A program made the translations under genes and the position numbers. Of a stretch of 64,000 nucleotides of DNA, positions 1 through 64,000 are shown in pieces. The first letter of the stretch is position 1. Every line of letters begins with the position of its first letter. The notes under the pieces are model-generated. The model was given only the letters and a program-made list of their open reading frames with translations. It ran no database searches and was not told the DNA's origin. This DNA is from Desulfococcus multivorans (lineage in GTDB: Bacteria; Desulfobacterota; Desulfobacteria; Desulfobacterales; Desulfococcaceae). The stretch is from positions 274,001 to 338,000 of the forward strand of contig NZ_CP015381.1 of the NCBI RefSeq assembly GCF_001854245.1. Direction: 5' to 3'.

Positions 1-654
1 CTGCTCGTTGGAGACGGCGATCTGGCCGGTGTCGTGCTCGGCGGTGCCGACGGCCACCATGAAGATGTCCGGACGGCCCAGGAGCCGAGCTGCCATCTTC
101 TGGTTGTAGATGTGTTGGATGCAGCCGCTGATCTCCGTCGGCCCGGCGGATTCGATGAGGCGGCCGAAGGTCTCTTCCAGGATGGGGCCGCAGAGCCCGT
201 CCAAAAGCGGCTCTTTCAGGTAGGCCATGCACATGGAGGCGTGGTATTTTTCATCCACCGTGATGTCCGGGCTCATGATGCAAAAGGGCGGGGTCCGATC
301 CTCCACCTTGCGATGGGCGAAGCGCCGACCGTCCCTGCCGGCCCCCACCCAATAGCAATCCCGGGCGGTGTAGAGGGCCTCGCCGATCTCTTCGTCCGAC
401 ACCTGAATGATGCGATGGGTGTCGGTATTGTAGTATCCCACCTCACGGAAAAGCTCCCAGCCTGCCTGCCATATGCGGTCGGCCATGGCGTCGTCGGCGG
501 GGCATGGGGTCGCCGGATCGTATCGGATTTCGTATTTTTTGATCAGCCTCCTGAGGGTGGGGGTGAAGCGTTTCGGGAGAAACGCCTCCTCTTCCATGAA
601 GGGCCCGGTTTTGGCCCGGTCCAGGATCTCCCACATGCGATAGGCGGTCGACAT
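1..654 (-). CDS. Monomethylamine methyltransferase (MtmB)-like protein, N-terminal part; runs off the window
   Basis: The first 218 codons are present; the rest lies before base 1. The start is ATG at 654-652, behind a strong AAGGAGG ribosome site. The residues follow the MtmB family of methylamine:corrinoid methyltransferases: TDTHRI near residue 76, a GAGRDG segment (MtmB: GTGRDA), and GRPD near residue 194. MtmB enzymes move a methyl group from monomethylamine to a partner corrinoid protein, and such a protein is encoded just upstream on the same strand. Aligned by eye to the archaeal enzyme as I remember it, the pyrrolysine position falls on an ordinary Val codon, and no in-frame TAG occurs in the visible part. 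The substrate may therefore not be monomethylamine. Family placement is fairly secure; function is inferred. Confidence 0.75.
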   Translation of the reverse strand, partial: MSTAYRMWEILDRAKTGPFMEEEAFLPKRFTPTLRRLIKKYEIRYDPATPCPADDAMADRIWQAGWELFREVGYYNTDTHRIIQVSDEEIGEALYTARDCYWVGAGRDGRRFAHRKVEDRTPPFCIMSPDITVDEKYHASMCMAYLKEPLLDGLCGPILEETFGRLIESAGPTEISGCIQHIYNQKMAARLLGRPDIFMVAVGTAEHDTGQIAVSNEQ

Positions 655-778
655 CTTGTGTCCTCCTTGGATATGTGCGGCGCAACGCGGATTTCAGGTG
701 CCGGCGGTCGCGGGGATTGACGGCGCCGCTCCCGAGGTCGTCTCTGCCGTCAGCCAGACATCTTTCAGGCCGAGGGCA

Positions 779-1408
779 TTATTTCAGCAGTTCGGCGATG
801 AGGTCCGGGGTGGACCGCGCATCGGGGCAGTAAAGGTCTGCGCCGATCCTGTCGGCCCAGAGCCGCGAGGTCGGCGCGCCGCCGATAATCACCTTGTAGC
901 GATCGCGGAGGCCCATCTCCTTCAGAATATCGATGATCTCCTTCTGTCGGGGCATGGTCGTCGTCATCAAAGACGAGGCGCCGATGATGTCCGCGCCCAT
1001 GGCCTCCGCTTCTTTGACGAAGGTCAGCGCATCGACATTGTAGCCCAGGTCCTTGACCTGAAATCCGTTGGTCTCCAGGATGAGCTTGACGATATTTTTG
1101 CCGATTTCATGGAGATCTCCCTTGACCACCCCCAACACCACCTTGCCCTTGATCTGGCGTCCCCCGGCCTTTTCGAGGTGGGGCGCCATTTCATCAACCA
1201 CGGCGGACAGGGCCTCGCCGGCGAGCATGATCTCCGGCAGGAAGATTTCGAGCCGTGCGAACCGGTCTCCGACGCGGGCCATGGTTCGGGTCATGCATTC
1301 GATCATCTCGAGGGGATCACGCCCCCCCGACAGCAGCTGCTTCGCCGCTTCCCGGGCGTCCTCGCTCTCCCCGTCTTCGACGAGCTTGCTCAGGGCTTCC
1401 AGTGACAT
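779..1408 (-). CDS. Methyltransferase corrinoid protein (MtmC/MtbC type)
   Basis: This 209-residue protein has the normal length and two-domain plan of methylamine/methanol corrinoid proteins: a helical cap (about 1-85) and a cobalamin-binding Rossmann domain (about 88-209). The cobalt ligand motif DxHxxG is seen as D98-L-H100-E-I-G103, with a later SSLMTTTM segment and a GGAPTS loop typical of the B12 fold. It would carry the methyl group from the neighbouring MtmB-like enzyme to a downstream acceptor. It is the first gene after an operator-containing promoter (1492-1540), and the methyltransferase follows 124 bases downstream, so the two are probably cotranscribed. Which methylamine or analogue it serves cannot be told from sequence. 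Confidence 0.92.
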   Translation of the reverse strand: MSLEALSKLVEDGESEDAREAAKQLLSGGRDPLEMIECMTRTMARVGDRFARLEIFLPEIMLAGEALSAVVDEMAPHLEKAGGRQIKGKVVLGVVKGDLHEIGKNIVKLILETNGFQVKDLGYNVDALTFVKEAEAMGADIIGASSLMTTTMPRQKEIIDILKEMGLRDRYKVIIGGAPTSRLWADRIGADLYCPDARSTPDLIAELLK

Positions 1409-1491
1409 CGTCCGTTCCCTTTCAGAGAAGGTTGATCGGCGACCGGGCCGGATTGGGCGCGATCGTCAGTGATTGGATTGGGTTGCTCAGC

Positions 1492-1540
1492 TGTATATAC
1501 AGCTTGCGTATTCATAGATGGACGGCGGCGGGTTTGTCAA
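1492..1540 (-). promoter_or_regulatory. Promoter with TGTATATACA operator for the corrinoid/methyltransferase operon
   Basis: Read on the minus strand, a perfect TTGACA (1540-1535) is followed after about 17-18 nt by a weak TATGAA -10 and then by the palindrome TGTATATACA at 1501-1492. The palindrome extends to 16 bases (AGCTGTATATACAGCT, 1489-1504). The operator would sit at the transcription start, a repressor position. The same box at the same distance from TTGACA occurs at 2719-2767. TGTATATACA resembles known HutC-family operators, and a HutC-type regulator is encoded next door. The remainder of the gene-free stretch 1409-1721 shows nothing else recognisable. Confidence 0.75.
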
Positions 1541-1721
1541 TATCTTTTTCTGAAAGACGGGAGGGACCGATGTCGTCGAGGGCGTCGAAGCGGGAAAAGC
1601 CTTCCAAACCTCCCGCTCTCGATATGGATGGACTTGAAATCTCAGCCGTGCGGTGTTTCCCGGAAGGTCTCTCCGCCCTCGGAGAGCGGACGCTGCCTGA
1701 TTATACAGCCGAGGCGGGGGG

Positions 1722-2465
1722 TCAGGACGTCTCCGGATGGAAATCCCCCGCTTCGAGCATGGGGGTGAAGGTATCCTTGAAGGCCATGTCGCCCCGCATG
1801 AAATACTCTACGTAGGTCACGGGAGATTCGCAGGAATAGACGGTGCGCTGAAAATAAAAGACCGGATATCCCGGTTTTTCACCGAACAGGTCGGAGAGGT
1901 TTTCCGGCAACCCGACTGCGGTCATGCACTGGCTGATCCGTGTCAGCGGCAGGCGATATTTGTTGATGAGAATGTCGTGAATGGAGTTTTCGGCCAGGTT
2001 TTCCCACAAGATGTCGGCGCACTGGTCGGCGCGGAGATACCGGACGGCATACCGGACGGGCATGTCGTTGAGATAATTGATGATGCAAAGCCGGATCATC
2101 TGGCCCGAATAGCGGAGGGTTTCCGCGATCTCCTCGGGCGGGTCGACGACCCGGGACTCAAGCACCTCGGTTCGAAGGTCGGCGCCCAGGTCCTCGGCCC
2201 ATTTCCGAAAGGGCCGCACCCGGAAAAACCCCTGGGTGTAGTGTCCGGAGCGACGGACAAAGGTTCCTTTCCCGGGAATTCTTTCGACGGAGCCCTCTCT
2301 TTCCAGATCGTCCAGGGCTCGCCGGGCGGTCATCCGGCTTACGGCGAATTTTTCCGCCAGCTGGTTTTCCGAAGGAACGCCGTCAATGAAATTGTGCGAT
2401 GCGATTCCCTGGAGCACATACTGTTTGATTTTTTGGTATTTGGGTGCCTTTTTCGTCGTTGTCAT
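1722..2465 (-). CDS. GntR-family (HutC/UTRA subfamily) transcription regulator
   Basis: The protein (247 aa) has an N-terminal winged helix at about residues 9-75 (VPSENQLAEKF, SRMTARRALDDL, PGKGTFV) and a C-terminal UTRA ligand-binding domain at about 90-240, the HutC/FarR plan. I chose the ATG at 2465 because it has a GGAAGGA ribosome site and begins at the usual distance before the helix-turn-helix. An in-frame start at 2624 would add 53 residues without family resemblance. It lies between two operons that each carry a TGTATATACA palindrome at the promoter, so it probably represses both and is released by a small-molecule inducer from the pathway. The ligand is unknown. Confidence 0.9.
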   Translation of the reverse strand: MTTTKKAPKYQKIKQYVLQGIASHNFIDGVPSENQLAEKFAVSRMTARRALDDLEREGSVERIPGKGTFVRRSGHYTQGFFRVRPFRKWAEDLGADLRTEVLESRVVDPPEEIAETLRYSGQMIRLCIINYLNDMPVRYAVRYLRADQCADILWENLAENSIHDILINKYRLPLTRISQCMTAVGLPENLSDLFGEKPGYPVFYFQRTVYSCESPVTYVEYFMRGDMAFKDTFTPMLEAGDFHPETS

Positions 2466-2667
2466 GGCTGTCCTTCCGTCGATGCAATCCCCCCTTGTCG
2501 TATCTTTTTGACGAAACGCTCCGGTGTTCAGCCGCGATGCGACGGGAATCGGTCGTTTTCCGCCGGCAGCGGTTTCCGGGCGCCATCGCGAAAGTCCGGG
2601 GCGAAACCTGTCTATACGGGCCAAGATCCGGGGAACGCTGTGATGTGAAGGATTTTAACACTTTTAA

Positions 2668-2697
2668 ATTACACCATCATATTATTTTTTCTGTCAA
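2668..2697 (-). promoter_or_regulatory. Likely promoter of the GntR-type regulator
   Basis: On the minus strand TTGACA (2697-2692) and TGTAAT (2673-2668) are 18 bases apart in an AT-rich stretch. This would give a 5' leader of nearly 200 nt before the chosen ATG at 2465. The regulator and the ferredoxin gene are divergent and share the 2466-2837 gap, which otherwise holds only the promoter/operator at 2719-2767. Confidence 0.45.
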
Positions 2698-2718
2698 AAG
2701 TCGAGGGGTATTTTCTCC

Positions 2719-2767
2719 TTGACAGTCGTTCACAATGGGCTTAAAAATTATTTGTTCTGTATATACA
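2719..2767 (+). promoter_or_regulatory. Promoter with TGTATATACA operator for the ferredoxin/molybdoenzyme operon
   Basis: A perfect TTGACA at 2719-2724 is followed by an AT-rich -10 region (about 2741-2747) and the palindrome TGTATATACA at 2758-2767. Exactly 33 bases separate TTGACA from the operator, the same as in the promoter at 1492-1540. The operator would cover the start of transcription. The GntR-type regulator starting at 2465 is the obvious candidate to bind it. Confidence 0.75.
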
Positions 2768-2837
2768 ACTTTTTTCTGAAAAACACCCGTCGACGGGAAA
2801 ATGTCCGTCGGCAGGTTGCGAGGGGAGACACCGCCCG

Positions 2838-3341
2838 ATGAAGGTGGTCTATGTCGATGTCAACCGATGTCTGGGATGCATGAGCTGCCAGCGTGTCTGT
2901 ATTTTTCATCAGGCCCGGAAATGCAACGGACAAACCCCCAACATCTGGGTGTCGGTGGACATGGACCGGCGCAAGATCTTTACGTCGACATGCCTTCAGT
3001 GCCGGTCCGCGGCATGTCTCAAGGCCTGTCCGGTCGGGGCCCTTTCCCGGGATCCCGAAACCCAGGCGGTGGTGGTCAATGAGCAGGTGTGCGTCGGATG
3101 CGGCGTTTGCGTCATTGCCTGCCCTTTCGGCAACATCAACATGGAGCCCCGGATTCGGGTCGCGGCCAAGTGCGATCTGTGCGGCGGCAGTCCCGAATGC
3201 GTCCAGGTGTGCATGGCCCAGGCGCTCCATTTCGGCGATCTCAACGAACTGGCGGAAATCAAGCGCCGCCAGGTCCGGGACAAGTCCGAAACGACCTTAT
3301 TGATCCGTGCCGTGGAAAAGAAGGACGTGACATCGGAATGA
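2838..3341 (+). CDS. 4Fe-4S ferredoxin-type electron-transfer subunit (HycB/CooF-like)
   Basis: This 167-residue protein is rich in ordered cysteine motifs: C11-x2-C-x2-C near the N-terminus, then C-x2-C-x4-C-x3-CP, C-x2-C-x2-C-x3-CP and C-x2-C-x4-C-x3-C. This is the pattern of DmsB/HycB-like subunits that carry up to four [4Fe-4S] clusters. There is no signal peptide. Its stop overlaps the start of the next gene (ATGA), a molybdopterin oxidoreductase, so it is very likely the electron-transfer partner of that catalytic subunit. Transcription should come from the operator-bearing promoter at 2719. The electron acceptor is not evident. Confidence 0.9.
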   Translation: MKVVYVDVNRCLGCMSCQRVCIFHQARKCNGQTPNIWVSVDMDRRKIFTSTCLQCRSAACLKACPVGALSRDPETQAVVVNEQVCVGCGVCVIACPFGNINMEPRIRVAAKCDLCGGSPECVQVCMAQALHFGDLNELAEIKRRQVRDKSETTLLIRAVEKKDVTSE

Positions 3342-5446
3342 AGGCGCGAACGGTCATCAGCAACGGCACGGTCAAGACGCTCTGCCGGATGTGCAATACC
3401 CGCTGCAGCATCGATGTTGTCGTTCGGGACGGCATCATGACCGATATTCTTCCGGGGAAAAGCAATCCGGTGAACGACGGCCGGATCTGTCCTCGCGGAA
3501 AGACCGCTCTGGAGCACTTCTATCACCGCGACCGGATCCATCGCCCCCTCAAACGGATGTCTGACGGATCTTTCATCGCCATCGACCGGGAACAGGCGTT
3601 GGATGAGATCGCGGCGCGCATGGCGGACCTCAAAGCCCGGTGCGGGGCCCGGTCGGTGGGGGTCTGGAAAGGGGAGGGCGTCGGTTTTCTTCAGCAGGAA
3701 GGGTATGTCCGCCGCTTCATCCACGGCTTTGGATCGCCCAATTATTTTTCCAACGATTCGTCCTGTTTCAACGGTCGCTACCTGGGCAATCGCCTGGTTA
3801 CGGGGTTCTGGAATCCTTATCCCCACTTTGCCTCGGCCCGCCTCATCCTGCTGTTGGGCAGCAATCCTCCCGTGTGCCACCCGCCCTTTATGAAAGAGTT
3901 CGCCGATGCCCGGAGCAAGGGCGCCCGTCTGGTGGTGATCGATCCCCGCCTCAACCCCATCGGCTGCTGGGCCGATATCTTCGCTCAGCCCCGCCCGGGC
4001 ACCGACGGCGCATTGGCGTGGGGCCTCATCCATCTTCTTATCAAATCCGGCGGATACGACCGAAATTTCGTGGATCGCTTCACGGTGGGTTTTGAAAAAA
4101 TCGCCGCCTATGCCGAGCGGTTCACCCCGGCGGTCGTGGAAGCCGAAAGCGGCATCTACGCCGACGTCGTGCGGACCATCGCCGATATGCTGGTTGAGCG
4201 TCTGCCGAAGGTCAGCATCTATATGGGCACGGGCCTGGAGCATCATGAAAACGGCGTCAACAATATTCGGGCCATCACCATCCTTTCCTGCCTCTGTGGG
4301 GCGCTCGACATCGACTGTGGCCTCTACTGGCCTGAAAAGATGCCGCTGTCGGATCTCTCGCCCCGGCGGGAGCAACTCCTGTCAGGGCCGAGGCCCATCG
4401 GCGCCGATCGGTTTCCGGTGCTTTACGATTTCACCGGCGAGGGTCACACCATGACCGCCATGGACTACATGCTCGGCCTGGGCGAGTATCCCCTCAAGGG
4501 GCTCCTTATCACCGCCGCCAATCCGGTGGTGACCCACCCCGACACCCTCAAGGTCGAGCGCGCGCTCCGGAATCTCGATCTCCTCGTGGTCAACGACTTT
4601 TTTCTGACGCGGACCGCCCGGCTGGCCCACTACATTCTGCCCGCCGAAACCTTCCTCGAGCGATCCGAGATCCATTGCAACATCAAGTACCACCGGGTCT
4701 ATCTGACTCAAAAGGTGGCTGAAATTCCGGGCATCCATAACGAATATCGGCTTTGGCACGACCTGGCCCACCGCCTTGGCTTCGGCGAAGAATCTTTCCC
4801 CTGGGAAACCGAGGACGACGTCAACCGGTATCTTCTGGCACCGTCGGAACTCTCCCTTGAAGATCTGGAAGCCCATCCCGAGGGAATTGTCTATCAGCCG
4901 GTCCGGTTCCGAAAACACGAGACGACGCCCCTGCCCACGCCGTCGGGCAAGGTGGAGTTCGCTTCCCGTTACCTCAAGGCTTTGGGTTTTCCCGAGATTC
5001 CCGAATACATCCAGCCCCTTCACATCCGGGAGCGCTCCGAGGAATACCCCTTCCTGTTGACAACCGGGGCCCGGATGACCCTCTTTTACCACTCCCGGCA
5101 CCAGAATATCGCCAAGTTCCGCCTGGTCCACACCCGGGCCGAGGTCGAAATCCATCCCGACGATGCGGCCGGACTGGGAATTGCCGATGGGGAGACGGTC
5201 CGCCTCACCTCCCGGCTGGGGTCCATCGAGGTCGCGGCCCGTATCGTCCATCGGGCGGAGCTGCGTCGCGGGGTGGTGGAGGTTTACCACGGCTGGGAAG
5301 ACCATCCGGCCAATATTCTCACCTTCGGCGACGTCAACGACCCCATCAGCGGGTTTCCCCTCCTGAAAGCCGTGCCCGTCCGTATTGAAAAGATATCGTT
5401 TCCGGAAGATTCCCGATCTGGAGCTGTCGAGATCGACGATCACTGA
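3338..5446 (+). CDS. Molybdopterin oxidoreductase, DMSO-reductase family catalytic subunit
   Basis: The protein (702 aa) begins at ATG 3338, overlapping the ferredoxin stop, and opens with the [4Fe-4S] motif C-x2-C-x3-C followed by ICPRGK. The segment GSPNYFSNDSSC places a Cys where the Mo/W ligand sits in the thiosulfate/polysulfide reductase and formate dehydrogenase branch. The C-terminal part has the molydopterin dinucleotide-binding fold (TTGARMTLFYHSRHQ). No Tat signal is present, so it should be cytoplasmic. Size and motifs fit the generic Phs/Fdh-like group; the substrate is unknown. The shared operator with the methyltransferase operon suggests a role in processing the same compound or its methyl group. 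Confidence 0.85.
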   Translation: MKARTVISNGTVKTLCRMCNTRCSIDVVVRDGIMTDILPGKSNPVNDGRICPRGKTALEHFYHRDRIHRPLKRMSDGSFIAIDREQALDEIAARMADLKARCGARSVGVWKGEGVGFLQQEGYVRRFIHGFGSPNYFSNDSSCFNGRYLGNRLVTGFWNPYPHFASARLILLLGSNPPVCHPPFMKEFADARSKGARLVVIDPRLNPIGCWADIFAQPRPGTDGALAWGLIHLLIKSGGYDRNFVDRFTVGFEKIAAYAERFTPAVVEAESGIYADVVRTIADMLVERLPKVSIYMGTGLEHHENGVNNIRAITILSCLCGALDIDCGLYWPEKMPLSDLSPRREQLLSGPRPIGADRFPVLYDFTGEGHTMTAMDYMLGLGEYPLKGLLITAANPVVTHPDTLKVERALRNLDLLVVNDFFLTRTARLAHYILPAETFLERSEIHCNIKYHRVYLTQKVAEIPGIHNEYRLWHDLAHRLGFGEESFPWETEDDVNRYLLAPSELSLEDLEAHPEGIVYQPVRFRKHETTPLPTPSGKVEFASRYLKALGFPEIPEYIQPLHIRERSEEYPFLLTTGARMTLFYHSRHQNIAKFRLVHTRAEVEIHPDDAAGLGIADGETVRLTSRLGSIEVAARIVHRAELRRGVVEVYHGWEDHPANILTFGDVNDPISGFPLLKAVPVRIEKISFPEDSRSGAVEIDDH

Positions 5447-5718
5447 TCCGATCCGGGGATGTCGAGCTTGTAGCCGGGTTTTCGGATAGGGGCGCGGGGT
5501 CCAATCTCGTTGCGGCGTTTTTGCCGCTGCTTCGGTTCGGGTGAACCCGGGGGATCGGAATTTAAGGTCGGGCATCGGGCTTATGGCAGACCGACATCGT
5601 TGATAATGACCATCAGATCAGACCGGACGCTGTTGTCTTCATGCGGTCTTCTTACAGGCAAAGAGAGGGATGCCGCTCCTGTTTCGTATCGAAAAAGTGC
5701 TTGCATTCCGCAGGGAAC
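5447..5718. other. Gene-free stretch between molybdoenzyme and repressor
   Basis: No coding sequence with a convincing ribosome site or family resemblance is visible. No clear rho-independent terminator follows the molybdoenzyme stop. The right-hand end leads into the repressor operator and promoter starting at 5719. Confidence 0.5.
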
Positions 5719-5774
5719 AATGTTAACTGAAATTAACATTAATTGTTTATGGAATCCTCATACGGGCATATAAT
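5719..5774 (+). promoter_or_regulatory. Operator and promoter of the CI/LexA-type repressor
   Basis: AATGTTAA (5719-5726) and TTAACATT (5733-5740) form a perfect 8-bp inverted repeat with a 6-base gap. A perfect TATAAT -10 box follows at 5769-5774, with a weak TTTATG -35 at 5746-5751, so the operator abuts the -35. This fits negative autoregulation and supports the downstream ATG at 5809. A second site of the same length and half-sites is at 6478-6497. Confidence 0.65.
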
Positions 5775-5808
5775 CTTCGTTTCAACAGATACTGTTTTTA
5801 AGAAAACC

Positions 5809-6456
5809 ATGGCATCATCCCATTTCGAATCGTTTCTTCAGAGAGTCTTCGAGGCGTCGGGCATTGCTTCCCAAAACGAGTTGGCATCGGTCTTGAACAT
5901 TCATCGGGCGGCTGTCAGCCAGGCGAAGCGGAAGGGTGTCGTTCCCGAAAGATGGATTCTGAAGCTGTCCCAGAAATACGGCCTGAGCCCCGAATGGCTC
6001 GAGAGCGGCAAGGGCGCTACATTCTCAAGAAACGGTCCCGATGGGGAATTTTTCAACATTCCCAAGGTAACGGCCCGGTTGTCCGCAGGCGGCGGCTCTT
6101 TTGAAACCGCCTCGACCATCGAGCGGTATTTTGCTTTTCAGAGGGCGTGGCTGGCGAAAAAAGGCGACCCCCGTCGGATGGTGCTGATGGATGTGTCCGG
6201 CAACAGCATGGAGCCTGAGTTGAAGGACGGGGACATGGTTCTCGTCGACCGGTCCCGGACGGAAGTGGCGGCGGGGGTTATTTATGCCGTAGGAGTTGAT
6301 GAAGCGATTATGGTCAAGCGGATCGAAAAACAACCGAACGCCCTTGTTCTTCACAGCGACAACCCTCGCTATATGCCGGTCTGTCTCGAGGGGGGCGCCG
6401 CAGCGGGCGTCCGGATCATCGGCCGGGTGATCTGGGCGTGCCGGGAATACCGTTAG
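5809..6456 (+). CDS. CI/LexA-like repressor with S24 peptidase domain
   Basis: The 215-residue protein has an N-terminal CI-type helix-turn-helix (about 5-65; NELASVLNIHRAAVSQAKRK) and a C-terminal S24 autoprotease domain. The Ser-Lys dyad is visible as S133 (GNSMEPELKDGD) and K170 (AIMVKRIEK), and a likely Ala-Gly cleavage site is A93-G94. Such repressors cleave themselves when RecA filaments form. The start at 5809 lies downstream of a TATAAT box at 5769, whereas the upstream in-frame ATG lies within the promoter. It may be a prophage-derived or damage-responsive regulator; no prophage genes are nearby. Its likely targets are itself and the small gene at 6596. Confidence 0.88.
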   Translation: MASSHFESFLQRVFEASGIASQNELASVLNIHRAAVSQAKRKGVVPERWILKLSQKYGLSPEWLESGKGATFSRNGPDGEFFNIPKVTARLSAGGGSFETASTIERYFAFQRAWLAKKGDPRRMVLMDVSGNSMEPELKDGDMVLVDRSRTEVAAGVIYAVGVDEAIMVKRIEKQPNALVLHSDNPRYMPVCLEGGAAAGVRIIGRVIWACREYR

Positions 6457-6477
6457 GCATCATTTTTTTGGCACGGC

Positions 6478-6497
6478 ATGTTAATAAAAGTGAACAT
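6478..6497. promoter_or_regulatory. Second repressor operator, upstream of the small gene
   Basis: The 20-base site begins ATGTTAA and ends GAACAT, with the same overall length and half-site spacing as the operator at 5720-5739. It is 22 bases past the repressor stop and about 100 bases before the small gene at 6596, where it could control that gene. Confidence 0.5.
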
Positions 6498-6595
6498 GGC
6501 GACCATATTCCGGTCGGTAAAGGGTCATACCGCGACCGAACCGGAAATCCGCCAATAATACCATCCAGATGAACAGATTGGGAAAGGAGAGCATC

Positions 6596-6814
6596 ATGAA
6601 CATTCAGGAAGAGCTGACGTCGACGATCATGAAGATGCGGTGCTTGGCCGAGACCTTTGAGACCGATGCCCATATCGGCTTTCGACGCGGACGGGAGCGT
6701 TCCACCGGCAGTCTGATCAACGGTCTTGCCGATGAAATCGAATTTGCGCTCAACCGATATGCCGATGACGGCGCCCGAGAGGGGCGCGGGAAAATCGTTT
6801 TGAAAACGGCATAA
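6596..6814 (+). CDS. Small protein of unknown function (72 aa)
   Basis: The ATG at 6596 has a strong GGAAAGGAG ribosome site six bases upstream, which argues that this short frame is translated. The product is hydrophilic, with helix-rich character and an arginine-rich centre (GFRRGRERSTG), and has no signal or membrane segment. I recognise no family. Its position behind a repressor and a matching operator suggests it is the regulated target, perhaps a stress-induced small protein. Confidence 0.6.
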   Translation: MNIQEELTSTIMKMRCLAETFETDAHIGFRRGRERSTGSLINGLADEIEFALNRYADDGAREGRGKIVLKTA

Positions 6815-6836
6815 ATCCTATAATCGCAATCAATGG

Positions 6837-7294
6837 AGGGGCGGACCTGCGTGTCCGCCCTGACGGCGCGTGTCCCCCGATACCGCGCATGCCGGCCGCG
6901 ATACCGCGTGGTCGACCCCGATCCCATCCCCCGAGAAACAATTGGCGAACCCGCATTGGGAGGGAGAGCGAACACACAGGTTCGCCCCTACACCGTGAAA
7001 CGTTGAATTCGTGTGAATGCCGCCGATGTTGATTCCGCCCCGATCGATGTAGGGGCGGACCTGCGTGTCCGCCCTGACGGCGCGTGTCCCCCGATACCGC
7101 GCGTGCCGGCCGCGATAACCGCGTGGTCGACCCCGATCCCATCCCCCGTAAAACAATTGGCGAACCCGCATTGGGAGGGAGAGCGAACACACAGGTTCGC
7201 CCCTACACCGTGAAACGTTGAATTCGTGTGAATGCCGCCGATGTTGATTCCGCCCCGATCGATGTAGGGGCGGACCTGCGTGTCCGCCCTGACG
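6837..7294. repeat. Tandem direct repeat, about 214 bp, two full copies plus a partial third
   Basis: Copies begin at 6837, 7051 and 7266 with near identity; the third stops after about 29 bases. Each unit contains two hairpins, one built on GGGCGGACctgcgtGTCCGCCC and another around GCGAACACACAGGTTCGC. The unit therefore looks like an alternation of short palindromic dispersed repeats that has been duplicated. No convincing gene lies in 6815-7380. AACTAATTAGTT, a perfect 12-base palindrome at 7345-7356, sits just before the ribosome site of the next gene. Confidence 0.85.
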
Positions 7295-7380
7295 ACTGCC
7301 TGCGGGGGCGGTATCGTGTAAACTTTTTACGCTCCTGTGCGTCTAACTAATTAGTTGTCCTAAACCGAAGGAGAGGCATC

Positions 7381-8313
7381 ATGATCCACGGCAACATCAC
7401 CCGATCCGTCAGAGGGGTTATCCTATTTCTGATCGGTTTTCTATCGGTCGCGCTGGTAGGCACTGCCGGATATGCCGACGCATTCCAGCGCCACGACGGC
7501 GGTCCGGGCAGGACCTCCCGAGGTTATGACGGCCGCCGGGACCATTCCCGAGCGCCCCGCGGCGGGGAATTCCGGAGCCGGAGGGCGCACCCCCGAGCGC
7601 CCCGAGCCGGTGAATATCGTGGTCCCAAGAATATCCATCGTTCGCGCCGCGACGTCGTCAATCGAAATAATCACCGGAGAGGACGCATTTCCAAAGGCAA
7701 TGTCGTCCGGCATGAAAGACGGTTTTCCGGCTACCGGGATGGGCGGTCGCATTACAGAAAGGGAATCGCCGTCCCCCGATACGGTCGCCATCCCAAGTAC
7801 GGCTATAATGTGAAACGCACCTACCGGCGTCACATCTGCCGTCCGGGATTGAAGTGCTATCACTACCACCGACGGCCCTACTATCGGGGGCGTCCCTATT
7901 GGGGGTATTCACCAGGATATGTCAGGGTGCGACCACCCATCGGGTCACTGTTCCTTTCCCTTCCCTTGGGATGTTTCGGTTTTTATGTCGGCGGGTCGAT
8001 CTACTATTACTACGACGATGTTTATTACCGACCGGTGTCGTCGGGTTATGTCGTGGTATCACCCCCGGCGGTTGCGGTTCCCCAGATCGCTTCGGGGGAG
8101 GTGGAATACACCCAGGTCTCCGTCACGGCGGCGCTGCTCAATGTACGGTCCGGCCCGGGGGCCGGCCATCCCGTGTTTCGACAAGTGCGACGGGGAGAGA
8201 TCCTGACCGTCGCTGAAGAGTCCGACGGGTGGCTCTATATCGAACTGGGCGACGGTGAGAAAGGGTGGATCGATGCGCGGTATGCCGCGCCCATGGTGGC
8301 CGTCAACGGTTGA
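7381..8313 (+). CDS. Secreted Arg/Tyr-rich protein with C-terminal SH3 domain
   Basis: The 310-residue product starts with a signal peptide (hydrophobic stretch about 11-30, ending near YADA). A long basic, low-complexity region rich in R, G, H and Y follows (about 35-185), then a short hydrophobic glycine/tyrosine segment (about 187-215) and a bacterial SH3 domain (about 245-305; LNVRSGPG, GWIDARYA). SH3b domains commonly bind cell-wall peptides, so a periplasmic or envelope role is likely. The ribosome site is GAAGGAGAGG. A 12-base palindrome upstream (7345-7356) may be an operator. Two other SH3b proteins occur in the window, at 21933 and 58590. Confidence 0.8.
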   Translation: MIHGNITRSVRGVILFLIGFLSVALVGTAGYADAFQRHDGGPGRTSRGYDGRRDHSRAPRGGEFRSRRAHPRAPRAGEYRGPKNIHRSRRDVVNRNNHRRGRISKGNVVRHERRFSGYRDGRSHYRKGIAVPRYGRHPKYGYNVKRTYRRHICRPGLKCYHYHRRPYYRGRPYWGYSPGYVRVRPPIGSLFLSLPLGCFGFYVGGSIYYYYDDVYYRPVSSGYVVVSPPAVAVPQIASGEVEYTQVSVTAALLNVRSGPGAGHPVFRQVRRGEILTVAEESDGWLYIELGDGEKGWIDARYAAPMVAVNG

Positions 8314-8395
8314 TCCTTTTTCAACGCATCCCCAGGATCGACGCATCCGCGGTGCTCAGCGGACAATCATCGCCGAGGGGACGATTATGATCGTT

Positions 8396-9526
8396 TCAGG
8401 CAACCGGGGGGCGACCGCATCCGGCGGGAGTATCGCAGTATGCCGCGGAAAAGGGTAGATGCAGCTGACGGTGGATTCCCGATGGATCGCGGATTTCAAA
8501 ATTGGAGATCCCCATCCCCAGAAGCCGGACCCGTTTTTCGCCGACATCGGCGGCGTCGAGCAGGAGACCGGCCTGGATTGTCATGGTCTCCGCGCTGATG
8601 ATGGGCCGGTCCAGGGTAACGCTCCGCGTGATGCATAGAAAATCCGAAAATCGCACCTTGATCGTCAACGTCATTCCCCGGACGGCGTGTTTTCTGACGA
8701 GGATTTCCAGACGATCGGCCAATTCCCGCAACACCGCTGTCAGTCGATCCCGCCCCTCGATGTCCTCTGAAAAGGTGATCTCCCTGCTGATGGATTTCCG
8801 CATCCGATCGGCATTGACCGGCCGGTGATCCTGGCCGTGGGCGATATCGTAGAAGTAATTGCCCGCTTTGCCGAATCGGCGGGCGAGCTCTACCCTCGAG
8901 ATTCTTCTCAGGTCCGCACCGGTCCGGATTCCCATGGCGAGCATCTTTTCTTCCGTGACCTTGCCGACGCCGTGGAACTTTCGGATGGGCAGACGTCCGA
9001 TGAAGCTGTCGGCCGCGTGGGGCGGCACCACGGTGATGCCGTCGGGTTTGTTCTCGTCCGAGGCGACCTTGGCCAGAAACTTGTTGAAGGAGATGCCGGC
9101 GGAAGCCGTCAGTCCTGTCCGTGTCCGGATATCCCGCCGGATACATTCCGCGATACAGGTGGCGGACGGATTTCCTTTTTTGTTCACGGTCACGTCCAGA
9201 AAGGCTTCGTCAAGGGATAGCGGCTCGACCTGGTCGGTGTATTCGTGGAAGATTTCCCGAATTTCTGCCGACACCCGCCGATATACCGCCATTCGGGGCC
9301 TGAGAAAGACTGCATGAGGGCATCGGGCAAGAGCGATTTTTCCGGGCATGGCCGAATGGATGCCGAATCGTCGGGCCTCGTATGAGCAGGCGGCGACAAC
9401 GCCCCGCTTACGGGGATCGCCGCCGACAATGACCGGCTTGCCCCGAAGTTCGGGCCGGTCGCGCTGCTCCACGGCGGCATAAAAGGCGTCCATGTCGATA
9501 TGGATAATCTTTCGATAACCTTTCAT
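8396..9526 (-). CDS. dinB: DNA polymerase IV (Y-family)
   Basis: This is a full-length Pol IV of 376 aa. The catalytic acidic residues are all present: HIDMDAF near the N-terminus and SLDEAFLDVT near residue 104. The helix-hairpin-helix region (FHGVGKVTEEKM) and little-finger domain follow, and the C-terminus carries QLHLPF, a probable beta-clamp-binding motif. It performs error-prone bypass of DNA damage. It stands downstream of the cold-shock gene on the same strand with a 78-base gap. It contrasts with the catalytically degenerate Y-family protein at 25873. Confidence 0.95.
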   Translation of the reverse strand: MKGYRKIIHIDMDAFYAAVEQRDRPELRGKPVIVGGDPRKRGVVAACSYEARRFGIHSAMPGKIALARCPHAVFLRPRMAVYRRVSAEIREIFHEYTDQVEPLSLDEAFLDVTVNKKGNPSATCIAECIRRDIRTRTGLTASAGISFNKFLAKVASDENKPDGITVVPPHAADSFIGRLPIRKFHGVGKVTEEKMLAMGIRTGADLRRISRVELARRFGKAGNYFYDIAHGQDHRPVNADRMRKSISREITFSEDIEGRDRLTAVLRELADRLEILVRKHAVRGMTLTIKVRFSDFLCITRSVTLDRPIISAETMTIQAGLLLDAADVGEKRVRLLGMGISNFEIRDPSGIHRQLHLPFSAAYCDTPAGCGRPPVA

Positions 9527-9604
9527 GATGATGAAGCGGCTGCGAAATGCCCGCGATGTCGGAGGCCGGCAAGGTGTTGTGATTTTCCCCTTTAAAAAAT
9601 CGGA

Positions 9605-9811
9605 TCAATAGGCCTTGACGGGGCGAACGTTCATGGCTTGTTTGCCTTGGGGGGTGGTTTTCAGGTCAAAGCTTACGAGATCATCCTCCTGAAATCCAAA
9701 GTGTCCGAATTCTTTTATGTTCTTGTGGTAAAGAAAGATGTCTCCGTGCTCTTCGGTGGTGATGAAGCCGTACTTCTTTTTTTCATTGTACCATTTTATG
9801 CGACCTTCCAT
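9605..9811 (-). CDS. Cold-shock-domain protein (CspA family)
   Basis: The 68-residue protein is a single OB-fold cold-shock domain. The RNA-binding motif RNP1 is seen as KKYGFIT, and RNP2 is altered to DIFLYHKN instead of the usual DVFVHFS. Such proteins bind single-stranded RNA and DNA and melt secondary structure. The upstream leader contains a perfect 7-bp hairpin at 9886-9906. The start has the context GGGATTTGACGC with only a weak ribosome site. Confidence 0.93.
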   Translation of the reverse strand: MEGRIKWYNEKKKYGFITTEEHGDIFLYHKNIKEFGHFGFQEDDLVSFDLKTTPQGKQAMNVRPVKAY

Positions 9812-10242
9812 GCGTCAAATCCCTTTCTGTGGTGGCAAGTTGTTTCGGATAATGCCCGGCGGTTTTCCGATCATTTCGAAAGAAGGTCTAAAACGGCGCT
9901 TTAGACGGCCTCCAAAACAATATACCGGAAAATGATCCTCTTTGGGCGTCGTTTTCCGGTTTGTCGCCTGATCCATAATTTCATACATCATGCATCATAA
10001 TCTATCGTCATTCAAAAAAATTATCAAGGGGTAAATCAAGCGCGGCCGGGTTGCTTTCGACAGGTTTATGTTTTTTTGTTTCAGTAGGATATGTTGCCTT
10101 TGAGAATTTCGTCAAAGTTATGCTTGCCATGACGGTTTCGGATACTATAGGTATCGGCCGACGACCCCCGGTAACCGGTGCCGGTATCCTTCCGGATCTC
10201 CTCGACCGGTTGGATTTTCCGGCACTCAACGGAAGAAAGGAT
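9812..10242. other. Divergent intergenic region
   Basis: This gap separates the divergent cold-shock gene and amino-acid-oxidase-like gene. It holds one perfect hairpin, GTCTAAA (9886-9892) with TTTAGAC (9900-9906) and a 7-base loop, placed where it could lie in the cold-shock leader. The rest is AT-richer than the surroundings and shows no gene. Confidence 0.5.
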
Positions 10243-11526
10243 ATGGAACCCGAAAAAATGAGACGGCGACAGGAAACCGATGTGTTGGTGATTGGGGGCG
10301 GAGCCATCGGCATATGCTCGGCCTATTATCTGCGGCGGAAAGGGATCGATGTGGTGGTGGTCGATCGGGGATCGGTCTGTTCGGGGTGCTCCGCCGGAAA
10401 TGGTGGACTGATTGTACCCAGCTACAGCATTCCCCTCGCTTCGCCGGGCAAGATTCTGAAAGGCTTGAAATGGATGTTCAATCCGGAAAGTCCGTTTTCC
10501 ATCAAGCCCCGTCTCGATCCGGAGCTGATCCGGTGGATGCATCTGTTTCAGCGGTCCTCCCGCACGTCCCGTTTTTACGCCGCCATTCCGGTGATCCGGG
10601 ACTTGAACCTGAACGGGCTTGCCCTCTTCGAGGAATTGAACCGGGAGGCCGACCTGGACCTTCGGCTGGCGCAGCAGGGTTTTCTTTCGGTGTTCAATAC
10701 CCCTCGCGGTCTTGACGAGATCCGGAAGGAGGCACTTCTGTTGCAGGCATTCGACATCCCGTTCGACATCGTTGGGGCGGATGTTGTCCGGGATATGACG
10801 GGCGGCATCAGGACCATGGCCGGCGGCGGCGTCTTCTTCCCTATGGACGCCCATCTCGATCCCCGGCACTTCGTCCTGCAGGTGGCGGCATCGGCGCGAC
10901 GCATGGGGGTGCGCATTCATGAATCGACTGAGGTAATGGGGTTCCGGACCGTCGGGAAACGGATCGTCGCCGTCGAAACCACCCGGGGAGACATTGTCGC
11001 CCGCAATGTCGTCATGGCCGGCGGATCATGGTCGACGCGGATGCTCGGGAGCCTCGGGATCCGAATCCCCATGCAGCCGGCCAAGGGATACAGCGTCACC
11101 TTTACCCGGACGAAAACCTGTCCGACGATCCCCGTGGGACTTTTAGAGGCCAAAACGGTGCTGACGCCTTTGGAGGAGACCTTCCGGGTGGCGGGAACTT
11201 TTACGTTTGCGGGGTTTGATGCGGTCTATCGGCAGCGGCGCATCAAGGCGGTGGTGCGCAGCATGACCGCCTATTTTCCGGATATCGACCCGTCTTCCAT
11301 GAATCTCGTCGAGATATGGCAGGGATTCAGGCCCTGCAGCCCGGACGGGTTGCCGTATATTGGTCGTACGGCCCGCGTGGAGAATCTCATTATCGCGACC
11401 GGGCACGGCATGCTGGGCATTACCCAGGCCCCCATATCCGGAAAAATCGTCTCGACACTGGCGACCGAAGATCGGCCGCCGCTGGACATCGGGCCTTTGA
11501 ACCCCGACCGTTTCAGCCGGCCCTGA
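10243..11526 (+). CDS. FAD-dependent amino-acid oxidoreductase (DadA / glycine-oxidase type)
   Basis: The protein (427 aa) begins with a dinucleotide-binding motif (VLVIGGGAIGICSAYYL) and shows the DadA/DAO plan: a substrate domain in the middle, and a C-terminal FAD segment with RPCSPDGLPYIG and ATGHGMLGITQAP. These enzymes oxidise D-amino acids, glycine or similar amines, passing electrons to FAD. ATG 10243 was chosen for its GGAAGAAAGG ribosome site; an in-frame start further up has no family resemblance. A FadR-type regulator follows on the same strand. The precise substrate is unknown. Confidence 0.85.
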   Translation: MEPEKMRRRQETDVLVIGGGAIGICSAYYLRRKGIDVVVVDRGSVCSGCSAGNGGLIVPSYSIPLASPGKILKGLKWMFNPESPFSIKPRLDPELIRWMHLFQRSSRTSRFYAAIPVIRDLNLNGLALFEELNREADLDLRLAQQGFLSVFNTPRGLDEIRKEALLLQAFDIPFDIVGADVVRDMTGGIRTMAGGGVFFPMDAHLDPRHFVLQVAASARRMGVRIHESTEVMGFRTVGKRIVAVETTRGDIVARNVVMAGGSWSTRMLGSLGIRIPMQPAKGYSVTFTRTKTCPTIPVGLLEAKTVLTPLEETFRVAGTFTFAGFDAVYRQRRIKAVVRSMTAYFPDIDPSSMNLVEIWQGFRPCSPDGLPYIGRTARVENLIIATGHGMLGITQAPISGKIVSTLATEDRPPLDIGPLNPDRFSRP

Positions 11527-11672
11527 GCGTCGGTATATCCCGGTACCGAAACACGGTAGGATACATGACGGTTGACCGGAGCGTCCGGCCTTGATAAGTA
11601 ATGGTTGGATCATTATAAAAAATAAATGCCTGAGCCGATGCGATGATCCATCCTTTTGGGGATCGAGATATC

Positions 11673-11733
11673 TCGACTTTGGACTTTGATAGGCCGCATC
11701 TTTCCGATCTCCATCATGAAAGTCGACAGTTGA
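11673..11733. repeat. Palindromic repeat copy 1 (diverged, about 61 bp)
   Basis: The left arm resembles TCAACTTTCGACTTTCAT with several changes, and the right arm is ATGAAAGTCGACAGTTGA. It lies just before the chosen start of the FadR-type regulator, which argues against longer in-frame starts for that gene. Confidence 0.7.
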
Positions 11734-11792
11734 AGAGATATCACAATGGGCGCGGCCGCGGCGCGTGTCACGTCAACAAAGGGTTGCAACAA

Positions 11793-12560
11793 ATGTCCAA
11801 ACCCCCCGGCGTCAACAGCAAGGACAGCACGTTTCGCGTCGCCCGGCAGAGTCGGATTTTTCAGGATGTGGTCGACCAGATCCAGGAAGCGATCCTGAGC
11901 GGGCAATTTCAGACGGGGGACAGACTTCCTTCTGAACGGGAGATGCGGGAGATTTTCCATGTCAGTCGGGGCACCCTTCGAGAAGCGCTCCGGGTGCTGG
12001 AACAGAAAGGGCTGATCGAGGTCCGTCTCGGGGTCAACGGCGGCGCCATGGTCAAGGCGGCCATGGTCGAGACCCTGACTGAAAGTCTCGGGCTTATGCT
12101 CCGACTCCGGAAAATTTCCCTCGATCACCTTCACGAGTTCCGCGAGGATATCGAAGGCATCGTCACGGCGAAGGCCGCCGCCAGGGCAGCGGACACCGAT
12201 GTCGAGAAGCTTCGGGGCCTCCTGGACGAAGCGGAAAGATGTGTTGCGGGCGGCATTGCCCAGTGGCGCGCGTTTTTGAATGTCGATAAGAAATTTCACC
12301 AGACCCTGGCCCGCATCACCGGAAACCCTATCTACATTTTCATTCACGACATGGTCCACGACAACATCCAGCCTTACTACGATACCTTTCTCCCCCCGGA
12401 CGAGCGTCGACTCGAGGAGAACTATCAGGATCTCATGGATATTTTCGCGGCGGTGAAATCAAGGGATGCGGAGCGGGCCGGCGATCTGGCCCGAAAGCAC
12501 ATCTGGCGTTTCAACGAATATATGACAGGGCGGCAGGGGGATTCGTCCCTGAAGAGGTGA
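11793..12560 (+). CDS. GntR-family regulator, FadR subfamily
   Basis: The 255-residue protein has a winged helix at about 20-90 (LPSEREMREIFHVSRGTLREALRVLEQKGLI) and a helical FCD ligand-binding domain at about 105-240, with the expected metal-site residues (FREDIEG, a DKKFHQTL segment and a late HIWRF). FadR-type regulators typically answer to organic acids such as lactate, glycolate or gluconate. The start at ATG 11793 avoids reading through the palindromic repeat at 11673-11733. The next gene begins five bases after its stop, so the regulator probably heads the transcript that continues to 16485. The big FAD/Fe-S dehydrogenase in that run would suit a hydroxy-acid inducer. Confidence 0.88.
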   Translation: MSKPPGVNSKDSTFRVARQSRIFQDVVDQIQEAILSGQFQTGDRLPSEREMREIFHVSRGTLREALRVLEQKGLIEVRLGVNGGAMVKAAMVETLTESLGLMLRLRKISLDHLHEFREDIEGIVTAKAAARAADTDVEKLRGLLDEAERCVAGGIAQWRAFLNVDKKFHQTLARITGNPIYIFIHDMVHDNIQPYYDTFLPPDERRLEENYQDLMDIFAAVKSRDAERAGDLARKHIWRFNEYMTGRQGDSSLKR

Positions 12561-12565
12561 GGACG

Positions 12566-13081
12566 ATGACAAAAGCCAATATCATTCTCACCGGATTCAT
12601 GGGAACCGGCAAGAGCACTGTGGGAAAATTACTGGCAAAAGCATTGGGGTACCGTTTCGTGGATACGGACGAACTGATCCAGGTCCGGACCGGGCGAACC
12701 ATTGCCGAGATTTTCAATGAGAAGGGGGAAGCGGCGTTTCGCGAAATGGAGGCTGAAACGGCCCGGGAGTTGGGCCGGAAAAGCGGTCTGGTCATCTCCA
12801 CAGGCGGCCGTCTGATGCTGGATCCCGACAATGCCGCGGCCCTTGGCGAAACCGGGCGGATTTTTTGCCTGAAGGCTACGCCCGAGGAGATTGTGGCGCG
12901 CATTTCCGGAGACGCCGGGGCCGAGCGCCCTCTGCTGAAAGGTGGAGACCCCATTGAGCGGATTGTCGGCCTGATGCGGGAGCGGGAGGCCGGCTATGCC
13001 CGGTTTCGGGGAATCGATACGTCCGGTCAGACACCTGAAGCGGTGGCGAAGCGTCTGCTTGAAGCCTATCAGACGGATTAG
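12566..13081 (+). CDS. Shikimate-kinase-like P-loop kinase
   Basis: The product (171 aa) has the length and order of motifs of AroK: Walker A (GFMGTGKSTVG), DTD near residue 34 and FREMEAE with the substrate-contacting Arg. The TGGG loop that contacts shikimate reads TGGRLML here, with Arg replacing the third Gly. ATG 12566 is preceded by GAGGTGAGG; a GTG at 12557 is the alternative. Shikimate kinase phosphorylates shikimate in aromatic amino-acid synthesis. Type II dehydroquinase follows 80 bases later, which supports the assignment, but the altered loop leaves room for a different substrate. Confidence 0.75.
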   Translation: MTKANIILTGFMGTGKSTVGKLLAKALGYRFVDTDELIQVRTGRTIAEIFNEKGEAAFREMEAETARELGRKSGLVISTGGRLMLDPDNAAALGETGRIFCLKATPEEIVARISGDAGAERPLLKGGDPIERIVGLMREREAGYARFRGIDTSGQTPEAVAKRLLEAYQTD

Positions 13082-13161
13082 CATGGTTTTGACGGGATGT
13101 ATGGTCCCCTCATTCGATAATCGACAGGGGAATGGCGCATACCTCGGATGGAGAAGACGAC

Positions 13162-13608
13162 ATGAAAACGATACTCGTCCTTCACGGCATCAATCTCGAC
13201 ATGTTCGGCCAACGGGACTCCCGACACTACGGGACGGTCACTCTGGCCCAGATCGACCGTCGCTTGAAGGCGCTGGGTTCGGAGCTGAACGTCGCGGTGG
13301 AGTGTTTTCAGACCAATCATGAGGGGGAGATGGTCGAGAAAATCCACCAGGCCCATGCGGCCAAGACCGACGCCGTCGTTATCAACGCCGGGGCCTGGAC
13401 GCATTACAGCTATGGCATCATGGATGCTCTTGGCCTGCTTGCGGCGCCCGTCGTGGAGGTCCACATGTCCCATGTCCACGCCAGGGAGGCGTTCCGGCAC
13501 GTGTCGGTGATTGCGCCGGTGGTCCGGGGGCAGATCTCCGGCTTTGGCGTCAACAGCTACCTCCTGGGCCTCAGAGCCGCCGTCGACCTGATCCGGGACA
13601 TGGAATGA
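13162..13608 (+). CDS. aroQ: 3-dehydroquinate dehydratase, type II
   Basis: The 148-residue protein is a complete type II dehydroquinase: LHGINLDMFGQRD with the catalytic loop and following Tyr, FQTNHEGEMVEKI, INAGAWTHYS, EVHMSHVHAREAFR with the catalytic His, and a final GFGVNSYLLGL. It converts 3-dehydroquinate to 3-dehydroshikimate and forms dodecamers in known cases. The ATG at 13162 has a GGAGAAG ribosome site, and a start ten codons up is less likely. It sits in a regulator-led cluster with two flavin dehydrogenases, so it could serve biosynthesis or quinate breakdown. Confidence 0.93.
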   Translation: MKTILVLHGINLDMFGQRDSRHYGTVTLAQIDRRLKALGSELNVAVECFQTNHEGEMVEKIHQAHAAKTDAVVINAGAWTHYSYGIMDALGLLAAPVVEVHMSHVHAREAFRHVSVIAPVVRGQISGFGVNSYLLGLRAAVDLIRDME

Positions 13609-13644
13609 TGCTGTCCGTGAAAACGGCTCGATGAAGGTATATCC

Positions 13645-16485
13645 ATGACGGAAAACCGGTTTTCAGCCCTGGCCCGAAGCATTGCGGGGGATGTCCGCAC
13701 CGATGACCTGGGACGGTATCTGCTTTCGACGGACGGCAGTATTTTCCGGAAGACGCCCGCCGCCGTGGTCTACCCCAGACATGCCGGCGATGTTGCCAAA
13801 ACCGTGGTCTTCGCCCGTTCCCGGGGCCTGTCGGTCCACCCCCGAGGGGCCGGGAGCGGGCTCTGCGGCGGGGCGTTGGGCGGCGGTATCGTGGTTGATT
13901 TCACCCGCCGCATGAACCGTCTGATCCGGCTCGACACCGCGGGTCGTACCTTCGAATGCGAACCCGGCTATCGCCTGGGCGAGTTGGAGGCGGCACTCGC
14001 GGGAAAAGGGCTTTTCTTCCCCCCGGATCCCTCCAGCGGCGAGTATGCCACATTCGGCGGGATGGCCGCCACCAACGCCAGTGGCGCCCACAGCGTCAAG
14101 TACGGGAACGTCGCCGACTACCTCCTGGACGCCGAGGTCGTGACGGGCGACGGCCGCACCCTCATGCTTTCGGAGCTTGAAACCCGGGACGCCGAAGCCC
14201 TGCCCCCGAATCTCAGGGCGCTTTATCGCCTCTATATGGAAAACAGAGGGATCATCGAGGGCGCTTATCCCCCCGTCCGATGCAATGTCGCCGGTTACAA
14301 CCTCAGGGGACTCGTCGCCGGCGACCGGCTCCGCATGACCCGTCTGATCTCCGGCGCCGAGGGCACCCTCGGCATCACCGTCCGCCTGAAATTCAGGCTT
14401 TTGGAAAAACCGCCCCACGAGAGCCTGGTCGTCGCTTTTTTCGACGACATCGTCGCCGCGGCGACGGCGGTGCAGCGCATACTCCCCATGGGACCGTCGG
14501 GCATTGAAATCATGGACAAGTCGCTCCTTTCCCTTGCCGGGAAAACCGATCCCACCCTTCGGGACAGGATCCCCATCGGTGCAGACAACGTCCTCATGGT
14601 CGAGTTCGACGATTTTTCCGCCGCGACGTGCGCGGGATTGGCGGAAGCGGCCAGGGAATGTGTCGAAACGGCGGGTCTGGCCCGGGAGGCGCATCTCGCG
14701 GTTTCGGCCGGGGAGAAGGCCCGGTTCTGGGCGGTGCGGAAGGCTGCGGTTCCCATCCTCTACCGGCTCAAGGGGGAGAAGAAGATTCTGGCCCTGATCG
14801 AGGATGCCGCAGTGCCCACGGACCGACTGGTGCCGTATTTCAAAGGCATTTACGAGATCCTGAACCGTCGGCGGATTCCCTTTGTAACCTACGGACACAT
14901 CGCCAAGGGACTGCTTCACACCCGTCCCCTCCTCGACCTCAGGAAGGCCGGGGATGCGGCGCTGTTAAAGCCCCTGGCGGACGACGTCTTCGAACTCGTT
15001 CATCGCCTGGGCGGCTCGGTTTCCGGCGAGCACGGCGACGGTCGTCTTCGGAGTGCTTACATAAGACGGTGCTACCCGGATATCTGGCCCCTTTTCATCG
15101 CGGTCAAACGTCTTCTGGACCCGGCGGGGATCCTCAACCCGGAGATCAAGACCCTGGACGATCCGAATCAGATGACGGGTCCCCTCCGCTACGGCCCGGA
15201 CTACCGTGCCGGGGAACCCGGTCGCAACCGCCTCCGATGGCCCGAGGGTTTTGTCCGGGAGATCGAAAAATGCCACGGCTGCAGCAAATGCACCACGGTG
15301 ACGGCGGCCACCCGCATGTGCCCCGTGTACAAACTCACCCGGGACGAGGAGGCGTCCCCCAAGGCAAAAGCCAATGCCTTGAGGGGGCTTATCAGCGGGG
15401 CGCTTCCGGAGCGGTCTCTCTTTGAACGGGCTTTCCAGAGGGTGATGAGCCGGTGTGTCCACTGCGGAAGCTGTTTTCACGAATGCCCCTCCGGGGTCGA
15501 CATTCCCAGGATGGCCGTCGAGGCCCGGGCCCGGTATGTAAGGCGGTTCGGCCCGACCCTCGAATACCGGCTCCTGACGGCCGCGGAATTCGCGGGGCGG
15601 TTCGCCCGAAAGCTTCCCGACGCGGTGAAAGGGCTTGCGGATACCCGTATGGCCCGAAGGGCGGCTGAACGGTTCGCCGGTATTTCCGCCCGGCGAAGAC
15701 CACCGCATTTTCCTGCCCGCGACCTTTTCGAAAGGGTTCCCGGCGAATCCGGCGGGGGCCGGTTCCGGGTGCTCTATTTCGCGGGATGCTACGCGACGTA
15801 CATCCGGCCCGAGATTGGTGAGGCCGCCGTAAAGGTGCTGACCGCCATGGACATGACCGTCAGCCTGCCGCCGCAGCACTGCTGCGGTCTGCCCATGCTG
15901 GCCAAGGGCATGACGCGGACGGCGGCGAAAAGGATCCGGAGGAACCTCGCCCGATGGGGGCGATTGGCGGTTGCGGCGGATGCCGTAGTGGTCACCTGCT
16001 CTTCCTGCGGCCTTTCCTTGATGCAGGAATGGGGATATCTTTGCGACACGGCCGAGATGCGCATCGTCCGTGAAAAAACGATGCACATCAGCCGGCTGAT
16101 CGAGCGTTTCCCCGGTCGATTGAACCTCGCGCCCCTTGGTGTCAAAGTCGCCTACCACCTGCCGTGTCACCTCAACGTCCAGCCGTCCCCGAAAAGCGCT
16201 CTCAAGCTGCTTTCACGGATTCCCGGCCTCGAGACGATCGATCTGGACAGCCGCTGCTGCGGCATGGCCGGTATCTGGGGCATGAGCGCCGCCAATATCG
16301 ATCTGAGCCGGCGGATCGGCGCGGAGATGATTCACCGGCTCGATCGGTCGGGTGCGGATTTCGGGGCGACCGACTGTCCCACCTGCCGGATGCAGATGGA
16401 GGATATGAGCGGAAAGCCCGTCCGTCATCCCATCGAAATCGTTGCCGCTGCATTGCCCGGACAACCCCATCGTCAGAGGGGTTGA
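13645..16485 (+). CDS. FAD-binding and Fe-S dehydrogenase (D-lactate/2-hydroxyacid dehydrogenase type)
   Basis: At 946 aa this is the fused GlcD-GlcF-like form. Residues about 30-240 are the PP-loop FAD domain (PRGAGSGLCGGALGG), about 240-510 the FAD-linked oxidase C-terminal domain (SGEHGDGRL), then two [4Fe-4S] motifs (CHGCSKCTTVTAATRMCP and CVHCGSCFHECP). Two CCG domains follow, with HCCGLPML and RCCGMAG. Such enzymes oxidise D-lactate or other 2-hydroxyacids and hand electrons to a quinone or ferredoxin-like carrier. It follows aroQ by 36 bases and ends the FadR-led cluster. No signal peptide is present. Confidence 0.9.
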   Translation: MTENRFSALARSIAGDVRTDDLGRYLLSTDGSIFRKTPAAVVYPRHAGDVAKTVVFARSRGLSVHPRGAGSGLCGGALGGGIVVDFTRRMNRLIRLDTAGRTFECEPGYRLGELEAALAGKGLFFPPDPSSGEYATFGGMAATNASGAHSVKYGNVADYLLDAEVVTGDGRTLMLSELETRDAEALPPNLRALYRLYMENRGIIEGAYPPVRCNVAGYNLRGLVAGDRLRMTRLISGAEGTLGITVRLKFRLLEKPPHESLVVAFFDDIVAAATAVQRILPMGPSGIEIMDKSLLSLAGKTDPTLRDRIPIGADNVLMVEFDDFSAATCAGLAEAARECVETAGLAREAHLAVSAGEKARFWAVRKAAVPILYRLKGEKKILALIEDAAVPTDRLVPYFKGIYEILNRRRIPFVTYGHIAKGLLHTRPLLDLRKAGDAALLKPLADDVFELVHRLGGSVSGEHGDGRLRSAYIRRCYPDIWPLFIAVKRLLDPAGILNPEIKTLDDPNQMTGPLRYGPDYRAGEPGRNRLRWPEGFVREIEKCHGCSKCTTVTAATRMCPVYKLTRDEEASPKAKANALRGLISGALPERSLFERAFQRVMSRCVHCGSCFHECPSGVDIPRMAVEARARYVRRFGPTLEYRLLTAAEFAGRFARKLPDAVKGLADTRMARRAAERFAGISARRRPPHFPARDLFERVPGESGGGRFRVLYFAGCYATYIRPEIGEAAVKVLTAMDMTVSLPPQHCCGLPMLAKGMTRTAAKRIRRNLARWGRLAVAADAVVVTCSSCGLSLMQEWGYLCDTAEMRIVREKTMHISRLIERFPGRLNLAPLGVKVAYHLPCHLNVQPSPKSALKLLSRIPGLETIDLDSRCCGMAGIWGMSAANIDLSRRIGAEMIHRLDRSGADFGATDCPTCRMQMEDMSGKPVRHPIEIVAAALPGQPHRQRG

Positions 16486-16567
16486 ACATGGGGTGGCGGG
16501 TGTTCGCTTGTTGAAAAAAAATCGATTCATCACAATGGTCATTCAGTGACGCTGAAAGGAAGACGAC

Positions 16568-17182
16568 ATGAAAGTGGACATGACAAAAGTGAGCTATATT
16601 CTGGGACGAAGCATCGCCGGAGATTTCAAGCGGCAGAGCATCGACATCGAGGTCGACAGCTTTGTCGACGGCTTCAGAGGCGCCGCAGCCGGGGAGCCGA
16701 GCCGGATCCGCGTCGCTGAAATGCAGCAGATCATGGAGGGGTTCAAGAACGCTTTTCAGGAGCGACGGCAGACCGAGACATCCGGCAGGGCCGAGGCCAA
16801 CCTGGAGAAGGGGCGGGTTTTTCTGACGGAAAACCGGGAAAGGGCGGGCGTCGTCGAGACCGAAAGCGGCCTTCAGTACCGCGTCATCCGGGAGGGCAGC
16901 GGGAAGACCCCTTCGGCATCCGATACGGTGGAGACCCACTACGAGGGCAGGACTATCGACGGCAATATTTTCGACAGCTCGGTCAAACGCGGCAAACCGG
17001 CCACTTTCCCGGTGAACGGCGTCATCCGGGGATGGCAGGAAGCCCTTCAGCTCATGAGCGAGGGGGCCAAATACGAGCTTTTCATTCCGTCCGACCTGGC
17101 CTATGGCCCCGGCGGTGCCGGGAACGCCATCGGCCCCCATGAAACCCTGATCTTCGAGGTGGAACTCCTCAAGATCGTCTAA
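16568..17182 (+). CDS. FKBP-type peptidyl-prolyl isomerase (FklB/Mip type)
   Basis: The 204-residue protein has an N-terminal dimerisation region with helices (about 1-85; YILGRSIAGDFK) and a C-terminal FKBP domain (about 100-203: VETHYEGRTIDGNIFDSS, FPVNGVIRGWQEAL, IPSDLAYG, LIFEVELL). It catalyses prolyl cis-trans isomerisation and aids folding. No signal peptide is seen, so it is probably cytoplasmic like FklB. The ribosome site is GGAAG before ATG 16568. Confidence 0.94.
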   Translation: MKVDMTKVSYILGRSIAGDFKRQSIDIEVDSFVDGFRGAAAGEPSRIRVAEMQQIMEGFKNAFQERRQTETSGRAEANLEKGRVFLTENRERAGVVETESGLQYRVIREGSGKTPSASDTVETHYEGRTIDGNIFDSSVKRGKPATFPVNGVIRGWQEALQLMSEGAKYELFIPSDLAYGPGGAGNAIGPHETLIFEVELLKIV

Positions 17183-17262
17183 CCGCTGCGACGCCAAAAA
17201 GCCAAGGGATAACCACCATGGGCAACAGCCGACCGGTTTGTTCCACATGAGAATTCACTACT

Positions 17263-17313
17263 TCAACTTTCATGATGGTGACCGGATAGCGGCCCATGAA
17301 AGTCGAACGTTGA
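17263..17313. repeat. Palindromic repeat copy 2 (51 bp, inverted orientation)
   Basis: The left arm is TCAACTTTCATGATGGT (six bases shorter than consensus), and the right arm is ATGAAAGTCGAACGTTGA. It lies 25 bases before the DUF3795 start. Confidence 0.8.
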
Positions 17314-17338
17314 GTCACTATATCAGGAAGGGTTAAAA

Positions 17339-17830
17339 ATGGAGATAAATCCCGATTTGATTTCTCCTTGCGGTCTATACTGCGGTGTCTGCGCCATTTA
17401 CATCGCGTCGCGCGACAACAACACCAAACTGAAGGAGCGATTGGTCAATCTATACAAGGGCGGGCAGCCGGGAAAAGGTACGCTCCCCAACAGCGAAACG
17501 CTTTCTACGGAAGATATGCATTGTGGCGGGTGTTTGTCGGATGATCGTTTCATGCACTGCCGACAATGCGAGATCAGAGACTGTGCCCGGGGAAAAGGGT
17601 ACACAGGGTGTCACGAGTGCGATGATTTTCCCTGCCGGCATATTGATGATTTTCCCATGGCCGTTGGGAAAAAAGTCATTTTGCGGTCTGTTCCGTATCG
17701 ACGGGAATTCGGAACTGAAAAATGGGTTCGGGACGAAGCGGCCCGCTATAGATGTCCGGAATGCGGCAATACGGTTTTTCGCGGCGCCATGAAATGCAAT
17801 CAATGCAAAGCGGCGTTGGATCTGGACTGA
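17339..17830 (+). CDS. DUF3795 cysteine-rich protein
   Basis: The 163-residue protein opens with SPCGLYCGVCAIY, the hallmark of DUF3795, and has further Cys clusters (CGGCLSDDRFMHCRQCEIRDCA, given here in part, and GCHECDDFPC). It ends with a small zinc-ribbon pair (CPECG and CNQC, about residues 140-158). The many paired cysteines suggest metal binding; the biological role of the family is unknown. The gene is bracketed by palindromic repeats at 17263 and 17862. Confidence 0.85.
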   Translation: MEINPDLISPCGLYCGVCAIYIASRDNNTKLKERLVNLYKGGQPGKGTLPNSETLSTEDMHCGGCLSDDRFMHCRQCEIRDCARGKGYTGCHECDDFPCRHIDDFPMAVGKKVILRSVPYRREFGTEKWVRDEAARYRCPECGNTVFRGAMKCNQCKAALDLD

Positions 17831-17861
17831 CTCGTTTCAGGAATCAGGATATGAAAGGAAT

Positions 17862-18098
17862 TCAACTTTCGACTTTCATAGGCCGGTGCCGGGAGGATAC
17901 GGCCCCCGTCCCACGCGGTTTCGTTCAAGTGCCGCTAAAGCTTGCTCCGGGCGGCCCGGAAACTCGCTGGCGCTCAAACAGTCCGGGCCGCTGATCCTCC
18001 GCGGCGCTTAAGCGGCACTAAAACTCACCGCTGAAGGGGCCCGGGCCGTATCCTCCCGGCACCGCTTTCCGGTCATCGTCATGAACGTCGAAAGTTGA
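17862..18098. repeat. Palindromic repeat copy 3 (full-length, 237 bp)
   Basis: TCAACTTTCGACTTTCAT at the left pairs with ATGAACGTCGAAAGTTGA at the right. The arms continue inward for about 45 bases (GGAGGATACGGCCC against GGGCCGTATCCTCC), and an inner pair AGTGCCGCTAAAGC / GCTTAAGCGGCACT lets almost the whole unit fold on itself. No open frame for a transposase lies inside. It ends 12 bases before the serpin ATG. Confidence 0.88.
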
Positions 18099-18110
18099 GA
18101 AAGGAACCTT

Positions 18111-19334
18111 ATGAACCGAATATATCCGACATGTACCGCCGTCCTTCTGGCCGTTGCGATTGTTCTATATGGGAACCCGGCAACTGCATCCCGCACCGAA
18201 TGTTCGGCGGTCGACACCCTTGTCGAGGGAAACAGCGCTTTTGCGGTCAAGCTGTATCGTGAACTCGGCGCTGCGAACGGCAATCTGTTGTTTTCACCCT
18301 ACGGCGTTTCATCGGCGTTGGCCATGACCTATGCCGGGGCCCGCGAAAATACGGCCGTTGAGATGAAAGCCGCCTTGGACTTCCAACTCGATCCGCCCGA
18401 CCTGCATACCGCATTCAATCGTCTGAACCGGAAACTTACGGCCGGTGCGCGCAAAACCGGTCAGAGAATGAACATCGCCAACGCATTGTGTTTGACCGGC
18501 GGGGATGTGGACAGGGCGTTCAAGGCACTGCTGAAGGAAAACTACAACGCCGAAATTTTCACCGGAGGGATCGACCGGATCAACGGGTGGGTCCGGCGGC
18601 AGACGGAAGGCAACATCGAAAGGATTATGGAAACCCTCGACCCCCAATCGGTGTGTGTGCTTCTGAACGCCGTCTATTTCAAGGGTGTCTGGGAGCGGCG
18701 CTTCGCGGATGAACAGACACATGAAGCCCCCTTCAGGCTGTCGTCGAGGGAACAGGTCACTGCGCGTCTCATGTATCGGAAAGACCGTTACAGATGCTTG
18801 ACGAAGACGGACGTTCAGGCCGTTGCCCTGCCTTATAAAGGGGAGGCACTGTCCATGGTGGTCCTGTTGCCGCGGGACGTGGACGGCCTGGGGGAACTGG
18901 AGAAGCGGCTCACCACGGAGACGCTGATGCAATGGCTTTCGGAGCTGGATGCGGCGTCCGTACAGGAAATGGAACTCTTCCTGCCGAAATTCAGAATGGA
19001 AACCGGGCATGATCTGGTGCCTCCCCTCAAGACACTGGGCATGAAAGATGGGTTTGACCCCGCGGGAAAGGCCGACTTTCGGGGCATGGGAGGGGCGAAG
19101 GGGGCGTTGTGGATCTCACAGATCAAGCACAAAGCCGTTATGGATGTGAACGAGGCGGGTACGGAGGCCGCCGCCGCGACAGCCGTTGAAATGGCATTGA
19201 CGTCCGTCCGGGAATATCCGGTCTTTCGTGCGGATCACCCCTTCATCTTTCTCATTCGCGAACACGCGACCGGAAGCATTCTGTTCATGGGAAGACTGGC
19301 CGATCCCCGAGACTTGCAAGACGGAAAGCGATAA
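18111..19334 (+). CDS. Serpin (serine protease inhibitor family), exported
   Basis: The 407-residue protein has an N-terminal signal peptide (hydrophobic about 9-25, cleavage near ATA) and the full serpin fold length after it. Recognisable serpin segments are NLLFSPYGVSSALAM, NAVYFKGVWE, the DVNEAGTEAAAATAVE hinge (345-360) and FRADHPFIFLIR (372-383). The hinge has small residues at P12-P9, the pattern of inhibitory serpins. Counting from P17 at E348 puts the scissile bond near T364-S365. Serpins trap serine or cysteine proteases by suicide cleavage and are uncommon in bacteria. The palindromic repeat ending at 18098 leaves only 12 bases for its ribosome site. Confidence 0.93.
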   Translation: MNRIYPTCTAVLLAVAIVLYGNPATASRTECSAVDTLVEGNSAFAVKLYRELGAANGNLLFSPYGVSSALAMTYAGARENTAVEMKAALDFQLDPPDLHTAFNRLNRKLTAGARKTGQRMNIANALCLTGGDVDRAFKALLKENYNAEIFTGGIDRINGWVRRQTEGNIERIMETLDPQSVCVLLNAVYFKGVWERRFADEQTHEAPFRLSSREQVTARLMYRKDRYRCLTKTDVQAVALPYKGEALSMVVLLPRDVDGLGELEKRLTTETLMQWLSELDAASVQEMELFLPKFRMETGHDLVPPLKTLGMKDGFDPAGKADFRGMGGAKGALWISQIKHKAVMDVNEAGTEAAAATAVEMALTSVREYPVFRADHPFIFLIREHATGSILFMGRLADPRDLQDGKR

Positions 19335-19450
19335 GGCCGGACGCCAATCCGGATACCGTCCCGTGTCGCCGTACAGCCCTCCCGACAGCTCGTCGATGCG
19401 AATATCCCGAGGAAAGGCGATGAAGGGCCGCCACCGTGCTTTTGCCGCAG

Positions 19451-19485
19451 CCTCCCGGCACCGGCCTATGAAAGTCAAAAGTTGA
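19451..19485. repeat. Palindromic repeat copy 4 (solo end)
   Basis: CCTCCCGGCACCGGCC followed by ATGAAAGTCAAAAGTTGA matches one end of copy 3. No opposite end is found before it. It separates the serpin from the yebG homologue. The rest of 19335-19584 shows no gene. Confidence 0.75.
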
Positions 19486-19584
19486 GTTCATGATATCAAA
19501 CCCCTGTTGTTCCGGTTGCAGCGATTCGTCATGTTGCCGTTGGCCGGCGTGTCGATGGGACACCGAACGGAAATACGGCGCATC

Positions 19585-19899
19585 CTACTTGGCGCCGACG
19601 GCTTTTTTGCCCTTTTCCTTGATATCGATGAGTTTCTCCGTTTTTTCGGAAGCCTTCTCGATGCGCGGCTTGAGCCCCTTCAGGATCCGCATGACATCCT
19701 CCCGGTTCCGGGACAGATGGATGGTCAGCTCCTCCAGCGTGTCTTCATCGATCTTGATGTTTTCAACCTTTTCAATGAAACCGGCCAGTGCCAGCGCAAT
19801 GTCGAGCATCCTGTCATGCTCGTCGGCCTCCTTTTTCGTCAGATACATCCCCACCTCTTTCCCATCTCGCATGACAAGATATCTCACCTCGACGGTCAT
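19585..19899 (-). CDS. yebG: YebG family protein
   Basis: The 104-residue protein matches the YebG pattern: VEVRYLVMRDGKE at the start, then KKEADEHDRMLDIA and a helical C-terminus rich in lysine. In Escherichia coli yebG is an SOS-induced gene of unknown biochemical role. The start at 19899 has AAAGGAGAG upstream. I see no LexA-like box that matches the repeats upstream of the lexA gene at 24314. It is flanked by palindromic repeat copies 4 and 5. Confidence 0.85.
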   Translation of the reverse strand: MTVEVRYLVMRDGKEVGMYLTKKEADEHDRMLDIALALAGFIEKVENIKIDEDTLEELTIHLSRNREDVMRILKGLKPRIEKASEKTEKLIDIKEKGKKAVGAK

Positions 19900-20019
19900 G
19901 TTGTGGTCTCTCCTTTCATGGATAGTCCTGTTTTAGATGTCGACGGCATCTCTATTATCATGTCGGTTCCGGCTTGTCTGCATTTTCCTGCCCGCAGACA
20001 AGCCGGAAGCATTGTGATC

Positions 20020-20076
20020 TCAACTTTCGACTTTCATAGGCCGGTGCCGGTTACCATCATGAAAGTCGAAAGTTGA
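20020..20076. repeat. Palindromic repeat copy 5 (short form, 57 bp)
   Basis: The arms TCAACTTTCGACTTTCAT and ATGAAAGTCGAAAGTTGA are perfect inverted repeats of each other, separated by 21 bases that include GGCCGGTGCCGG. This is the cleanest short copy. It lies between yebG and the 3' end of the FAD oxidoreductase gene. The rest of 19900-20153 shows no gene. Confidence 0.9.
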
Positions 20077-20153
20077 ATTGTGATGTCGTGCAACCCGGCA
20101 TTCCCTCACCTCCGGGGCGATGCGCGGCCGGCACCTCGAACGTCGCTTTGACG

Positions 20154-21539
20154 TCAATATCGAGCCGGGGGGATGTTCTGGTTGATCCGGAAGATGTTTT
20201 CCGGATCGTATTTCGCTTTCACAGAAGCGAGGCGCTGGTAATTCTCGCCATAGGCCGCCTGGACTCGCCCCTGGACCTCGTCCTCCATCATGAAGTTGAC
20301 GTAGGCCCCTTCCAGGTTGAACGGGTGAATCGCCGCCCAGTAGGTGCGTCCCCATCTCTTCAGGGCATCGGCCTGTCCCGGATCGCCGTCGATTCCGGCG
20401 ATCACCATGGACCATGTGGCGTCGCGCATGCTCCAGGCCGTCGCCGCTTTCGGCACGCGGTGGACCGCGCCGTCGATGGGGTAGAGGTGCATGAGCGACA
20501 ATTCGCTGGGCGCCTCCGCGGCCTGTGCGATGTGCGTATCGATCGCTTCATCCGGCAGGCTCTTGACAAAGTCGCCCTTCCAATACCATTGCAGCCCCTT
20601 TGGCAGAAACGGATCGAAGAACGCTTGCATCGCCGGAAACGGCATCGTTTGCATCCAGTTGAAGATGGGCGGCGGCAAGGTCTTGAGGAGTTTCGCCAGG
20701 ATCATTTCACCTTCCGCCTGGGGTCCGTTGTAGCAGGAGATCACGGCACAGGCGCGTTTGCCCCGGTAATCTTCTGGAAACGGGTCCATGGAGAGCACCG
20801 TCTTGAGGCCGACGAATGCATACAACTCCTCGGGCGCGGTCGGCAGGAAGTCGCGATAGGCCTGCATCACCGCCTTGGCGTGAGCCGTCTCCCAGAAGAT
20901 CGGACCGGCATAAACCGTCTCCACCGGATGTGCCTGGAACAGGAAGCTTGTCACCACGCCGAAATTGCCGCCGCCGCCGCGCAGCGCCCAGAAGAGATCG
21001 GGGTGCTCCTTCTTGTCGGCCTTGACAAGACTGCCGTCGGCCAGGACAATATCCGCCTCGATCAGATTATCGATCGTAAGCCCGTACTTGCGCGTGAGGT
21101 ACCCCGTGCCGCCGCCGAGGGTGAGACCGGCGACGCCGGTGGTCGATACGATGCCGAACGGGACAGCCATTCCAAAGGCGTGGGTGGCATGATCGACATC
21201 CCCTGACGTGCAGCCGGGATCGACGCGAACGGTTCGGCTCGCCGGATCCACGCGCACGCTTCTCATCATGGAGAGATCAACCATCAGTCCGCCGTCGCAA
21301 CTGCCAAGGCCGGGACCGTTGTGGCCGCCGCCGCGAACAGCGATGGGCAGGCCCTGGTCGCGGCCGAAGCGCACCGCGGCGATGATGTCGGCGACATCGA
21401 GGCAGCGCGCAATCAGGCGTGGTCGCTTGTCGATCATGCCGTTGTAAAGAGACCGGACGACATCGTAGTCCGCATCACCGGGACTGACGAGTCGTCCGCG
21501 AAGTTTTTGCTTCAGTGTGGATACGATCTGATCGTTCAT
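20154..21539 (-). CDS. FAD-binding oxidoreductase of the berberine-bridge/6-hydroxynicotine oxidase group
   Basis: The protein (461 aa) has the PP-loop FAD domain with the RGGGHN motif, whose His is the usual covalent FAD anchor, and a C-terminal BBE segment (YGENYQRLASVKAKYDPENIFRINQNI, given here only as its region near 430-456). The second anchoring Cys of bicovalent members is not seen; the site reads GGGTGYL. Family members oxidise sugars, alkaloids or phenolics using oxygen, which is odd for an otherwise anaerobic gene set. It may be an acquired gene, and it is bracketed by palindromic repeats at 20020 and 21738. Confidence 0.88.
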   Translation of the reverse strand: MNDQIVSTLKQKLRGRLVSPGDADYDVVRSLYNGMIDKRPRLIARCLDVADIIAAVRFGRDQGLPIAVRGGGHNGPGLGSCDGGLMVDLSMMRSVRVDPASRTVRVDPGCTSGDVDHATHAFGMAVPFGIVSTTGVAGLTLGGGTGYLTRKYGLTIDNLIEADIVLADGSLVKADKKEHPDLFWALRGGGGNFGVVTSFLFQAHPVETVYAGPIFWETAHAKAVMQAYRDFLPTAPEELYAFVGLKTVLSMDPFPEDYRGKRACAVISCYNGPQAEGEMILAKLLKTLPPPIFNWMQTMPFPAMQAFFDPFLPKGLQWYWKGDFVKSLPDEAIDTHIAQAAEAPSELSLMHLYPIDGAVHRVPKAATAWSMRDATWSMVIAGIDGDPGQADALKRWGRTYWAAIHPFNLEGAYVNFMMEDEVQGRVQAAYGENYQRLASVKAKYDPENIFRINQNIPPARY

Positions 21540-21737
21540 TGTTATTCTCCTTCATGGGGCGGCTATACCGATCCGATATTACGGCACCGCCGCAAGGATC
21601 GAATATCGCAGCCGCCGACGGTATGCCGGGGCACCGGGCAACGCTCATCTCGCGGGTGACGCAGATCATGGTCATGCCCGAAGGGGGAGGTCCGCCATGG
21701 TGTCGAGGACGTCCTTGATCATCTCTGTTTTTTTTTA

Positions 21738-21875
21738 CTTGACTTTCGACGTTCATGATGGTGACCGGACAGCGGCTGAAGGAGACAAAGGCATCGCCTG
21801 AGGCGGACGCACCCCTTCAGCCTCAACGTTCGGACTGTATCCTCCCGGCACCGGCCTGTGAAGGTAGAAAGTCGA
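21738..21875. repeat. Palindromic repeat copy 6 (138 bp, inverted orientation)
   Basis: The left arm (TTGACTTTCGACGTTCAT) and right arm (GTGAAGGTAGAAAGTCGAG) are diverged. CTCCCGGCACCGGCC is shared with copies 3 and 4. An inner segment with ACCCCTTCAGCCT resembles the reverse of the 98-bp tandem unit near 58003. Nothing else is visible in 21540-21932. Confidence 0.75.
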
Positions 21876-21932
21876 GTTTTTTATTTTTTCAGGCAACCGA
21901 TGGGGCATCGGTCCGGGCGGCCCCGGCGATTC

Positions 21933-22814
21933 TCAGATGGTCCATTCGTCATGGACGATCCCGACGAGGTACCAATTCCCCTGGTGCGTCTCCAGCACCA
22001 GACGAAGGCTTCGCCAGTCCATTCCGCCAAGCTTGGGATCCATCCCCTCGAAATGATACTCGATGAAAATCGCTTCGGGATAGAATTCCGGAATATTGTT
22101 GATGGTGTTTCCTCTCCCGATGACCGTGTCGGCGCCGACGGCCTGGGGACGGATGAAGTCGGCATCATATACGAATCTTTTGAAATAATCGCCAAATGTC
22201 TTTGTGATGGGAAGGCCTGAGCCGTCGAAGCGCCCCCAGCGGTAGACCGACGGGTTTGACATCAAATCCTTTATGTCGTCTGCCTGGAAGACCAGATCTT
22301 CATCCCTGACATAGGTGTACGGTGAGAACCGAACCCCTTTTTCCGGGTGAACGAGCCTGGAAAGACGCGCCATATCTTTTTGCTTGAGCGCCCACATTAT
22401 TTCTCCGGCTCGCGCTGAAACCGCCTCATCCATGGCCCCCACCTGCCGGGCCAGATAGCGCCTGTTGACCCATCCGTTCAGGTCTTTGTAGCGAATCGGC
22501 ATCCAGGCCGATGTTTTCGCTTTCCGGGTTGTTTCCCGAATGTGAATATCCACCCCGTAAAATGGGATATGGCCGACCACGGCCGCGTTCACATCAGGCC
22601 TGGCCCGGACGTTGAGAATATCGTCGGGTGCGACATCGACCACGGTGTAAGTCAGATGCACCGTTTCCGCCGTCGGGTCAGGAGAACGGCCGGGGGCGGC
22701 CGCTTTTCCGGATTGAAGGTTTCCGCAGCCGACCGCGACAAAGAACAGCAGGAAAACCCCGGGGAGCACTTTTGAAACCCGCGTCTTGTTTTTCATCGGA
22801 CAGCGCGTCGTCAT
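21933..22814 (-). CDS. Lipoprotein with SH3 domain, unknown function
   Basis: The 293-residue protein has a lipoprotein signal with a lipobox ending in AVGC near residue 30. An SH3b-type domain follows (about 55-125; DILNVRARPDVNAAVVG, GWVNRRYLAR), then an uncharacterised domain of about 160 residues. ATG 22814 overlaps the amidase stop (TAATG) and has GAGGA upstream, which points to translational coupling; ATG 22796 is an alternative. Cotranscription with an amidase and an SH3 domain suggest action on or near peptidoglycan. Confidence 0.78.
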   Translation of the reverse strand: MTTRCPMKNKTRVSKVLPGVFLLFFVAVGCGNLQSGKAAAPGRSPDPTAETVHLTYTVVDVAPDDILNVRARPDVNAAVVGHIPFYGVDIHIRETTRKAKTSAWMPIRYKDLNGWVNRRYLARQVGAMDEAVSARAGEIMWALKQKDMARLSRLVHPEKGVRFSPYTYVRDEDLVFQADDIKDLMSNPSVYRWGRFDGSGLPITKTFGDYFKRFVYDADFIRPQAVGADTVIGRGNTINNIPEFYPEAIFIEYHFEGMDPKLGGMDWRSLRLVLETHQGNWYLVGIVHDEWTI

Positions 22815-23725
22815 TACAAATTCCTCAGCATGTCGATCAGCAGGGGTTGGGGACTGCAGTCGGTCTTGTCCTTCCTCGTGTTGGCGTGGGTCAAGAGACC
22901 GCGGATCTTTCCGTTACACGCCTCCGGTTTGAAATCGAAGGCTTCGGCCGGGCTTTGGGTCTCTATCCACTCGACAAGCCCCGCATGGAGATTGACCTGA
23001 TCATGGCGCCGGCGGATTTCCTTGAGCAACTGGTGCACCGCGCCGATCTGAGCTTCGGAATATTTATGGAAGTATCGAAATCCACGGAATTCAAAACCCA
23101 GATCGATCACCTGATCGTCGGGCAGTACGCTGTTGACGTAGGTGTAAAATTTTCCTCCCCGCGGGTCGACCCATCCATAATTGCAGATCTCAATGCCGAT
23201 GGAGTGCGGATGAAGAAGGGAACTGTTGTTTTTTCCGAGATGGTATGCCCACCCCTCATCCGGAAAGCATTCGACGACCTCGCCGTCGTGGGTCGTATCG
23301 CCCCTGACGCTTCTGTTGCCGACGACGAATTGTGTTGCGATGCGACCGCGATCGTCATTGTTCCATGAGCGAATCGTGGCGTATGGATCGTGACCGCCCG
23401 CGGTGTGGTGCAAAAACACATAGAACTTGTCTGTCGGGCCGCTCAGGTATTCGTCTTTATCGAGATAGGATGTATGGATCAACAGGCCGTCCGCCGTGGT
23501 CCGGATGCTGTCCTGGATATCGGTCGTCAGGAATTCCTCCAGATTGAGGCCTAATGCCGCAGCGGTCAAAGGACCGACGATGCCGTCATCCTCGAGCTGC
23601 CGGCTTCTCTGAAATTGTTTCACCGCCGCTTCGGTTCTGGGGCCGAAGATGCCGTCCGTTTTGATGCCCAGTCTCGCCTGAACGGCCTCGACCGCATCGC
23701 CGGTGTCTCCTTTTTTCAGTATCAT
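22814..23725 (-). CDS. Peptidoglycan-binding N-acetylmuramoyl-L-alanine amidase
   Basis: The 303-residue product has an N-terminal peptidoglycan-binding domain (about 5-60: GDTGDAVEAVQARLG, DGIFGPRTEAAVKQFQ) and an amidase_2 domain (about 85-235) with the zinc-binding FLHHTAGG and a GIEICNYG segment. It would cut the amide bond between MurNAc and the stem peptide. There is no signal peptide at this start, which resembles phage endolysins. The ATG at 23725 follows a strong GAAGGAGG; an in-frame start 55 codons up lacks any domain. The lipoprotein gene downstream overlaps by one base. Confidence 0.88.
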   Translation of the reverse strand: MILKKGDTGDAVEAVQARLGIKTDGIFGPRTEAAVKQFQRSRQLEDDGIVGPLTAAALGLNLEEFLTTDIQDSIRTTADGLLIHTSYLDKDEYLSGPTDKFYVFLHHTAGGHDPYATIRSWNNDDRGRIATQFVVGNRSVRGDTTHDGEVVECFPDEGWAYHLGKNNSSLLHPHSIGIEICNYGWVDPRGGKFYTYVNSVLPDDQVIDLGFEFRGFRYFHKYSEAQIGAVHQLLKEIRRRHDQVNLHAGLVEWIETQSPAEAFDFKPEACNGKIRGLLTHANTRKDKTDCSPQPLLIDMLRNL

Positions 23726-24048
23726 GACGTTGCCTCCTTCAGACGGAGCCGGATGTTGCAGCCGCTCACCGTCGCTTTTAAACAACGTTTCGATTTTCAG
23801 CGTATTCTTACGATGCCGTACCATTTGACAGGTGTCGCAGGCAAAAGAAGATTCAGGAAGGATCCTGACGGGGATGGGCGGAAGAGACAACCGCGGGAAA
23901 TATCACTGCAGAAAGGCATTACGATAAAACCCTGTCGATAAGTTTGGAGTATATGCATAAATTTGTCGAAGTCAAAAAAAATCGCTTCAACCGCCGGAGA
24001 GGCAACCCATTCCATCGTTGGGGGAGAAGTCGGATATATTGTAAAAAC

Positions 24049-24112
24049 TCAACTTTCGACTTTCATAGGCCGGCACCTCTATCCGGTTACCATCATGAAA
24101 GTCGAAAGTTGA
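24049..24112. repeat. Palindromic repeat copy 7 (short form, 64 bp)
   Basis: The perfect arms TCAACTTTCGACTTTCAT and ATGAAAGTCGAAAGTTGA enclose about 28 bases. It lies in the divergent gap (23726-24313) between the amidase and lexA, well upstream of the TGTTCGA boxes. Confidence 0.9.
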
Positions 24113-24213
24113 AGTAAAAATATATTTACATAATATATACATTCATGTTGACATTCTTATCCGTCAGGATTAATTTCGCGTTATCTATACCGGAAAGAAC
24201 TGACGATTCCCCG

Positions 24214-24288
24214 TGTTCGAATCCAATGCCTGTTCGATGGGGGTGCATACTGCTGCTTTTCGACAGTTCGGTTCCCGAAAGTCGAACA
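24214..24288. promoter_or_regulatory. Three TGTTCGA boxes upstream of lexA, candidate SOS operator region
   Basis: TGTTCGA occurs at 24214-24220 and 24231-24237 as a direct pair and inverted (TCGAACA) at 24282-24288, all within 100 bases of the lexA start. GTTCG...CGAAC also forms an inverted pair around 24267-24287. LexA recognition sites vary among deltaproteobacterial lineages, so this is only a candidate for autoregulation. Confidence 0.4.
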
Positions 24289-24313
24289 CGTTGTAATGCT
24301 GAGAAGGTTTGGA

Positions 24314-24970
24314 ATGAAGCCGATATCGTCCACCGATCTGACGGAAACACAGCGCAGGGTTCTGGCATATCTCCATCGGGAGATCCGGTCGACCGGGCGC
24401 ACGCCGAGCCTGAGAAAAGCGGCCGGGGACCTGGGGATCAGCCACGCGGCCGTGGGGCGGCTGATCAAGGCTCTTGAAACCAAAGGGTATCTCCGGCGGG
24501 AAGGGCGCTACAGCCGTGTCCTCCACATCCTGAACCGTGCCGACGAGACCGCGGGTCTCCATCGTTTCCGCGAGGTCGCCGTCATCGGCCGAATAACGGC
24601 GGGGCTGCCCATGTACGCCCAGCAGGAGTGGGCGGGGACGGTGGTCGTCGACGCTGAAATCTACCGGGGGCGGGACCTTTTTTCCCTCCGGATCCGGGGG
24701 GATTCCATGCGGGGTGCCGGCATCTTTGATGGCGACATCGCGGTATGCGAGCCCCGGCAGTTCGCCGAAAACGGTGAGATCGTCGTGGCCCTGATTCACG
24801 GCGACGAGGCCACGGTGAAGCGGTTTTTCCGGCGCGGCGATCACATCGAGCTGCGCCCTGAAAACGCCGCCTACCAACCGACTCGGTACGCATTCGACGA
24901 AATCCTGATCCAGGGGAAGGTTGTGGGCGTGGTGCGCGGCCCGAAAGGCATTCCCCACCGGCCGGTTTGA
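24314..24970 (+). CDS. lexA: LexA-like SOS repressor heading the mutagenesis cassette
   Basis: The 218-residue protein has a LexA-type winged helix (about 10-70; TPSLRKAAGDLGISHAAVGRLIKAL) and an S24 domain. A96-G97 is the expected self-cleavage bond, S131 (GDSMRGAGIFDGD) the nucleophile and K169 (EATVKRFF) the general base. ATG 24314 is preceded by GAGAAGG; an ATG six codons up lacks a site. It leads the run lexA-DUF72-imuB-dnaE2, so its RecA-triggered cleavage should switch on mutagenic repair. A genome-wide LexA may exist elsewhere. Confidence 0.88.
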   Translation: MKPISSTDLTETQRRVLAYLHREIRSTGRTPSLRKAAGDLGISHAAVGRLIKALETKGYLRREGRYSRVLHILNRADETAGLHRFREVAVIGRITAGLPMYAQQEWAGTVVVDAEIYRGRDLFSLRIRGDSMRGAGIFDGDIAVCEPRQFAENGEIVVALIHGDEATVKRFFRRGDHIELRPENAAYQPTRYAFDEILIQGKVVGVVRGPKGIPHRPV

Positions 24971-24982
24971 CGGGAGCGTGTC

Positions 24983-25897
24983 ATGAGCGGGCGAGCCTGT
25001 GAGATTTTCGTGGGGACCAGCGGCTATTCCTATCCCGAGTGGACGGGGGCGGGCTTTTACCCTCCGGGAATGAAGCAGCGCGAGATGCTCGCCTTCTACG
25101 CCGGTCGGTTTGCGGCCGTCGAACTCAACTTCACCTGGTACCAGATGCCAAAAGCCGACGCCCTCGACCGAATGCGGGGCCAGGTGCCCCCGTCGTTTCT
25201 TTTTGCGGTCAAGTTGAACCGGACCCTGACCCACGAGGTGTCGCCCGGGGAATGGCCCGAAAACGCCCGGCGCTTCCGGGAGGGGATTGCCCCCCTGGTC
25301 CAGTCCGGACAGTTGGGGGCGGTGCTGGTCCAGCTGCCGCCCTTCTTTCACCGCACCCCTGACCGTCGGCGCTACCTGGCAAATCTCCTGGAGGCCTTGG
25401 ACGGCCTGCCGCTGGCCGTGGAGTTCCGCCACGCATCGTGGGCCGCGGAAGCCGCCGCGGAAAAGGTGGCGGCTTCCCTGGCGGCCCGCCGGATCGCTCT
25501 GGTCGCCGTGGACGCACCCCGCCTGCCCGGTCTCTATCCGCCGGTGCCCCCGGCGCCTGTCGGCAGGATCATCCCCCCCGCGTTCTTCTATCTCCGGCTC
25601 CATGGTCGGAACGCTGCCGGATGGCGTTCGGGCGTCATGCAACGGCAGTTCGATTACGACTACAGCGAGGCCGAGCTGCGGGAGTGGACCGAAGCGCGGA
25701 TTCCCGCCATGGTTGACCGGGCCGCCCGGGGATTTGTTTTTTTCAACAACCACGTCCGGGGTCAGGCCCCGCGGAATGCAGAGGCCCTGGCGGCGCTTCT
25801 CGTTGCCCGAGGGCTTTCCTGCAAACCGCCGCCCGGCCGCTTTTCGCCGTGCGGGTTATCGGAGGAACTGCCGTGGACCGGGCCGTCATCCACCTGA
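24983..25897 (+). CDS. DUF72 family protein
   Basis: The 304-residue protein shows the DUF72 TIM-barrel signature: FVGTSGYSYPEWTG at the start, VELNFTWYQMP, the KLNRTLTH strand, AVEFRHASW, FYLRLHGR and FFNNHVRGQAPRNA. The molecular function of the family is not settled. It starts 12 bases after lexA, and its 3' end overlaps the start of the ImuB-like gene by 25 bases, so it is part of the mutagenesis operon, in the place where ImuA is usually found. Confidence 0.92.
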   Translation: MSGRACEIFVGTSGYSYPEWTGAGFYPPGMKQREMLAFYAGRFAAVELNFTWYQMPKADALDRMRGQVPPSFLFAVKLNRTLTHEVSPGEWPENARRFREGIAPLVQSGQLGAVLVQLPPFFHRTPDRRRYLANLLEALDGLPLAVEFRHASWAAEAAAEKVAASLAARRIALVAVDAPRLPGLYPPVPPAPVGRIIPPAFFYLRLHGRNAAGWRSGVMQRQFDYDYSEAELREWTEARIPAMVDRAARGFVFFNNHVRGQAPRNAEALAALLVARGLSCKPPPGRFSPCGLSEELPWTGPSST

Positions 25898-27036
25898 ACG
25901 TGGCTGATTTCGCGGTGTCGGTGGAGCGCCTCATCGACGCCCAACTCCGGGGACGACCGGTGATCGTGGCTCCCGGCGACACACGCGCCGCCGTGTACGA
26001 CATGAGTGACGAGGCTTTCCGGGCGGGGGTCCGCAAAGGGATGTCCCTGGCCCGGGCCGTGCGGATCTGTCGGCGTGCGGTCGTCCTTCCGCCCCGGCCG
26101 TCAAGATACGAGCAGGCCATGACGGCGGTGTGCCGACTGGCACGCCCGTTCTCTCCCCTCATCGAGTCGGGCGGAAACGACGGCCACCTCTTCGTGGACG
26201 TCACCGCGTCGGGACGATATCTCGGGCCGCCGGTGGACATGGCCTGGCGCATGCAGCGGGAGATCAGAAGACGCCTCGATCTCGATCCCATCTGGGCCGT
26301 GGCATCCAACAAGCTGACGGCCAAGGCGGCTACGCGGACGGTCAAGCCCGCGGGCGAGGCCATCGTCGGGGGCGGTGAAGAGGCCGATTTTCTGGCCCCC
26401 CTGCCGTTGGGCCTTCTGCCGGGCATCACCCCGTCGGACCTGGTCCGGTTTCGGGACTTCAATTTTGATCGCGTGGCCGACGCCCAGGCCCTCGATGCCG
26501 ACCAGATGCAGGTGGCCTTCGGGCGTCGGGGGCGGATTTTCCACGACCTTGTCCGGGGCGTCGATCCCTCGCCGGTGGCGCACATGAACCAGCGGCCGCC
26601 CCGGGTCGCGGCGGCACACGCCTTCGGGGGCGACACCAACGACGATCGGATTCTGGATGCGGCGCTTTACGGACTGGTGGAAACGGCGGGTACCGCGCTG
26701 CGGGAGCGTCGCATGACGGCCCGGCGGATCGGGGTGATTCTCGACTATGCCGACGGGGTGCGGTGCGCCCGACGGCAAGCGTCCGCCGTGGGGACGGCCG
26801 ACGATCCGGCCCTCTACGCTTTGGCCCGAGGGGCCTTTGGGCTCGCCCGTGTCCGTCGGGTCCGGATCCGTCATATGAGCCTGGTCTGCGATCGCCTGGT
26901 CTTCCCCTCGGGGCAGATGAGCCTGTTTGACGACGGGGGCAGCCTTCGGCAGGCGCGTCTGGGAGCGGCCCTGGATGCGATCCGGCGCCGCTTCGGTCGG
27001 GACGCGGTCCGAATGGGGCGGACCCTGCCTGTTTAA
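25873..27036 (+). CDS. imuB: ImuB-like, catalytically degenerate Y-family polymerase homologue
   Basis: The 387-residue protein (GTG start at 25873 behind GGAGGA) follows the Pol IV fold but lacks its acidic residues. The HxDMDAF motif reads HLNVADF (7-13), and the SLDE motif reads NDGH (102-105). ImuB proteins are known to be inactive polymerases that bring DnaE2 to the beta clamp. The C-terminus carries QMSLF (348-352), a clamp-binding motif. The stop overlaps the dnaE2 start (TAATG). All three traits fit ImuB rather than an active DinB. Confidence 0.88.
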   Translation: MDRAVIHLNVADFAVSVERLIDAQLRGRPVIVAPGDTRAAVYDMSDEAFRAGVRKGMSLARAVRICRRAVVLPPRPSRYEQAMTAVCRLARPFSPLIESGGNDGHLFVDVTASGRYLGPPVDMAWRMQREIRRRLDLDPIWAVASNKLTAKAATRTVKPAGEAIVGGGEEADFLAPLPLGLLPGITPSDLVRFRDFNFDRVADAQALDADQMQVAFGRRGRIFHDLVRGVDPSPVAHMNQRPPRVAAAHAFGGDTNDDRILDAALYGLVETAGTALRERRMTARRIGVILDYADGVRCARRQASAVGTADDPALYALARGAFGLARVRRVRIRHMSLVCDRLVFPSGQMSLFDDGGSLRQARLGAALDAIRRRFGRDAVRMGRTLPV

Positions 27037-30000
27037 TGTTTCACGAACCGGAACACAAGCCCATGCGTCTATCCGAAACAGCTACGCCGGCCAAAACACC
27101 TGCCCTGGTGCCGCTCGTCGTCCGATCCGGCTTTTCCCTCATGTGGGGCACCGCGACCCCGGCGGCCCTCTGCCGAAGGGCCCGGACGCTGGGATACCGG
27201 CGCCTCGCCATGACCGACACGGACAATCTGTACGGGCTCTGGCCGTTTCTGGCGGCCTGCGATCGGGAGGGAATTCAACCCATTGTGGGGGCCGAGGTTA
27301 CCGAGCCGGGATCCCGGCGCCGGGCGGTCTGTCTGGTGGAGACACCGGCGGGCTACGCCAACCTGTGCCGGATACTCACCCGGCGGCACCGGGCGGCCGT
27401 CTTCGATCTCGGCACTGCCGTGGCCGAGCTCGGGGCGGGACTCACGGTGCTTACGGGCAACCCCGGACTGATCCGGAAATGGCGGGATGCCGGGCTCACC
27501 GTGGCTGCCGCCGTGCCCCGGTATCCCGTGGCTGCCGTCCACCCCCTCGCCAGGGCCGCCCGGGATATGGCGGTTCCCTTGGTCGCCGTGCCCGGGAGCT
27601 TTCTTCTCGATCCGGCGGATGCCGCCGTCCACCGTCTGCTCCGGGCTATCGCGGGCAACACGACCCTCTCGGGCGTCCCTTCCGAAGACTGCGCCCCGAA
27701 GGCGGCCTGGCTGGCAACGCCGGCGGTGTATGCCCGGCGCTTTCAGACGTGCCCGGAAACGATCCGGGCGACGCACGATCTGGCCGAGCGGTTGGTCTTC
27801 ACCCGGCCCGGTTTCGGTACGATCATGCCCCCCTGGGAGAACGGGACGGGCCGGGGTGCCGATGCCGAGCTCCGGGTCGCAGCCTTTCAGGGGGCCCGGC
27901 AGCGCTACGGCCAAGACCTGCCCGAGGCCGTGACCACACGGTTGGCGTACGAACTCCGGGTGATCGCCGACAAGCGGTTTTCCGCTTATTTTCTCGTGGT
28001 GCGGGACATCGTGGCCCAAAGCCCCCGGATCTGCGGCCGGGGATCGGGGGCCGCCTCCCTGACGGCCTACTGCCTGGGGATTACCAACGTCTGTCCCATC
28101 AAACACCGCCTTTATTTCGAGCGGTTTCTGAACCCGGGACGGAGCGACCCGCCGGACATCGACATCGATTTCGCCTGGGACGAACGCGATGCCGTGCTCG
28201 CGTCCGTTCTCGGGAAATTTTCCGGCCGGGCGGCCCTGGTGGCCAACCACGTGCTGTTTCAGCCCCGGATGGCGGTTCGGGAGACGGCCAGGGTCTTCGG
28301 CCTGCCCGAAGGGGAGATCCGTCGAGTGATCCGCCGCGTTCCCCGCTACAACACGGGAGACGGATCGCTTCTGGATCATATCCGGTCCCGGCCCGAATCC
28401 CGGGATCTCGACCTCGCGTCCCCCTGGCCGGAGATCATCAGCCTCGCCGAACGCATCATCGGCCTGCCCCGCTACCTTTCGGTCCACCCCGGCGGCACGG
28501 TCATTACACCCGGGCCCATCGACCGCTACGTCCCCATCGAGACGGCGCCCAAGGGGATTCCCGTCATCCAGTGGGACAAGGACGGGGCCGAGGATGCGGG
28601 CCTCGTGAAGATCGACCTTCTGGGCAACCGCAGCCTCGCCGTGATCCGGGACGCCGTGGTCGAAGTCCGTGCCGCCGGTGCAGTCTTTGACGAGCGGAAC
28701 TGGGTCCCCGAGGACGACCCCGCGACCCGTGCGATAGTGGCGGCGGGCCGCACCATGGGCTGTTTCTACATCGAGAGCCCGGCCATGCGGCTTCTCCAGC
28801 AAAAGACCGGGCGAGGGGATTTCGAACATCTCGTCATCCACAGCAGCATCATCCGTCCGGCGGCGGGCGGTTGCATCCGGGAGTACATCCGGCGGCTTCA
28901 CGGGGAGGTATGGACGCCCATCCACCCCCTCCTCGCCGACGTGCTGGGCGACACCTACGGCATCATGGTCTATCAGGAAGACGTCTCGAAAACCGCCGTG
29001 GCCCTGGCCGGCTTTTCCCACGCCGATGCCGATCGGCTCCGGAAAATCCTTTCGAAGAAAGATCGGGAATACCACCTTGGCGATTTTCGGGAGCGATTTT
29101 TCGCGGGGGCCTTGAAGCGGGGCGTGCCGACCGACGCGATCGAACGCGTCTGGGAGATGATCATGAGTTTCAGCGGCTACTCCTTCTGCAAGCCCCATTC
29201 GGCTTCCTATGCCCGGGTCTCGTTCCAGGCGGCCTACCTCAAGACCCATTTCCCGTCGGCTTTCATGGCCGCGGTCATCAGCAACCAGGGGGGATTTTAC
29301 AGCACCTTCGCCTACGTCTCCGAAGCCCGGCGCATGGGGCTCAAAATCCTGCCCCCCGACGTCCGAACCAGCGGCGTCCGTTGGGCGGCGGCCGGGCCTG
29401 ACGCCCTCCGGGTGGGGCTTGCCGCGGTCAAGGGGCTTACGGCGGAGACCTGTCGGCGCACGGTCGTCCGACGCCCCTTTGCGAATTTGTCGGATTTTCT
29501 GTCGCGGGTGCGGCCCGACGCGGCCGAAGCCCGGGCACTGGTCCGGTGTGGCGCCCTGGACGGTCTCCTGCCGGGGGCGAACCGGGCCGCCCTGATGTGG
29601 GCTCTCGCCCGCTGGGAGCAGCAGGAGCGATCGCTTAGCCTTTTCGAAGACGAGGCGACCATACCGGTCTTGAATCCGGACGCCGAAATCGTCCGCCTCC
29701 GCCGGGAGTTCGCGGTTCTCGGTTTCCTGTGCGACCGTCATCCCATGGCCCTTTTCGAGGGGAATCCGGCTGTCGTGGGAACCGTGAAGGCCGATTGCCT
29801 CGACCGTCATGCGGGACGGCGGGTCAGCGTCGCCGGATGGCTGATTACCGGGAAGACGGTCCGGACCCGCCGCGGGGACCCCATGGAGTTTCTCTCCTTC
29901 GAGGACGAGACCGGCGTTTTCGAGACCGTCTTTTTCCCGGAAGCCTACGATCGCTTCTGCGCAATCCTCGAGGTGAACCGTCCCTATGTTCTCTCCGGCA

Positions 30001-30125
30001 AGGCGGTGCGGGAGTGGCGGGCCGTCACGCTCACCGTCGATGGTGTCCGGCCCTTGGCGGTTCGACCGATAGATCCGCGGCGATGCGCCGAAATAGAGTG
30101 TCCTTCCCACCGATCCCGAACATGA
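27036..30125 (+). CDS. dnaE2: Error-prone DNA polymerase III alpha-type (DnaE2)
   Basis: The 1029-residue product has DnaE2 length and lacks the long C-terminal tail of replicative DnaE. The palm catalytic motif PDIDID is at 373-378, with GRGSGAA upstream (335-340), and the OB domain is near the C-terminus (VAGWLITGKTVRTRRGDPMEF). The N-terminal PHP domain has lost its HxH (PLVVRS at 26-31), so proofreading metal binding is unlikely. ATG 27036 overlaps the imuB stop; ATG 27063 is possible. DnaE2 performs damage-induced mutagenic synthesis together with ImuB. Confidence 0.95.
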   Translation: MFHEPEHKPMRLSETATPAKTPALVPLVVRSGFSLMWGTATPAALCRRARTLGYRRLAMTDTDNLYGLWPFLAACDREGIQPIVGAEVTEPGSRRRAVCLVETPAGYANLCRILTRRHRAAVFDLGTAVAELGAGLTVLTGNPGLIRKWRDAGLTVAAAVPRYPVAAVHPLARAARDMAVPLVAVPGSFLLDPADAAVHRLLRAIAGNTTLSGVPSEDCAPKAAWLATPAVYARRFQTCPETIRATHDLAERLVFTRPGFGTIMPPWENGTGRGADAELRVAAFQGARQRYGQDLPEAVTTRLAYELRVIADKRFSAYFLVVRDIVAQSPRICGRGSGAASLTAYCLGITNVCPIKHRLYFERFLNPGRSDPPDIDIDFAWDERDAVLASVLGKFSGRAALVANHVLFQPRMAVRETARVFGLPEGEIRRVIRRVPRYNTGDGSLLDHIRSRPESRDLDLASPWPEIISLAERIIGLPRYLSVHPGGTVITPGPIDRYVPIETAPKGIPVIQWDKDGAEDAGLVKIDLLGNRSLAVIRDAVVEVRAAGAVFDERNWVPEDDPATRAIVAAGRTMGCFYIESPAMRLLQQKTGRGDFEHLVIHSSIIRPAAGGCIREYIRRLHGEVWTPIHPLLADVLGDTYGIMVYQEDVSKTAVALAGFSHADADRLRKILSKKDREYHLGDFRERFFAGALKRGVPTDAIERVWEMIMSFSGYSFCKPHSASYARVSFQAAYLKTHFPSAFMAAVISNQGGFYSTFAYVSEARRMGLKILPPDVRTSGVRWAAAGPDALRVGLAAVKGLTAETCRRTVVRRPFANLSDFLSRVRPDAAEARALVRCGALDGLLPGANRAALMWALARWEQQERSLSLFEDEATIPVLNPDAEIVRLRREFAVLGFLCDRHPMALFEGNPAVVGTVKADCLDRHAGRRVSVAGWLITGKTVRTRRGDPMEFLSFEDETGVFETVFFPEAYDRFCAILEVNRPYVLSGKAVREWRAVTLTVDGVRPLAVRPIDPRRCAEIECPSHRSRT

Positions 30126-30270
30126 ATCCCTTCCTCAATCTCCATGTTGACAGGAAAAAGAAACCTGTGATAAGTTTCCTTAATTTCAATAAAATAAATT
30201 GTGTGGCGCCAGGCATGATATAAAAATATAGCATGATCAGCACAATTATGTGAGAGGATATCGATAGATC

Positions 30271-30385
30271 TGCCGCTTGCGGGAAGGCGTCCGGAGCGGC
30301 AAGCGAAATAAAAATGTGGCACATCGAAATAAAAATGTGGCACAAAACGGTATAGCGTTCTGCTTGCGGAAAAACGTCCGGAGCG
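30271..30385. repeat. Nested direct repeats upstream of a molybdoenzyme gene
   Basis: A 20-base unit CGAAATAAAAATGTGGCACA is repeated at 30304-30323 and 30325-30344 (21-base period). It is framed by two copies of a CTTGCGG...CGTCCGGAGCG segment at about 30271-30298 and 30359-30385. The second lies 20 bases before the ATG at 30405. This could be a set of activator or repressor sites. GTGGCAC resembles half of a sigma-54 promoter, but no properly spaced TTGC follows. Confidence 0.6.
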
Positions 30386-30404
30386 ATGCGTCAAGGAGAG
30401 AAAT

Positions 30405-32480
30405 ATGGCGACAGAAAAGGTCTACAGTGTTTGCGGCATGTGTACGGTTCGGTGTCCCATCCAGGCGGAGGTGGAAAACGGTGAGGTCCGTTTCCTCCAG
30501 GGGAATCTCCACGTGCCGGCCATGAAGGGGGCGGTCTGCCCCCGGGGGGCCGCGGGCATCGCCCTTATCAAGGATCGGGAGCGGCCCCAGGCGCCGATGA
30601 TCCGGGAGGGTGCCCGAGGCGAGGGAAAATGGCGGACCGTCACGTGGGATGAAGCCCTGGATCATGTGGCCGGGAAGCTGATGGAGATCAAGGAGCAGCA
30701 CGGCGCCAGAGCCATCGCCTTTTCCGACCGCGGCGGTCCGTTTCGCGACTTTCACCGGGCCTTTCTCAAGGGACTGGGCACGCCCAACTACTGTAATCAC
30801 GACACCTCATGCGCGCGGAATGTCCAGCACGCCTGCATCTCCGTTACCGGCATGGGGCGGAAGGGGGTGGCTTACGACCTGAAGAACGCCCGACACGTGG
30901 TGCTGCAGCTCCGAAACATATTTGAATCCATCAACGTCCAGGAGGTCAACAATCTCATGGACGCCATGGAATCCGGGTGCAAGCTGACGGTCATCGACAT
31001 CCGGGGAAACGTATCGGCCGCCAAGGCGGATCGTTTCTTCATGGTTCGTCCCGGCACCGACTACGCCTTCAACCTGGCCGTCATCCACGAGCTTCTGGCC
31101 AGGGAGCTCTATGACAAGGATTATGCCGACAAATATATCAAGGACCTCAACGTACTGAAGACGTTCGTCAAACCCTACACGCCCGAATGGGCGGAAACAG
31201 AGACGGACGTGACGCCGGAGGCCCTCCGCCAGTTCGTCCGGGAGCTCGCCGCCGCTGCGCCGGCCGTGCTCTGGCACCCCGGCTGGATGACGGCCCGCTA
31301 TACCACCTCCTTCTACGTGAGCCGCACCATCTACATCATCAACGCCCTTTTGGGATCCATCGGCGCCAAGGGAGGGCTTCCGATCGTCAGCAAGCCCGGG
31401 GACGTGGGCCGCAAGGGGCTCAAATCTTTCATGGATCTCTATCCCAAGCCCGAAGATAAGCGGGCCGACGGCGCCGGCTGGCGCTACCCCCACCTGGAAG
31501 CGGGACCGGGCCTGCCCCACCTGCTCTTCAAGGCCATGGAGACCGAAGATCCCTATCCGGTGAAGGCTTATATTGCTTACCGCCATGATCCCCTCATGGG
31601 ATTTCCCGATCCGGATCGGCTCAAGCAGATGTTCGATCATCTCGACTTCATGGTTTCGGTAACCTTTTCGTGGTCGGACACCGCCTGGTATTCCGATGTG
31701 GTGCTGCCGCTTTCGCCCTATCTGGAGCGGGAGAGCATCGTGGCCGCCAAGAACGGGGTCAAACCCCAGTTCTTCGTTCGAGACCGTGTGCTGGAGCCCC
31801 GCTACGACACCAAAGCCGACTGGGAGATCATCGCGGGCCTGGCCAGGCGGATGAACCTCCCCGAGCTGGCCTACGAGTCGATCGACGACATTCGCAAATT
31901 CCAGCTGGAAGGCACCGGCGTCAGCCTGGAGGACTTCAAGGAAAAGGGTTTTGTGGCTCTCGCGGATCAGCCCAGCTATCCGCCGCCCAAATTCAAGACG
32001 CCCAGCGGCAAGTTCGAGATCGTCTGTGAGATGTTGGAGAAGCAGGGGCTGCCGTCCCTGAAGCCCTATGTCTCGCTCCAGCGTCCCCCCGAAGGGCAGT
32101 TCCGCCTGACTTTCGGCCGATGTGCGCTGCATACCCAGGGACATACCGCCAACAATACCATGCTCGCCGAACAGATGCCCGAAAACGAGCTCTGGATCAA
32201 CACCGAGGCCGCGAAGAAGCTGGGCCTCACCGACGGCGGGCGGGCCAGGGTCAGCCGCAACGGCTATTCGGAGCAGATCAAGGTCAAGGTGACCGACGTG
32301 ATACATCCCGAGGCGGTCTTCGTGGTCCATGGGTTCGGCCATCAGCTTCCCGTCGAGACCCGTGCCTTCGGCAAGGGGCTTGCGGACAACAAGTTCATGC
32401 AGGGCGGCCTGGATCTCTGGGACCCGGCCGGCGGCGCCGTCGCTTACCAGGAGTTTTTTGTCGAGGTGACCAAAGCCTGA
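30405..32480 (+). CDS. Molybdopterin oxidoreductase (thiosulfate/polysulfide reductase-like), cytoplasmic
   Basis: The 691-residue protein starts with the [4Fe-4S] motif CGMCTVRC and VCPRGAAG. The segment GTPNYCNHDTSCARN places Cys at the Mo/W ligand position, as in the Phs/Psr group. A C-terminal MPT-binding domain follows (FGRCALHTQGHTANN). No Tat signal is visible, unlike true periplasmic PhsA/PsrA, and no ferredoxin or membrane subunit lies beside it. ATG 30405 follows AAGGAGAG. The substrate cannot be assigned. An aldehyde dehydrogenase follows after a terminator. Confidence 0.85.
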   Translation: MATEKVYSVCGMCTVRCPIQAEVENGEVRFLQGNLHVPAMKGAVCPRGAAGIALIKDRERPQAPMIREGARGEGKWRTVTWDEALDHVAGKLMEIKEQHGARAIAFSDRGGPFRDFHRAFLKGLGTPNYCNHDTSCARNVQHACISVTGMGRKGVAYDLKNARHVVLQLRNIFESINVQEVNNLMDAMESGCKLTVIDIRGNVSAAKADRFFMVRPGTDYAFNLAVIHELLARELYDKDYADKYIKDLNVLKTFVKPYTPEWAETETDVTPEALRQFVRELAAAAPAVLWHPGWMTARYTTSFYVSRTIYIINALLGSIGAKGGLPIVSKPGDVGRKGLKSFMDLYPKPEDKRADGAGWRYPHLEAGPGLPHLLFKAMETEDPYPVKAYIAYRHDPLMGFPDPDRLKQMFDHLDFMVSVTFSWSDTAWYSDVVLPLSPYLERESIVAAKNGVKPQFFVRDRVLEPRYDTKADWEIIAGLARRMNLPELAYESIDDIRKFQLEGTGVSLEDFKEKGFVALADQPSYPPPKFKTPSGKFEIVCEMLEKQGLPSLKPYVSLQRPPEGQFRLTFGRCALHTQGHTANNTMLAEQMPENELWINTEAAKKLGLTDGGRARVSRNGYSEQIKVKVTDVIHPEAVFVVHGFGHQLPVETRAFGKGLADNKFMQGGLDLWDPAGGAVAYQEFFVEVTKA

Positions 32481-32532
32481 TTCCCCGTGATGGTGCGGGC
32501 ACCTGTGCCCCTCCCATGCAATTGACATGACG

Positions 32533-32577
32533 AGCCGGGTTTTCCCAGAGAGTGACGGGGGAGCCCGGCTTTTTTTT
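32533..32577 (+). terminator. Rho-independent terminator after the molybdoenzyme
   Basis: AGCCGGG (32533-32539) pairs with CCCGGCT (32564-32570), followed by a run of eight T. It ends 20 bases before the next gene's ATG, so it could also act as a leader attenuator for that gene. Confidence 0.75.
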
Positions 32578-32596
32578 ACCGAAAGGAGAAAACGCC

Positions 32597-34054
32597 ATGG
32601 TTAAACTCACCGAAACCCGGTTGCTCCGTCAGCAGTGCTATATCAATGGCGAATGGCAAAGCGCCGCCGCCGAGGCGACTTTTCCCGTGACCAACCCGGC
32701 CGACGGCGCCGTCCTGGCCGAGGTCCCCGACATGGGGACCGAAGAAGTCCGGGCAGCCGTTGGCGCGGCCCAGGCGGCATGGTCCGGGTGGCGGGGCAGA
32801 ACCGCCGGCGACCGGGCGGCTGTCCTGCGCCGCTGGTACGACCTCATCATGGCGAACCAGGAGGACCTGGCAGCCCTCATGACCGCCGAGCAGGGCAAAC
32901 CCCTGGGCGAATCCCGGGGTGAGATCGCCTATGCCGCATCCTTTGTGGAATGGTTCGCGGAGGAGGGAAAGCGCATATACGGCGACACGATTCCCGCCCA
33001 CCGAGCCGACACCCGGATCGTGGTGATCAAGGCACCGGTGGGGGTGTGTGCCGCCATCACCCCGTGGAACTTTCCCTCGGCCATGATCACCCGCAAGGCC
33101 GCCCCGGCCCTGGCGGCCGGCTGCACCATGGTCGTCAAGCCCGCGGGCCAGACCCCCTTGTCGGCTCTGGCCCTGGCCGAGCTGGCCGACCAGGCCGGGA
33201 TTCCCCCCGGGGTTTTCAATGTCGTCACCGGAGATTCCGCCGTCATCGGCAAGGCCCTGACCGACGACCCCCGGGTGCGCAAACTCAGCTTCACCGGCTC
33301 CACCGAAACCGGCAAGCTGCTCATGCGCGCCTGCGCGGGGACCGTCAAAAAGATCTCCCTGGAGCTGGGCGGCAACGCTCCCTTCATCGTTTTTGACGAT
33401 GCCGACCTGGACCGGGCGGTGGAAGGGGCCGTCAGCTGCAAATACCGCAACTCCGGCCAGACCTGCGTCTGCGCCAACCGGATCCTGGTTCAGGATGCCG
33501 TATACGACGCCTTTGTCGGGAAATTCACCGCTGCCGTAAAATCCCTCAAGGTTGCCGACGGCTTCACCGAGGGGGCCGAGCAGGGTCCCCTTATCGACAT
33601 GAAGGCCGTGGAAAAGTCCGAGCGGCTCATCCGGGATGCCCTCGACAAGGGCGCGACACTCCTTCTCGGCGGAAAACGTCACGCTTTGGGAGGCACCTTT
33701 TTCGAGCCGACGATCTTAGGAAACGCCGTTCCCGCCATGCGGATTGCCGCGGAGGAAACCTTCGGTCCCGTGGCGCCGGTCTTTCGGTTCAGGACCGAGA
33801 CGGCGGCTGTAGATCTTGCCAACGACACCCCCTACGGCCTGGCCGCCTATTTTTACAGCCGTGATCTGGGCCGTGTCTGGCGCGTCGCCGAAAGTCTCGA
33901 ATACGGTATGGTCGGCATCAATACCGGCATTATCTCCACCGCCGCGGCCCCCTTTGGCGGCATCAAGGAGTCGGGCATCGGCCGGGAGGGATCACACTAC
34001 GGTATTGACGAGTATGTGGAGATCAAGTACCTCTGCATGGGAGATGTCGGCTAG
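32597..34054 (+). CDS. NAD(P)-dependent aldehyde dehydrogenase, succinate-semialdehyde dehydrogenase type
   Basis: The 485-residue protein is a complete ALDH: TPWNFPSAMITRK, FTGSTETGK, catalytic Glu in LELGGNAP, catalytic Cys in GQTCVCANR and the C-terminal PFGGIKESGIGREGS. Overall similarity is to the GabD group, which oxidises succinate semialdehyde and similar short semialdehydes. ATG 32597 has GAAAGGAG upstream, and the terminator hairpin precedes it. The cofactor and substrate are not certain. Confidence 0.9.
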   Translation: MVKLTETRLLRQQCYINGEWQSAAAEATFPVTNPADGAVLAEVPDMGTEEVRAAVGAAQAAWSGWRGRTAGDRAAVLRRWYDLIMANQEDLAALMTAEQGKPLGESRGEIAYAASFVEWFAEEGKRIYGDTIPAHRADTRIVVIKAPVGVCAAITPWNFPSAMITRKAAPALAAGCTMVVKPAGQTPLSALALAELADQAGIPPGVFNVVTGDSAVIGKALTDDPRVRKLSFTGSTETGKLLMRACAGTVKKISLELGGNAPFIVFDDADLDRAVEGAVSCKYRNSGQTCVCANRILVQDAVYDAFVGKFTAAVKSLKVADGFTEGAEQGPLIDMKAVEKSERLIRDALDKGATLLLGGKRHALGGTFFEPTILGNAVPAMRIAAEETFGPVAPVFRFRTETAAVDLANDTPYGLAAYFYSRDLGRVWRVAESLEYGMVGINTGIISTAAAPFGGIKESGIGREGSHYGIDEYVEIKYLCMGDVG

Positions 34055-34069
34055 TACGGAATCTTTACG

Positions 34070-34166
34070 CAACTTCCGACTTTGATGGGCCGGCGCCGGG
34101 AGAATACGCCCCGCGCCCCGCACGGTTTCGTTCAAGTGTCGCTGAAGCTTGCTCCGGGCGGCCCGG
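34070..34166. repeat. Palindromic repeat copy 8 (left half only)
   Basis: It starts CAACTTCCGACTTTGATGGGCCGG and continues colinear with copy 3 through CGGTTTCGTTCAAGTG and GCTCCGGGCGGCCCGG, then stops. The right half is missing, so this is a decayed full-length copy. It precedes the GNAT gene. Confidence 0.8.
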
Positions 34167-34228
34167 TTGCAGCTGTCTTGGGAGAGGATTGATGCGGCGG
34201 ATGAGCGCCCACAGGCAGGACAACAGTG

Positions 34229-34738
34229 ATGAACAATGAACTCGATTATTCGATAGAGAACGGATACGTGCCCGGCGCCATCGGCCGGATATCCGAACTT
34301 CACGGTGTTTACTACCACGCGAACTGGGGGTTCGGCCTTTTTTTCGAAGCCAAGGTCGCCACGGAAATCTCCGCCTTTCTCAGCCGATACGATGCAGCCC
34401 GTGACGGCATATGGCTCGCCGTTGTCGACGGCCGCGTGGAGGGCTCGATCGTCATCGACGGCATCCACGCTTCGAGTGAGGGGGCCCACCTGCGCTGGTT
34501 TATCCTGTCCGATCCATTGAGAGGAAGGGGCGTCGGCCGGCAGCTGATCAACCGGGCGGTCGATTTCTGTCGACGCAGGCGATATCCAAAGGCATACCTC
34601 TGGACCTTCGAGGGGCTCGATGCCGCAAAACACCTGTACGAAGATGTCGGTTTCAGAGTGGTCCGACAGCATCGGGGCGTTCAATGGGGCACCGAGGTCA
34701 ACGAGCAATACTGCGAATTGACCTGTCGCCGCGTATGA
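34229..34738 (+). CDS. GNAT-family N-acetyltransferase
   Basis: The 169-residue protein has the GNAT core with the acetyl-CoA binding motif LRGRGVGRQLINRA near residue 95, followed by AYLWTFEGLDAAKHLYEDVGF. It would transfer an acetyl group to an amine of unknown identity. ATG 34229 is used; a GTG one codon up is possible. The ribosome site is weak. It is a single gene between a repeat and the convergent sensor genes. Confidence 0.87.
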   Translation: MNNELDYSIENGYVPGAIGRISELHGVYYHANWGFGLFFEAKVATEISAFLSRYDAARDGIWLAVVDGRVEGSIVIDGIHASSEGAHLRWFILSDPLRGRGVGRQLINRAVDFCRRRRYPKAYLWTFEGLDAAKHLYEDVGFRVVRQHRGVQWGTEVNEQYCELTCRRV

Positions 34739-34838
34739 CCGCCCCGGTCCGAACTTTTCTGAATAGCGGTCCGGATCAATGCGGGATGGCCGGCATGCAG
34801 GAGCGTATCGCGGCGGCGTCCTCCGGCAGCGGGCCGTC

Positions 34839-35258
34839 TCATATGTCGCGACAGTGTCGATTTTCGCCTATCTTTGGCATCAACCGGGCAATCATGTGTT
34901 CGAGTGTCTTGAGGTTGAACGGCTTGATCAATGCCGCCTGGAAACCGTGTTTTCCAAATTCGGCAATCACGGGGTCTTCGGCGTATCCGCTGGTCACCAC
35001 CGCAATAACGTCCGGGTCCATATTTTTGAGTCACTTCAGGGTTTCTCGTCCTCCCATTCCCCCACGAACGGTCAAATCGAGAATCACGAGATCGAACGAA
35101 CTGGGGGTTCGCAGCGAGCGGGAATAGCGATCGAGGACTTCGGCGCCGTCCTTCACAGCGGTGACGTCATGCCCCAGGTGTTCGAGCATCCGAGTTCCGG
35201 TCTTGATTAACGCACCATCATCCTCAAGCAGCAGCACACTGATCTTCCGGGTTCCCAT
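34839..35258 (-). pseudogene. Response regulator receiver protein interrupted by an in-frame TGA
   Basis: Codons from 35258 give a normal receiver start (VLLLEDDGALIKTGTRMLEHLGHDV, given as its region 8-32; LVILDLTV with the phospho-Asp). TGA at 35033-35031 then stops it at residue 75. The same frame continues for about 64 codons with the rest of a receiver domain (VIAVVTSGYAEDP, ALIKPFNLKTLEHMI). Related proteins usually have Arg where the TGA stands (ETLK-R-LK), so a CGA to TGA change explains it. The gene overlaps the end of the histidine kinase and would be its partner. Confidence 0.8.
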
Positions 35259-37140
35259 TTCCGGTTGATCCCCCGGGCGGTGCGTCGTTGGGCCCCGCGC
35301 TCAGCGCGTGCAGGAAAAAGCTTACCGTGGTTCCTATACCGGGCTCGGATTCGAACAGGATGCTTCCCCCATGCTTTTCGATTATCGAATGGCATACGGC
35401 CAGTCCAATACCGGTTCCTTGTTGGGCACCGCGGATCTTGGTGGAAAAGTACGGATCGAACACGCGGGGTATATCCTTTTTCGAGACGCCGACGCCCTGG
35501 TCCCGGACCGAGACCTTGACAAAGTTCCCCAGTACCGGTGCTGTGGTGTCCATCTCAGTCAACGTGACATTCTCCGCACTTATCCACAGCGTACCGCCGT
35601 CCGGCATGGCCTCCCGGGCATTGGTGAGAATGTTGTTGAGTACCTGCCAGATCTGATTCGAGTCCACGTCTGCCATCCAAAGGTCTTCGGGAACGTCGTA
35701 TTCGCATCTGACGGCCGTGCCGCTCAGCGCGAAGCGGCACGAGTCCAATATCAGATTGCGAATCGATGTGGCTTCCAGAATCGGGCTGCCGCCCCTGGAA
35801 AAGGTCAGCAGTTGACCGGTCAGTTTCCGGGCCTGTTCCATTGCCGTCAGCGAGTTCGCCAGCCGCCGCTCGGCATTCGAATCGGCTTTGATCTCCATCC
35901 TGGCCAGTTCGATGTTGCCAAAGACCGTCATCAGCAGATTGTTGAAGTCATGGGCGATCCCGCCGGCCAGCAAGCCCAGCGACTTCATGTGCTCAACTTT
36001 TCGTTTTTCTTCTTCATGCTTGACCCGGAGGGTGATGTCGCGATTTATGCCGCGGTACCCGACGAGCGTATCCGCATCATCAAAGACCGGTTCACCGTTG
36101 GTCTCTATGATACGCTCCGCCCCATCCTTGTTGAGATAGGCGCTGATCAGCCGTTCGAAGGGCTTCCCACCGGACTTGTTTGCGTTGAAGATGTCTTTCG
36201 CTCGTTTCGCATCCTCCGGCGGCATGAAGCTATAGAACCTGCACCCCAACACTTCCTGATGGGCATACCCCAAAATGGATAGCACGCTGGGACTCGAGTA
36301 GGTGTATCTGCCATCCCGGTCCATTTCCCATATCCAGTCACTCGAGGACTCGACCAGGTTGCGGTAGCGCTCCTCGCTGATGCGCAATCGCGATTCGGCC
36401 TGCAACCGTTCGTCAATTTCCCGTGACAGTTCTTCATTGGCGGTCCTCAGCTCAGCGGTTCGCCTGGCCACGGTCTTTTCAAGATCCTTCTGGGTCAACC
36501 GGAGTTGTGTTTCGGCTTTTCTGTGCTCTTCGATTTCGAGGATATTCTCATTCCGCAGCGTCAGAGACTCAAGGATCATTCGCGCCGTGTTGGCGGAAAT
36601 TACAAGGTATGCCGCACCATAAATGAGCAGCATCGACCCCATGGCCAGATGCAGACTGTCGCCGCGGATAATGAACAGGGTTGATAATGGGAGACAAATC
36701 AGAGAGATAAATATTCGGAAGGTTGCCTTCAACGGGGCCATCGAACTGGATGCTCCGGCAATCAGGCCGCCAAGGACGAACGCGATGAAGACATTCGTCT
36801 GCGGCGATTTGCCGGAGTAAAAAAGAAGCGGTGCGGCCCCCCAGACAACGCCGGAAAGTATCGCACCGGAGGCGTAGCGGCGCAGCCATTGTTCGGGGGA
36901 GAGCCGACGCTCCGGACGGCGTCGGTGCCGGTGGTACAGCATGAGCCGCAGCAGGGAAACGGTATACACTGTCGTCAGCCAGGAAAGCAGGATTCGTGCG
37001 GGAAAGAGGTCCCAGAGCACCAGGACCATCAATGCGGAGAGCAGAAAGCTGGTGTAAAGGGCTGCCGGGAACTGCCTGGAAACATGCTCGGCCAGTTCCG
37101 GCAGCAGGTAATCTTCCCCTTTTTTAACAGGTTGCAGCAT
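35224..37140 (-). CDS. PAS-containing hybrid-type sensor histidine kinase
   Basis: The 638-residue protein has several membrane segments in residues about 28-185, a coiled-coil linker (200-250), one PAS domain (about 255-375; NLVESSSDWIWEMD) and a histidine kinase core. The phosphoacceptor is H397 in GGIAHDFNNLL, followed by N-box NNILTNAREAM and the GTGIGLAV G-box. It is the NtrB-like class that normally pairs with a receiver protein. The gene downstream on the same strand is a receiver that is now interrupted, so the signalling line may be broken. The sensed signal is unknown. Confidence 0.92.
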   Translation of the reverse strand: MLQPVKKGEDYLLPELAEHVSRQFPAALYTSFLLSALMVLVLWDLFPARILLSWLTTVYTVSLLRLMLYHRHRRRPERRLSPEQWLRRYASGAILSGVVWGAAPLLFYSGKSPQTNVFIAFVLGGLIAGASSSMAPLKATFRIFISLICLPLSTLFIIRGDSLHLAMGSMLLIYGAAYLVISANTARMILESLTLRNENILEIEEHRKAETQLRLTQKDLEKTVARRTAELRTANEELSREIDERLQAESRLRISEERYRNLVESSSDWIWEMDRDGRYTYSSPSVLSILGYAHQEVLGCRFYSFMPPEDAKRAKDIFNANKSGGKPFERLISAYLNKDGAERIIETNGEPVFDDADTLVGYRGINRDITLRVKHEEEKRKVEHMKSLGLLAGGIAHDFNNLLMTVFGNIELARMEIKADSNAERRLANSLTAMEQARKLTGQLLTFSRGGSPILEATSIRNLILDSCRFALSGTAVRCEYDVPEDLWMADVDSNQIWQVLNNILTNAREAMPDGGTLWISAENVTLTEMDTTAPVLGNFVKVSVRDQGVGVSKKDIPRVFDPYFSTKIRGAQQGTGIGLAVCHSIIEKHGGSILFESEPGIGTTVSFFLHALSAGPNDAPPGGSTGNGNPEDQCAAA

Positions 37141-37694
37141 GTTTTCAATCCCGGGTGGGGTGTTTCAATTGTCTGCCGGCGATCACTTTTGTCCAAAAAA
37201 GATTTGCGGAAGACGATCGGGGTAAGCCATTGTACGCGTCTTTCAGTCTTCAGTCTCAAACCGGTTGCCGTCACGAAAGCCGAAAGTTGAGGCCCCGCTG
37301 AAGCGGCTCGGCTGCCCTGCCGGTACTGCTTTCCGGTCAGCATGACGGAAGCCGGAAGTCGGGGTCATATTTATTCTTGCAATCCTCGTTCCCCCCACTT
37401 AATATGACAGCTGTTCAGCATCGGCCGCGTCACCGGAACACGCGTCTCGGGTTTCACTTGTTGCCGGTCGCTTCGGATACCCTGCGTTATGCACCAGATA
37501 TTCCAAAAAAGAAAGGCGCTTCGGTCATGAGGGAAAAATCTTTTTTAAAGAGTGTCATGATGTTTTCGTTCCTGTCGGACATGCTCCCATGGCACACAAT
37601 ATTCCCTCCAAACTCTCGACCGGTGTTTGGAATGCCGACAAAAAGGAATTAAGACCCGACGGCTGAAACCGCCGAGCATCGTGAATCCACTATC
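37141..37694. other. Intergenic region with decayed palindromic repeat ends
   Basis: This stretch separates the divergent histidine kinase and murB. Two diverged ends of the palindromic repeat family lie at 37261-37290 (GTCACGAAAGCCGAAAGTTGA) and 37333-37363. No gene with a ribosome site is visible. The murB start has only a weak upstream site. Confidence 0.6.
37261..37363. repeat. Palindromic repeat copy 9 (two diverged ends)
   Basis: CCGGTTGCCGTCACGAAAGC with CGAAAGTTGA at 37261-37290, and CCGGTCAGCATGACGGAAGC with CGGAAGTCGG at 37333-37363, resemble the right end of copies 5 and 7. They are in the same direction, suggesting partial duplication and decay. Confidence 0.6.
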
Positions 37695-38708
37695 ATGGAA
37701 ATTCAAAGAAACATTTCGCTCAAACCCTTTACGACGTTTCAGGTCGAAGCCTCGGCGGAGGCCTATATCCGCTTCGACGCCGTGGACGAAATCCTGGGGT
37801 TCCTTGCAGACGGCCTGTTGAAGGGCCGGCGGCGTCTGGTGCTGGGCGGCGGCAGCAACCTCCTGTTCCTGAATAATTTTGAGGGTCTGATTCTTCATCC
37901 GGCCATGAAAGGCATCTCCGTGGTGGGGGAAGACGCGGACGATGTTCTGGTTTCGGCCGCTGCCGGCGAAACCTGGGATGATCTGGTGGCCTTCGTGGTG
38001 GGGCACGGATGGGGGGGGCTCGAAAACCTGTCCGGCATCCCGGGCCATGTGGGCGCCAGCGTGATCCAGAACATCGGGGCCTACGGGATCGAGGCCGGGG
38101 ATGCGGTGGCGGCCGTCGAAGCCGTCTCCCTGGACGACCGGCAGCAGGTGACCTTTTCCCCCAACGACTGCGACTTCGGATATCGCTTCAGCCGTTTCAA
38201 AGGCGAATGGCACGACCGATTCATCATCACCGCGGTGGTGTTTCGGCTCAGCCGGCGTCCGGACTGCGTGCTTCACTATCCCGGCCTTCGGGAGGCGGCG
38301 GCGTGCATGGGGGACGTCACCCCGGCCAATATCCGTCAGGCCGTCATCGACATCCGGAAGCGCAAACTGCCGGACCCCGCCGTCATCCCCAATGCCGGCA
38401 GTTTCTTCAAGAACCCGGTGGTTTCAGGCACGGTGATCGAAGAAATGCGGGACCGCTTTCCCGACATGCCGTTCTATTCCCAGAGCGACGGTGCCTTCAA
38501 GCTGCCCGCCGGATGGCTGATCGAGCAGTGCGGCTGGCGGGGACGGACCTTCGGCAACGCCGCGGTCCATGGTGATCACGCTCTTGTACTGGTCAATTCC
38601 GGGGGGGCCGGCGGCCGGGAGATATACGACCTTTCCGAGGGCATCCGGGCGTCGGTGGCGGAGCGATTCGGCATCAGCCTGGAGCGGGAGGTCGTCGTCG
38701 TCGCGTGA
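37695..38708 (+). CDS. murB: UDP-N-acetylenolpyruvoylglucosamine reductase (long type I)
   Basis: The 337-residue protein is a complete MurB: FAD-binding segments LGGGSNLL and SGIPGHVGASVIQNIGAYG, the Tyr-containing DCDFGYRFSRFK insertion of type I enzymes, the catalytic Ser in NAGSFFKNP and the C-terminal LEREVVVV with the active-site Glu. It reduces UDP-GlcNAc-enolpyruvate to UDP-MurNAc for peptidoglycan synthesis in the cytoplasm. It stands alone and not in a mur/dcw cluster. The DUF2784 gene follows 20 bases later. Confidence 0.95.
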   Translation: MEIQRNISLKPFTTFQVEASAEAYIRFDAVDEILGFLADGLLKGRRRLVLGGGSNLLFLNNFEGLILHPAMKGISVVGEDADDVLVSAAAGETWDDLVAFVVGHGWGGLENLSGIPGHVGASVIQNIGAYGIEAGDAVAAVEAVSLDDRQQVTFSPNDCDFGYRFSRFKGEWHDRFIITAVVFRLSRRPDCVLHYPGLREAAACMGDVTPANIRQAVIDIRKRKLPDPAVIPNAGSFFKNPVVSGTVIEEMRDRFPDMPFYSQSDGAFKLPAGWLIEQCGWRGRTFGNAAVHGDHALVLVNSGGAGGREIYDLSEGIRASVAERFGISLEREVVVVA

Positions 38709-38728
38709 CGATGCCGCGAGGGGAGGGA

Positions 38729-39109
38729 ATGATCGCGAGCCTTCTTGCCGACGCCGTCGTCGTCCTGCATTTCGCCTTTATCCTTTTCGTTGTCGCCGGC
38801 GGTATCCTGGTCCTGAGATGGCCCCGACTGATGTGGTTGCATCTCCCGGCGGTCGGGTGGGGCGCACTGATCGAGTTCCTTGGGTGGATCTGCCCCCTGA
38901 CGCCCCTTGAAAACCGCCTGAGATCCATGGGCGGCGAGGTCGGATACCCGGGCGGCTTCATCGAAACCTACCTCACGCCGATCATTTACCCCGAGGGTCT
39001 CACCCGAGGGCACCAGTTCATCATCGGGATCGGCGTCGTGTCCGTCAATGTTCTCATTTACGAGATTCTGCTTCGCCGTCGCCTGAGACGACGGCGGTCC
39101 CGGATTTGA
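38729..39109 (+). CDS. DUF2784 membrane protein
   Basis: The 126-residue protein has three to four membrane segments (about 5-28, 33-55, 95-115) and the family motif LHFAFILFVVAGG followed by LHLPAVGWGALIEFLGWICPLTPLE (region 35-60), with a basic C-terminal tail. The function of the family is unknown. ATG 38729 with GAGGGGAGG is preferred over the GTG that overlaps the murB stop. Confidence 0.9.
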   Translation: MIASLLADAVVVLHFAFILFVVAGGILVLRWPRLMWLHLPAVGWGALIEFLGWICPLTPLENRLRSMGGEVGYPGGFIETYLTPIIYPEGLTRGHQFIIGIGVVSVNVLIYEILLRRRLRRRRSRI

Positions 39110-39301
39110 CAAGCGTCTTTGGCATTGTTAAATTTTATTCCGTAGGTCCGGAGTTTTCGACGGGGGCGCAATCCTGCCCTGATGCCGTCTTTTCCAGCAT
39201 TCCCGCCCGACCGCTATATGCGAGGAAGACCCGCGCCAATTCGACGAGCGGTGATCCCCTTTACCCCGAAAAGCCCTTTTCAGATGTGAGGAGAATCAGC
39301 G

Positions 39302-41905
39302 ATGAATACGACTTTCCTGGTGAACGGAGGGAGATTTACGGTGGACGTAGCCCCGGATATGCCGCTTCTCTGGGTTTTGAGGGATGTCCTGGGATTGACC
39401 GGAACGAAATTCGGATGCGGCAAAGGTCACTGCTGGGGGTGCGCCGTTCTTCTGGCCGGAGAGATCCGACCGTCCTGCACCGTCAAGGCCGAGGCGGCAG
39501 CGGGAAAAGAGATTGTCACCATCGAGGGCATCCCCTGGGACCATCCGGTCAAGCAAGCCTGGGTCGAGGCCCAGGTGCCCCAGTGCGGCTGGTGCCAGCC
39601 GGGTCAGATTCTCCAGGCCGTATCCCTGCTGCGCCGGACGCCCAGTCCGAATGACGGGGCCATCGCGAAGACCATGAGAAAAAACCTGTGCCGATGCGCC
39701 ACCTATCCGCGCATCCGATCGGCGATCAGGCTCGCTGCCCGGGCGTCCGTTCCGGAAAGCCCCCCGGATCACCGTCCCGCGCTCCCCATCCTGAAGAAGA
39801 ACCCCACGGACGGCGATATCGAGGGGGAATCCTTCGTCTTCAACCCCTTTGTCCGCATCAGTACGTCGGGCCGGGTGACGATCGTCGCCAAGCATCTGGA
39901 GACCGGCCAGGGCATCTACACCGGGCTGGCAACCCTGCTGGCGGAAGAGTTGGATGCCGACTGGCGGCAGGTGAGGGTCGAGTCCGCCCCTGCCGACGAA
40001 TCGGTCTACAACAATCTGCTTTTCGGACCTGTTCAGGCCACCGGCGGCAGCACCAGCATCGCCAATTCCTATGAACAGTATCGCCGGGCGGGAGCCTCGG
40101 CCAGGGCGATGTTCGTCGCGGCTGCGGCCGCCGTATGGCGGGTTCCGGCGGAAGAGATCGAGGTGAAGAAGGGTATTGTATCCCATCCGAAAAGCGGACG
40201 TCAGGCAACCTTTGGTGCCCTGGTCCGCAGGGCCGCCGGCATGAAGCCCCCTGTCGAGGTCCGGCTCAAGGATCCTGACGCCTTCACGTTGATCGGTCGG
40301 CAGGATGTGCGCCTTGATATCGTCTCCAAGGTCCAGGGGTCGGCCCGTTTCGCCATGGACATCCGGCTGCCGGGAATGCTGAGGGCGGTGGTGGCCCGCT
40401 CACCGGTCTTCGGGGGGCGGGTGTCGTCCGTTGACGCCCGGAAGGCCCTGGCCGTGCCCGGCGTGACCGGCGTTGTCAGGATTTCTTCGGGGGTGGCGGT
40501 GGTCGCTGAAAACACCTGGGCCGCCCTCGAGGGACGCGATGCATTGGAGATCGTATGGGACGAAAGCAGGGGAGAGACGCGGGGCACTTCCGAACTGGCC
40601 GCGGAATACCTGGCGCTTCTCGAAACCCCCGGAAAGACGGCTCGGAAGGAGGGGGATGTCGAGGGCGCCTTGGCCGGTGCCGCACAGACCCTGGAGGCGA
40701 TATTTGCATTTCCCTACCTCGCCCACGCGCCCATGGAGCCCTTGAACTGCGTGGTGCGGCTCTCCGAAAACGACTGCGAGATATGGGCCGGGGACCAATT
40801 CCAGACGGTGGACCAGGCCAACGCCGCCGCAGCCGCCGGCCTGGAGCCCCGGCAGGTCAGGATCCACACCGTCTTTTCCGGCGGCAGCTTCGGTCGTCGG
40901 GCCAATCCCGCGTCGGACTACATTGTGGACGCCGTCGAGGTGGCCAAGGCTCTGGAGGGCCGGTCACCGGTTCAGCTTGTCTGGACCCGGGAGGACGATC
41001 TTCGGGGAGGCTATTATCGGCCGATGTTCGTTCACCGGGTGCGGGCGGGCCTCGACGGCGAGGGGCATCCGGTGGCCTGGCATCACCGCCTCGTCGGACA
41101 GTCCATTGCGACGGGAACCCCCTTTGAGGACGCCATGACGACCGACGGCATCGACGCGGCGTCGGTCGAAGGCATTGTGGACATGGCCTATGCCGTTCCC
41201 AATCTGGCCGTGGAACTGCACTCTCCGGCGGTCGGCGTGCCGGTCCTCTGGTGGCGATCGGTGGGTCACAGCCACACCGCCTTTGCCGTGGAGGTCTTCA
41301 TCGACGAGCTGGCGGCGGCGGCCGGACAGGATCCCGTGGCGTTCCGCCGGTCGCTTCTTTCCGGTCAGGAACGCCGTCTCGCCGTTCTGGATCTGGCAGC
41401 CCGAAAGGCCGGCTGGGGCTCTCCCCTCCCACCGGGGAAGGGGCGGGGCATCGCCCTCCATCGCTCCTTCGGCACTGTCGTGGCTCACGTCGCCGAGGTT
41501 TCTGTCGCCGGGAACGGGGATTTTCACGTTGATCGGGTCGTTTGCGTCGTGGACTGCGGCACGGCCGTCAACCCGGATATCATCCGGGCCCAGATGGAGG
41601 GCGGCATCGGGTTCGGGCTGTCGGCGGCATGGGAAGAGGCCGTCACGCTCGATGGCGGACGGGTCCGCCAGTCCAACTTCGACACCTACCGGATTCTCCG
41701 GTTTGACCGGATGCCCGTGGTGGAGGTGCATATCGTTCCGTCCCAGGCACCCCCGACGGGAGTCGGAGAGCCCGGGGTCCCGCCCATTGCGCCGGCGGTG
41801 GCCAACGCCCTTTTTGCCGCAACGGGCCGGCGGGTCCGGATTCTGCCCCTGGGGGACCTGATGCCGTCTAAAGGGCGGCGGCCGTGGTTCGAGGCCCCTG
41901 CGTGA
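39302..41905 (+). CDS. Fused isoquinoline 1-oxidoreductase-like molybdenum hydroxylase (IorA-IorB)
   Basis: Residues 1-150 are a xanthine-oxidase-type 2x[2Fe-2S] domain with C39, C44, C47, C59 and C95, C98, C130, C132. Residues about 175-867 are the molybdopterin domain of the IorB group ([35 protein letters not shown]), with the catalytic Glu in GVGEPGVPP near the C-terminus. IorA and IorB are normally separate polypeptides; here they are one chain of 867 aa. No Tat signal is visible. Such enzymes hydroxylate N-heterocycles or oxidise aldehydes. The substrate is unknown. No chaperone (XdhC-like) gene is nearby. Confidence 0.88.
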
Positions 41906-42218
41906 GGCCGGATCCTTGACAAGACCCGATTGGACGATTACTGTTTTCACTATAAGAGAGGCAACGGCCGGTTGTATACAGCTGGCTGTCGATATCTGTC
42001 CACGCTCTCGGGTTCATTCAGTTCACCAAGAGTAGTCCTGTTCGATCAGTCCTCTGAGATGACCGGCGGCCTTGCCATTCATAACATCGGAAGCTCTCAA
42101 CGACGACCGTGAATACGCGGTCTCGAAAATACGGCTTGCGTCGCCGTGGGACACCGGATTTTCCACCTTCGGGCAGCGGCGAGACGATGTTCACAAGCTG
42201 GATAGAGAGGAGGAAATC
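41906..42218. other. Gene-free stretch before a short gene
   Basis: No gene is evident. A TGTATACA palindrome occurs at about 41974-41981, but it lacks the length and promoter context of the GntR sites. The right end supplies the strong ribosome site of the small gene at 42219. Confidence 0.5.
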
Positions 42219-42413
42219 ATGGAAAGAATGCCATCGAGAGATACCAGCGGCAAATGCGAAGGCGAATGCCGCGATCGTGTTTTTGAAGGAGAAAGCGAAC
42301 GTCAGGCCTATATTAACGCGTCGGACAAGGAATACGATTCTCCTTGTGAAAGCAGTCCGTCCTGGACATTCAAACGCAACGACCCGCCGGGAGGACTGGG
42401 GGGACGCATCTGA
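42219..42413 (+). CDS. Possible small protein (64 aa), unknown
   Basis: The ATG at 42219 follows GAGAGGAGG with good spacing, the main evidence for translation. The product is short, acidic and polar, with paired cysteines (KCEGEC) and a glycine-rich C-terminus (PPGGLGG). No family is recognised. It lies between the fused molybdoenzyme and a convergent phosphatase gene, with a 12-bp hairpin 50 bases beyond its stop. Confidence 0.45.
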   Translation: MERMPSRDTSGKCEGECRDRVFEGESERQAYINASDKEYDSPCESSPSWTFKRNDPPGGLGGRI

Positions 42414-42463
42414 TATATCGGGGTCGGCTGCGGCCGACCTGTCGGATCCACAATGGTTTACCT

Positions 42464-42493
42464 CGCGAGGCGGCCGCTTCAGGCCGCCTCGCG
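42464..42493. terminator. Strong hairpin between convergent genes
   Basis: CGCGAGGCGGCC and GGCCGCCTCGCG form a perfect 12-bp stem with a six-base loop. There is no T run, so its role as a terminator is uncertain. A smaller GTCGG/CCGAC hairpin lies just before it. Confidence 0.45.
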
Positions 42494-42658
42494 GCGCTAT
42501 ACACATACCCGTCGGGGCCCGCCTTCATTACCGACTCACCGCAAAAATTCGGCTTCAGGCCGGCATGTTGTCATGCCGTCATTGGGATGTTCTGCCTTCC
42601 GCCGCCAAAAAGATTTCATGTTACGCTTTTCATCTTTAAATAGGGTACACAGGCATCG

Positions 42659-43441
42659 TTAATCCTCATGAATTGTTGCGAGTACGATGGTGATATTGTC
42701 CTTTCCCCCGGCGGAGAGTGTGTGTTCAATCAGGTTTTTCGCCTGGGTCCTCAGGGGATCTCGGGAAGCCAGAATGGATTTGAGGGCTTCAGGATCGATG
42801 TGGTCGTGCAGCCCGTCGGTTGTCAACACCAGGACATCCCCGTTCCGCAGCGTTAATTGTCCGGATTCGGGGATACAGTACCGGCAGCCCACGCATTGTT
42901 CGAGGACGTGCTTCGAATGATGAGACAAGGCCTCCTCCGGCGTGATCTCGCCTTCATCCAGGAGAAATTGAACCAGGGTGTGGTCCCGGGTTATCTGCGT
43001 CAGGTCGCCGTTGCGCAGGACATACAGGCGGCTGTCCCCTACATGGACCCAGTGGGCTTCCCTCTTGTTGACGAGAACGGCGGTGACCGTGGTTCCCATT
43101 CCCACCAGCGCCATGTTGTCCAGGACCCGCCTCATGATGGCCTTATTGGCCGCGGATACGGCCGTGACGAGCTGTTCCCGCGGGTTTTCCGCAGGAGGCC
43201 GGATCTGCTTCAACGCGGAGATCGCTGTTTCCGCGGCGACATCGCCGGCGGTCTCTCCCCCCAGACCGTCGGCGACCGCCAGGAGACATGAATCGTCATC
43301 GATCTCATGGATCAGGTACCGGTCTTCGTTTTGGGTTCTGACATTGCCGATATGGGTAAAGGCCACCACGCGACGGACGGATGATGCCGGCACGATCTCT
43401 TCGGATTGAAACCGTTTCGATGTCGCATTCTCTGTTCTCAT
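42659..43441 (-). CDS. PP2C-type serine/threonine protein phosphatase
   Basis: The 260-residue protein has the PP2C motifs: GNVRTQNEDRYL, VADGLGGETAGDVAA, GMGTTVTAVLV, VHVGDSRLYVLRNGDL, LVLTTDGLHDH and GGKDNITIVLA, with the metal-binding Asp residues present. It removes phosphate from Ser/Thr of proteins. Its start overlaps the stop of the kinase gene (ATGA), so it is the counterpart of that kinase in one operon. Confidence 0.94.
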   Translation of the reverse strand: MRTENATSKRFQSEEIVPASSVRRVVAFTHIGNVRTQNEDRYLIHEIDDDSCLLAVADGLGGETAGDVAAETAISALKQIRPPAENPREQLVTAVSAANKAIMRRVLDNMALVGMGTTVTAVLVNKREAHWVHVGDSRLYVLRNGDLTQITRDHTLVQFLLDEGEITPEEALSHHSKHVLEQCVGCRYCIPESGQLTLRNGDVLVLTTDGLHDHIDPEALKSILASRDPLRTQAKNLIEHTLSAGGKDNITIVLATIHED

Positions 43442-45069
43442 TCCCGGCGCTCGACTTTCAGTTGAATACCCAATCCTCGGGCTTTTTCCTGGAATTCCTT
43501 CAACAGGTCGTTGAGGTCGGACCTGTTTCGGGGGTGATAGTTCATGGTGAGGCGGATGCTGTCTGCGTTTTCAGGTCGGACCGCCGGTCGGTTTCGGACG
43601 GCGGCCTCCGCCGACGGGGACAGCGCGGCTATCGCTTCCGCCGCGGTTCGATACCGCTGTTCCGGATCCCGGCGGCAGGCCTTGATGATGAATTCACGGA
43701 GCGGTCCGGGAAGATCCGGCACCCGTTCCGCGGGGTCGGGGATTTCCCGGTTCAGACGCATGTTTTTCAACTCCCGGAGGTCGTCTTCCGGAAAGGGCCG
43801 TATGCCGGTCACCATTTCATATGCCGTGATCCCCAGTGCATAGATATCGGTGCGCTGGTCAAGTGCATGGCTTTCGATCTGTTCCGGCGCCATGTAAAGG
43901 AGCGTGCCGGCAGAGCTGAAATCTTCGGTGCCGATGGGGCAGGCGAGTCCGAAGTCCAGAATCTTGATCCGGTCATTGGGCTGGATGATGACATTGGACG
44001 TGTTGATGTCCCGGTGAATAATCCCCTTCTGATGCGCGTAGTCCAGGCCGGAGCAGATCTGCATGAGAAAATTCGTTGCAATCGCCGGCGGCAGGGCCCG
44101 GTGTCGTTCCAGGAAGTGCTTCAGGGACTCGCCTTCCAGGTATTCCATGATGATAAAGAGGGTCCGATACCGCTCCTCGATGTCATATACCCGAACGATA
44201 TTTTCATGCTTCAGTCCCGCGATGATCTGGGCCTCGTTGTGAAAGATCGCACTGAAAGCCTCATCCATGGCAAGATGGTGCCGCATCATCTTGATGACCA
44301 CCGGCATGTTCAGTGCGGCGTGTTTCCCTTTGTAGACGATGCCGTAGCCGCCCCGGCCGATGATATCGGCGGCGATATACTTCCCGATCGTGCGGTCGGC
44401 CGTTGGCCTCCGGGAATCGAATCGGTCGGCTACCAGTTCCGTCAGAAACATCATCATGTCGGGGTCATGGCTTGAGATCGCATCGAAATTCTTTTGGTCG
44501 ATCACCCGCACATCCATGTCGGTTTCAGCCTCGACGTGGGCATGCCGGCGTTCGCCTGTCAGCAGGGACATCATTCCGACGATGTCGCCCTCCCCCCGGT
44601 GATCGATGGGGTGCAGTTCGCCCGTTTTCTCGACCACGACGATGCATGAGCCCCGCTGGATGACGAAGGCCTGATCGCCGACGTCGCCCTGGGTGATGAA
44701 TCGTTCCCCTTTTGGAATGTGCCGAAAGGTCATTTCAGGAATCAGCGGACGTTGTCCGCCCGGAAGGATGAACCGCAGGAATTTGTTGCGCAGATTGGCG
44801 ACACTCTCCTCTGCCAGGACCCGTTGGTAAAAGCGGCAATTGAGGCATGAGTCGCGTTTTTCCGCAAAAGAACCCTGTCTGTTTTCCCCACAGAGCGTTC
44901 CGGCTACGGCCCAGCAGAACCGGCCGGCGCATTTTCCCCCGTTGATGCCGTCAAAAGAGACGTCTGTCGCGGCCTTGCACACGCCGAGGGTATCGGCGTT
45001 TCTGCCGCCCGGCTCTTTTCCGCATTGCATGACTTCCCAGCAATTCAGTTTTTTCAGGCCCACGAACAT
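43438..45069 (-). CDS. Two-CW / cyclic-nucleotide-binding / Ser-Thr protein kinase
   Basis: The 543-residue protein has an unusual order. A Cys/Trp-rich two-CW-type region comes first (about 8-85; NCWEVMQCGKE, FCWAVAGTLC, CLNCRFYQRV). A cyclic-nucleotide-binding fold follows (about 105-220; GDVGDQAFVIQRGSCIVVVE), then a Hanks-type kinase (about 235-480; GRGGYGIVYKG, VVIKMM, HRDINTSN, DFG, APEQ). No membrane segment is seen, so it is a soluble kinase whose activity may be gated by a nucleotide or by metal or redox state. The phosphatase gene follows with a four-base overlap. Confidence 0.92.
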   Translation of the reverse strand: MFVGLKKLNCWEVMQCGKEPGGRNADTLGVCKAATDVSFDGINGGKCAGRFCWAVAGTLCGENRQGSFAEKRDSCLNCRFYQRVLAEESVANLRNKFLRFILPGGQRPLIPEMTFRHIPKGERFITQGDVGDQAFVIQRGSCIVVVEKTGELHPIDHRGEGDIVGMMSLLTGERRHAHVEAETDMDVRVIDQKNFDAISSHDPDMMMFLTELVADRFDSRRPTADRTIGKYIAADIIGRGGYGIVYKGKHAALNMPVVIKMMRHHLAMDEAFSAIFHNEAQIIAGLKHENIVRVYDIEERYRTLFIIMEYLEGESLKHFLERHRALPPAIATNFLMQICSGLDYAHQKGIIHRDINTSNVIIQPNDRIKILDFGLACPIGTEDFSSAGTLLYMAPEQIESHALDQRTDIYALGITAYEMVTGIRPFPEDDLRELKNMRLNREIPDPAERVPDLPGPLREFIIKACRRDPEQRYRTAAEAIAALSPSAEAAVRNRPAVRPENADSIRLTMNYHPRNRSDLNDLLKEFQEKARGLGIQLKVERRE

Positions 45070-45117
45070 TCCTTCCCACCCGGTCCGGTCTTCAGGGGGG
45101 CACCCTGAAAGAGCGGT

Positions 45118-45672
45118 CTATTCCGCCATCATGGCGTTCATCCGGTATACCAGATCCCGGTTTTTTTCAAAAAAAGCGCTTCCCCCCATCCGCTCCTCTT
45201 CATGCTTGAAATGCTCCAGAAGCACGGCATCCTCACGTTTCGACAGGACCTTCTCCGCCATTTTGAAAAAGAGATGGTCTTCCCTGTGGATATGACGCCT
45301 GAGCAGAGAGATGTACGCGGCCAGATTTTCGAGCAGCGTCGTCGCAGCGATGGGGTCGCCGTCGGCATAGAGATCGAGAACCGCTTCGATCTGTCGGATA
45401 AAATGACGGTTTCGCTCATGCTGGTACCGGAGGGCGATCATTTCGTCGTCCAGATCGCATTCCTCCTTCATGGCCAGCATGCCGAACATGACGTTCTCTT
45501 CCTTGAAATGATGAAACCGGTCCGCGAAATTTCTGGAAAAATCGATGCTTATTTCAAAAAACGCCCTTTCCGGACGTTCATTCCTCTCCAGTTTATTTCG
45601 GGCCTTGCCGAGGATGCCCAGTCCCCGGCGAATCAATCCATGTTCGGCAACCAGGATATCGATGGATTTCAT
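45118..45672 (-). CDS. Hemerythrin-like HHE domain protein
   Basis: The 184-residue protein has hemerythrin-type iron ligands in order: LVAEHGLIRRG, FHHFKEENVMFG, YQHERNRHF, LRRHIHREDHLFF and a late HFKHEEERMGG. It should bind a di-iron centre and could sense or carry oxygen, or act in oxidative or nitrosative stress. It is upstream of the kinase gene on the same strand with a 48-base gap, so it may be cotranscribed and supply an input to that pathway; this is inferred only from position. Confidence 0.88.
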   Translation of the reverse strand: MKSIDILVAEHGLIRRGLGILGKARNKLERNERPERAFFEISIDFSRNFADRFHHFKEENVMFGMLAMKEECDLDDEMIALRYQHERNRHFIRQIEAVLDLYADGDPIAATTLLENLAAYISLLRRHIHREDHLFFKMAEKVLSKREDAVLLEHFKHEEERMGGSAFFEKNRDLVYRMNAMMAE

Positions 45673-45997
45673 CTGTTCCCCCCGGGTAGTGATCCCTTCT
45701 CTGTCCGCGTTCGGGTATTCCCATCGTCAATCGGGTATGATTCAGGATAACATCACAATATTCCGCTGCAATTGATTCAAGTCAAGATTCAGCGTCCGAT
45801 TTTCGGGAACCGGTGCTGCCGGGCGGTCGACTCACACCTTGCGGCGTTGCATCAGGGAATCGGACCGAAGGCTGAAGGGGTGCTCCGGGGGCGGGCGAAC
45901 AGGGGCGTGCGAGGGAGCGGGCGGGGAAGCCGGCATGTTGGGGGAGCGGGACAGGGAGGAACCCCGAGGGGCCTCCCTGATCCATTCCTTATCGTCC
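45673..45997. other. Gene-free stretch between the HHE gene and the hdr operon end
   Basis: No gene or clear terminator is visible. The right part is strongly G-rich on the plus strand (several GGGGCGGG-like runs at about 45885-45965). The left part should hold the promoter of the hemerythrin gene. Confidence 0.5.
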
Positions 45998-48475
45998 TTA
46001 TCGCGGCGATGTCGCCGTTTCTGGTCCAGAAGGAGCGCCTGACCGCCGCTCCTGGTTCCGCTTCCGGATGATCGCCGCCGTCTCGGCGATCTCCTCCCGC
46101 GATACCCCTTTCCGGAGCCTTTCCATCTCGGCCATCACCCGGGCGAAGCGCACGCCTTCGGCGGCGCTGATCCATTCCAGTTGGAGGCGTTCGGTGCGGA
46201 TGCCCAGCTTCTCCATTTTCTTCCGGACCTTCTCCACCCGCTTGACCGTCCAGTGGTTGGCGTCGATGTAGTGACAGTCTCCAATGTGGCAGCCGCTCAC
46301 CAGGACCACGGGGGCGCCTTTTTTAAAGGCATGCCAGATGAAGGACTCATCGACCCGGCCGCTGCACATGGTACGGATGAGCCGGACATTGGCGGGATAC
46401 TGGAGGCGCGAGACCCCCGCATAGTCGGCACCGGCGTAGGAGCACCAGTTGCAGGCGAAGGTCAGGATCTTGTCCGCCGCGTTTTCAGCGAGGAGCGCGT
46501 CGATCTGGGCGATGATCTGGGCGTCGGTGAAGTGGTTCATGACGATGGCTCCAAACCGGCACTCGGCGGCGCAGGTGCCGCACCCGGCGCAGGCGGCCGC
46601 GTTGACGACGGCGGGAATCTTCCGCTTGACGTCCACGGTGATGGCGTTGTAGGGGCAGACCTCGGCGCACTTCCCGCAGGCCCGGCACTGCTCGGTGATG
46701 ATCTCGGAGGTGATGGGCTCCGAGGTGATCTGGCCCCTGTGCATGAGGCGGATGGCTCGGGCCGCGGCGGCGGATCCCTGGGTCACGCTGTCCTTGATGT
46801 CCTTGGGACCCTCGGCGCATCCGGCGTAGAAGACGCCCCGGGTGGCCGCATCCACCGGCTGGAGCTTGGGATGGGCCTCCAGGAAAAAGCCGTCGGCGGT
46901 GAGCTGGAGGCCCAGCATCTCCTGGAGTTTCCCGGTGCCCGGTGCCGGCTGAATGCCCAGGGCCAGGACGAGCATCGACAGATCGTGAAATTCGATCCCG
47001 CCGGTGGCGGTGTTCTCGACGGCCACCCGCAGGGAACCGTCGGGCAGTGCTTCCACCGACCCGGGGAGCCCCCGCAGATACTGGACCCCCAGGCGGCGAC
47101 TCCGATTGTAGAGATCCTCGAACCCTTTGCCGAAAGCCCGAATGTCGATGTAGAAGACCTTGATCTCCATGTCCGGATAGTGTTCCTTCAGGACGAGGGT
47201 GCTCTTGACGGTGTTCATGCAGCAGATGTTGGAGCAGTACTCCCCGCCTTTCCGCTTGGAGCGGGAGCCGACGCACTGGATGAACCCGACGGCGGCGGGC
47301 CGCTGCCGATCCCCCGGCCGGACCAGTTCCCCCCTGGTGGGACCGCCGGCGTTCACCAGCCGTTCGAACTCGAGGCTCGTCACCACGTTCGGAAATCGGG
47401 TGTAGCCATACTCGTCCATCTCCCGGGGATCGTAGGGTGAAAGCCCAGTGGCCACCACAATGGACCCGACGCGTTCGGTGATCTCCTCGTCGGACATGTG
47501 GAAATCGATGCAGCGTTTCTCGCAGGCGTCGAGGCATTTGGAGCAGCCCCTTCCCATGCACTCGTTCATGTTGACGGCATAGGCCGACGGCACCGCCTGT
47601 GGAAACGGGATGTAGACGGCCTTTCGGGACGAGAGCCCCACGTTGAACTCGTCTGGGAAAACCACCGGGCATGCGCGGGCGCAGTCGCCGCAGGCCGTAC
47701 ATGCCGTTTCGTCGACATACCGGGCCTTCTTGAGGACCTTCACCTCGAAATTTCCTACGTAGCCTTTGACCTCGGTCACTTCACTCAAGGTGTGAAGCGT
47801 GATCCTGGGATGTCGACCGACATCCGCCATCTTGGGGCCGAGGATTCAGATGGAGCAGTCCATGGTGGGGAAGGTCTTGTCCAACTGGGCCATGGTGCCG
47901 CCGATGGAGCTGTTTTTTTCCACCAGGGCCACCTCGTAATCATTGTCCGCCAAATCGAGGGCCGCCTGGATGCCGGCGATGCCGCCGCCGATGACAAGGG
48001 TCCTCCGGGTCAACGGCAGGACCGTTTCGGTCAGAGGGGTCAGGAGTCGAACCCGGGCAACGGCCATCTTGACGAGATCCACGGATTTCAGCGTGGCGGC
48101 CCCCGGATCGTTCATGTGCACCCAGGAACACTGCTCCCTCAGATTGGCCATCTCCAGAAGATAGGGGTTGAGCCCGGCCTCCTGCAGCATGTGACGGAAG
48201 GTGGGCTCGTGGAGGCGGGGCGAGCAGGAGGCCACCACGATCCGATCGAGATTCAGCTCGGCGATGTCGGTCTTGATTTCCATCTGACCCGGCTCCGAGC
48301 AGGCGTATGTGACCGCCTTGGCCACGGCGACGCCGGGAAGGGTCTTCGCGCTGTCGGCCACCCGGCCGCAGTCGACCGTCTGACCGATGTTGAGCCCGCA
48401 TCGGCAGACATACACCCCGATTCGGGCGTCTGTGTTCATATCCATTGGTTGTCTTGCGAACATCGTCGTTCCCAT
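45998..48475 (-). CDS. hdrA: HdrA-like flavoprotein fused to MvhD, probable selenoprotein with TGA read as Sec
   Basis: From ATG 48475 (behind GAGGA) the frame runs 209 codons of an HdrA N-terminus (VYVCRCGLNIG, GGGIAGIQAALDLAD with the FAD motif). It then meets TGA at 47848-47846 and continues in the same frame for about 615 codons. Those encode the rest of HdrA (PKMADVGRHP, ferredoxin Cys motifs CTACGDCARACP, CRACGKCAEVCP and CAGCGTCAAECR) and an MvhD/FlpD domain at the C-terminus (FACNWCSYAGAD, VSGCHIGDCHY). The TGA stands where HdrA has the second Cys of DCSxC-L-PKM. A SECIS-like hairpin follows. HdrA is the FAD unit of electron-bifurcating heterodisulfide reductase-type complexes. Without Sec insertion this would be a pseudogene. 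Confidence 0.82.
47808..47848 (-). promoter_or_regulatory. Probable bacterial SECIS element after the hdrA TGA
   Basis: On the mRNA strand, TGA (47848-47846) is followed 20 bases later by GGATGTC-GGTC-GACATCC (47825-47808), a perfect 7-bp stem with a GGUC loop. The loop G begins 27 bases after the TGA. E. coli fdhF also presents GGUC at its SelB-binding loop, and the known distance range for bacterial SECIS elements includes this spacing. Confidence 0.7.
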
Positions 48476-48498
48476 TCCATTCCTCGTTACGGGGTTGT

Positions 48499-50085
48499 CT
48501 ATTCCCAGCGGATCGTCCGGGCGATGACGCTGGTCAGATCGGCGGTTTCCATCATGAGCTCCCGGCCCAGAAAAGGGTCTTCCATGGCGCACCGGAGATG
48601 AATCTGGCACTTGGGACAGGAGGTGACCATGAGGTCGCTGCCGGTGGCCGCGGCCTGCCGGATGCGTCGGACCTGAAACGCCTTGCTGTAGGCGTCGCAT
48701 CCGGTCCAGGCGCAGTTTCCGCAGCAGATGGATGCGGCGCCGCTGTCCTTCATCTCCGTAAACCGGGTCGGCATAAGGCGGTGGATGAGTTTGCGCGGCA
48801 AGGCACCCACGCCGGACAGGCGGTTCAGGCGGCAGGCATCCTGATAGGTGATCCGGTGCTCCAGGGGAGCGAAGGTGACGGCGCCCTTGTCGATCTCCCG
48901 CTCCAGAAATTCGTAGAGATGCATCACCGTGAAGGCCGGCTTGACGCCGTGGCGCGGGTAGTCCAGTGACAAGGTGCGGTAACATTCGGGGCATGCGGTG
49001 ATGAGCGTCTCGATGCCGAGGTCGTTCATCATCTCCGTGTTCAACCGGGCCAGTTTCAGAAAGTTTTGCCGGTCTCCGGACCAGAGAAGATCGTGGCCGC
49101 AGCACCGTTCGGTTTCCAGGAGTCTCGGGTGAACGTCGAAAAAGTTGAGAAGCCGGACGGCGTCGAAAAGAGTCCGGGAGGTGTCGAGGCCGGCGTGGTT
49201 CCGGAAAAAAATGTCGAAATAAGGGGCGCAACCGCCGAAGAAGAGGGTCTTTCCTTCGGGGTCCGCAATGAGGTCGGCTGGACGGTCTTTCCACCGTCCG
49301 GGCGAGATTTCCGGCGAGGTCATGGTCCGCATGAGGGACTGAAAGAACCCGCCGTGGGCCTGGTTTTCGTCTCCCTGTCGGGCGTGGATCCAGGAGCGGA
49401 CATCCCGGATGAATTCGGGAAAATCGACGTCGGAAGGGCAGCGTTCGTGGCAGAGGCCGCAGGTGAGGCAGGCCCAGACGTCCCGGATGACCGCTTCCGA
49501 AAGGGGCGGCGCCGCGGCGATGGCGCCCACCAGGGCCCTTGGGGAGTAAGGCTTGCCGCTCAGGGCCAGGGGGCAGGCCGAGGTGCATTTGCCGCAGTCC
49601 TGGCAGGCGTATGCGTCGTGCTTTTTCAGGATATCGGCCAATGACGTCGGGTCCTCGGTCGTCTCGGCAGGGACCTTTCCCATCGGCACCACGGGGCTCT
49701 TGCCCATGGTCTTGATGTCCGCCGTGAATTCCGCAAGAAAGCGCCTTAGCGGCTCGGTGTCGTCGGGCAGGAAAGTGGCGAAACGGAGCCGACGGCCGCC
49801 GATCCCCGCGAGCTCCAGAATGCGCTCCGTGTCCTCGGTGTTGTTCACGGCGTTTAGGGTGCCGGTGCCATACCGGCACGTCCCCGGGCCACACCCCACT
49901 AGAGCCACGCCGTCGGCGCCCATTTCAAAGGCTTTGAGGAGCAGGGCCTTGGTGATTCTTCCGGTGCAGGAGACCCGAACCATTTTGATTTCCGGCGGGA
50001 TCTGGTAGCCGTTGTCCTGAAGGTTATGGTAGGCGGTGTGGGGCGCCCAATTGCACAGATAGAGTATGATTTTATAGTCGCTCAT
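48499..50085 (-). CDS. MvhD/HdrC/HdrB-like fused Fe-S protein
   Basis: The 528-residue protein begins with an MvhD-type domain (about 5-110; YLCNWAPHTAY, RVSCTGRITKALLL, VGCGPGTCRYG). A 2x[4Fe-4S] HdrC-like segment follows (about 150-220; CQDCGKCTSACP, CLTCGLCHERCP), then an HdrB/HdrD-like region with CCG-type cysteines (FFGGCAPYFD, ERCCGHDLLW, ACPECYRTL, ICCGNCAW, TSCPKCQIHL). These parts carry electrons between HdrA and the disulfide- or thiol-reducing site in Hdr complexes. It starts 31 bases after the preceding gene of the operon and ends 23 bases before hdrA. The terminal acceptor is unknown. Confidence 0.88.
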   Translation of the reverse strand: MSDYKIILYLCNWAPHTAYHNLQDNGYQIPPEIKMVRVSCTGRITKALLLKAFEMGADGVALVGCGPGTCRYGTGTLNAVNNTEDTERILELAGIGGRRLRFATFLPDDTEPLRRFLAEFTADIKTMGKSPVVPMGKVPAETTEDPTSLADILKKHDAYACQDCGKCTSACPLALSGKPYSPRALVGAIAAAPPLSEAVIRDVWACLTCGLCHERCPSDVDFPEFIRDVRSWIHARQGDENQAHGGFFQSLMRTMTSPEISPGRWKDRPADLIADPEGKTLFFGGCAPYFDIFFRNHAGLDTSRTLFDAVRLLNFFDVHPRLLETERCCGHDLLWSGDRQNFLKLARLNTEMMNDLGIETLITACPECYRTLSLDYPRHGVKPAFTVMHLYEFLEREIDKGAVTFAPLEHRITYQDACRLNRLSGVGALPRKLIHRLMPTRFTEMKDSGAASICCGNCAWTGCDAYSKAFQVRRIRQAAATGSDLMVTSCPKCQIHLRCAMEDPFLGRELMMETADLTSVIARTIRWE

Positions 50086-50116
50086 CGATTCACGGCACCA
50101 TGGTTGAAATTACGGT

Positions 50117-53100
50117 TTACGGCAGCAGGATTTCCGCGAGGGTCTGCTCGAAGAATTTCTGGCTTCGAAAGGGACTGTCCGCCGCATTGGTGGGGCAAAC
50201 GGAGATGCAGTTGCCGCACCCTTTGCAAAAGGCCTCGTCGACCACGGCGTAGCGGCCGATATCGTTCCGCTTCAGGGTCACGGCCTGGTAGGCGCAGGCA
50301 TCGACGCAGCGCCCGCAGCCGCGGCAGGCGGCCTCGTTCACGGTAACGGTAAACCCTTTGTTCTGCCGGGCGCTGTTCGGCATGGCCGCGGCGGTCAGCA
50401 TGGCGGCGGCGGCACCCTTCCGGCGGGCGGAGATGCGGATGCCGGGCGGGTCGGCCAGGAAAAGCCCCGAAACGGCGGTCATGCCCGGGTAGAAAAAGGG
50501 GACGCCCGTGACACCGGCAGACTGCATGTCCACGGCCGTGACCCGCAACGGGAGGCCTTCCTGGTGGATGTGCCGGATGTGCCGCCGGGATTTTTCCCCC
50601 AGAATCACGGCGCCCACCTGCATCTGCTGAACGTGACCGTCTTCGGTTTCCACCGTCAGCTGAAAATCACCCAGATTGCCGCTCAGCCGCGTCACCCGAG
50701 CGCCGGTGAAGGCGTGGATGTTGGGGTGGTCCGGCAGATCGCCCGCGGATGCCGCCTCCGATCCGAAGGTGAAAACGTCCATGCCGATATCGGCAAGGGT
50801 CACGGCGCTGGTCATGGCGGCCTCCGACCGGCCGATGACGGCCGTGGCGAAGTTGTAGAGCCGGCTCGGGGTCGGAAAGGCGGTGAGTTTGCGGGAGCGC
50901 TTCACCGACCGATCGATAAGGCCCCGGAGACGCTTCAGGGCCTCGTCCGGATCCTTCTGGAGCAGGCTCAGCGCTTCTCCCCGAATGTTTCGGACCATGA
51001 CCATGGACCGGCTGATGCCCGTCGCCGTGAACAGCGCGTGCTTCAAGCGGCTCCGCTGATCCGTGCAGGCGCTGCAGACGAAATTGAGGGGGCAGCAGAC
51101 GCACGATCCCAGAACGATTCGCGTGATGCCTTTGTCCCGGACGGTCTTGATGACGGCGGCAATCCCCTCGGGCACGCAGGCCGACGCCAGGGTTCCGGTG
51201 TGCACGACGTCCGGGACCGCGGCCAGTGATTCGATGTACCGGTCCATCTCGTCCATCCACCCGAGAGAGTCGTTGCACCGGCAAATGAAAACGCCGATCC
51301 GGATATCGGGCGAGAGGCCGGGGTCGGGCTGAGTGAACGAAAACCCGTTGCCTTTCCGCACCCAGGAGGCGTCGCCCAACAGCAGGAGGGCCTGGGCGGC
51401 TGCCGCATATCCGCGCATCAGCATGGCGTAGACGTCGGGCTTCGCGGACCTGGGGCCGTAAGCCCGGATGATGTCGTCGCCCTTGACGGCCGGGGCCATG
51501 TCCGGGTCGGCGATGATCACGGCACCGGCGTGTTCCGCAAAGGTCTCCCCGGTGTCTGTGTGGCAGATGGCCCCCACGGCGCCGCAGGCCCTGACACATT
51601 CCAGGCACTCGGCGCAGACGCCGCACTGAAGGCAGCGATCCGCCTCTTCACGCACCTGAACCTCGGAGAGCCCCAGGGCCACCTCGGTGAAACCGCCGAT
51701 TCGGGCGGCAGGCTGGACCTCGGACATGGGAACGCGGCAGTGGACGGGAATGTTCGAGGGGATGTCCCGGAAATCCCGGTCCGAAGGCCGCGCACAGGTG
51801 GGCGAAGGCACGGGAACGCCGCAGATGTCCGAGAGGGCCGTGATCGCCGCCAGACGACCTGAGGCCATGGCCTTGACGACGGTGGATGGGCCTGAAACGG
51901 CGTCTCCGGCGGCATAGACGCCGGAAAGCGAGGTCCGGGGGCCGTTGTCCGTCCGAATCAACCCCCGGTCGGTGATCTCCAGACCGCCCAGGGATGATCC
52001 CGGTTCAAAGGCCCCGATCTGCCCGATGGCGACGAAAGCCCGGTCCGCGGCCATCTCGAACGCCGAGGCACCGGGAACGATGACCGGCCAGGCCACCCCG
52101 CCGGCGTCGGGTTTTCCCGGCCGCGTGGGTTTGACGCTGAGGCGGTCGAGACGACCCGCCTTGCCGAGAAATGCGACAACCTGGCACCGATCCCGGATGA
52201 CGACGCCTTCCTGAACGGCGCCCTGGATTTCTTCGGGATCGGCGGGAATCTCGTCCTTTCCGAACCAGGAGATGAGGGTGACCGATGCGCCCGTGCGGAC
52301 GAGGGTCCGGGCCAGGTCAAAGGCCGCGTTACCGTCGCCGATGACCACGGCCCGTTGCCGGAGGGGTTCCATCTCTCCGCGGTGGCAGCGGTTGAGAAAT
52401 TCGAGGCATCCCGATATGCCGTCAAGGTCCTCGCCCGGGATGCCCAGTCGCCGGTCCTTCCAGGATCCGACGGCCACCACGACACCACTGTAGGATGCCG
52501 TCATGGACTGGATATCGGTCAGGTCCACGGGATGGCCGGCGGCGAACGTGACGCCCATGTCGCGGACGACGGCAAGCTCGGCGTCCAGGATGTGCCGCGG
52601 AAGCCGGTGAGGACCGATGCCGTAGCGGAGAAGACCGCCGGCCGACGCTTCGCGCTCGAAGACGGTCGCGGCGCATCCGGCTCGGGCGAATTCCGCCGCC
52701 GCCGCGATTCCCGCCGGACCGCCCCCGATGACCGCAAAATGTTCGGGGCGTCGTTCAGCAGGACGAGGGGCCGGTGTCTCTTCGGGGTGGGCTGCGCCAT
52801 AGTCGGAGAGGAAACGCTTGATGTCGCGGATGGCGACCGGATCGTCCAGGGTTCCCCGGCGGCAGTCGTCCTCGCAAGGGTGGTTGCAGATGCGGCCGCA
52901 GATGCCGGGGAGAATGTTCCGTTCCCGGATCAGGGCAAGCGCCTCGGCGTATTTGCCGGCCCCGGCCAGAGCGACGTACCCTTGGGCGTTGACGCCGAGA
53001 GGACAGTTTTCCCGGCAAAGGGGTGTCCGACGCTTATCGATGACCGGCCGGCCCGGGAGACTCAGGCGTCCGTCGAAGACGATCGCTTTGCGGCCGTCCT

Positions 53101-53476
53101 CCGTCGACACCGGACAGGCTTCGGCGCAGCGACCGCAGAGAACGCAGGCGTCGGGGTTCGTGAAGGTCTGGTGACGGAAGATGCCGACCCGGAACCCCTG
53201 GGGGGTATGTCGAATGCCGGTGACATCGGCGGGTAGGAGACACTGGATAGCCGGGTTTCTCAAAATACGGATGAGGCCGGGCCGGTGCGCGTGGTTGAGA
53301 GGGACCCCCGAGTTGAGCCGCCAGGCGTCGTTGGCGAGCTTGCGGTCGAGGTTCGCGTCCCGGTCCACCAGGGTCACCGGAACGCCCAGTTCTCCCAGCT
53401 TGTTGGCGGCCGCGATCCCCGAGGGGTTGGCGCCGATGATGACAACTTTGTGCAGACGGTCTTTGGGGCGCTTCAT
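50117..53476 (-). CDS. GltD/NfnB-like and HdrA-like fused flavoprotein with Fe-S domains
   Basis: This 1119-residue protein has an N-terminal nucleotide-binding motif (VVIIGANPSGIAAANKL), a ferredoxin motif (CVLCGRCAEACP), a GltD-type Fe-S segment (ENCPLGVNAQGYV, GRICNHPCEDDC) and GltD FAD/NAD(P) domains (VIGGGPAGIAAAAEF, VVIGDGNAAFDLARTL, GVYAAGDAVSGPS). A Cys-rich linker, an HdrA-like region (IGVFICRCNDSLG) and a C-terminal 2x[4Fe-4S] (CRGCGRCVDACAY, CKGCGNCISVCP) follow. It probably joins NAD(P)H to the Hdr and ferredoxin pools. The start overlaps the korC stop by four bases, which ties it to 2-oxoacid oxidation. Confidence 0.88.
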   Translation of the reverse strand: MKRPKDRLHKVVIIGANPSGIAAANKLGELGVPVTLVDRDANLDRKLANDAWRLNSGVPLNHAHRPGLIRILRNPAIQCLLPADVTGIRHTPQGFRVGIFRHQTFTNPDACVLCGRCAEACPVSTEDGRKAIVFDGRLSLPGRPVIDKRRTPLCRENCPLGVNAQGYVALAGAGKYAEALALIRERNILPGICGRICNHPCEDDCRRGTLDDPVAIRDIKRFLSDYGAAHPEETPAPRPAERRPEHFAVIGGGPAGIAAAAEFARAGCAATVFEREASAGGLLRYGIGPHRLPRHILDAELAVVRDMGVTFAAGHPVDLTDIQSMTASYSGVVVAVGSWKDRRLGIPGEDLDGISGCLEFLNRCHRGEMEPLRQRAVVIGDGNAAFDLARTLVRTGASVTLISWFGKDEIPADPEEIQGAVQEGVVIRDRCQVVAFLGKAGRLDRLSVKPTRPGKPDAGGVAWPVIVPGASAFEMAADRAFVAIGQIGAFEPGSSLGGLEITDRGLIRTDNGPRTSLSGVYAAGDAVSGPSTVVKAMASGRLAAITALSDICGVPVPSPTCARPSDRDFRDIPSNIPVHCRVPMSEVQPAARIGGFTEVALGLSEVQVREEADRCLQCGVCAECLECVRACGAVGAICHTDTGETFAEHAGAVIIADPDMAPAVKGDDIIRAYGPRSAKPDVYAMLMRGYAAAAQALLLLGDASWVRKGNGFSFTQPDPGLSPDIRIGVFICRCNDSLGWMDEMDRYIESLAAVPDVVHTGTLASACVPEGIAAVIKTVRDKGITRIVLGSCVCCPLNFVCSACTDQRSRLKHALFTATGISRSMVMVRNIRGEALSLLQKDPDEALKRLRGLIDRSVKRSRKLTAFPTPSRLYNFATAVIGRSEAAMTSAVTLADIGMDVFTFGSEAASAGDLPDHPNIHAFTGARVTRLSGNLGDFQLTVETEDGHVQQMQVGAVILGEKSRRHIRHIHQEGLPLRVTAVDMQSAGVTGVPFFYPGMTAVSGLFLADPPGIRISARRKGAAAAMLTAAAMPNSARQNKGFTVTVNEAACRGCGRCVDACAYQAVTLKRNDIGRYAVVDEAFCKGCGNCISVCPTNAADSPFRSQKFFEQTLAEILLP

Positions 53477-54078
53477 CGAACGGCTCCTATCCTGCCGGCG
53501 GTGCCGGATTTTTTCTTCTCCCGTCCTTTCAGGGTTGACGCGCCGTAGTCGAACCCCTTGACGAAGGCGGCCAAATTCATCTCTTCCGTCCCCTTGGGGA
53601 CCGAAGCGGTGACGGCGGTCTTCATGGCATCCAAAGAGACCACGCCGGTGACGGCCGTGGCGAATCCCATCATGATGATATTGGCCATCATCTTTCGCCC
53701 CAGCTCCTCGGCCATACGGGTGGCGGGGATGGAAAAGACTTCCGGTCGGTCGCCGCCCGGGGCGACCAGATCCTTGTCCGTCAGGAGGCGGCCCGAGGGC
53801 TTGAGGGCGGTGCGGTATTTTTCGTAGGCCGATTGGGACATGCAGATGAGGATGTCGGGCGCCTCGATATAGGGGTACTGGATGACTGCGTCGGAAATGA
53901 TCACCTGGGCGCAGCAGGCGCCGCCCCGGGATTCCGGGCCGTAGGACTGGACCAGCGTACTTTCCCGGTGGTCCCCCAGGGCCGCGGCCATGCCGAGGAT
54001 CCGGCCGGCCAGGACGATGCCCTGCCCACCGAATCCGGTAACGATAACTTCCTGCCGTTTGATGTCTTTTCGCGCCAT
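53473..54078 (-). CDS. korC: 2-oxoacid:ferredoxin oxidoreductase, gamma subunit
   Basis: The 201-residue protein has the gamma-subunit signature VTGFGGQGIVLAGRILG and SYGPESRGGACCAQVIIS, with the expected length. ATG 54078 with GGAGGAGGGG is preferred to a start 15 codons up. It completes the KorABCD complex that oxidises 2-oxoglutarate or a related 2-oxoacid to the acyl-CoA while reducing ferredoxin. It starts four bases after korB ends and overlaps the following flavoprotein gene. Confidence 0.93.
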   Translation of the reverse strand: MARKDIKRQEVIVTGFGGQGIVLAGRILGMAAALGDHRESTLVQSYGPESRGGACCAQVIISDAVIQYPYIEAPDILICMSQSAYEKYRTALKPSGRLLTDKDLVAPGGDRPEVFSIPATRMAEELGRKMMANIIMMGFATAVTGVVSLDAMKTAVTASVPKGTEEMNLAAFVKGFDYGASTLKGREKKKSGTAGRIGAVR

Positions 54079-54082
54079 GGCT

Positions 54083-54928
54083 TTACCCCTCCTCCGGCCG
54101 GTACATCCTTTTATAGATCTCATCGTGGGTGGGTTTCTCGATGTCCAGAAAATTCCCGAGAATCGGCCCCCGTGCGTCGCTCATGTCCAGTTCGGCGGGA
54201 TGAGCGCCGTTTTTGATGATGGCTTTTTCCTGATAGTGCCTGAGCGTGTCGATGGCTTTTTCCCGGTTGCGTCGGCCGTAGTTGACGGGGCAGGGCGACA
54301 GCGCCTCGATAAAGGAGAATCCTCGCCGCCGAAGGGCGGCCGCGATGGCGTCGGCCAGATCCCGTGCGTGGAGCATCGACCATCGGGCGATATAGGTGGC
54401 GCCGGCGGCGTAGGCCAGAAGCGGCAGATTGAACGGCGTTTCGGGATTGCCCATCACGGTGGTGGAGGATCTGGCATTGTGGGGGGTGGTGGCGGCAACC
54501 TGTCCGCCGGTCATGCCGTAAGTCAGATTGTTCACGCACACCACCGTGATGTCCATGTTCCGCCGGGCGGCGTGTATGAAGTGATTGCCGCCGATGGCGA
54601 AAAGATCGCCGTCGCCCGAGAAGACGATGACATTCAGTTTCGGGTTGGCCATCTTGATGCCGGTGGCAAAGGGGATGGCCCGACCGTGGGTGGTGTGGAA
54701 CGAGTCGATGTTGATGTACCCCGCGCCGCGGCCCGAACAGCCGATGCCCGACACCATGGCGAACTGATCGTAAGGGATCCCCGTCTGCTTGATGGCCGTG
54801 AGGCAGGCGGTAAAGACCGAGCCGGTGCCGCAGCCGGGGCACCAGATGTGGGGGATCCGGTCCATGCGGACGAGATCCTCCAGGGGATGGACCGTCGGGG
54901 CGACGGCGGGGTCGGCGCTTCGGATCAT
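54083..54928 (-). CDS. korB: 2-oxoacid:ferredoxin oxidoreductase, beta subunit (TPP-binding)
   Basis: The 281-residue subunit shows the thiamine diphosphate/Fe-S site pattern: IPHIWCPGCGTGSVF, GIGCSGRGAGY, GDGDLFAIGGNHFIHAARRN and NLTYGMTGGQ. ATG 54928 overlaps the korA stop (ATGA). The beta subunit binds TPP and passes electrons to the ferredoxin subunit. Similarity is to the 2-oxoglutarate group, and the exact acid is inferred from that. Confidence 0.94.
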   Translation of the reverse strand: MIRSADPAVAPTVHPLEDLVRMDRIPHIWCPGCGTGSVFTACLTAIKQTGIPYDQFAMVSGIGCSGRGAGYINIDSFHTTHGRAIPFATGIKMANPKLNVIVFSGDGDLFAIGGNHFIHAARRNMDITVVCVNNLTYGMTGGQVAATTPHNARSSTTVMGNPETPFNLPLLAYAAGATYIARWSMLHARDLADAIAAALRRRGFSFIEALSPCPVNYGRRNREKAIDTLRHYQEKAIIKNGAHPAELDMSDARGPILGNFLDIEKPTHDEIYKRMYRPEEG

Positions 54929-56076
54929 CGCATGACCTCCTTCTCCATGGCGTCGATGACGGCTTCGGGGGGAATGATGGCGCCCCCGTGATGGCCCACG
55001 CCGATGGTCGGCACCCGTCCGGCGGCGCACCGCTCGACCTCTCGGCTGATTTGGCCCATGTTGATCTCGACGGTGATGATCCCCTTGACTTTCTGGGCCA
55101 GAGCCCGGATCTGTTTTTCGGGGAACGGCCACACCGTCACGAGCCGAAGCATGCCGGCCCGGATGCCCCGTTTCCGTGCTTCGTCCACGGCGGTGAAGCT
55201 GGTGCGGGCGGACACGCCGTAGGAGACGACGGCGATATCGGCGTCCGACAGCCGGTAGGATTCGGTCATGACAATGTCGTCGATGTTGTTCCGGATCTTG
55301 CCCGTGATCCGTTCGATCATTTCCTTCTGGGTCTCCACGGACATCACCGGATACCCCTTTTCATCGTGGGTCAGGCCCGTAACATGGATTTTGTAGCCGT
55401 CGCCGATGGCGGGCATGGGGGCGACGCCGTTGGGTCCGGGTCGGTAGAGACGGAAGCGGTCCTTCCGGCCGGCGGGTCTGGGCCGGGACACCGTTCGGAT
55501 CTTACCGGCCTCGGGAATGACGACCCGTTCGCTCATATGTCCGACGATCTCGTCGGACATGATGAAGACCGGCGTTCGGTAGGCTTCGCTCAGGTTGAAG
55601 GCGGTGATGGTCAGATCGAACATCTCCTGGGGAGATGCGGGGGCGACGGCGATGATCTCGTAGTCGCCGTGGGATCCCCACCGGGCCTGCATCATGTCGG
55701 CCTGGGCGCCCTGGGTGGGCAGGCCCGTGGAGGGCCCGGCCCGCTGGACGTTCACGACCACGCAGGGCGTTTCGGTCACGACGGCGAGTCCAATGGTCTC
55801 CATCATGAGGCTGAAGCCGGGACCGGATGTCGCGGTCATGGATTTGGCGCCGGTCCAGGCGCCGCCGAGCACCGAGGTCATGGCCGCAATCTCGTCCTCC
55901 ATCTGGATGAAGGTGCCGCCTACCCTGGGGAGCCGAATGGAAATATGTTCCGCGACCTCGGTTGCCGGGGTGATGGGATAGCCCCCGAAAAAAGTGCACC
56001 CCGCGGCAATGGCGCCTTCGGCGCAGGCGATGTCTCCGTTAATGAAATGTTCTCCGGTGAGGACTCTGGATGTCAT
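54925..56076 (-). CDS. korA: 2-oxoacid:ferredoxin oxidoreductase, alpha subunit
   Basis: The 383-residue protein has the alpha-subunit motifs GCTFFGGYPITPATEVAEH, MEDEIAAMTSVLGGAWTGAKSMTATSGPG and QRAGPSTGLPTQGAQADM. The length and the lack of a fused gamma domain match KorA of four-subunit enzymes. The korD gene is 92 bases upstream on the same strand, and korB follows with a four-base overlap. Confidence 0.95.
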   Translation of the reverse strand: MTSRVLTGEHFINGDIACAEGAIAAGCTFFGGYPITPATEVAEHISIRLPRVGGTFIQMEDEIAAMTSVLGGAWTGAKSMTATSGPGFSLMMETIGLAVVTETPCVVVNVQRAGPSTGLPTQGAQADMMQARWGSHGDYEIIAVAPASPQEMFDLTITAFNLSEAYRTPVFIMSDEIVGHMSERVVIPEAGKIRTVSRPRPAGRKDRFRLYRPGPNGVAPMPAIGDGYKIHVTGLTHDEKGYPVMSVETQKEMIERITGKIRNNIDDIVMTESYRLSDADIAVVSYGVSARTSFTAVDEARKRGIRAGMLRLVTVWPFPEKQIRALAQKVKGIITVEINMGQISREVERCAAGRVPTIGVGHHGGAIIPPEAVIDAMEKEVMR

Positions 56077-56168
56077 GGACGGCCTCGTCTATAATGAAGT
56101 TCCGGTTTGGGTGTCGTGGTTCGTCCCGATCTGTCGGTTCCGGGACCTGCTTTCGGGGCGTGCGCCGG

Positions 56169-56456
56169 TCATTCGGTCGGACCTGGGACCGGCTGTGAAG
56201 GCGGCGGTGCTGCCGACGAAAAGATGGCGAATTCGGGGCAGAGCAGTTCACAGTAGTGACAATTCAGGCAGTCGTCGTTCTTGACCCTGGGCGGGTGATA
56301 TCCCTTGGCGTTGAAGGTCTTGGAAAATTCAAGGACCTCTCTCGGACAGAACGCGATGCAATAGCCGCATCCCTTGCACCGGTCCTCCAGAATGTGAACA
56401 ATGCCCCGGGTGATGTCCACCGTGTCGGTATCAAGGGGAATCCGCCAGTATTTCAT
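56169..56456 (-). CDS. korD: 2-oxoacid:ferredoxin oxidoreductase, delta (ferredoxin) subunit
   Basis: The 95-residue protein is a 2x[4Fe-4S] ferredoxin with C-x2-C-x2-C-x3-CP twice (CKGCGYCIAFCP, CLNCHYCELLCP). It is the first gene of the minus-strand operon that continues to 45998. Electrons from 2-oxoacid oxidation pass through it to free ferredoxin or directly toward the Hdr-like flavoproteins. Confidence 0.94.
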   Translation of the reverse strand: MKYWRIPLDTDTVDITRGIVHILEDRCKGCGYCIAFCPREVLEFSKTFNAKGYHPPRVKNDDCLNCHYCELLCPEFAIFSSAAPPPSQPVPGPTE

Positions 56457-56918
56457 AGCCCTCTTCCTGTAAAAGGTCTCCTGTTTGCGCCAAGAAGCGT
56501 TGCCGAAAAAAATCCTTAATCCTTTTGCGACGGATTTTCAATGGAAATGTCTTTTAAAACGTTTTTTCTCGAAAGACAATCCTCATATTTATCGGGGGGC
56601 GTCTTCCATCATGACGCCGTGACAGGGGTATGGACATTCCATGATTCGCCCTCCCGCTTTTCCGGTTGACAATCAATTTCGGGGTTCTTACCAGTTTGGG
56701 GTACGGCAGAAATATGCAACCCCATATGAAATCAGCGCACCTTTCACGTTCCACCGCAATTCGGTATCGGCCGGTATCGGCCGGTATCGGATTGATCATC
56801 CCTTTTTACGGTCAGATCGTTACCGCTCCCGCTTGATGTGTTCCTGAAATTGTCTGCCGTCATCCCAACCCGTTCGGGAGAAAGCCTTTTCAACACGGTC
56901 ACCTAAAGGAGGCCTGTC
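56457..56918. other. Divergent region with a 10-bp tandem repeat
   Basis: This gap should hold promoters for the kor-hdr operon (minus) and the metalloprotease (plus). At 56761-56790 the 10-base unit CCGGTATCGG is repeated three times, the first copy with one change. No gene is evident. The protease has AAAGGAGG directly before its ATG. Confidence 0.6.
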
Positions 56919-57941
56919 ATGTCAGATATCAAAAAAATATGTTTTGATAGAATTCTCGCCAGGGACCTGCACCGCGCGATCCTCTTCCGAAATATCGAGG
57001 GAACCACGCGTACCCGGGCCATATCCCCCATCGGTAAGCTGTGGCCCAACGGATCGACCCTGCGCGTTTCGTTTCTGGGGGGCACCGCCCAACAGCACGA
57101 CGTCGTCAAGACATTCGCGCCCCAGTGGTCCCGATTTGCCAACCTCAATTTCGACTTCGGCACTGCGCCGGACGCCGATATCCGGATCGCCTTCGCCGAC
57201 GACGGCGCGTGGAGCTATCTGGGCACGGACGCCAAGGGTATTCACGTCAGCCGGCCGACCATGAATTACGGATGGCTGGACGAGGCCGTCGTACTGCACG
57301 AATTTGGCCACGCCATCGGACTGGCCCATGAACACCAGAACCCCGAAGAGGGCATCAAATGGAATGAAGAGGCCGTGATCCGCGACCTCTCGGGCCCGCC
57401 CAATTACTGGGATATTGCCACCATCCGCCACAATGTCCTCAATAAATATGCCCACGACCAGATCAACGGCACGGTGTTCGATCCCGATGCCGTCATGCTC
57501 TATGCCTTTCCCAGGGAATGGACCCTTGACGGCTTTCAGACCAAGGAGAACAAGACGCTGTCGGCAATGGAAAAGGCCTTCGTTGCCGGTGAAAAAATGT
57601 ATCCCGGAAGGGGGTCCCAACCCGATGCGGTGGAACTGGACGTGCTGGAATTCGAGGGAACGCCGGCATCCATCGGTCTGCCGGGCGAGGAGGATCTCTT
57701 CACTTTCATGGTCAAATCCCCCGGCCGCTACACCATCGAGACCGAGGGGGAGACCGACCTGGTCATGAAGCTTTACGGTCCGGACAATCGGACCAACCTC
57801 ATCGCCGAGGACGACGATTCCGGCAAGGGTTACAACCCGAGGATCGGTGCCGATCTTATTCCCGGAAGGTATCTCGTACAGATCCGGCATTACAATCGGA
57901 CCGGCGGTACGGGCGACTACACGATCAAGGTTTACAAATAG
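56919..57941 (+). CDS. Metzincin-type zinc metalloprotease with C-terminal PPC domain
   Basis: The 340-residue protein has the extended zinc motif HEFGHAIGLAHE (127-138, zinc ligands H127, H131, H137, catalytic E128) and a Met-turn candidate at M193 in DAVMLYAFP, the layout of astacin-like metzincins. Residues about 230-340 form a PPC-type beta domain (PASIGLPGEEDLFTF, GRYLVQIRHYN). No signal peptide is seen, although relatives are usually exported. ATG 56919 has a strong AAAGGAGG site. The target is unknown. Confidence 0.9.
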   Translation: MSDIKKICFDRILARDLHRAILFRNIEGTTRTRAISPIGKLWPNGSTLRVSFLGGTAQQHDVVKTFAPQWSRFANLNFDFGTAPDADIRIAFADDGAWSYLGTDAKGIHVSRPTMNYGWLDEAVVLHEFGHAIGLAHEHQNPEEGIKWNEEAVIRDLSGPPNYWDIATIRHNVLNKYAHDQINGTVFDPDAVMLYAFPREWTLDGFQTKENKTLSAMEKAFVAGEKMYPGRGSQPDAVELDVLEFEGTPASIGLPGEEDLFTFMVKSPGRYTIETEGETDLVMKLYGPDNRTNLIAEDDDSGKGYNPRIGADLIPGRYLVQIRHYNRTGGTGDYTIKVYK

Positions 57942-57950
57942 GAATGTTAA

Positions 57951-57980
57951 TTTTTGACTTTCATGACGATGACCGAAAAG
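57951..57980. repeat. Palindromic repeat copy 10 (solo end)
   Basis: TTTTTGACTTTCATGACG followed by ATGACCGAAAAGC resembles the left end of inverted copies 2 and 6. It stands immediately before the 98-bp tandem array. Confidence 0.5.
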
Positions 57981-58002
57981 CCTACGGCTTTTCCAAAGGC
58001 TG

Positions 58003-58588
58003 AAGGCTGAAGACTAAAGGCTGAAGGGGTGCGCGTGTGACGAACGGTGCATTTTTTCCCTTTCAGCCTTCGATTTTCGGTCTTCGGTCTCCAAAGGTTA
58101 AAGGCTGAAGACTAAAGGCTGAAGGGGTGCGCGTGTGACGAACGGTGCATTTTTTCCCTTTCAGCCTTCGATTTTCGGTCTTCGGTCTCCAAAGGTTAAA
58201 GGCTGAAGACTAAAGGCTGAAGGGGTGCGGGTGTGACGAACGGTGCATTTTTTCCCTTTCAGCCTTCGATTTTCGGTCTTCGGTCTCCAAAGGATAAAGG
58301 CTGAAGACTGAAGGCTGAAGAGGTGCGCGTGTGACGAACGGTGCATTTTTTCCCCTTCAGCCTTCGATTTTCGGTCTTCGGTCTCCAAAGGTTAAAGGCT
58401 GAAGACTAAAGGCTGAAGGGGTGCGCGTGTGATGAACGGCGCACTTTTTCCCCTTCAGCCTTCGATTTTCGGTCTTCGGTCTCCAAAGGTTAAAGGCTGA
58501 AGACTAAAGGCTGAAGGGGTGCGCGTGTGATGAACGGCGCACTTTTTCCCCTTCAGCCTTCAGCCTTCAGCCTTCAGCCTTCAGTCTC
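58003..58588. repeat. 98-bp tandem repeat (minisatellite), six copies
   Basis: Units start at 58003, 58101, 58199, 58297, 58395 and 58493, exactly 98 bases apart and nearly identical; the last decays into short CAGCCTT repeats. Each unit contains AAGGCTGAAG near one end and CTTCAGCCTT in its middle, so it can form hairpins. There are no unique spacers. The array fills the space between the protease (stop 57941) and the SH3 gene stop at 58590. Its frames are not credible genes. Confidence 0.93.
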
Positions 58589-58589
58589 G

Positions 58590-59048
58590 TCAGCCGACGG
58601 GCGCGGCGGTGTATCGGGACATGACCCATCCCACAGCGCCGTATGGGGTTCTGACGTTCAGCCAGCCGGGGGAACCACCAAGGACCGTGAGGACTTCGCC
58701 TTGTCGGACGCGTCCGATGACACCCAGATGAAGCCCCGGCCCGCTCCGGACATTCAGTGCCTTTACGGTGACGGATACGGTGCCTGAAACAGGGTAGGGC
58801 GCAGGGTAACCATACGCCGGCGCCGTATTCGAGTAGACGACGGTTCGGGGCGGGGGCGGGGTGAAAATGGCCGAAAGGACGACTCCGGTCAGAAGACCGA
58901 TGCCCAGAGCCACCCAGACGTCGTCGCTATCTCCGTGATAATACCCGCCGTGTCCGTGATAACGGTGATACCCCCGGCCGGCGCCGGCAATCGTCGGCGT
59001 CGCGGCCATGAAGAAAACCGTGGTCAGAACGATGATGGTCTTTTTCAT
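58590..59048 (-). CDS. Exported SH3-domain protein with one membrane segment
   Basis: The 152-residue protein has a signal peptide (about 1-22), a His/Gly/Tyr-rich stretch (about 24-40), a hydrophobic segment (46-62; VALGIGLLTGVVLSAIF) and an SH3b domain (about 90-150; LNVRSGPGLHLGVIG, VGWVMSRYTAA). Its C-terminal domain is close to that of the protein at 7381. A cell-envelope role is likely. Its 3' end abuts the 98-bp repeat array. Confidence 0.8.
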   Translation of the reverse strand: MKKTIIVLTTVFFMAATPTIAGAGRGYHRYHGHGGYYHGDSDDVWVALGIGLLTGVVLSAIFTPPPPRTVVYSNTAPAYGYPAPYPVSGTVSVTVKALNVRSGPGLHLGVIGRVRQGEVLTVLGGSPGWLNVRTPYGAVGWVMSRYTAAPVG

Positions 59049-59191
59049 GGCTATCCCCTCTCTCTACGGGCCGGCAAGCCGATCATCGAAATGACCATTC
59101 CAATGATCACTTGACGTCTGCCCATATCCAAATCTAATACAGTTTTCAAAATGTTTCAACGCCCAATCGGGCGTCGCGTTTTTCGTCCCGA

Positions 59192-59222
59192 TGCAACTTC
59201 CGGCTTTCATTGCGGAGACCGG
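59192..59222. repeat. Palindromic repeat copy 11 (solo end)
   Basis: TGCAACTTCCGGCTTTCATT followed by GCGGAGACCGG resembles the left arm of the family. It lies upstream of the SH3 gene, so that gene also has a repeat end on each side. Confidence 0.5.
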
Positions 59223-59251
59223 ATAGGGAGGCTGAAGAATAAAAAACCTTG

Positions 59252-59339
59252 GCCTTCTCTGCGTGCTTTTCGTGAGATATTTTTTCGCTCCGGGGGACGT
59301 TTGTCAAAAAGGATTCTCACGCAAAGCACGCAAAGGCGC
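59252..59339. repeat. Imperfect inverted repeat with GCGTGCTTT arms
   Basis: The left arm (59252-59278; CTGCGTGCTTTTCGTGAGA) and right arm (59312-59339; TCTCACGCAAAGCACGCAAAG) pair imperfectly. The sequence resembles low-complexity dispersed elements seen in many bacterial genomes. It lies in the 59049-59429 gap, which contains no gene. Confidence 0.6.
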
Positions 59340-59429
59340 AAAGGCGGATTGAAGTCTTGGGCTTTGATTTTTCCGTTGGATGATTTAGATTTACCGTCAT
59401 ATGCAACCTGATGCTGAAAGCGGAAAATT

Positions 59430-60116
59430 ATGAAATCATCTGCCGCGGCCGCCGTGATTCATGCCGAGAAGCTGACCCGAACCTACACCTTGGGCGGAGC
59501 CCGGATTATCGGTATCGACGCCGTCGATCTGGATATCCCGGAAGGGGAACTGGTGCTGCTCAAAGGGGTGAGCGGTTCCGGAAAGAGCACGCTTCTGTCG
59601 CTTCTGGCGGGTCTTGACCGTCCCACCGGGGGACAACTCACCGTAGCGGGCCGCGACCTGATCCGGGCCTCGGGGCCTACCCTGGACGATTATCGTCGCC
59701 GTGTGGTGGGCATGGTGTTCCAGTCCTTCAATCTGATGCCGACCCTGAACGTCCTGGAAAACGTTTGTCTCCCGGCGCTTTTGGCCGGCCGTCCGGACAC
59801 AGCCGTGCAAAGCCGGGCCGTCGAGCTCCTGGAATGGCTTGGCCTGGGCGCTCGCCTCACCCACCTTCCCGGTCAGCTTTCGGGCGGGGAGATGCAGCGG
59901 ACGGCCATCGCCAGGGCGCTCATCAACGACCCTGCCGTGATCCTGGCCGACGAACCCACCGGCAATCTCGACACCCGGAACGGTGCCGTCGTCATCGAAC
60001 TCCTGGCGGAGCTGAGCCGATCATCGAAAAAAACCGTTGTCATTGCCACCCACGGCAGCCAGGCCGACAAGGTCGCCACCCGGCGCATCCGCCTCAGGGA
60101 CGGAAGAATCCAATGA
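59430..60116 (+). CDS. ABC transporter ATPase (LolD/AttE-like, MacB group)
   Basis: The 228-residue ATPase has Walker [11 protein letters not shown]-loop [12 protein letters not shown], signature LSGGEMQR, Walker [12 protein letters not shown] and the switch His in VIATHG. This is the LolD/MacB-type subfamily that energises FtsX-fold permeases. The permease start overlaps its stop (ATGA). The system is not a classical importer, since no binding protein is present. Confidence 0.95.
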
Positions 60117-62734
60117 CACGACTGATTTTTTTGCTGCGCCTTTTCAGGTGGTTCAGCCTCCGCAACTTCAGGCTTCACCGGCGGCGCACCCTGGCTGTGG
60201 TGTTGGGAATCGCCCTTGGCGCCGCAGTGTTCACCAGCGTCCGGCTCTCCATCAACGCCGCCGTCGATGCCTTCGGCCTGAGCGTGGACCGGATCGCCGG
60301 AAAAGCCGATTGGACGGTTGTCCGGCCCGGCGGGCGTGTGCCCGAGGAGGCGGTGGGGATGCTGTTGCGCCATCCGTTGGTCGATAGCGCTTCGCCTTTA
60401 TCCAGAACCTATGTGCGCTCGGCGTCGGGGTCGGAGACCCCGTTTCTCCTTGTCGGTCTCGATCCCATTCTCGACCGCCCCTTCAGGGGGTGGGCCGTGG
60501 ACGGCGATTCGCAGAAGGCCGATTCTCCGGAGGAGCGCGCACCCATGGCGCTCATGACCCAACCCTACACCCTGGTGGGGGGACGACGGCTCCTGGATGT
60601 GCTTCAAAAGACGACCGGGGATATGGTCACGCTCCAGGGCGTCGGGGGGAGGCAGACCTTCCGTATCCTCGGCGTTCTGGACGGGGAGGGGATCTCCCAG
60701 GTCGACGGCGGTCGTGTCGTTTTAACGGATATCGCGACGTTCCAGGAATTCACCGGCGGATACGGGGTGGTGGATCAGATCGATATCCGTCTTCGGCCGC
60801 ATGCGCCGGCCGACGCTCCTCAGACCCTTCAGGGCATCCTGCCGGACGGCCTTGTGCTCTCCCGGCCGACCCAGACCAGGGAGACCGGCCTGGGCATGAT
60901 CCGCGCCTATCGGCTCAACCTGTCGGTGCTCAGCTTTGTTTCCCTGTTCGTGGGAATGTTCCTCGTCTATAGCCTCGTAGCCCTCCATGCGGCGTCCCGT
61001 CGGCGGGAAATCGCCGTCCTGAGGGCTGTGGGCGCCTCACGTCGGACGGTCCTTCTTCTGTTTCTGATGGAGGGCGCCTTCTTCGGCATTGCCGGATGGC
61101 TGGCGGCTTTTCCTGCAGGTGTCGTTATGGTCAATCTCATGGCGGAGGGGATCGGCAGGACCATCTCCACCCTGTTCGTCCATGTGACGGTCGACCGATT
61201 GAGCCTGGACGTCTGGGAGGTGCTGCTCTCTTTCGGCGTCACGCTGGCGGTTTCGGTGCTGGCGGCCCTGGCGCCGGCCCGTCAGGCCATGCAGGTGTCA
61301 CCCCGTGAGGCGATGTCGCCGGGGGCACCCCATGCCGCCCACCGACGGACGGCTCGACGTCTGATGATCGCAGGCGCGCTTTTCATGGGATCGGTCTGGC
61401 CCCTATCCTGGATGCCCGCGGTATCCGGCATACCGTTGTCGGGATATGCCGCGACCTTTATGTTGTTTGCGGGATTTTCCTTCATGTCTCCTTTTTTCCT
61501 GGAGCGGATCGGTGTTCACCTCTCCCCGCTGCTCCGGCGCACGGCCGGCGTATCGGCTTACCTGGCGGGGCGCTATCTCCGGGACAGCGGGATACGGACG
61601 GCGGTTTCCGTGGGTGCCCTCATCACGGCGGTCGCCCTTTTTTCGGCTCTGGTCGTCATGATTCACAGCTTCCGGGCAACCGTGAGCCTTTGGGTCCAAC
61701 AGACCGTGAGCGGGGATCTCTTCGTAACCCCCAGACTCGGCGAGGTCAATCATCACCGAACCCCCTTTGCGCCGGAGATCGCAAAAGCCATCTCGTCGAT
61801 CGATATCCCCGCGGATCGGGTCCATTTCCGCCGATTCTACCTGACCTACGGCCGCGTTCCGTATCAGTTCGAGGCCATCGATTTTTCGACCTTTTTTCGT
61901 CATGGCGGCTACATCTGGATCGACGGCGAGGGCGATGCCGCGCGTCGGGCGCTTGCGGCCGGTCGGGGCGTCGTCGTGTCCGAGGTTTTCGCGAATCGCA
62001 CGGGACTGGGCGTGGGCGATCTTTTCCGGGATCATATCGACGGCCATCCGGTGACGGTTCCCATCGTGGGCGTGATTCGGGACTATCGGTCCAAGGGAGG
62101 GGTGGTGTTCTTCTCCCTTGACCGGTATGAGGCCCTCCGGACCGAGGCCGGGAGACATGCCGGTTTTCCCGAGTGGAGCGGTGTCCGTTTCTTTTTCAAG
62201 GAACCCGGTTCGGATATCGGCGCTCGGGTCGATCGCCTGAAAGCGGAGATTCTTGCGCGTTGCGGCGATCGGGTCGACATGGTCGCGGGAGCGGAGCTGC
62301 GGCGAAACATTCTTCAGGTGTTCGACGAGACATTTTCCGTGACGACGGTTCTGTTGTTTATCGCCCTGGCGGTGGCTGCACTGGGCATTGCCACCACGCT
62401 TACGGTGCTGGTACTGGAGCGGTCCCGCCAGCTCAATACCCTCTTCGCCATGGGCGGCAGCCGAGGCCAGATTCGAAGCATGATCGCCTGGGAAGCCGCT
62501 CTCATGGTGGCTGCCGGAGAGGTGGGCGGCCTTCTCTGCGGAGCCGTGCTGTCGCTGCTGCTGGTCTTCGTGATCAATCGACAGTCCTTCGGGTGGACAT
62601 TCATCTACCAGGTGGACTGGGCGACGCTTCTGCTTTCCTTGCCCCTGATTTTTGTGACGACCATGGCGGCCGCCCTCCCGGCGGTACGGCGGGTGTTCCG
62701 GGAACCGCCGGCGGCGGTGCTGCGGGATGGTTGA
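60113..62734 (+). CDS. ABC transporter permease with two FtsX domains
   Basis: The 873-residue protein begins at ATG 60113, overlapping the ATPase stop. A first membrane segment is at about 25-45, a periplasmic MacB-type domain follows, then a first FtsX block (about 265-420), another periplasmic domain and a second FtsX block near the C-terminus (about 745-870). This duplicated form is found in AttF/AttG-like and MlaE-unrelated LolC/E-like exporters. It likely moves a lipid or lipoprotein-like substrate out of the inner membrane together with the following AttH-like protein. Confidence 0.92.
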   Translation: MTRLIFLLRLFRWFSLRNFRLHRRRTLAVVLGIALGAAVFTSVRLSINAAVDAFGLSVDRIAGKADWTVVRPGGRVPEEAVGMLLRHPLVDSASPLSRTYVRSASGSETPFLLVGLDPILDRPFRGWAVDGDSQKADSPEERAPMALMTQPYTLVGGRRLLDVLQKTTGDMVTLQGVGGRQTFRILGVLDGEGISQVDGGRVVLTDIATFQEFTGGYGVVDQIDIRLRPHAPADAPQTLQGILPDGLVLSRPTQTRETGLGMIRAYRLNLSVLSFVSLFVGMFLVYSLVALHAASRRREIAVLRAVGASRRTVLLLFLMEGAFFGIAGWLAAFPAGVVMVNLMAEGIGRTISTLFVHVTVDRLSLDVWEVLLSFGVTLAVSVLAALAPARQAMQVSPREAMSPGAPHAAHRRTARRLMIAGALFMGSVWPLSWMPAVSGIPLSGYAATFMLFAGFSFMSPFFLERIGVHLSPLLRRTAGVSAYLAGRYLRDSGIRTAVSVGALITAVALFSALVVMIHSFRATVSLWVQQTVSGDLFVTPRLGEVNHHRTPFAPEIAKAISSIDIPADRVHFRRFYLTYGRVPYQFEAIDFSTFFRHGGYIWIDGEGDAARRALAAGRGVVVSEVFANRTGLGVGDLFRDHIDGHPVTVPIVGVIRDYRSKGGVVFFSLDRYEALRTEAGRHAGFPEWSGVRFFFKEPGSDIGARVDRLKAEILARCGDRVDMVAGAELRRNILQVFDETFSVTTVLLFIALAVAALGIATTLTVLVLERSRQLNTLFAMGGSRGQIRSMIAWEAALMVAAGEVGGLLCGAVLSLLLVFVINRQSFGWTFIYQVDWATLLLSLPLIFVTTMAAALPAVRRVFREPPAAVLRDG

Positions 62735-62822
62735 ATTCCGTCGGGCACGGCAGCCGAAACGCCCATTCGCGCGACGCGAAACAGTCGATGCGGCGGCGCC
62801 TTTGAACCGAGGATAGGAATAT

Positions 62823-64000
62823 ATGACACATGACGGCATCCAATGGTTGAGACGTCTGATGCGATGGTTGAAGTCCGTGGGCATCCTTGTGGTCCTGGGC
62901 ACGGGGCTGGTGCCGCCGATCTGGGCTTCGGACTACAGCCAGGTCACGGGGCCTTGCGGGCTTGTCTTTCCCCGAGACCACGGCCCGCATGACGACTATA
63001 AGGTGGAGTGGTGGTACTACACCGGAAACCTGAAGACCGAGGAGGGGCGGCGGCTGGGATTTCAACTCACCTTCTTTCGCTCCCGTCTCGTGCCGCCGGG
63101 GAGGGAGAACGGTCTTCGGGTGCCTGCGTCGGGTTGGCGGGCACAAAACGTTATTCTGGGCCATGCCGCGGTTTCGGACCTGTCGGGCGAGCGATTTTAT
63201 CACGCCAAATCGGCGGCCCGGGCAACCCTCGGAATGGCCCGGGCAGAGACCGCATCCGGCCGGACGTCGGTGATGTTGAAAAACTGGTCCATGGCGATCG
63301 GTCCCGACGGCCACAGGCTTTTCGCCGACGCTCCTGAATTTGGCATTCGTCTTCTGCTGCGTCCGGCAAAGCCTCCGGTCCCTCACGGCGACGACGGTTA
63401 CAGCCGCAAAGGCTCAACCCCCGAAAGGGCCAGTTGCTACTATTCCATCACCCGCCTGATGACCGAAGGGACCGTTTCCCTGAAGGACGTGACGTTCCCG
63501 GTGACGGGGCTCGCCTGGATGGATCACGAATTCTCCACTGCGCCCCTGGAGCCCGGGTTGGCGGGATGGGATTGGTTCAGCATCCATCTCTCGGACGGCG
63601 CCGATGTGATGATCTATCTTCTGAGAAGCCCGGACGGATCCTTCCACCCCGCATCGAGCGGCACCTTTGTGGACCGGGACGGCCGAAGCCGGCATCTGGG
63701 CCGGGATGAATTCAGGGTGACGCCCGATGCGGTCTGGAAAAGCCCCCACTCCGGCGCCGTATATCCTTCGAAATGGCGGATCGATATCAACCCGTTGAAC
63801 CTCCACCTGAAGGGCGGCGCAAATATCCCGGACCAGGAGATGGCGACGGGCGGCGCCGCCGGAGTGATCTATTGGGAGGGGAGCGTCTCGTTTACCGGGA
63901 GCCGGTCCGGCAACCCGCTTTCAGGTGAAGGGTATGTCGAACTGACGGGCTATGCCGAACCCTTGAACGTCCTGAGTGAGGATGGGAAGGACAGGCGCTC
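62823..64000 (+). CDS. AttH/CrtC-like lipocalin-family protein, 3' end beyond window
   Basis: ATG 62823 follows AGGATAGGA, and the frame is open to the window end (392 codons). A signal peptide (about 14-36) is followed by VEWWYYTGNL, the hallmark of the AttH/carotenoid 1,2-hydratase family, and later GLAWMDHEFS and GWDWFSIHLSDG, typical of the same fold. AttH-like proteins accompany LolD/FtsX-type transporters in attEFGH clusters and are thought to bind a lipid. It is therefore probably a periplasmic lipid-handling partner of the transporter. It is not likely to be a carotenoid enzyme, as no other carotenoid genes are near. Confidence 0.87.
   Translation, partial: MTHDGIQWLRRLMRWLKSVGILVVLGTGLVPPIWASDYSQVTGPCGLVFPRDHGPHDDYKVEWWYYTGNLKTEEGRRLGFQLTFFRSRLVPPGRENGLRVPASGWRAQNVILGHAAVSDLSGERFYHAKSAARATLGMARAETASGRTSVMLKNWSMAIGPDGHRLFADAPEFGIRLLLRPAKPPVPHGDDGYSRKGSTPERASCYYSITRLMTEGTVSLKDVTFPVTGLAWMDHEFSTAPLEPGLAGWDWFSIHLSDGADVMIYLLRSPDGSFHPASSGTFVDRDGRSRHLGRDEFRVTPDAVWKSPHSGAVYPSKWRIDINPLNLHLKGGANIPDQEMATGGAAGVIYWEGSVSFTGSRSGNPLSGEGYVELTGYAEPLNVLSEDGKDRR

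Follow-up and report, generated by a model that had tools for sequence, protein, structure and literature searches.

An in-frame UGA very probably encoding selenocysteine in the HdrA-MvhD fusion gene of Desulfococcus multivorans

The window analysed here, a stretch of 64,000 nucleotides of the D. multivorans chromosome (genome positions 274001-338000), carries an HdrA-MvhD fusion gene on its minus strand (window 45998-48475; genome 320001-322475), whose frame translates into 825 residues with one internal stop. This apparent stop, a TGA at 47848-47846, is codon 210 in the motif D-C-S-I-*-I-L-G-P-K-M and very probably encodes selenocysteine (Sec). We regard it as nearly certain that the gene specifies one 825-residue HdrA-MvhD selenoprotein, in which Sec-tRNA(UCA), SelB and a GGUC-loop hairpin insert Sec at UGA210; the insertion itself is predicted from sequence. 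The features on which this reading rests are as follows.

45998..48475, minus strand: HdrA-MvhD fusion, 825 residues with the TGA taken as Sec (matches to NF040770, the FlpD/MvhD domain and 5odc_A)
47846..47848, minus strand: in-frame TGA, codon 210, predicted Sec (frame; TGA in 18/18 full-length orthologues of relatives)
47846..47857, minus strand: predicted CxxU motif, Cys207-Ser-Ile-Sec210 (alignment of residue 210 to residue 197 of 5odc_A)
47808..47825, minus strand: candidate in-frame bacterial SECIS hairpin, 7-bp stem, GGUC loop at 47815-47818 (conservation, covariation, synonymous constraint)

With the TGA read through, the product matched NF040770 (HdrA2) with 1196.3 bits over residues 18-795, above the curated cut-off of 1100, and carried a C-terminal FlpD/MvhD domain at residues 670-785. 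This full-length match, the CxxU at the DCSxC site and the Sec machinery in the genome together agree with membership of NF040770. A preliminary description of this DNA had claimed that the frame is broken solely by the TGA and that the TGA falls at the second Cys of the DCSxC-L-PKM motif; translation confirmed that both halves share one frame, and DCSI*ILGPKM was found to align with DCSIC of 5odc_A. The comparison with a Cys-containing HdrA that it had proposed as a check (762 bits to 5odc_A over residues 16-664) places residue 210 on Cys197 of the methanogen HdrA, at a constant offset of 13. Within the window, ARAGORN found no tRNA and Rfam gave no match at gathering thresholds, and a 291-base piece spanning the TGA had no match in a plasmid collection.

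The TGA is widely shared among relatives. A search of 58 genomes, including that of D. multivorans, found full-length HdrA-MvhD fusions with TGA in at least 18 other genomes (56-83% identity), and in all 18 full-length orthologues checked (L048-L065) the TGA lies exactly at codon 210; these genes are otherwise open over the aligned part, apart from four with stops at the C terminus (query 809-819). Among the best 80 of 589 related public loci from a genome_contigs scan, which may overlap in species with these relatives, codon 210 is TGA in 48 and TGC or TGT in 32. The hairpin (6 or 7 of 7 pairs) with its GGUC loop accompanies 43 of these 48 TGA genes, five lacking the full signature, versus 0 of the 32 Cys genes. 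Because the query resembles the Cys loci less closely, on average, than the TGA loci, the count was repeated as a matched control on sites that encode D[VA]GRHP; hairpin and GGUC were present there in 43/45 TGA and 0/8 Cys sequences (Fisher p 5e-8, the sequences not being independent). An alignment-based SECIS signature separates TGA from Cys genes among the loci examined. That a sequencing error turned TGC or TGT into this TGA, for which nothing speaks beyond the general possibility, is scarcely conceivable and was rejected, because the TGA recurs at the same codon in 18/18 orthologues and in 48 of the best 80 public loci and is linked to a hairpin absent from all 32 Cys loci.

The same comparison bears on whether UGA210 is a true stop, leaving a pseudogene or two polypeptides. 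An ATG at 47830 does begin a downstream frame of 610 residues, and ordinary gene calling splits the gene in two, as the preliminary description had also foreseen. However, the same stop stands in 18/18 orthologues that are otherwise open bar the C-terminal stops in four, the read-through product matches the HdrA and MvhD families along its length, and synonymous constraint is centred on the hairpin. Moreover, HdrA1 protein has been reported on some growth substrates, full length or not being unstated in the passages of PMC5109826 at hand. A true stop is therefore very improbable, and the pseudogene reading was rejected on the orthologue TGA conservation, the synonymous constraint and the TGA-linked hairpin. 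The comparison backs a selenoprotein that gene callers cut in two. Cys forms also occur among relatives: a second full-length copy in genome G053 (L084, 72% identity) has TGC at codon 210 and no hairpin, and TGC or TGT also stands there in three relatives at greater distance (L066-L068). In Desulfobulbus rhabdoformis (L177), codon 210 is TGT and is followed by a near-intact yet broken hairpin, which looks like the fossil of a Sec-to-Cys change.

In bacteria, a SECIS element is a hairpin with a G in its loop, located a short distance 3' of the UGA and within the coding region. The hairpin of the HdrA-MvhD gene agrees with this rule, as its stem GGAUGUC/GACAUCC pairs 47825-47819 with 47814-47808, and 20 bases separate the TGA from the first stem base (47825) and 27 from the first loop G (47818), both exactly the distances first described. 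Hairpin and GGUC loop are present in all 19 TGA sequences (own included), with 97% of cells paired. Across these sequences five of the seven pairs are invariant, one is unpaired in four sequences and one covaries (C-G in 9, U-A in 8, U-G in 2), the silent third base of an Arg codon tracking a Val/Ala change. Stem cells altered on both sides number 8, as high a value being reached in 0 of 500 shuffles; just one of the seven pairs covaries, a count that 200 of 500 shuffles reach. Compensatory change is present in the stem, with moderate support. Folded alone, the 55-nt stretch with the hairpin gave no stability signal (z -0.44), and single-sequence folding energy provides no evidence for the hairpin because equal or better folding was reached by 60 of 200 shuffles. 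In a codon-usage simulation that ignores relatedness, codons 217-222, which belong to the hairpin, formed the top-ranked six-column window for synonymous constraint among 764 columns scored. The hairpin is a candidate SECIS that SelB would bind in the HdrA-MvhD mRNA.

After the TGA and hairpin codons, the next most synonymously constrained stretch is codons 674-680, at the Cys motif of MvhD, where a further RNA element may have left its mark. The D. multivorans genome has a TGA at the corresponding Cys motif of a separate MvhD gene.

The genome, one contig of 4,455,399 bases, contains a tRNA-Sec (77.2 bits, discriminator G), SelA (619 bits), SelB (361 bits) and two SelD genes above the cut-off (L018 and L019; genome 392680 and 2844887). 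Absence of this machinery had been named at the outset as a finding that would refute selenocysteine, and all of its parts are present. Each SelD gene has an in-frame TGA near its start; downstream of one UGA lies a hairpin with a GGUC loop, at a shorter distance than in HdrA-MvhD, and downstream of the other a hairpin without GGUC. Neither SelD is among the five Sec genes given in the consulted part of the D. multivorans genome paper (PMC5109826). In a comparison of distant HdrA-like genes, from which matches without CS in the motif were left out, L070 and L091 (the latter in the D. multivorans genome) have TGA at the same codon and no hairpin at this place. As these two genes lack the hairpin and one SelD hairpin lacks GGUC, the GGUC hairpin signature appears to belong to HdrA-MvhD fusions and not to all Sec genes here. 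L091 (2744722-2748208), the second HdrA-like gene of the genome with TGA at the HdrA-MvhD codon, is probably BamE of the genome paper. A further gene, HdrA2 at 3.25 Mb (L092, 3248242-3251744), has TGC, and the MvhD-like matches adjoining L091 and HdrA2 contain one TGA each, at differing places.

In addition to these genes, the genome encodes a second tRNA(UCA), with A1:U72 and discriminator U, directly upstream of a second SelB (SelB*, 651 aa, matched also in its C-terminal part; L024:4443-6503, genome 1714442-1716502). This pair, like the gene's earlier description in the D. multivorans genome paper, was missing from the preliminary description. ARAGORN labels the tRNA as tRNA-Sec; judged by U73 and A1:U72, it would have cysteine identity, and the pair resembles the selC*/selB* arrangement. 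In the parts consulted of two reviews covering the work of Mukai 2017 (PMC7609411, PMC9437257), the selC* tRNA carries Cys, selC* tRNA-Cys and a second selB occur in Desulfobacterales, and selC* is proposed to act on UGA codons for Sec under selenium scarcity. Because the genome holds a second UCA tRNA with its own SelB, a UGA and a SelB alone are no proof of Sec, and UGA210 might be read as Cys, either constantly or when selenium is low, with SelB* delivering the selC*-type tRNA(UCA). The tRNA with its SelB* and the low-selenium role posited for Desulfobacterales give this reading its footing, but co-occurrence among relatives stands against it and we consider it unlikely. A SelB* match, called at 36% identity or more to the D. 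multivorans SelB* (next best match 33%), is present in 9 of the 58 genomes and absent from 12 of the 19 genomes with TGA-HdrA (own included). Of these 12, ten reach a completeness of 90% or more, 11 carry a canonical SelB match and 11 match tRNA-Sec, G019 just partially and at the edge of a contig, and the hairpin is identical with and without SelB*. The exceptions are G050, which has TGA-HdrA and no tRNA-Sec match at the limits used, and G036, which has TGA-HdrA yet no SelB match of either kind; the missing SelB* in G036 may be a draft gap.

Moreover, a search of D. multivorans gave no cysteinyl-tRNA synthetase (CysRS) lacking the anticodon-binding part, as the two matches over the cut-off are nearly full length, spanning 1-463 and 1-458 of 466; both lie elsewhere in the genome, and no CysRS match for a cysS* beside selB* was found within 1710000-1722000. 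In G002, a CysRS-like frame adjoins selB*, with a match that ends at position 384 of 466. As a requirement for TGA-HdrA, selC*/selB* was rejected, since 12 of the 19 TGA-HdrA genomes lack SelB*; because most of these carry tRNA-Sec and canonical SelB, Sec decoding looks sufficient for TGA-HdrA and SelB* unnecessary.

Sec at UGA210 remains the preferred reading, and beside it there is an outside chance that the codon has two meanings according to selenium supply, being read as Sec where selenium is plentiful and as Cys through selC*/SelB* where it is scarce, with the same hairpin. If so, a Sec/Cys swap at cluster ligand 210 would retune electron bifurcation with the gene unchanged, since residue 210 is by alignment a borrowed inter-subunit [4Fe-4S] ligand. 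The Sec machinery and selC*/selB* in one organism make a good setting for such two-way UGA reading. In the nine selB* neighbourhoods, which ranged from 6.5 to 20 kb in length and were compared through frame lists and mutual similarity, no interrupted gene was recognised as a dedicated UGA target. A double-cubane-cluster reductase gene lies near selB* in five of the nine (L154, L155, L158, L160, L024), identified by family scan in G000 and G027 and by similarity in the others, and an activase gene lies beside it in four (G000, G010, G020, G027). The G027 neighbourhood also holds fdhA, yedF and selD. In G053, the Cys copy of HdrA-MvhD (L084) lies about 12 kb from selC*/selB* (L152), with a Sec copy also in the genome; this Cys copy is possibly part of a low-selenium backup set.

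The role of residue 210 can be approached through the methanogen enzyme, in which Cys197 is an inter-subunit iron-sulfur ligand according to the relevant passages of PMC9012536. Because residue 210 aligns with this ligand, Sec210 probably replaces a cluster thiolate. In the proposed mechanism, the ribosome would pass UGA codon 210 instead of stopping: 20 nt further on, the GGUC hairpin would be bound by SelB with Sec-tRNA(UCA), and selenocysteine would be inserted. Sec210 would then stand in for Cys197, a ligand contributed in the HdrA dimer by the flavin domain of one subunit to the N-terminal [4Fe-4S] cluster of the other, and the selenolate might tune the branch along which electrons of low potential leave the bifurcating FAD for ferredoxin. 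With Sec placed at an iron-sulfur ligand position, the use of selenium becomes testable. The genes upstream of HdrA-MvhD, on the same strand, are the following.

48499..50085, minus strand: MvhD-like domain fused to an HdrC/GlpC-like Fe-S protein (TfrB-type 124.3, VhuD 64 and HdrC 44.7 bits, all under their cut-offs)
50117..53476, minus strand: GltD-like pyridine-nucleotide oxidoreductase with HdrA-like parts, 1119 aa (PRK12771 394.6 and HdrA2 149.3 bits, both under cut-off)
53473..56076, minus strand: 2-oxoacid:ferredoxin oxidoreductase gamma, beta and alpha genes (alpha NF006412 564.7 bits, cut-off 411; beta and gamma matches under their cut-offs)

The first two would correspond to mvhD1 and Dmul_C02800 of PMC5109826, respectively. 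From gene context, our guess is that the 2-oxoacid:ferredoxin oxidoreductase and GltD-like genes point to cytoplasmic electron exchange among ferredoxin, NAD(P)H and thiol-disulfide couples.

The part most worth following is a group of HdrA relatives outside the window with UxxU motifs and tandem hairpins. Two of the best 80 public loci (L210 and L214) have TGA at both motif codons, giving D-U-A-I-U. Of 147 genomes from L210's phylum, its own included, 10 had D-U-A-I-U HdrA in a DNA pattern search with 0 control matches, as did the genome of L214 itself, the single Gemmatimonadota genome examined; this makes 11 genes in all (L210, L214, L250-L260), with nine genomes beyond the two starting ones, and both starting genomes have tRNA-Sec matches. 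Residue 215 is Arg (AGG) in 11/11 UxxU genes, the search pattern having also permitted Lys, and Lys in 63/63 CxxU and 33/33 CxxC sequences (each distinct sequence taken once). With AGG in place, a further 7-bp hairpin is completed immediately 3' of the second TGA; this proximal hairpin is fully paired in 11/11 UxxU genes and shows one compensatory C-G/G-C change in three of them, and the usual distal hairpin keeps at least 6 pairs in 10 of the 11. Since a weaker proximal hairpin (at least 6 pairs) occurs in 16/63 CxxU and 8/33 CxxC sequences, the proximal element is sharpened in UxxU genes rather than absent elsewhere. The two hairpins may be read as candidate tandem SECIS elements for two Sec residues. 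No UxxU HdrA with two UGAs was found in the literature searched, which does not prove its absence from print.

The Sec reading of HdrA-MvhD is correct and is not new, because the genome paper of D. multivorans DSM 2059 (PMC5109826, 2016), in the sections seen, already assigns a UGA and a SECIS to HdrA at this location. There, the chromosome is 4,455,399 bp, HdrA dmul_C02770/80 is among five UGA/SECIS genes, mvhD1 and Dmul_C02800 accompany hdrA1 at 0.32 Mbp, and HdrA1 protein was recorded on some growth substrates. By position and neighbours, the gene described here would be dmul_C02770/80, with which it shares an HdrA with UGA and SECIS at 0.32 Mbp and mvhD1/Dmul_C02800 nearby; section 5 of that paper, as far as consulted, makes no mention of a second tRNA(UCA)/SelB pair or of Sec in SelD. 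The HdrA selenoprotein family NF040770 (CxxU, one Sec) is tabulated as experimentally verified in the relevant part of PMC13188914. The gene resembles this family in CxxU, one Sec and a hairpin after the UGA inside the coding region, and no difference was found in the window. In contrast, 5odc_A, the HdrA of the HdrABC-MvhAGD complex, has the DCSIC motif with Cys where the D. multivorans gene has Sec, and MvhD is a separate chain (5odc_D) in that complex but is fused to HdrA in D. multivorans. Sec-HdrA has been described in Deltaproteobacteria, as excerpts of PMC1794560 (2006) and PMC2702500 indicate. The Sec-coding hdrA genes of Desulfobacterium autotrophicum and Syntrophobacter fumaroxidans likewise come from sulfate reducers and relatives, whereas their gene neighbourhoods, as described in these excerpts, differ from that of D. 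multivorans.
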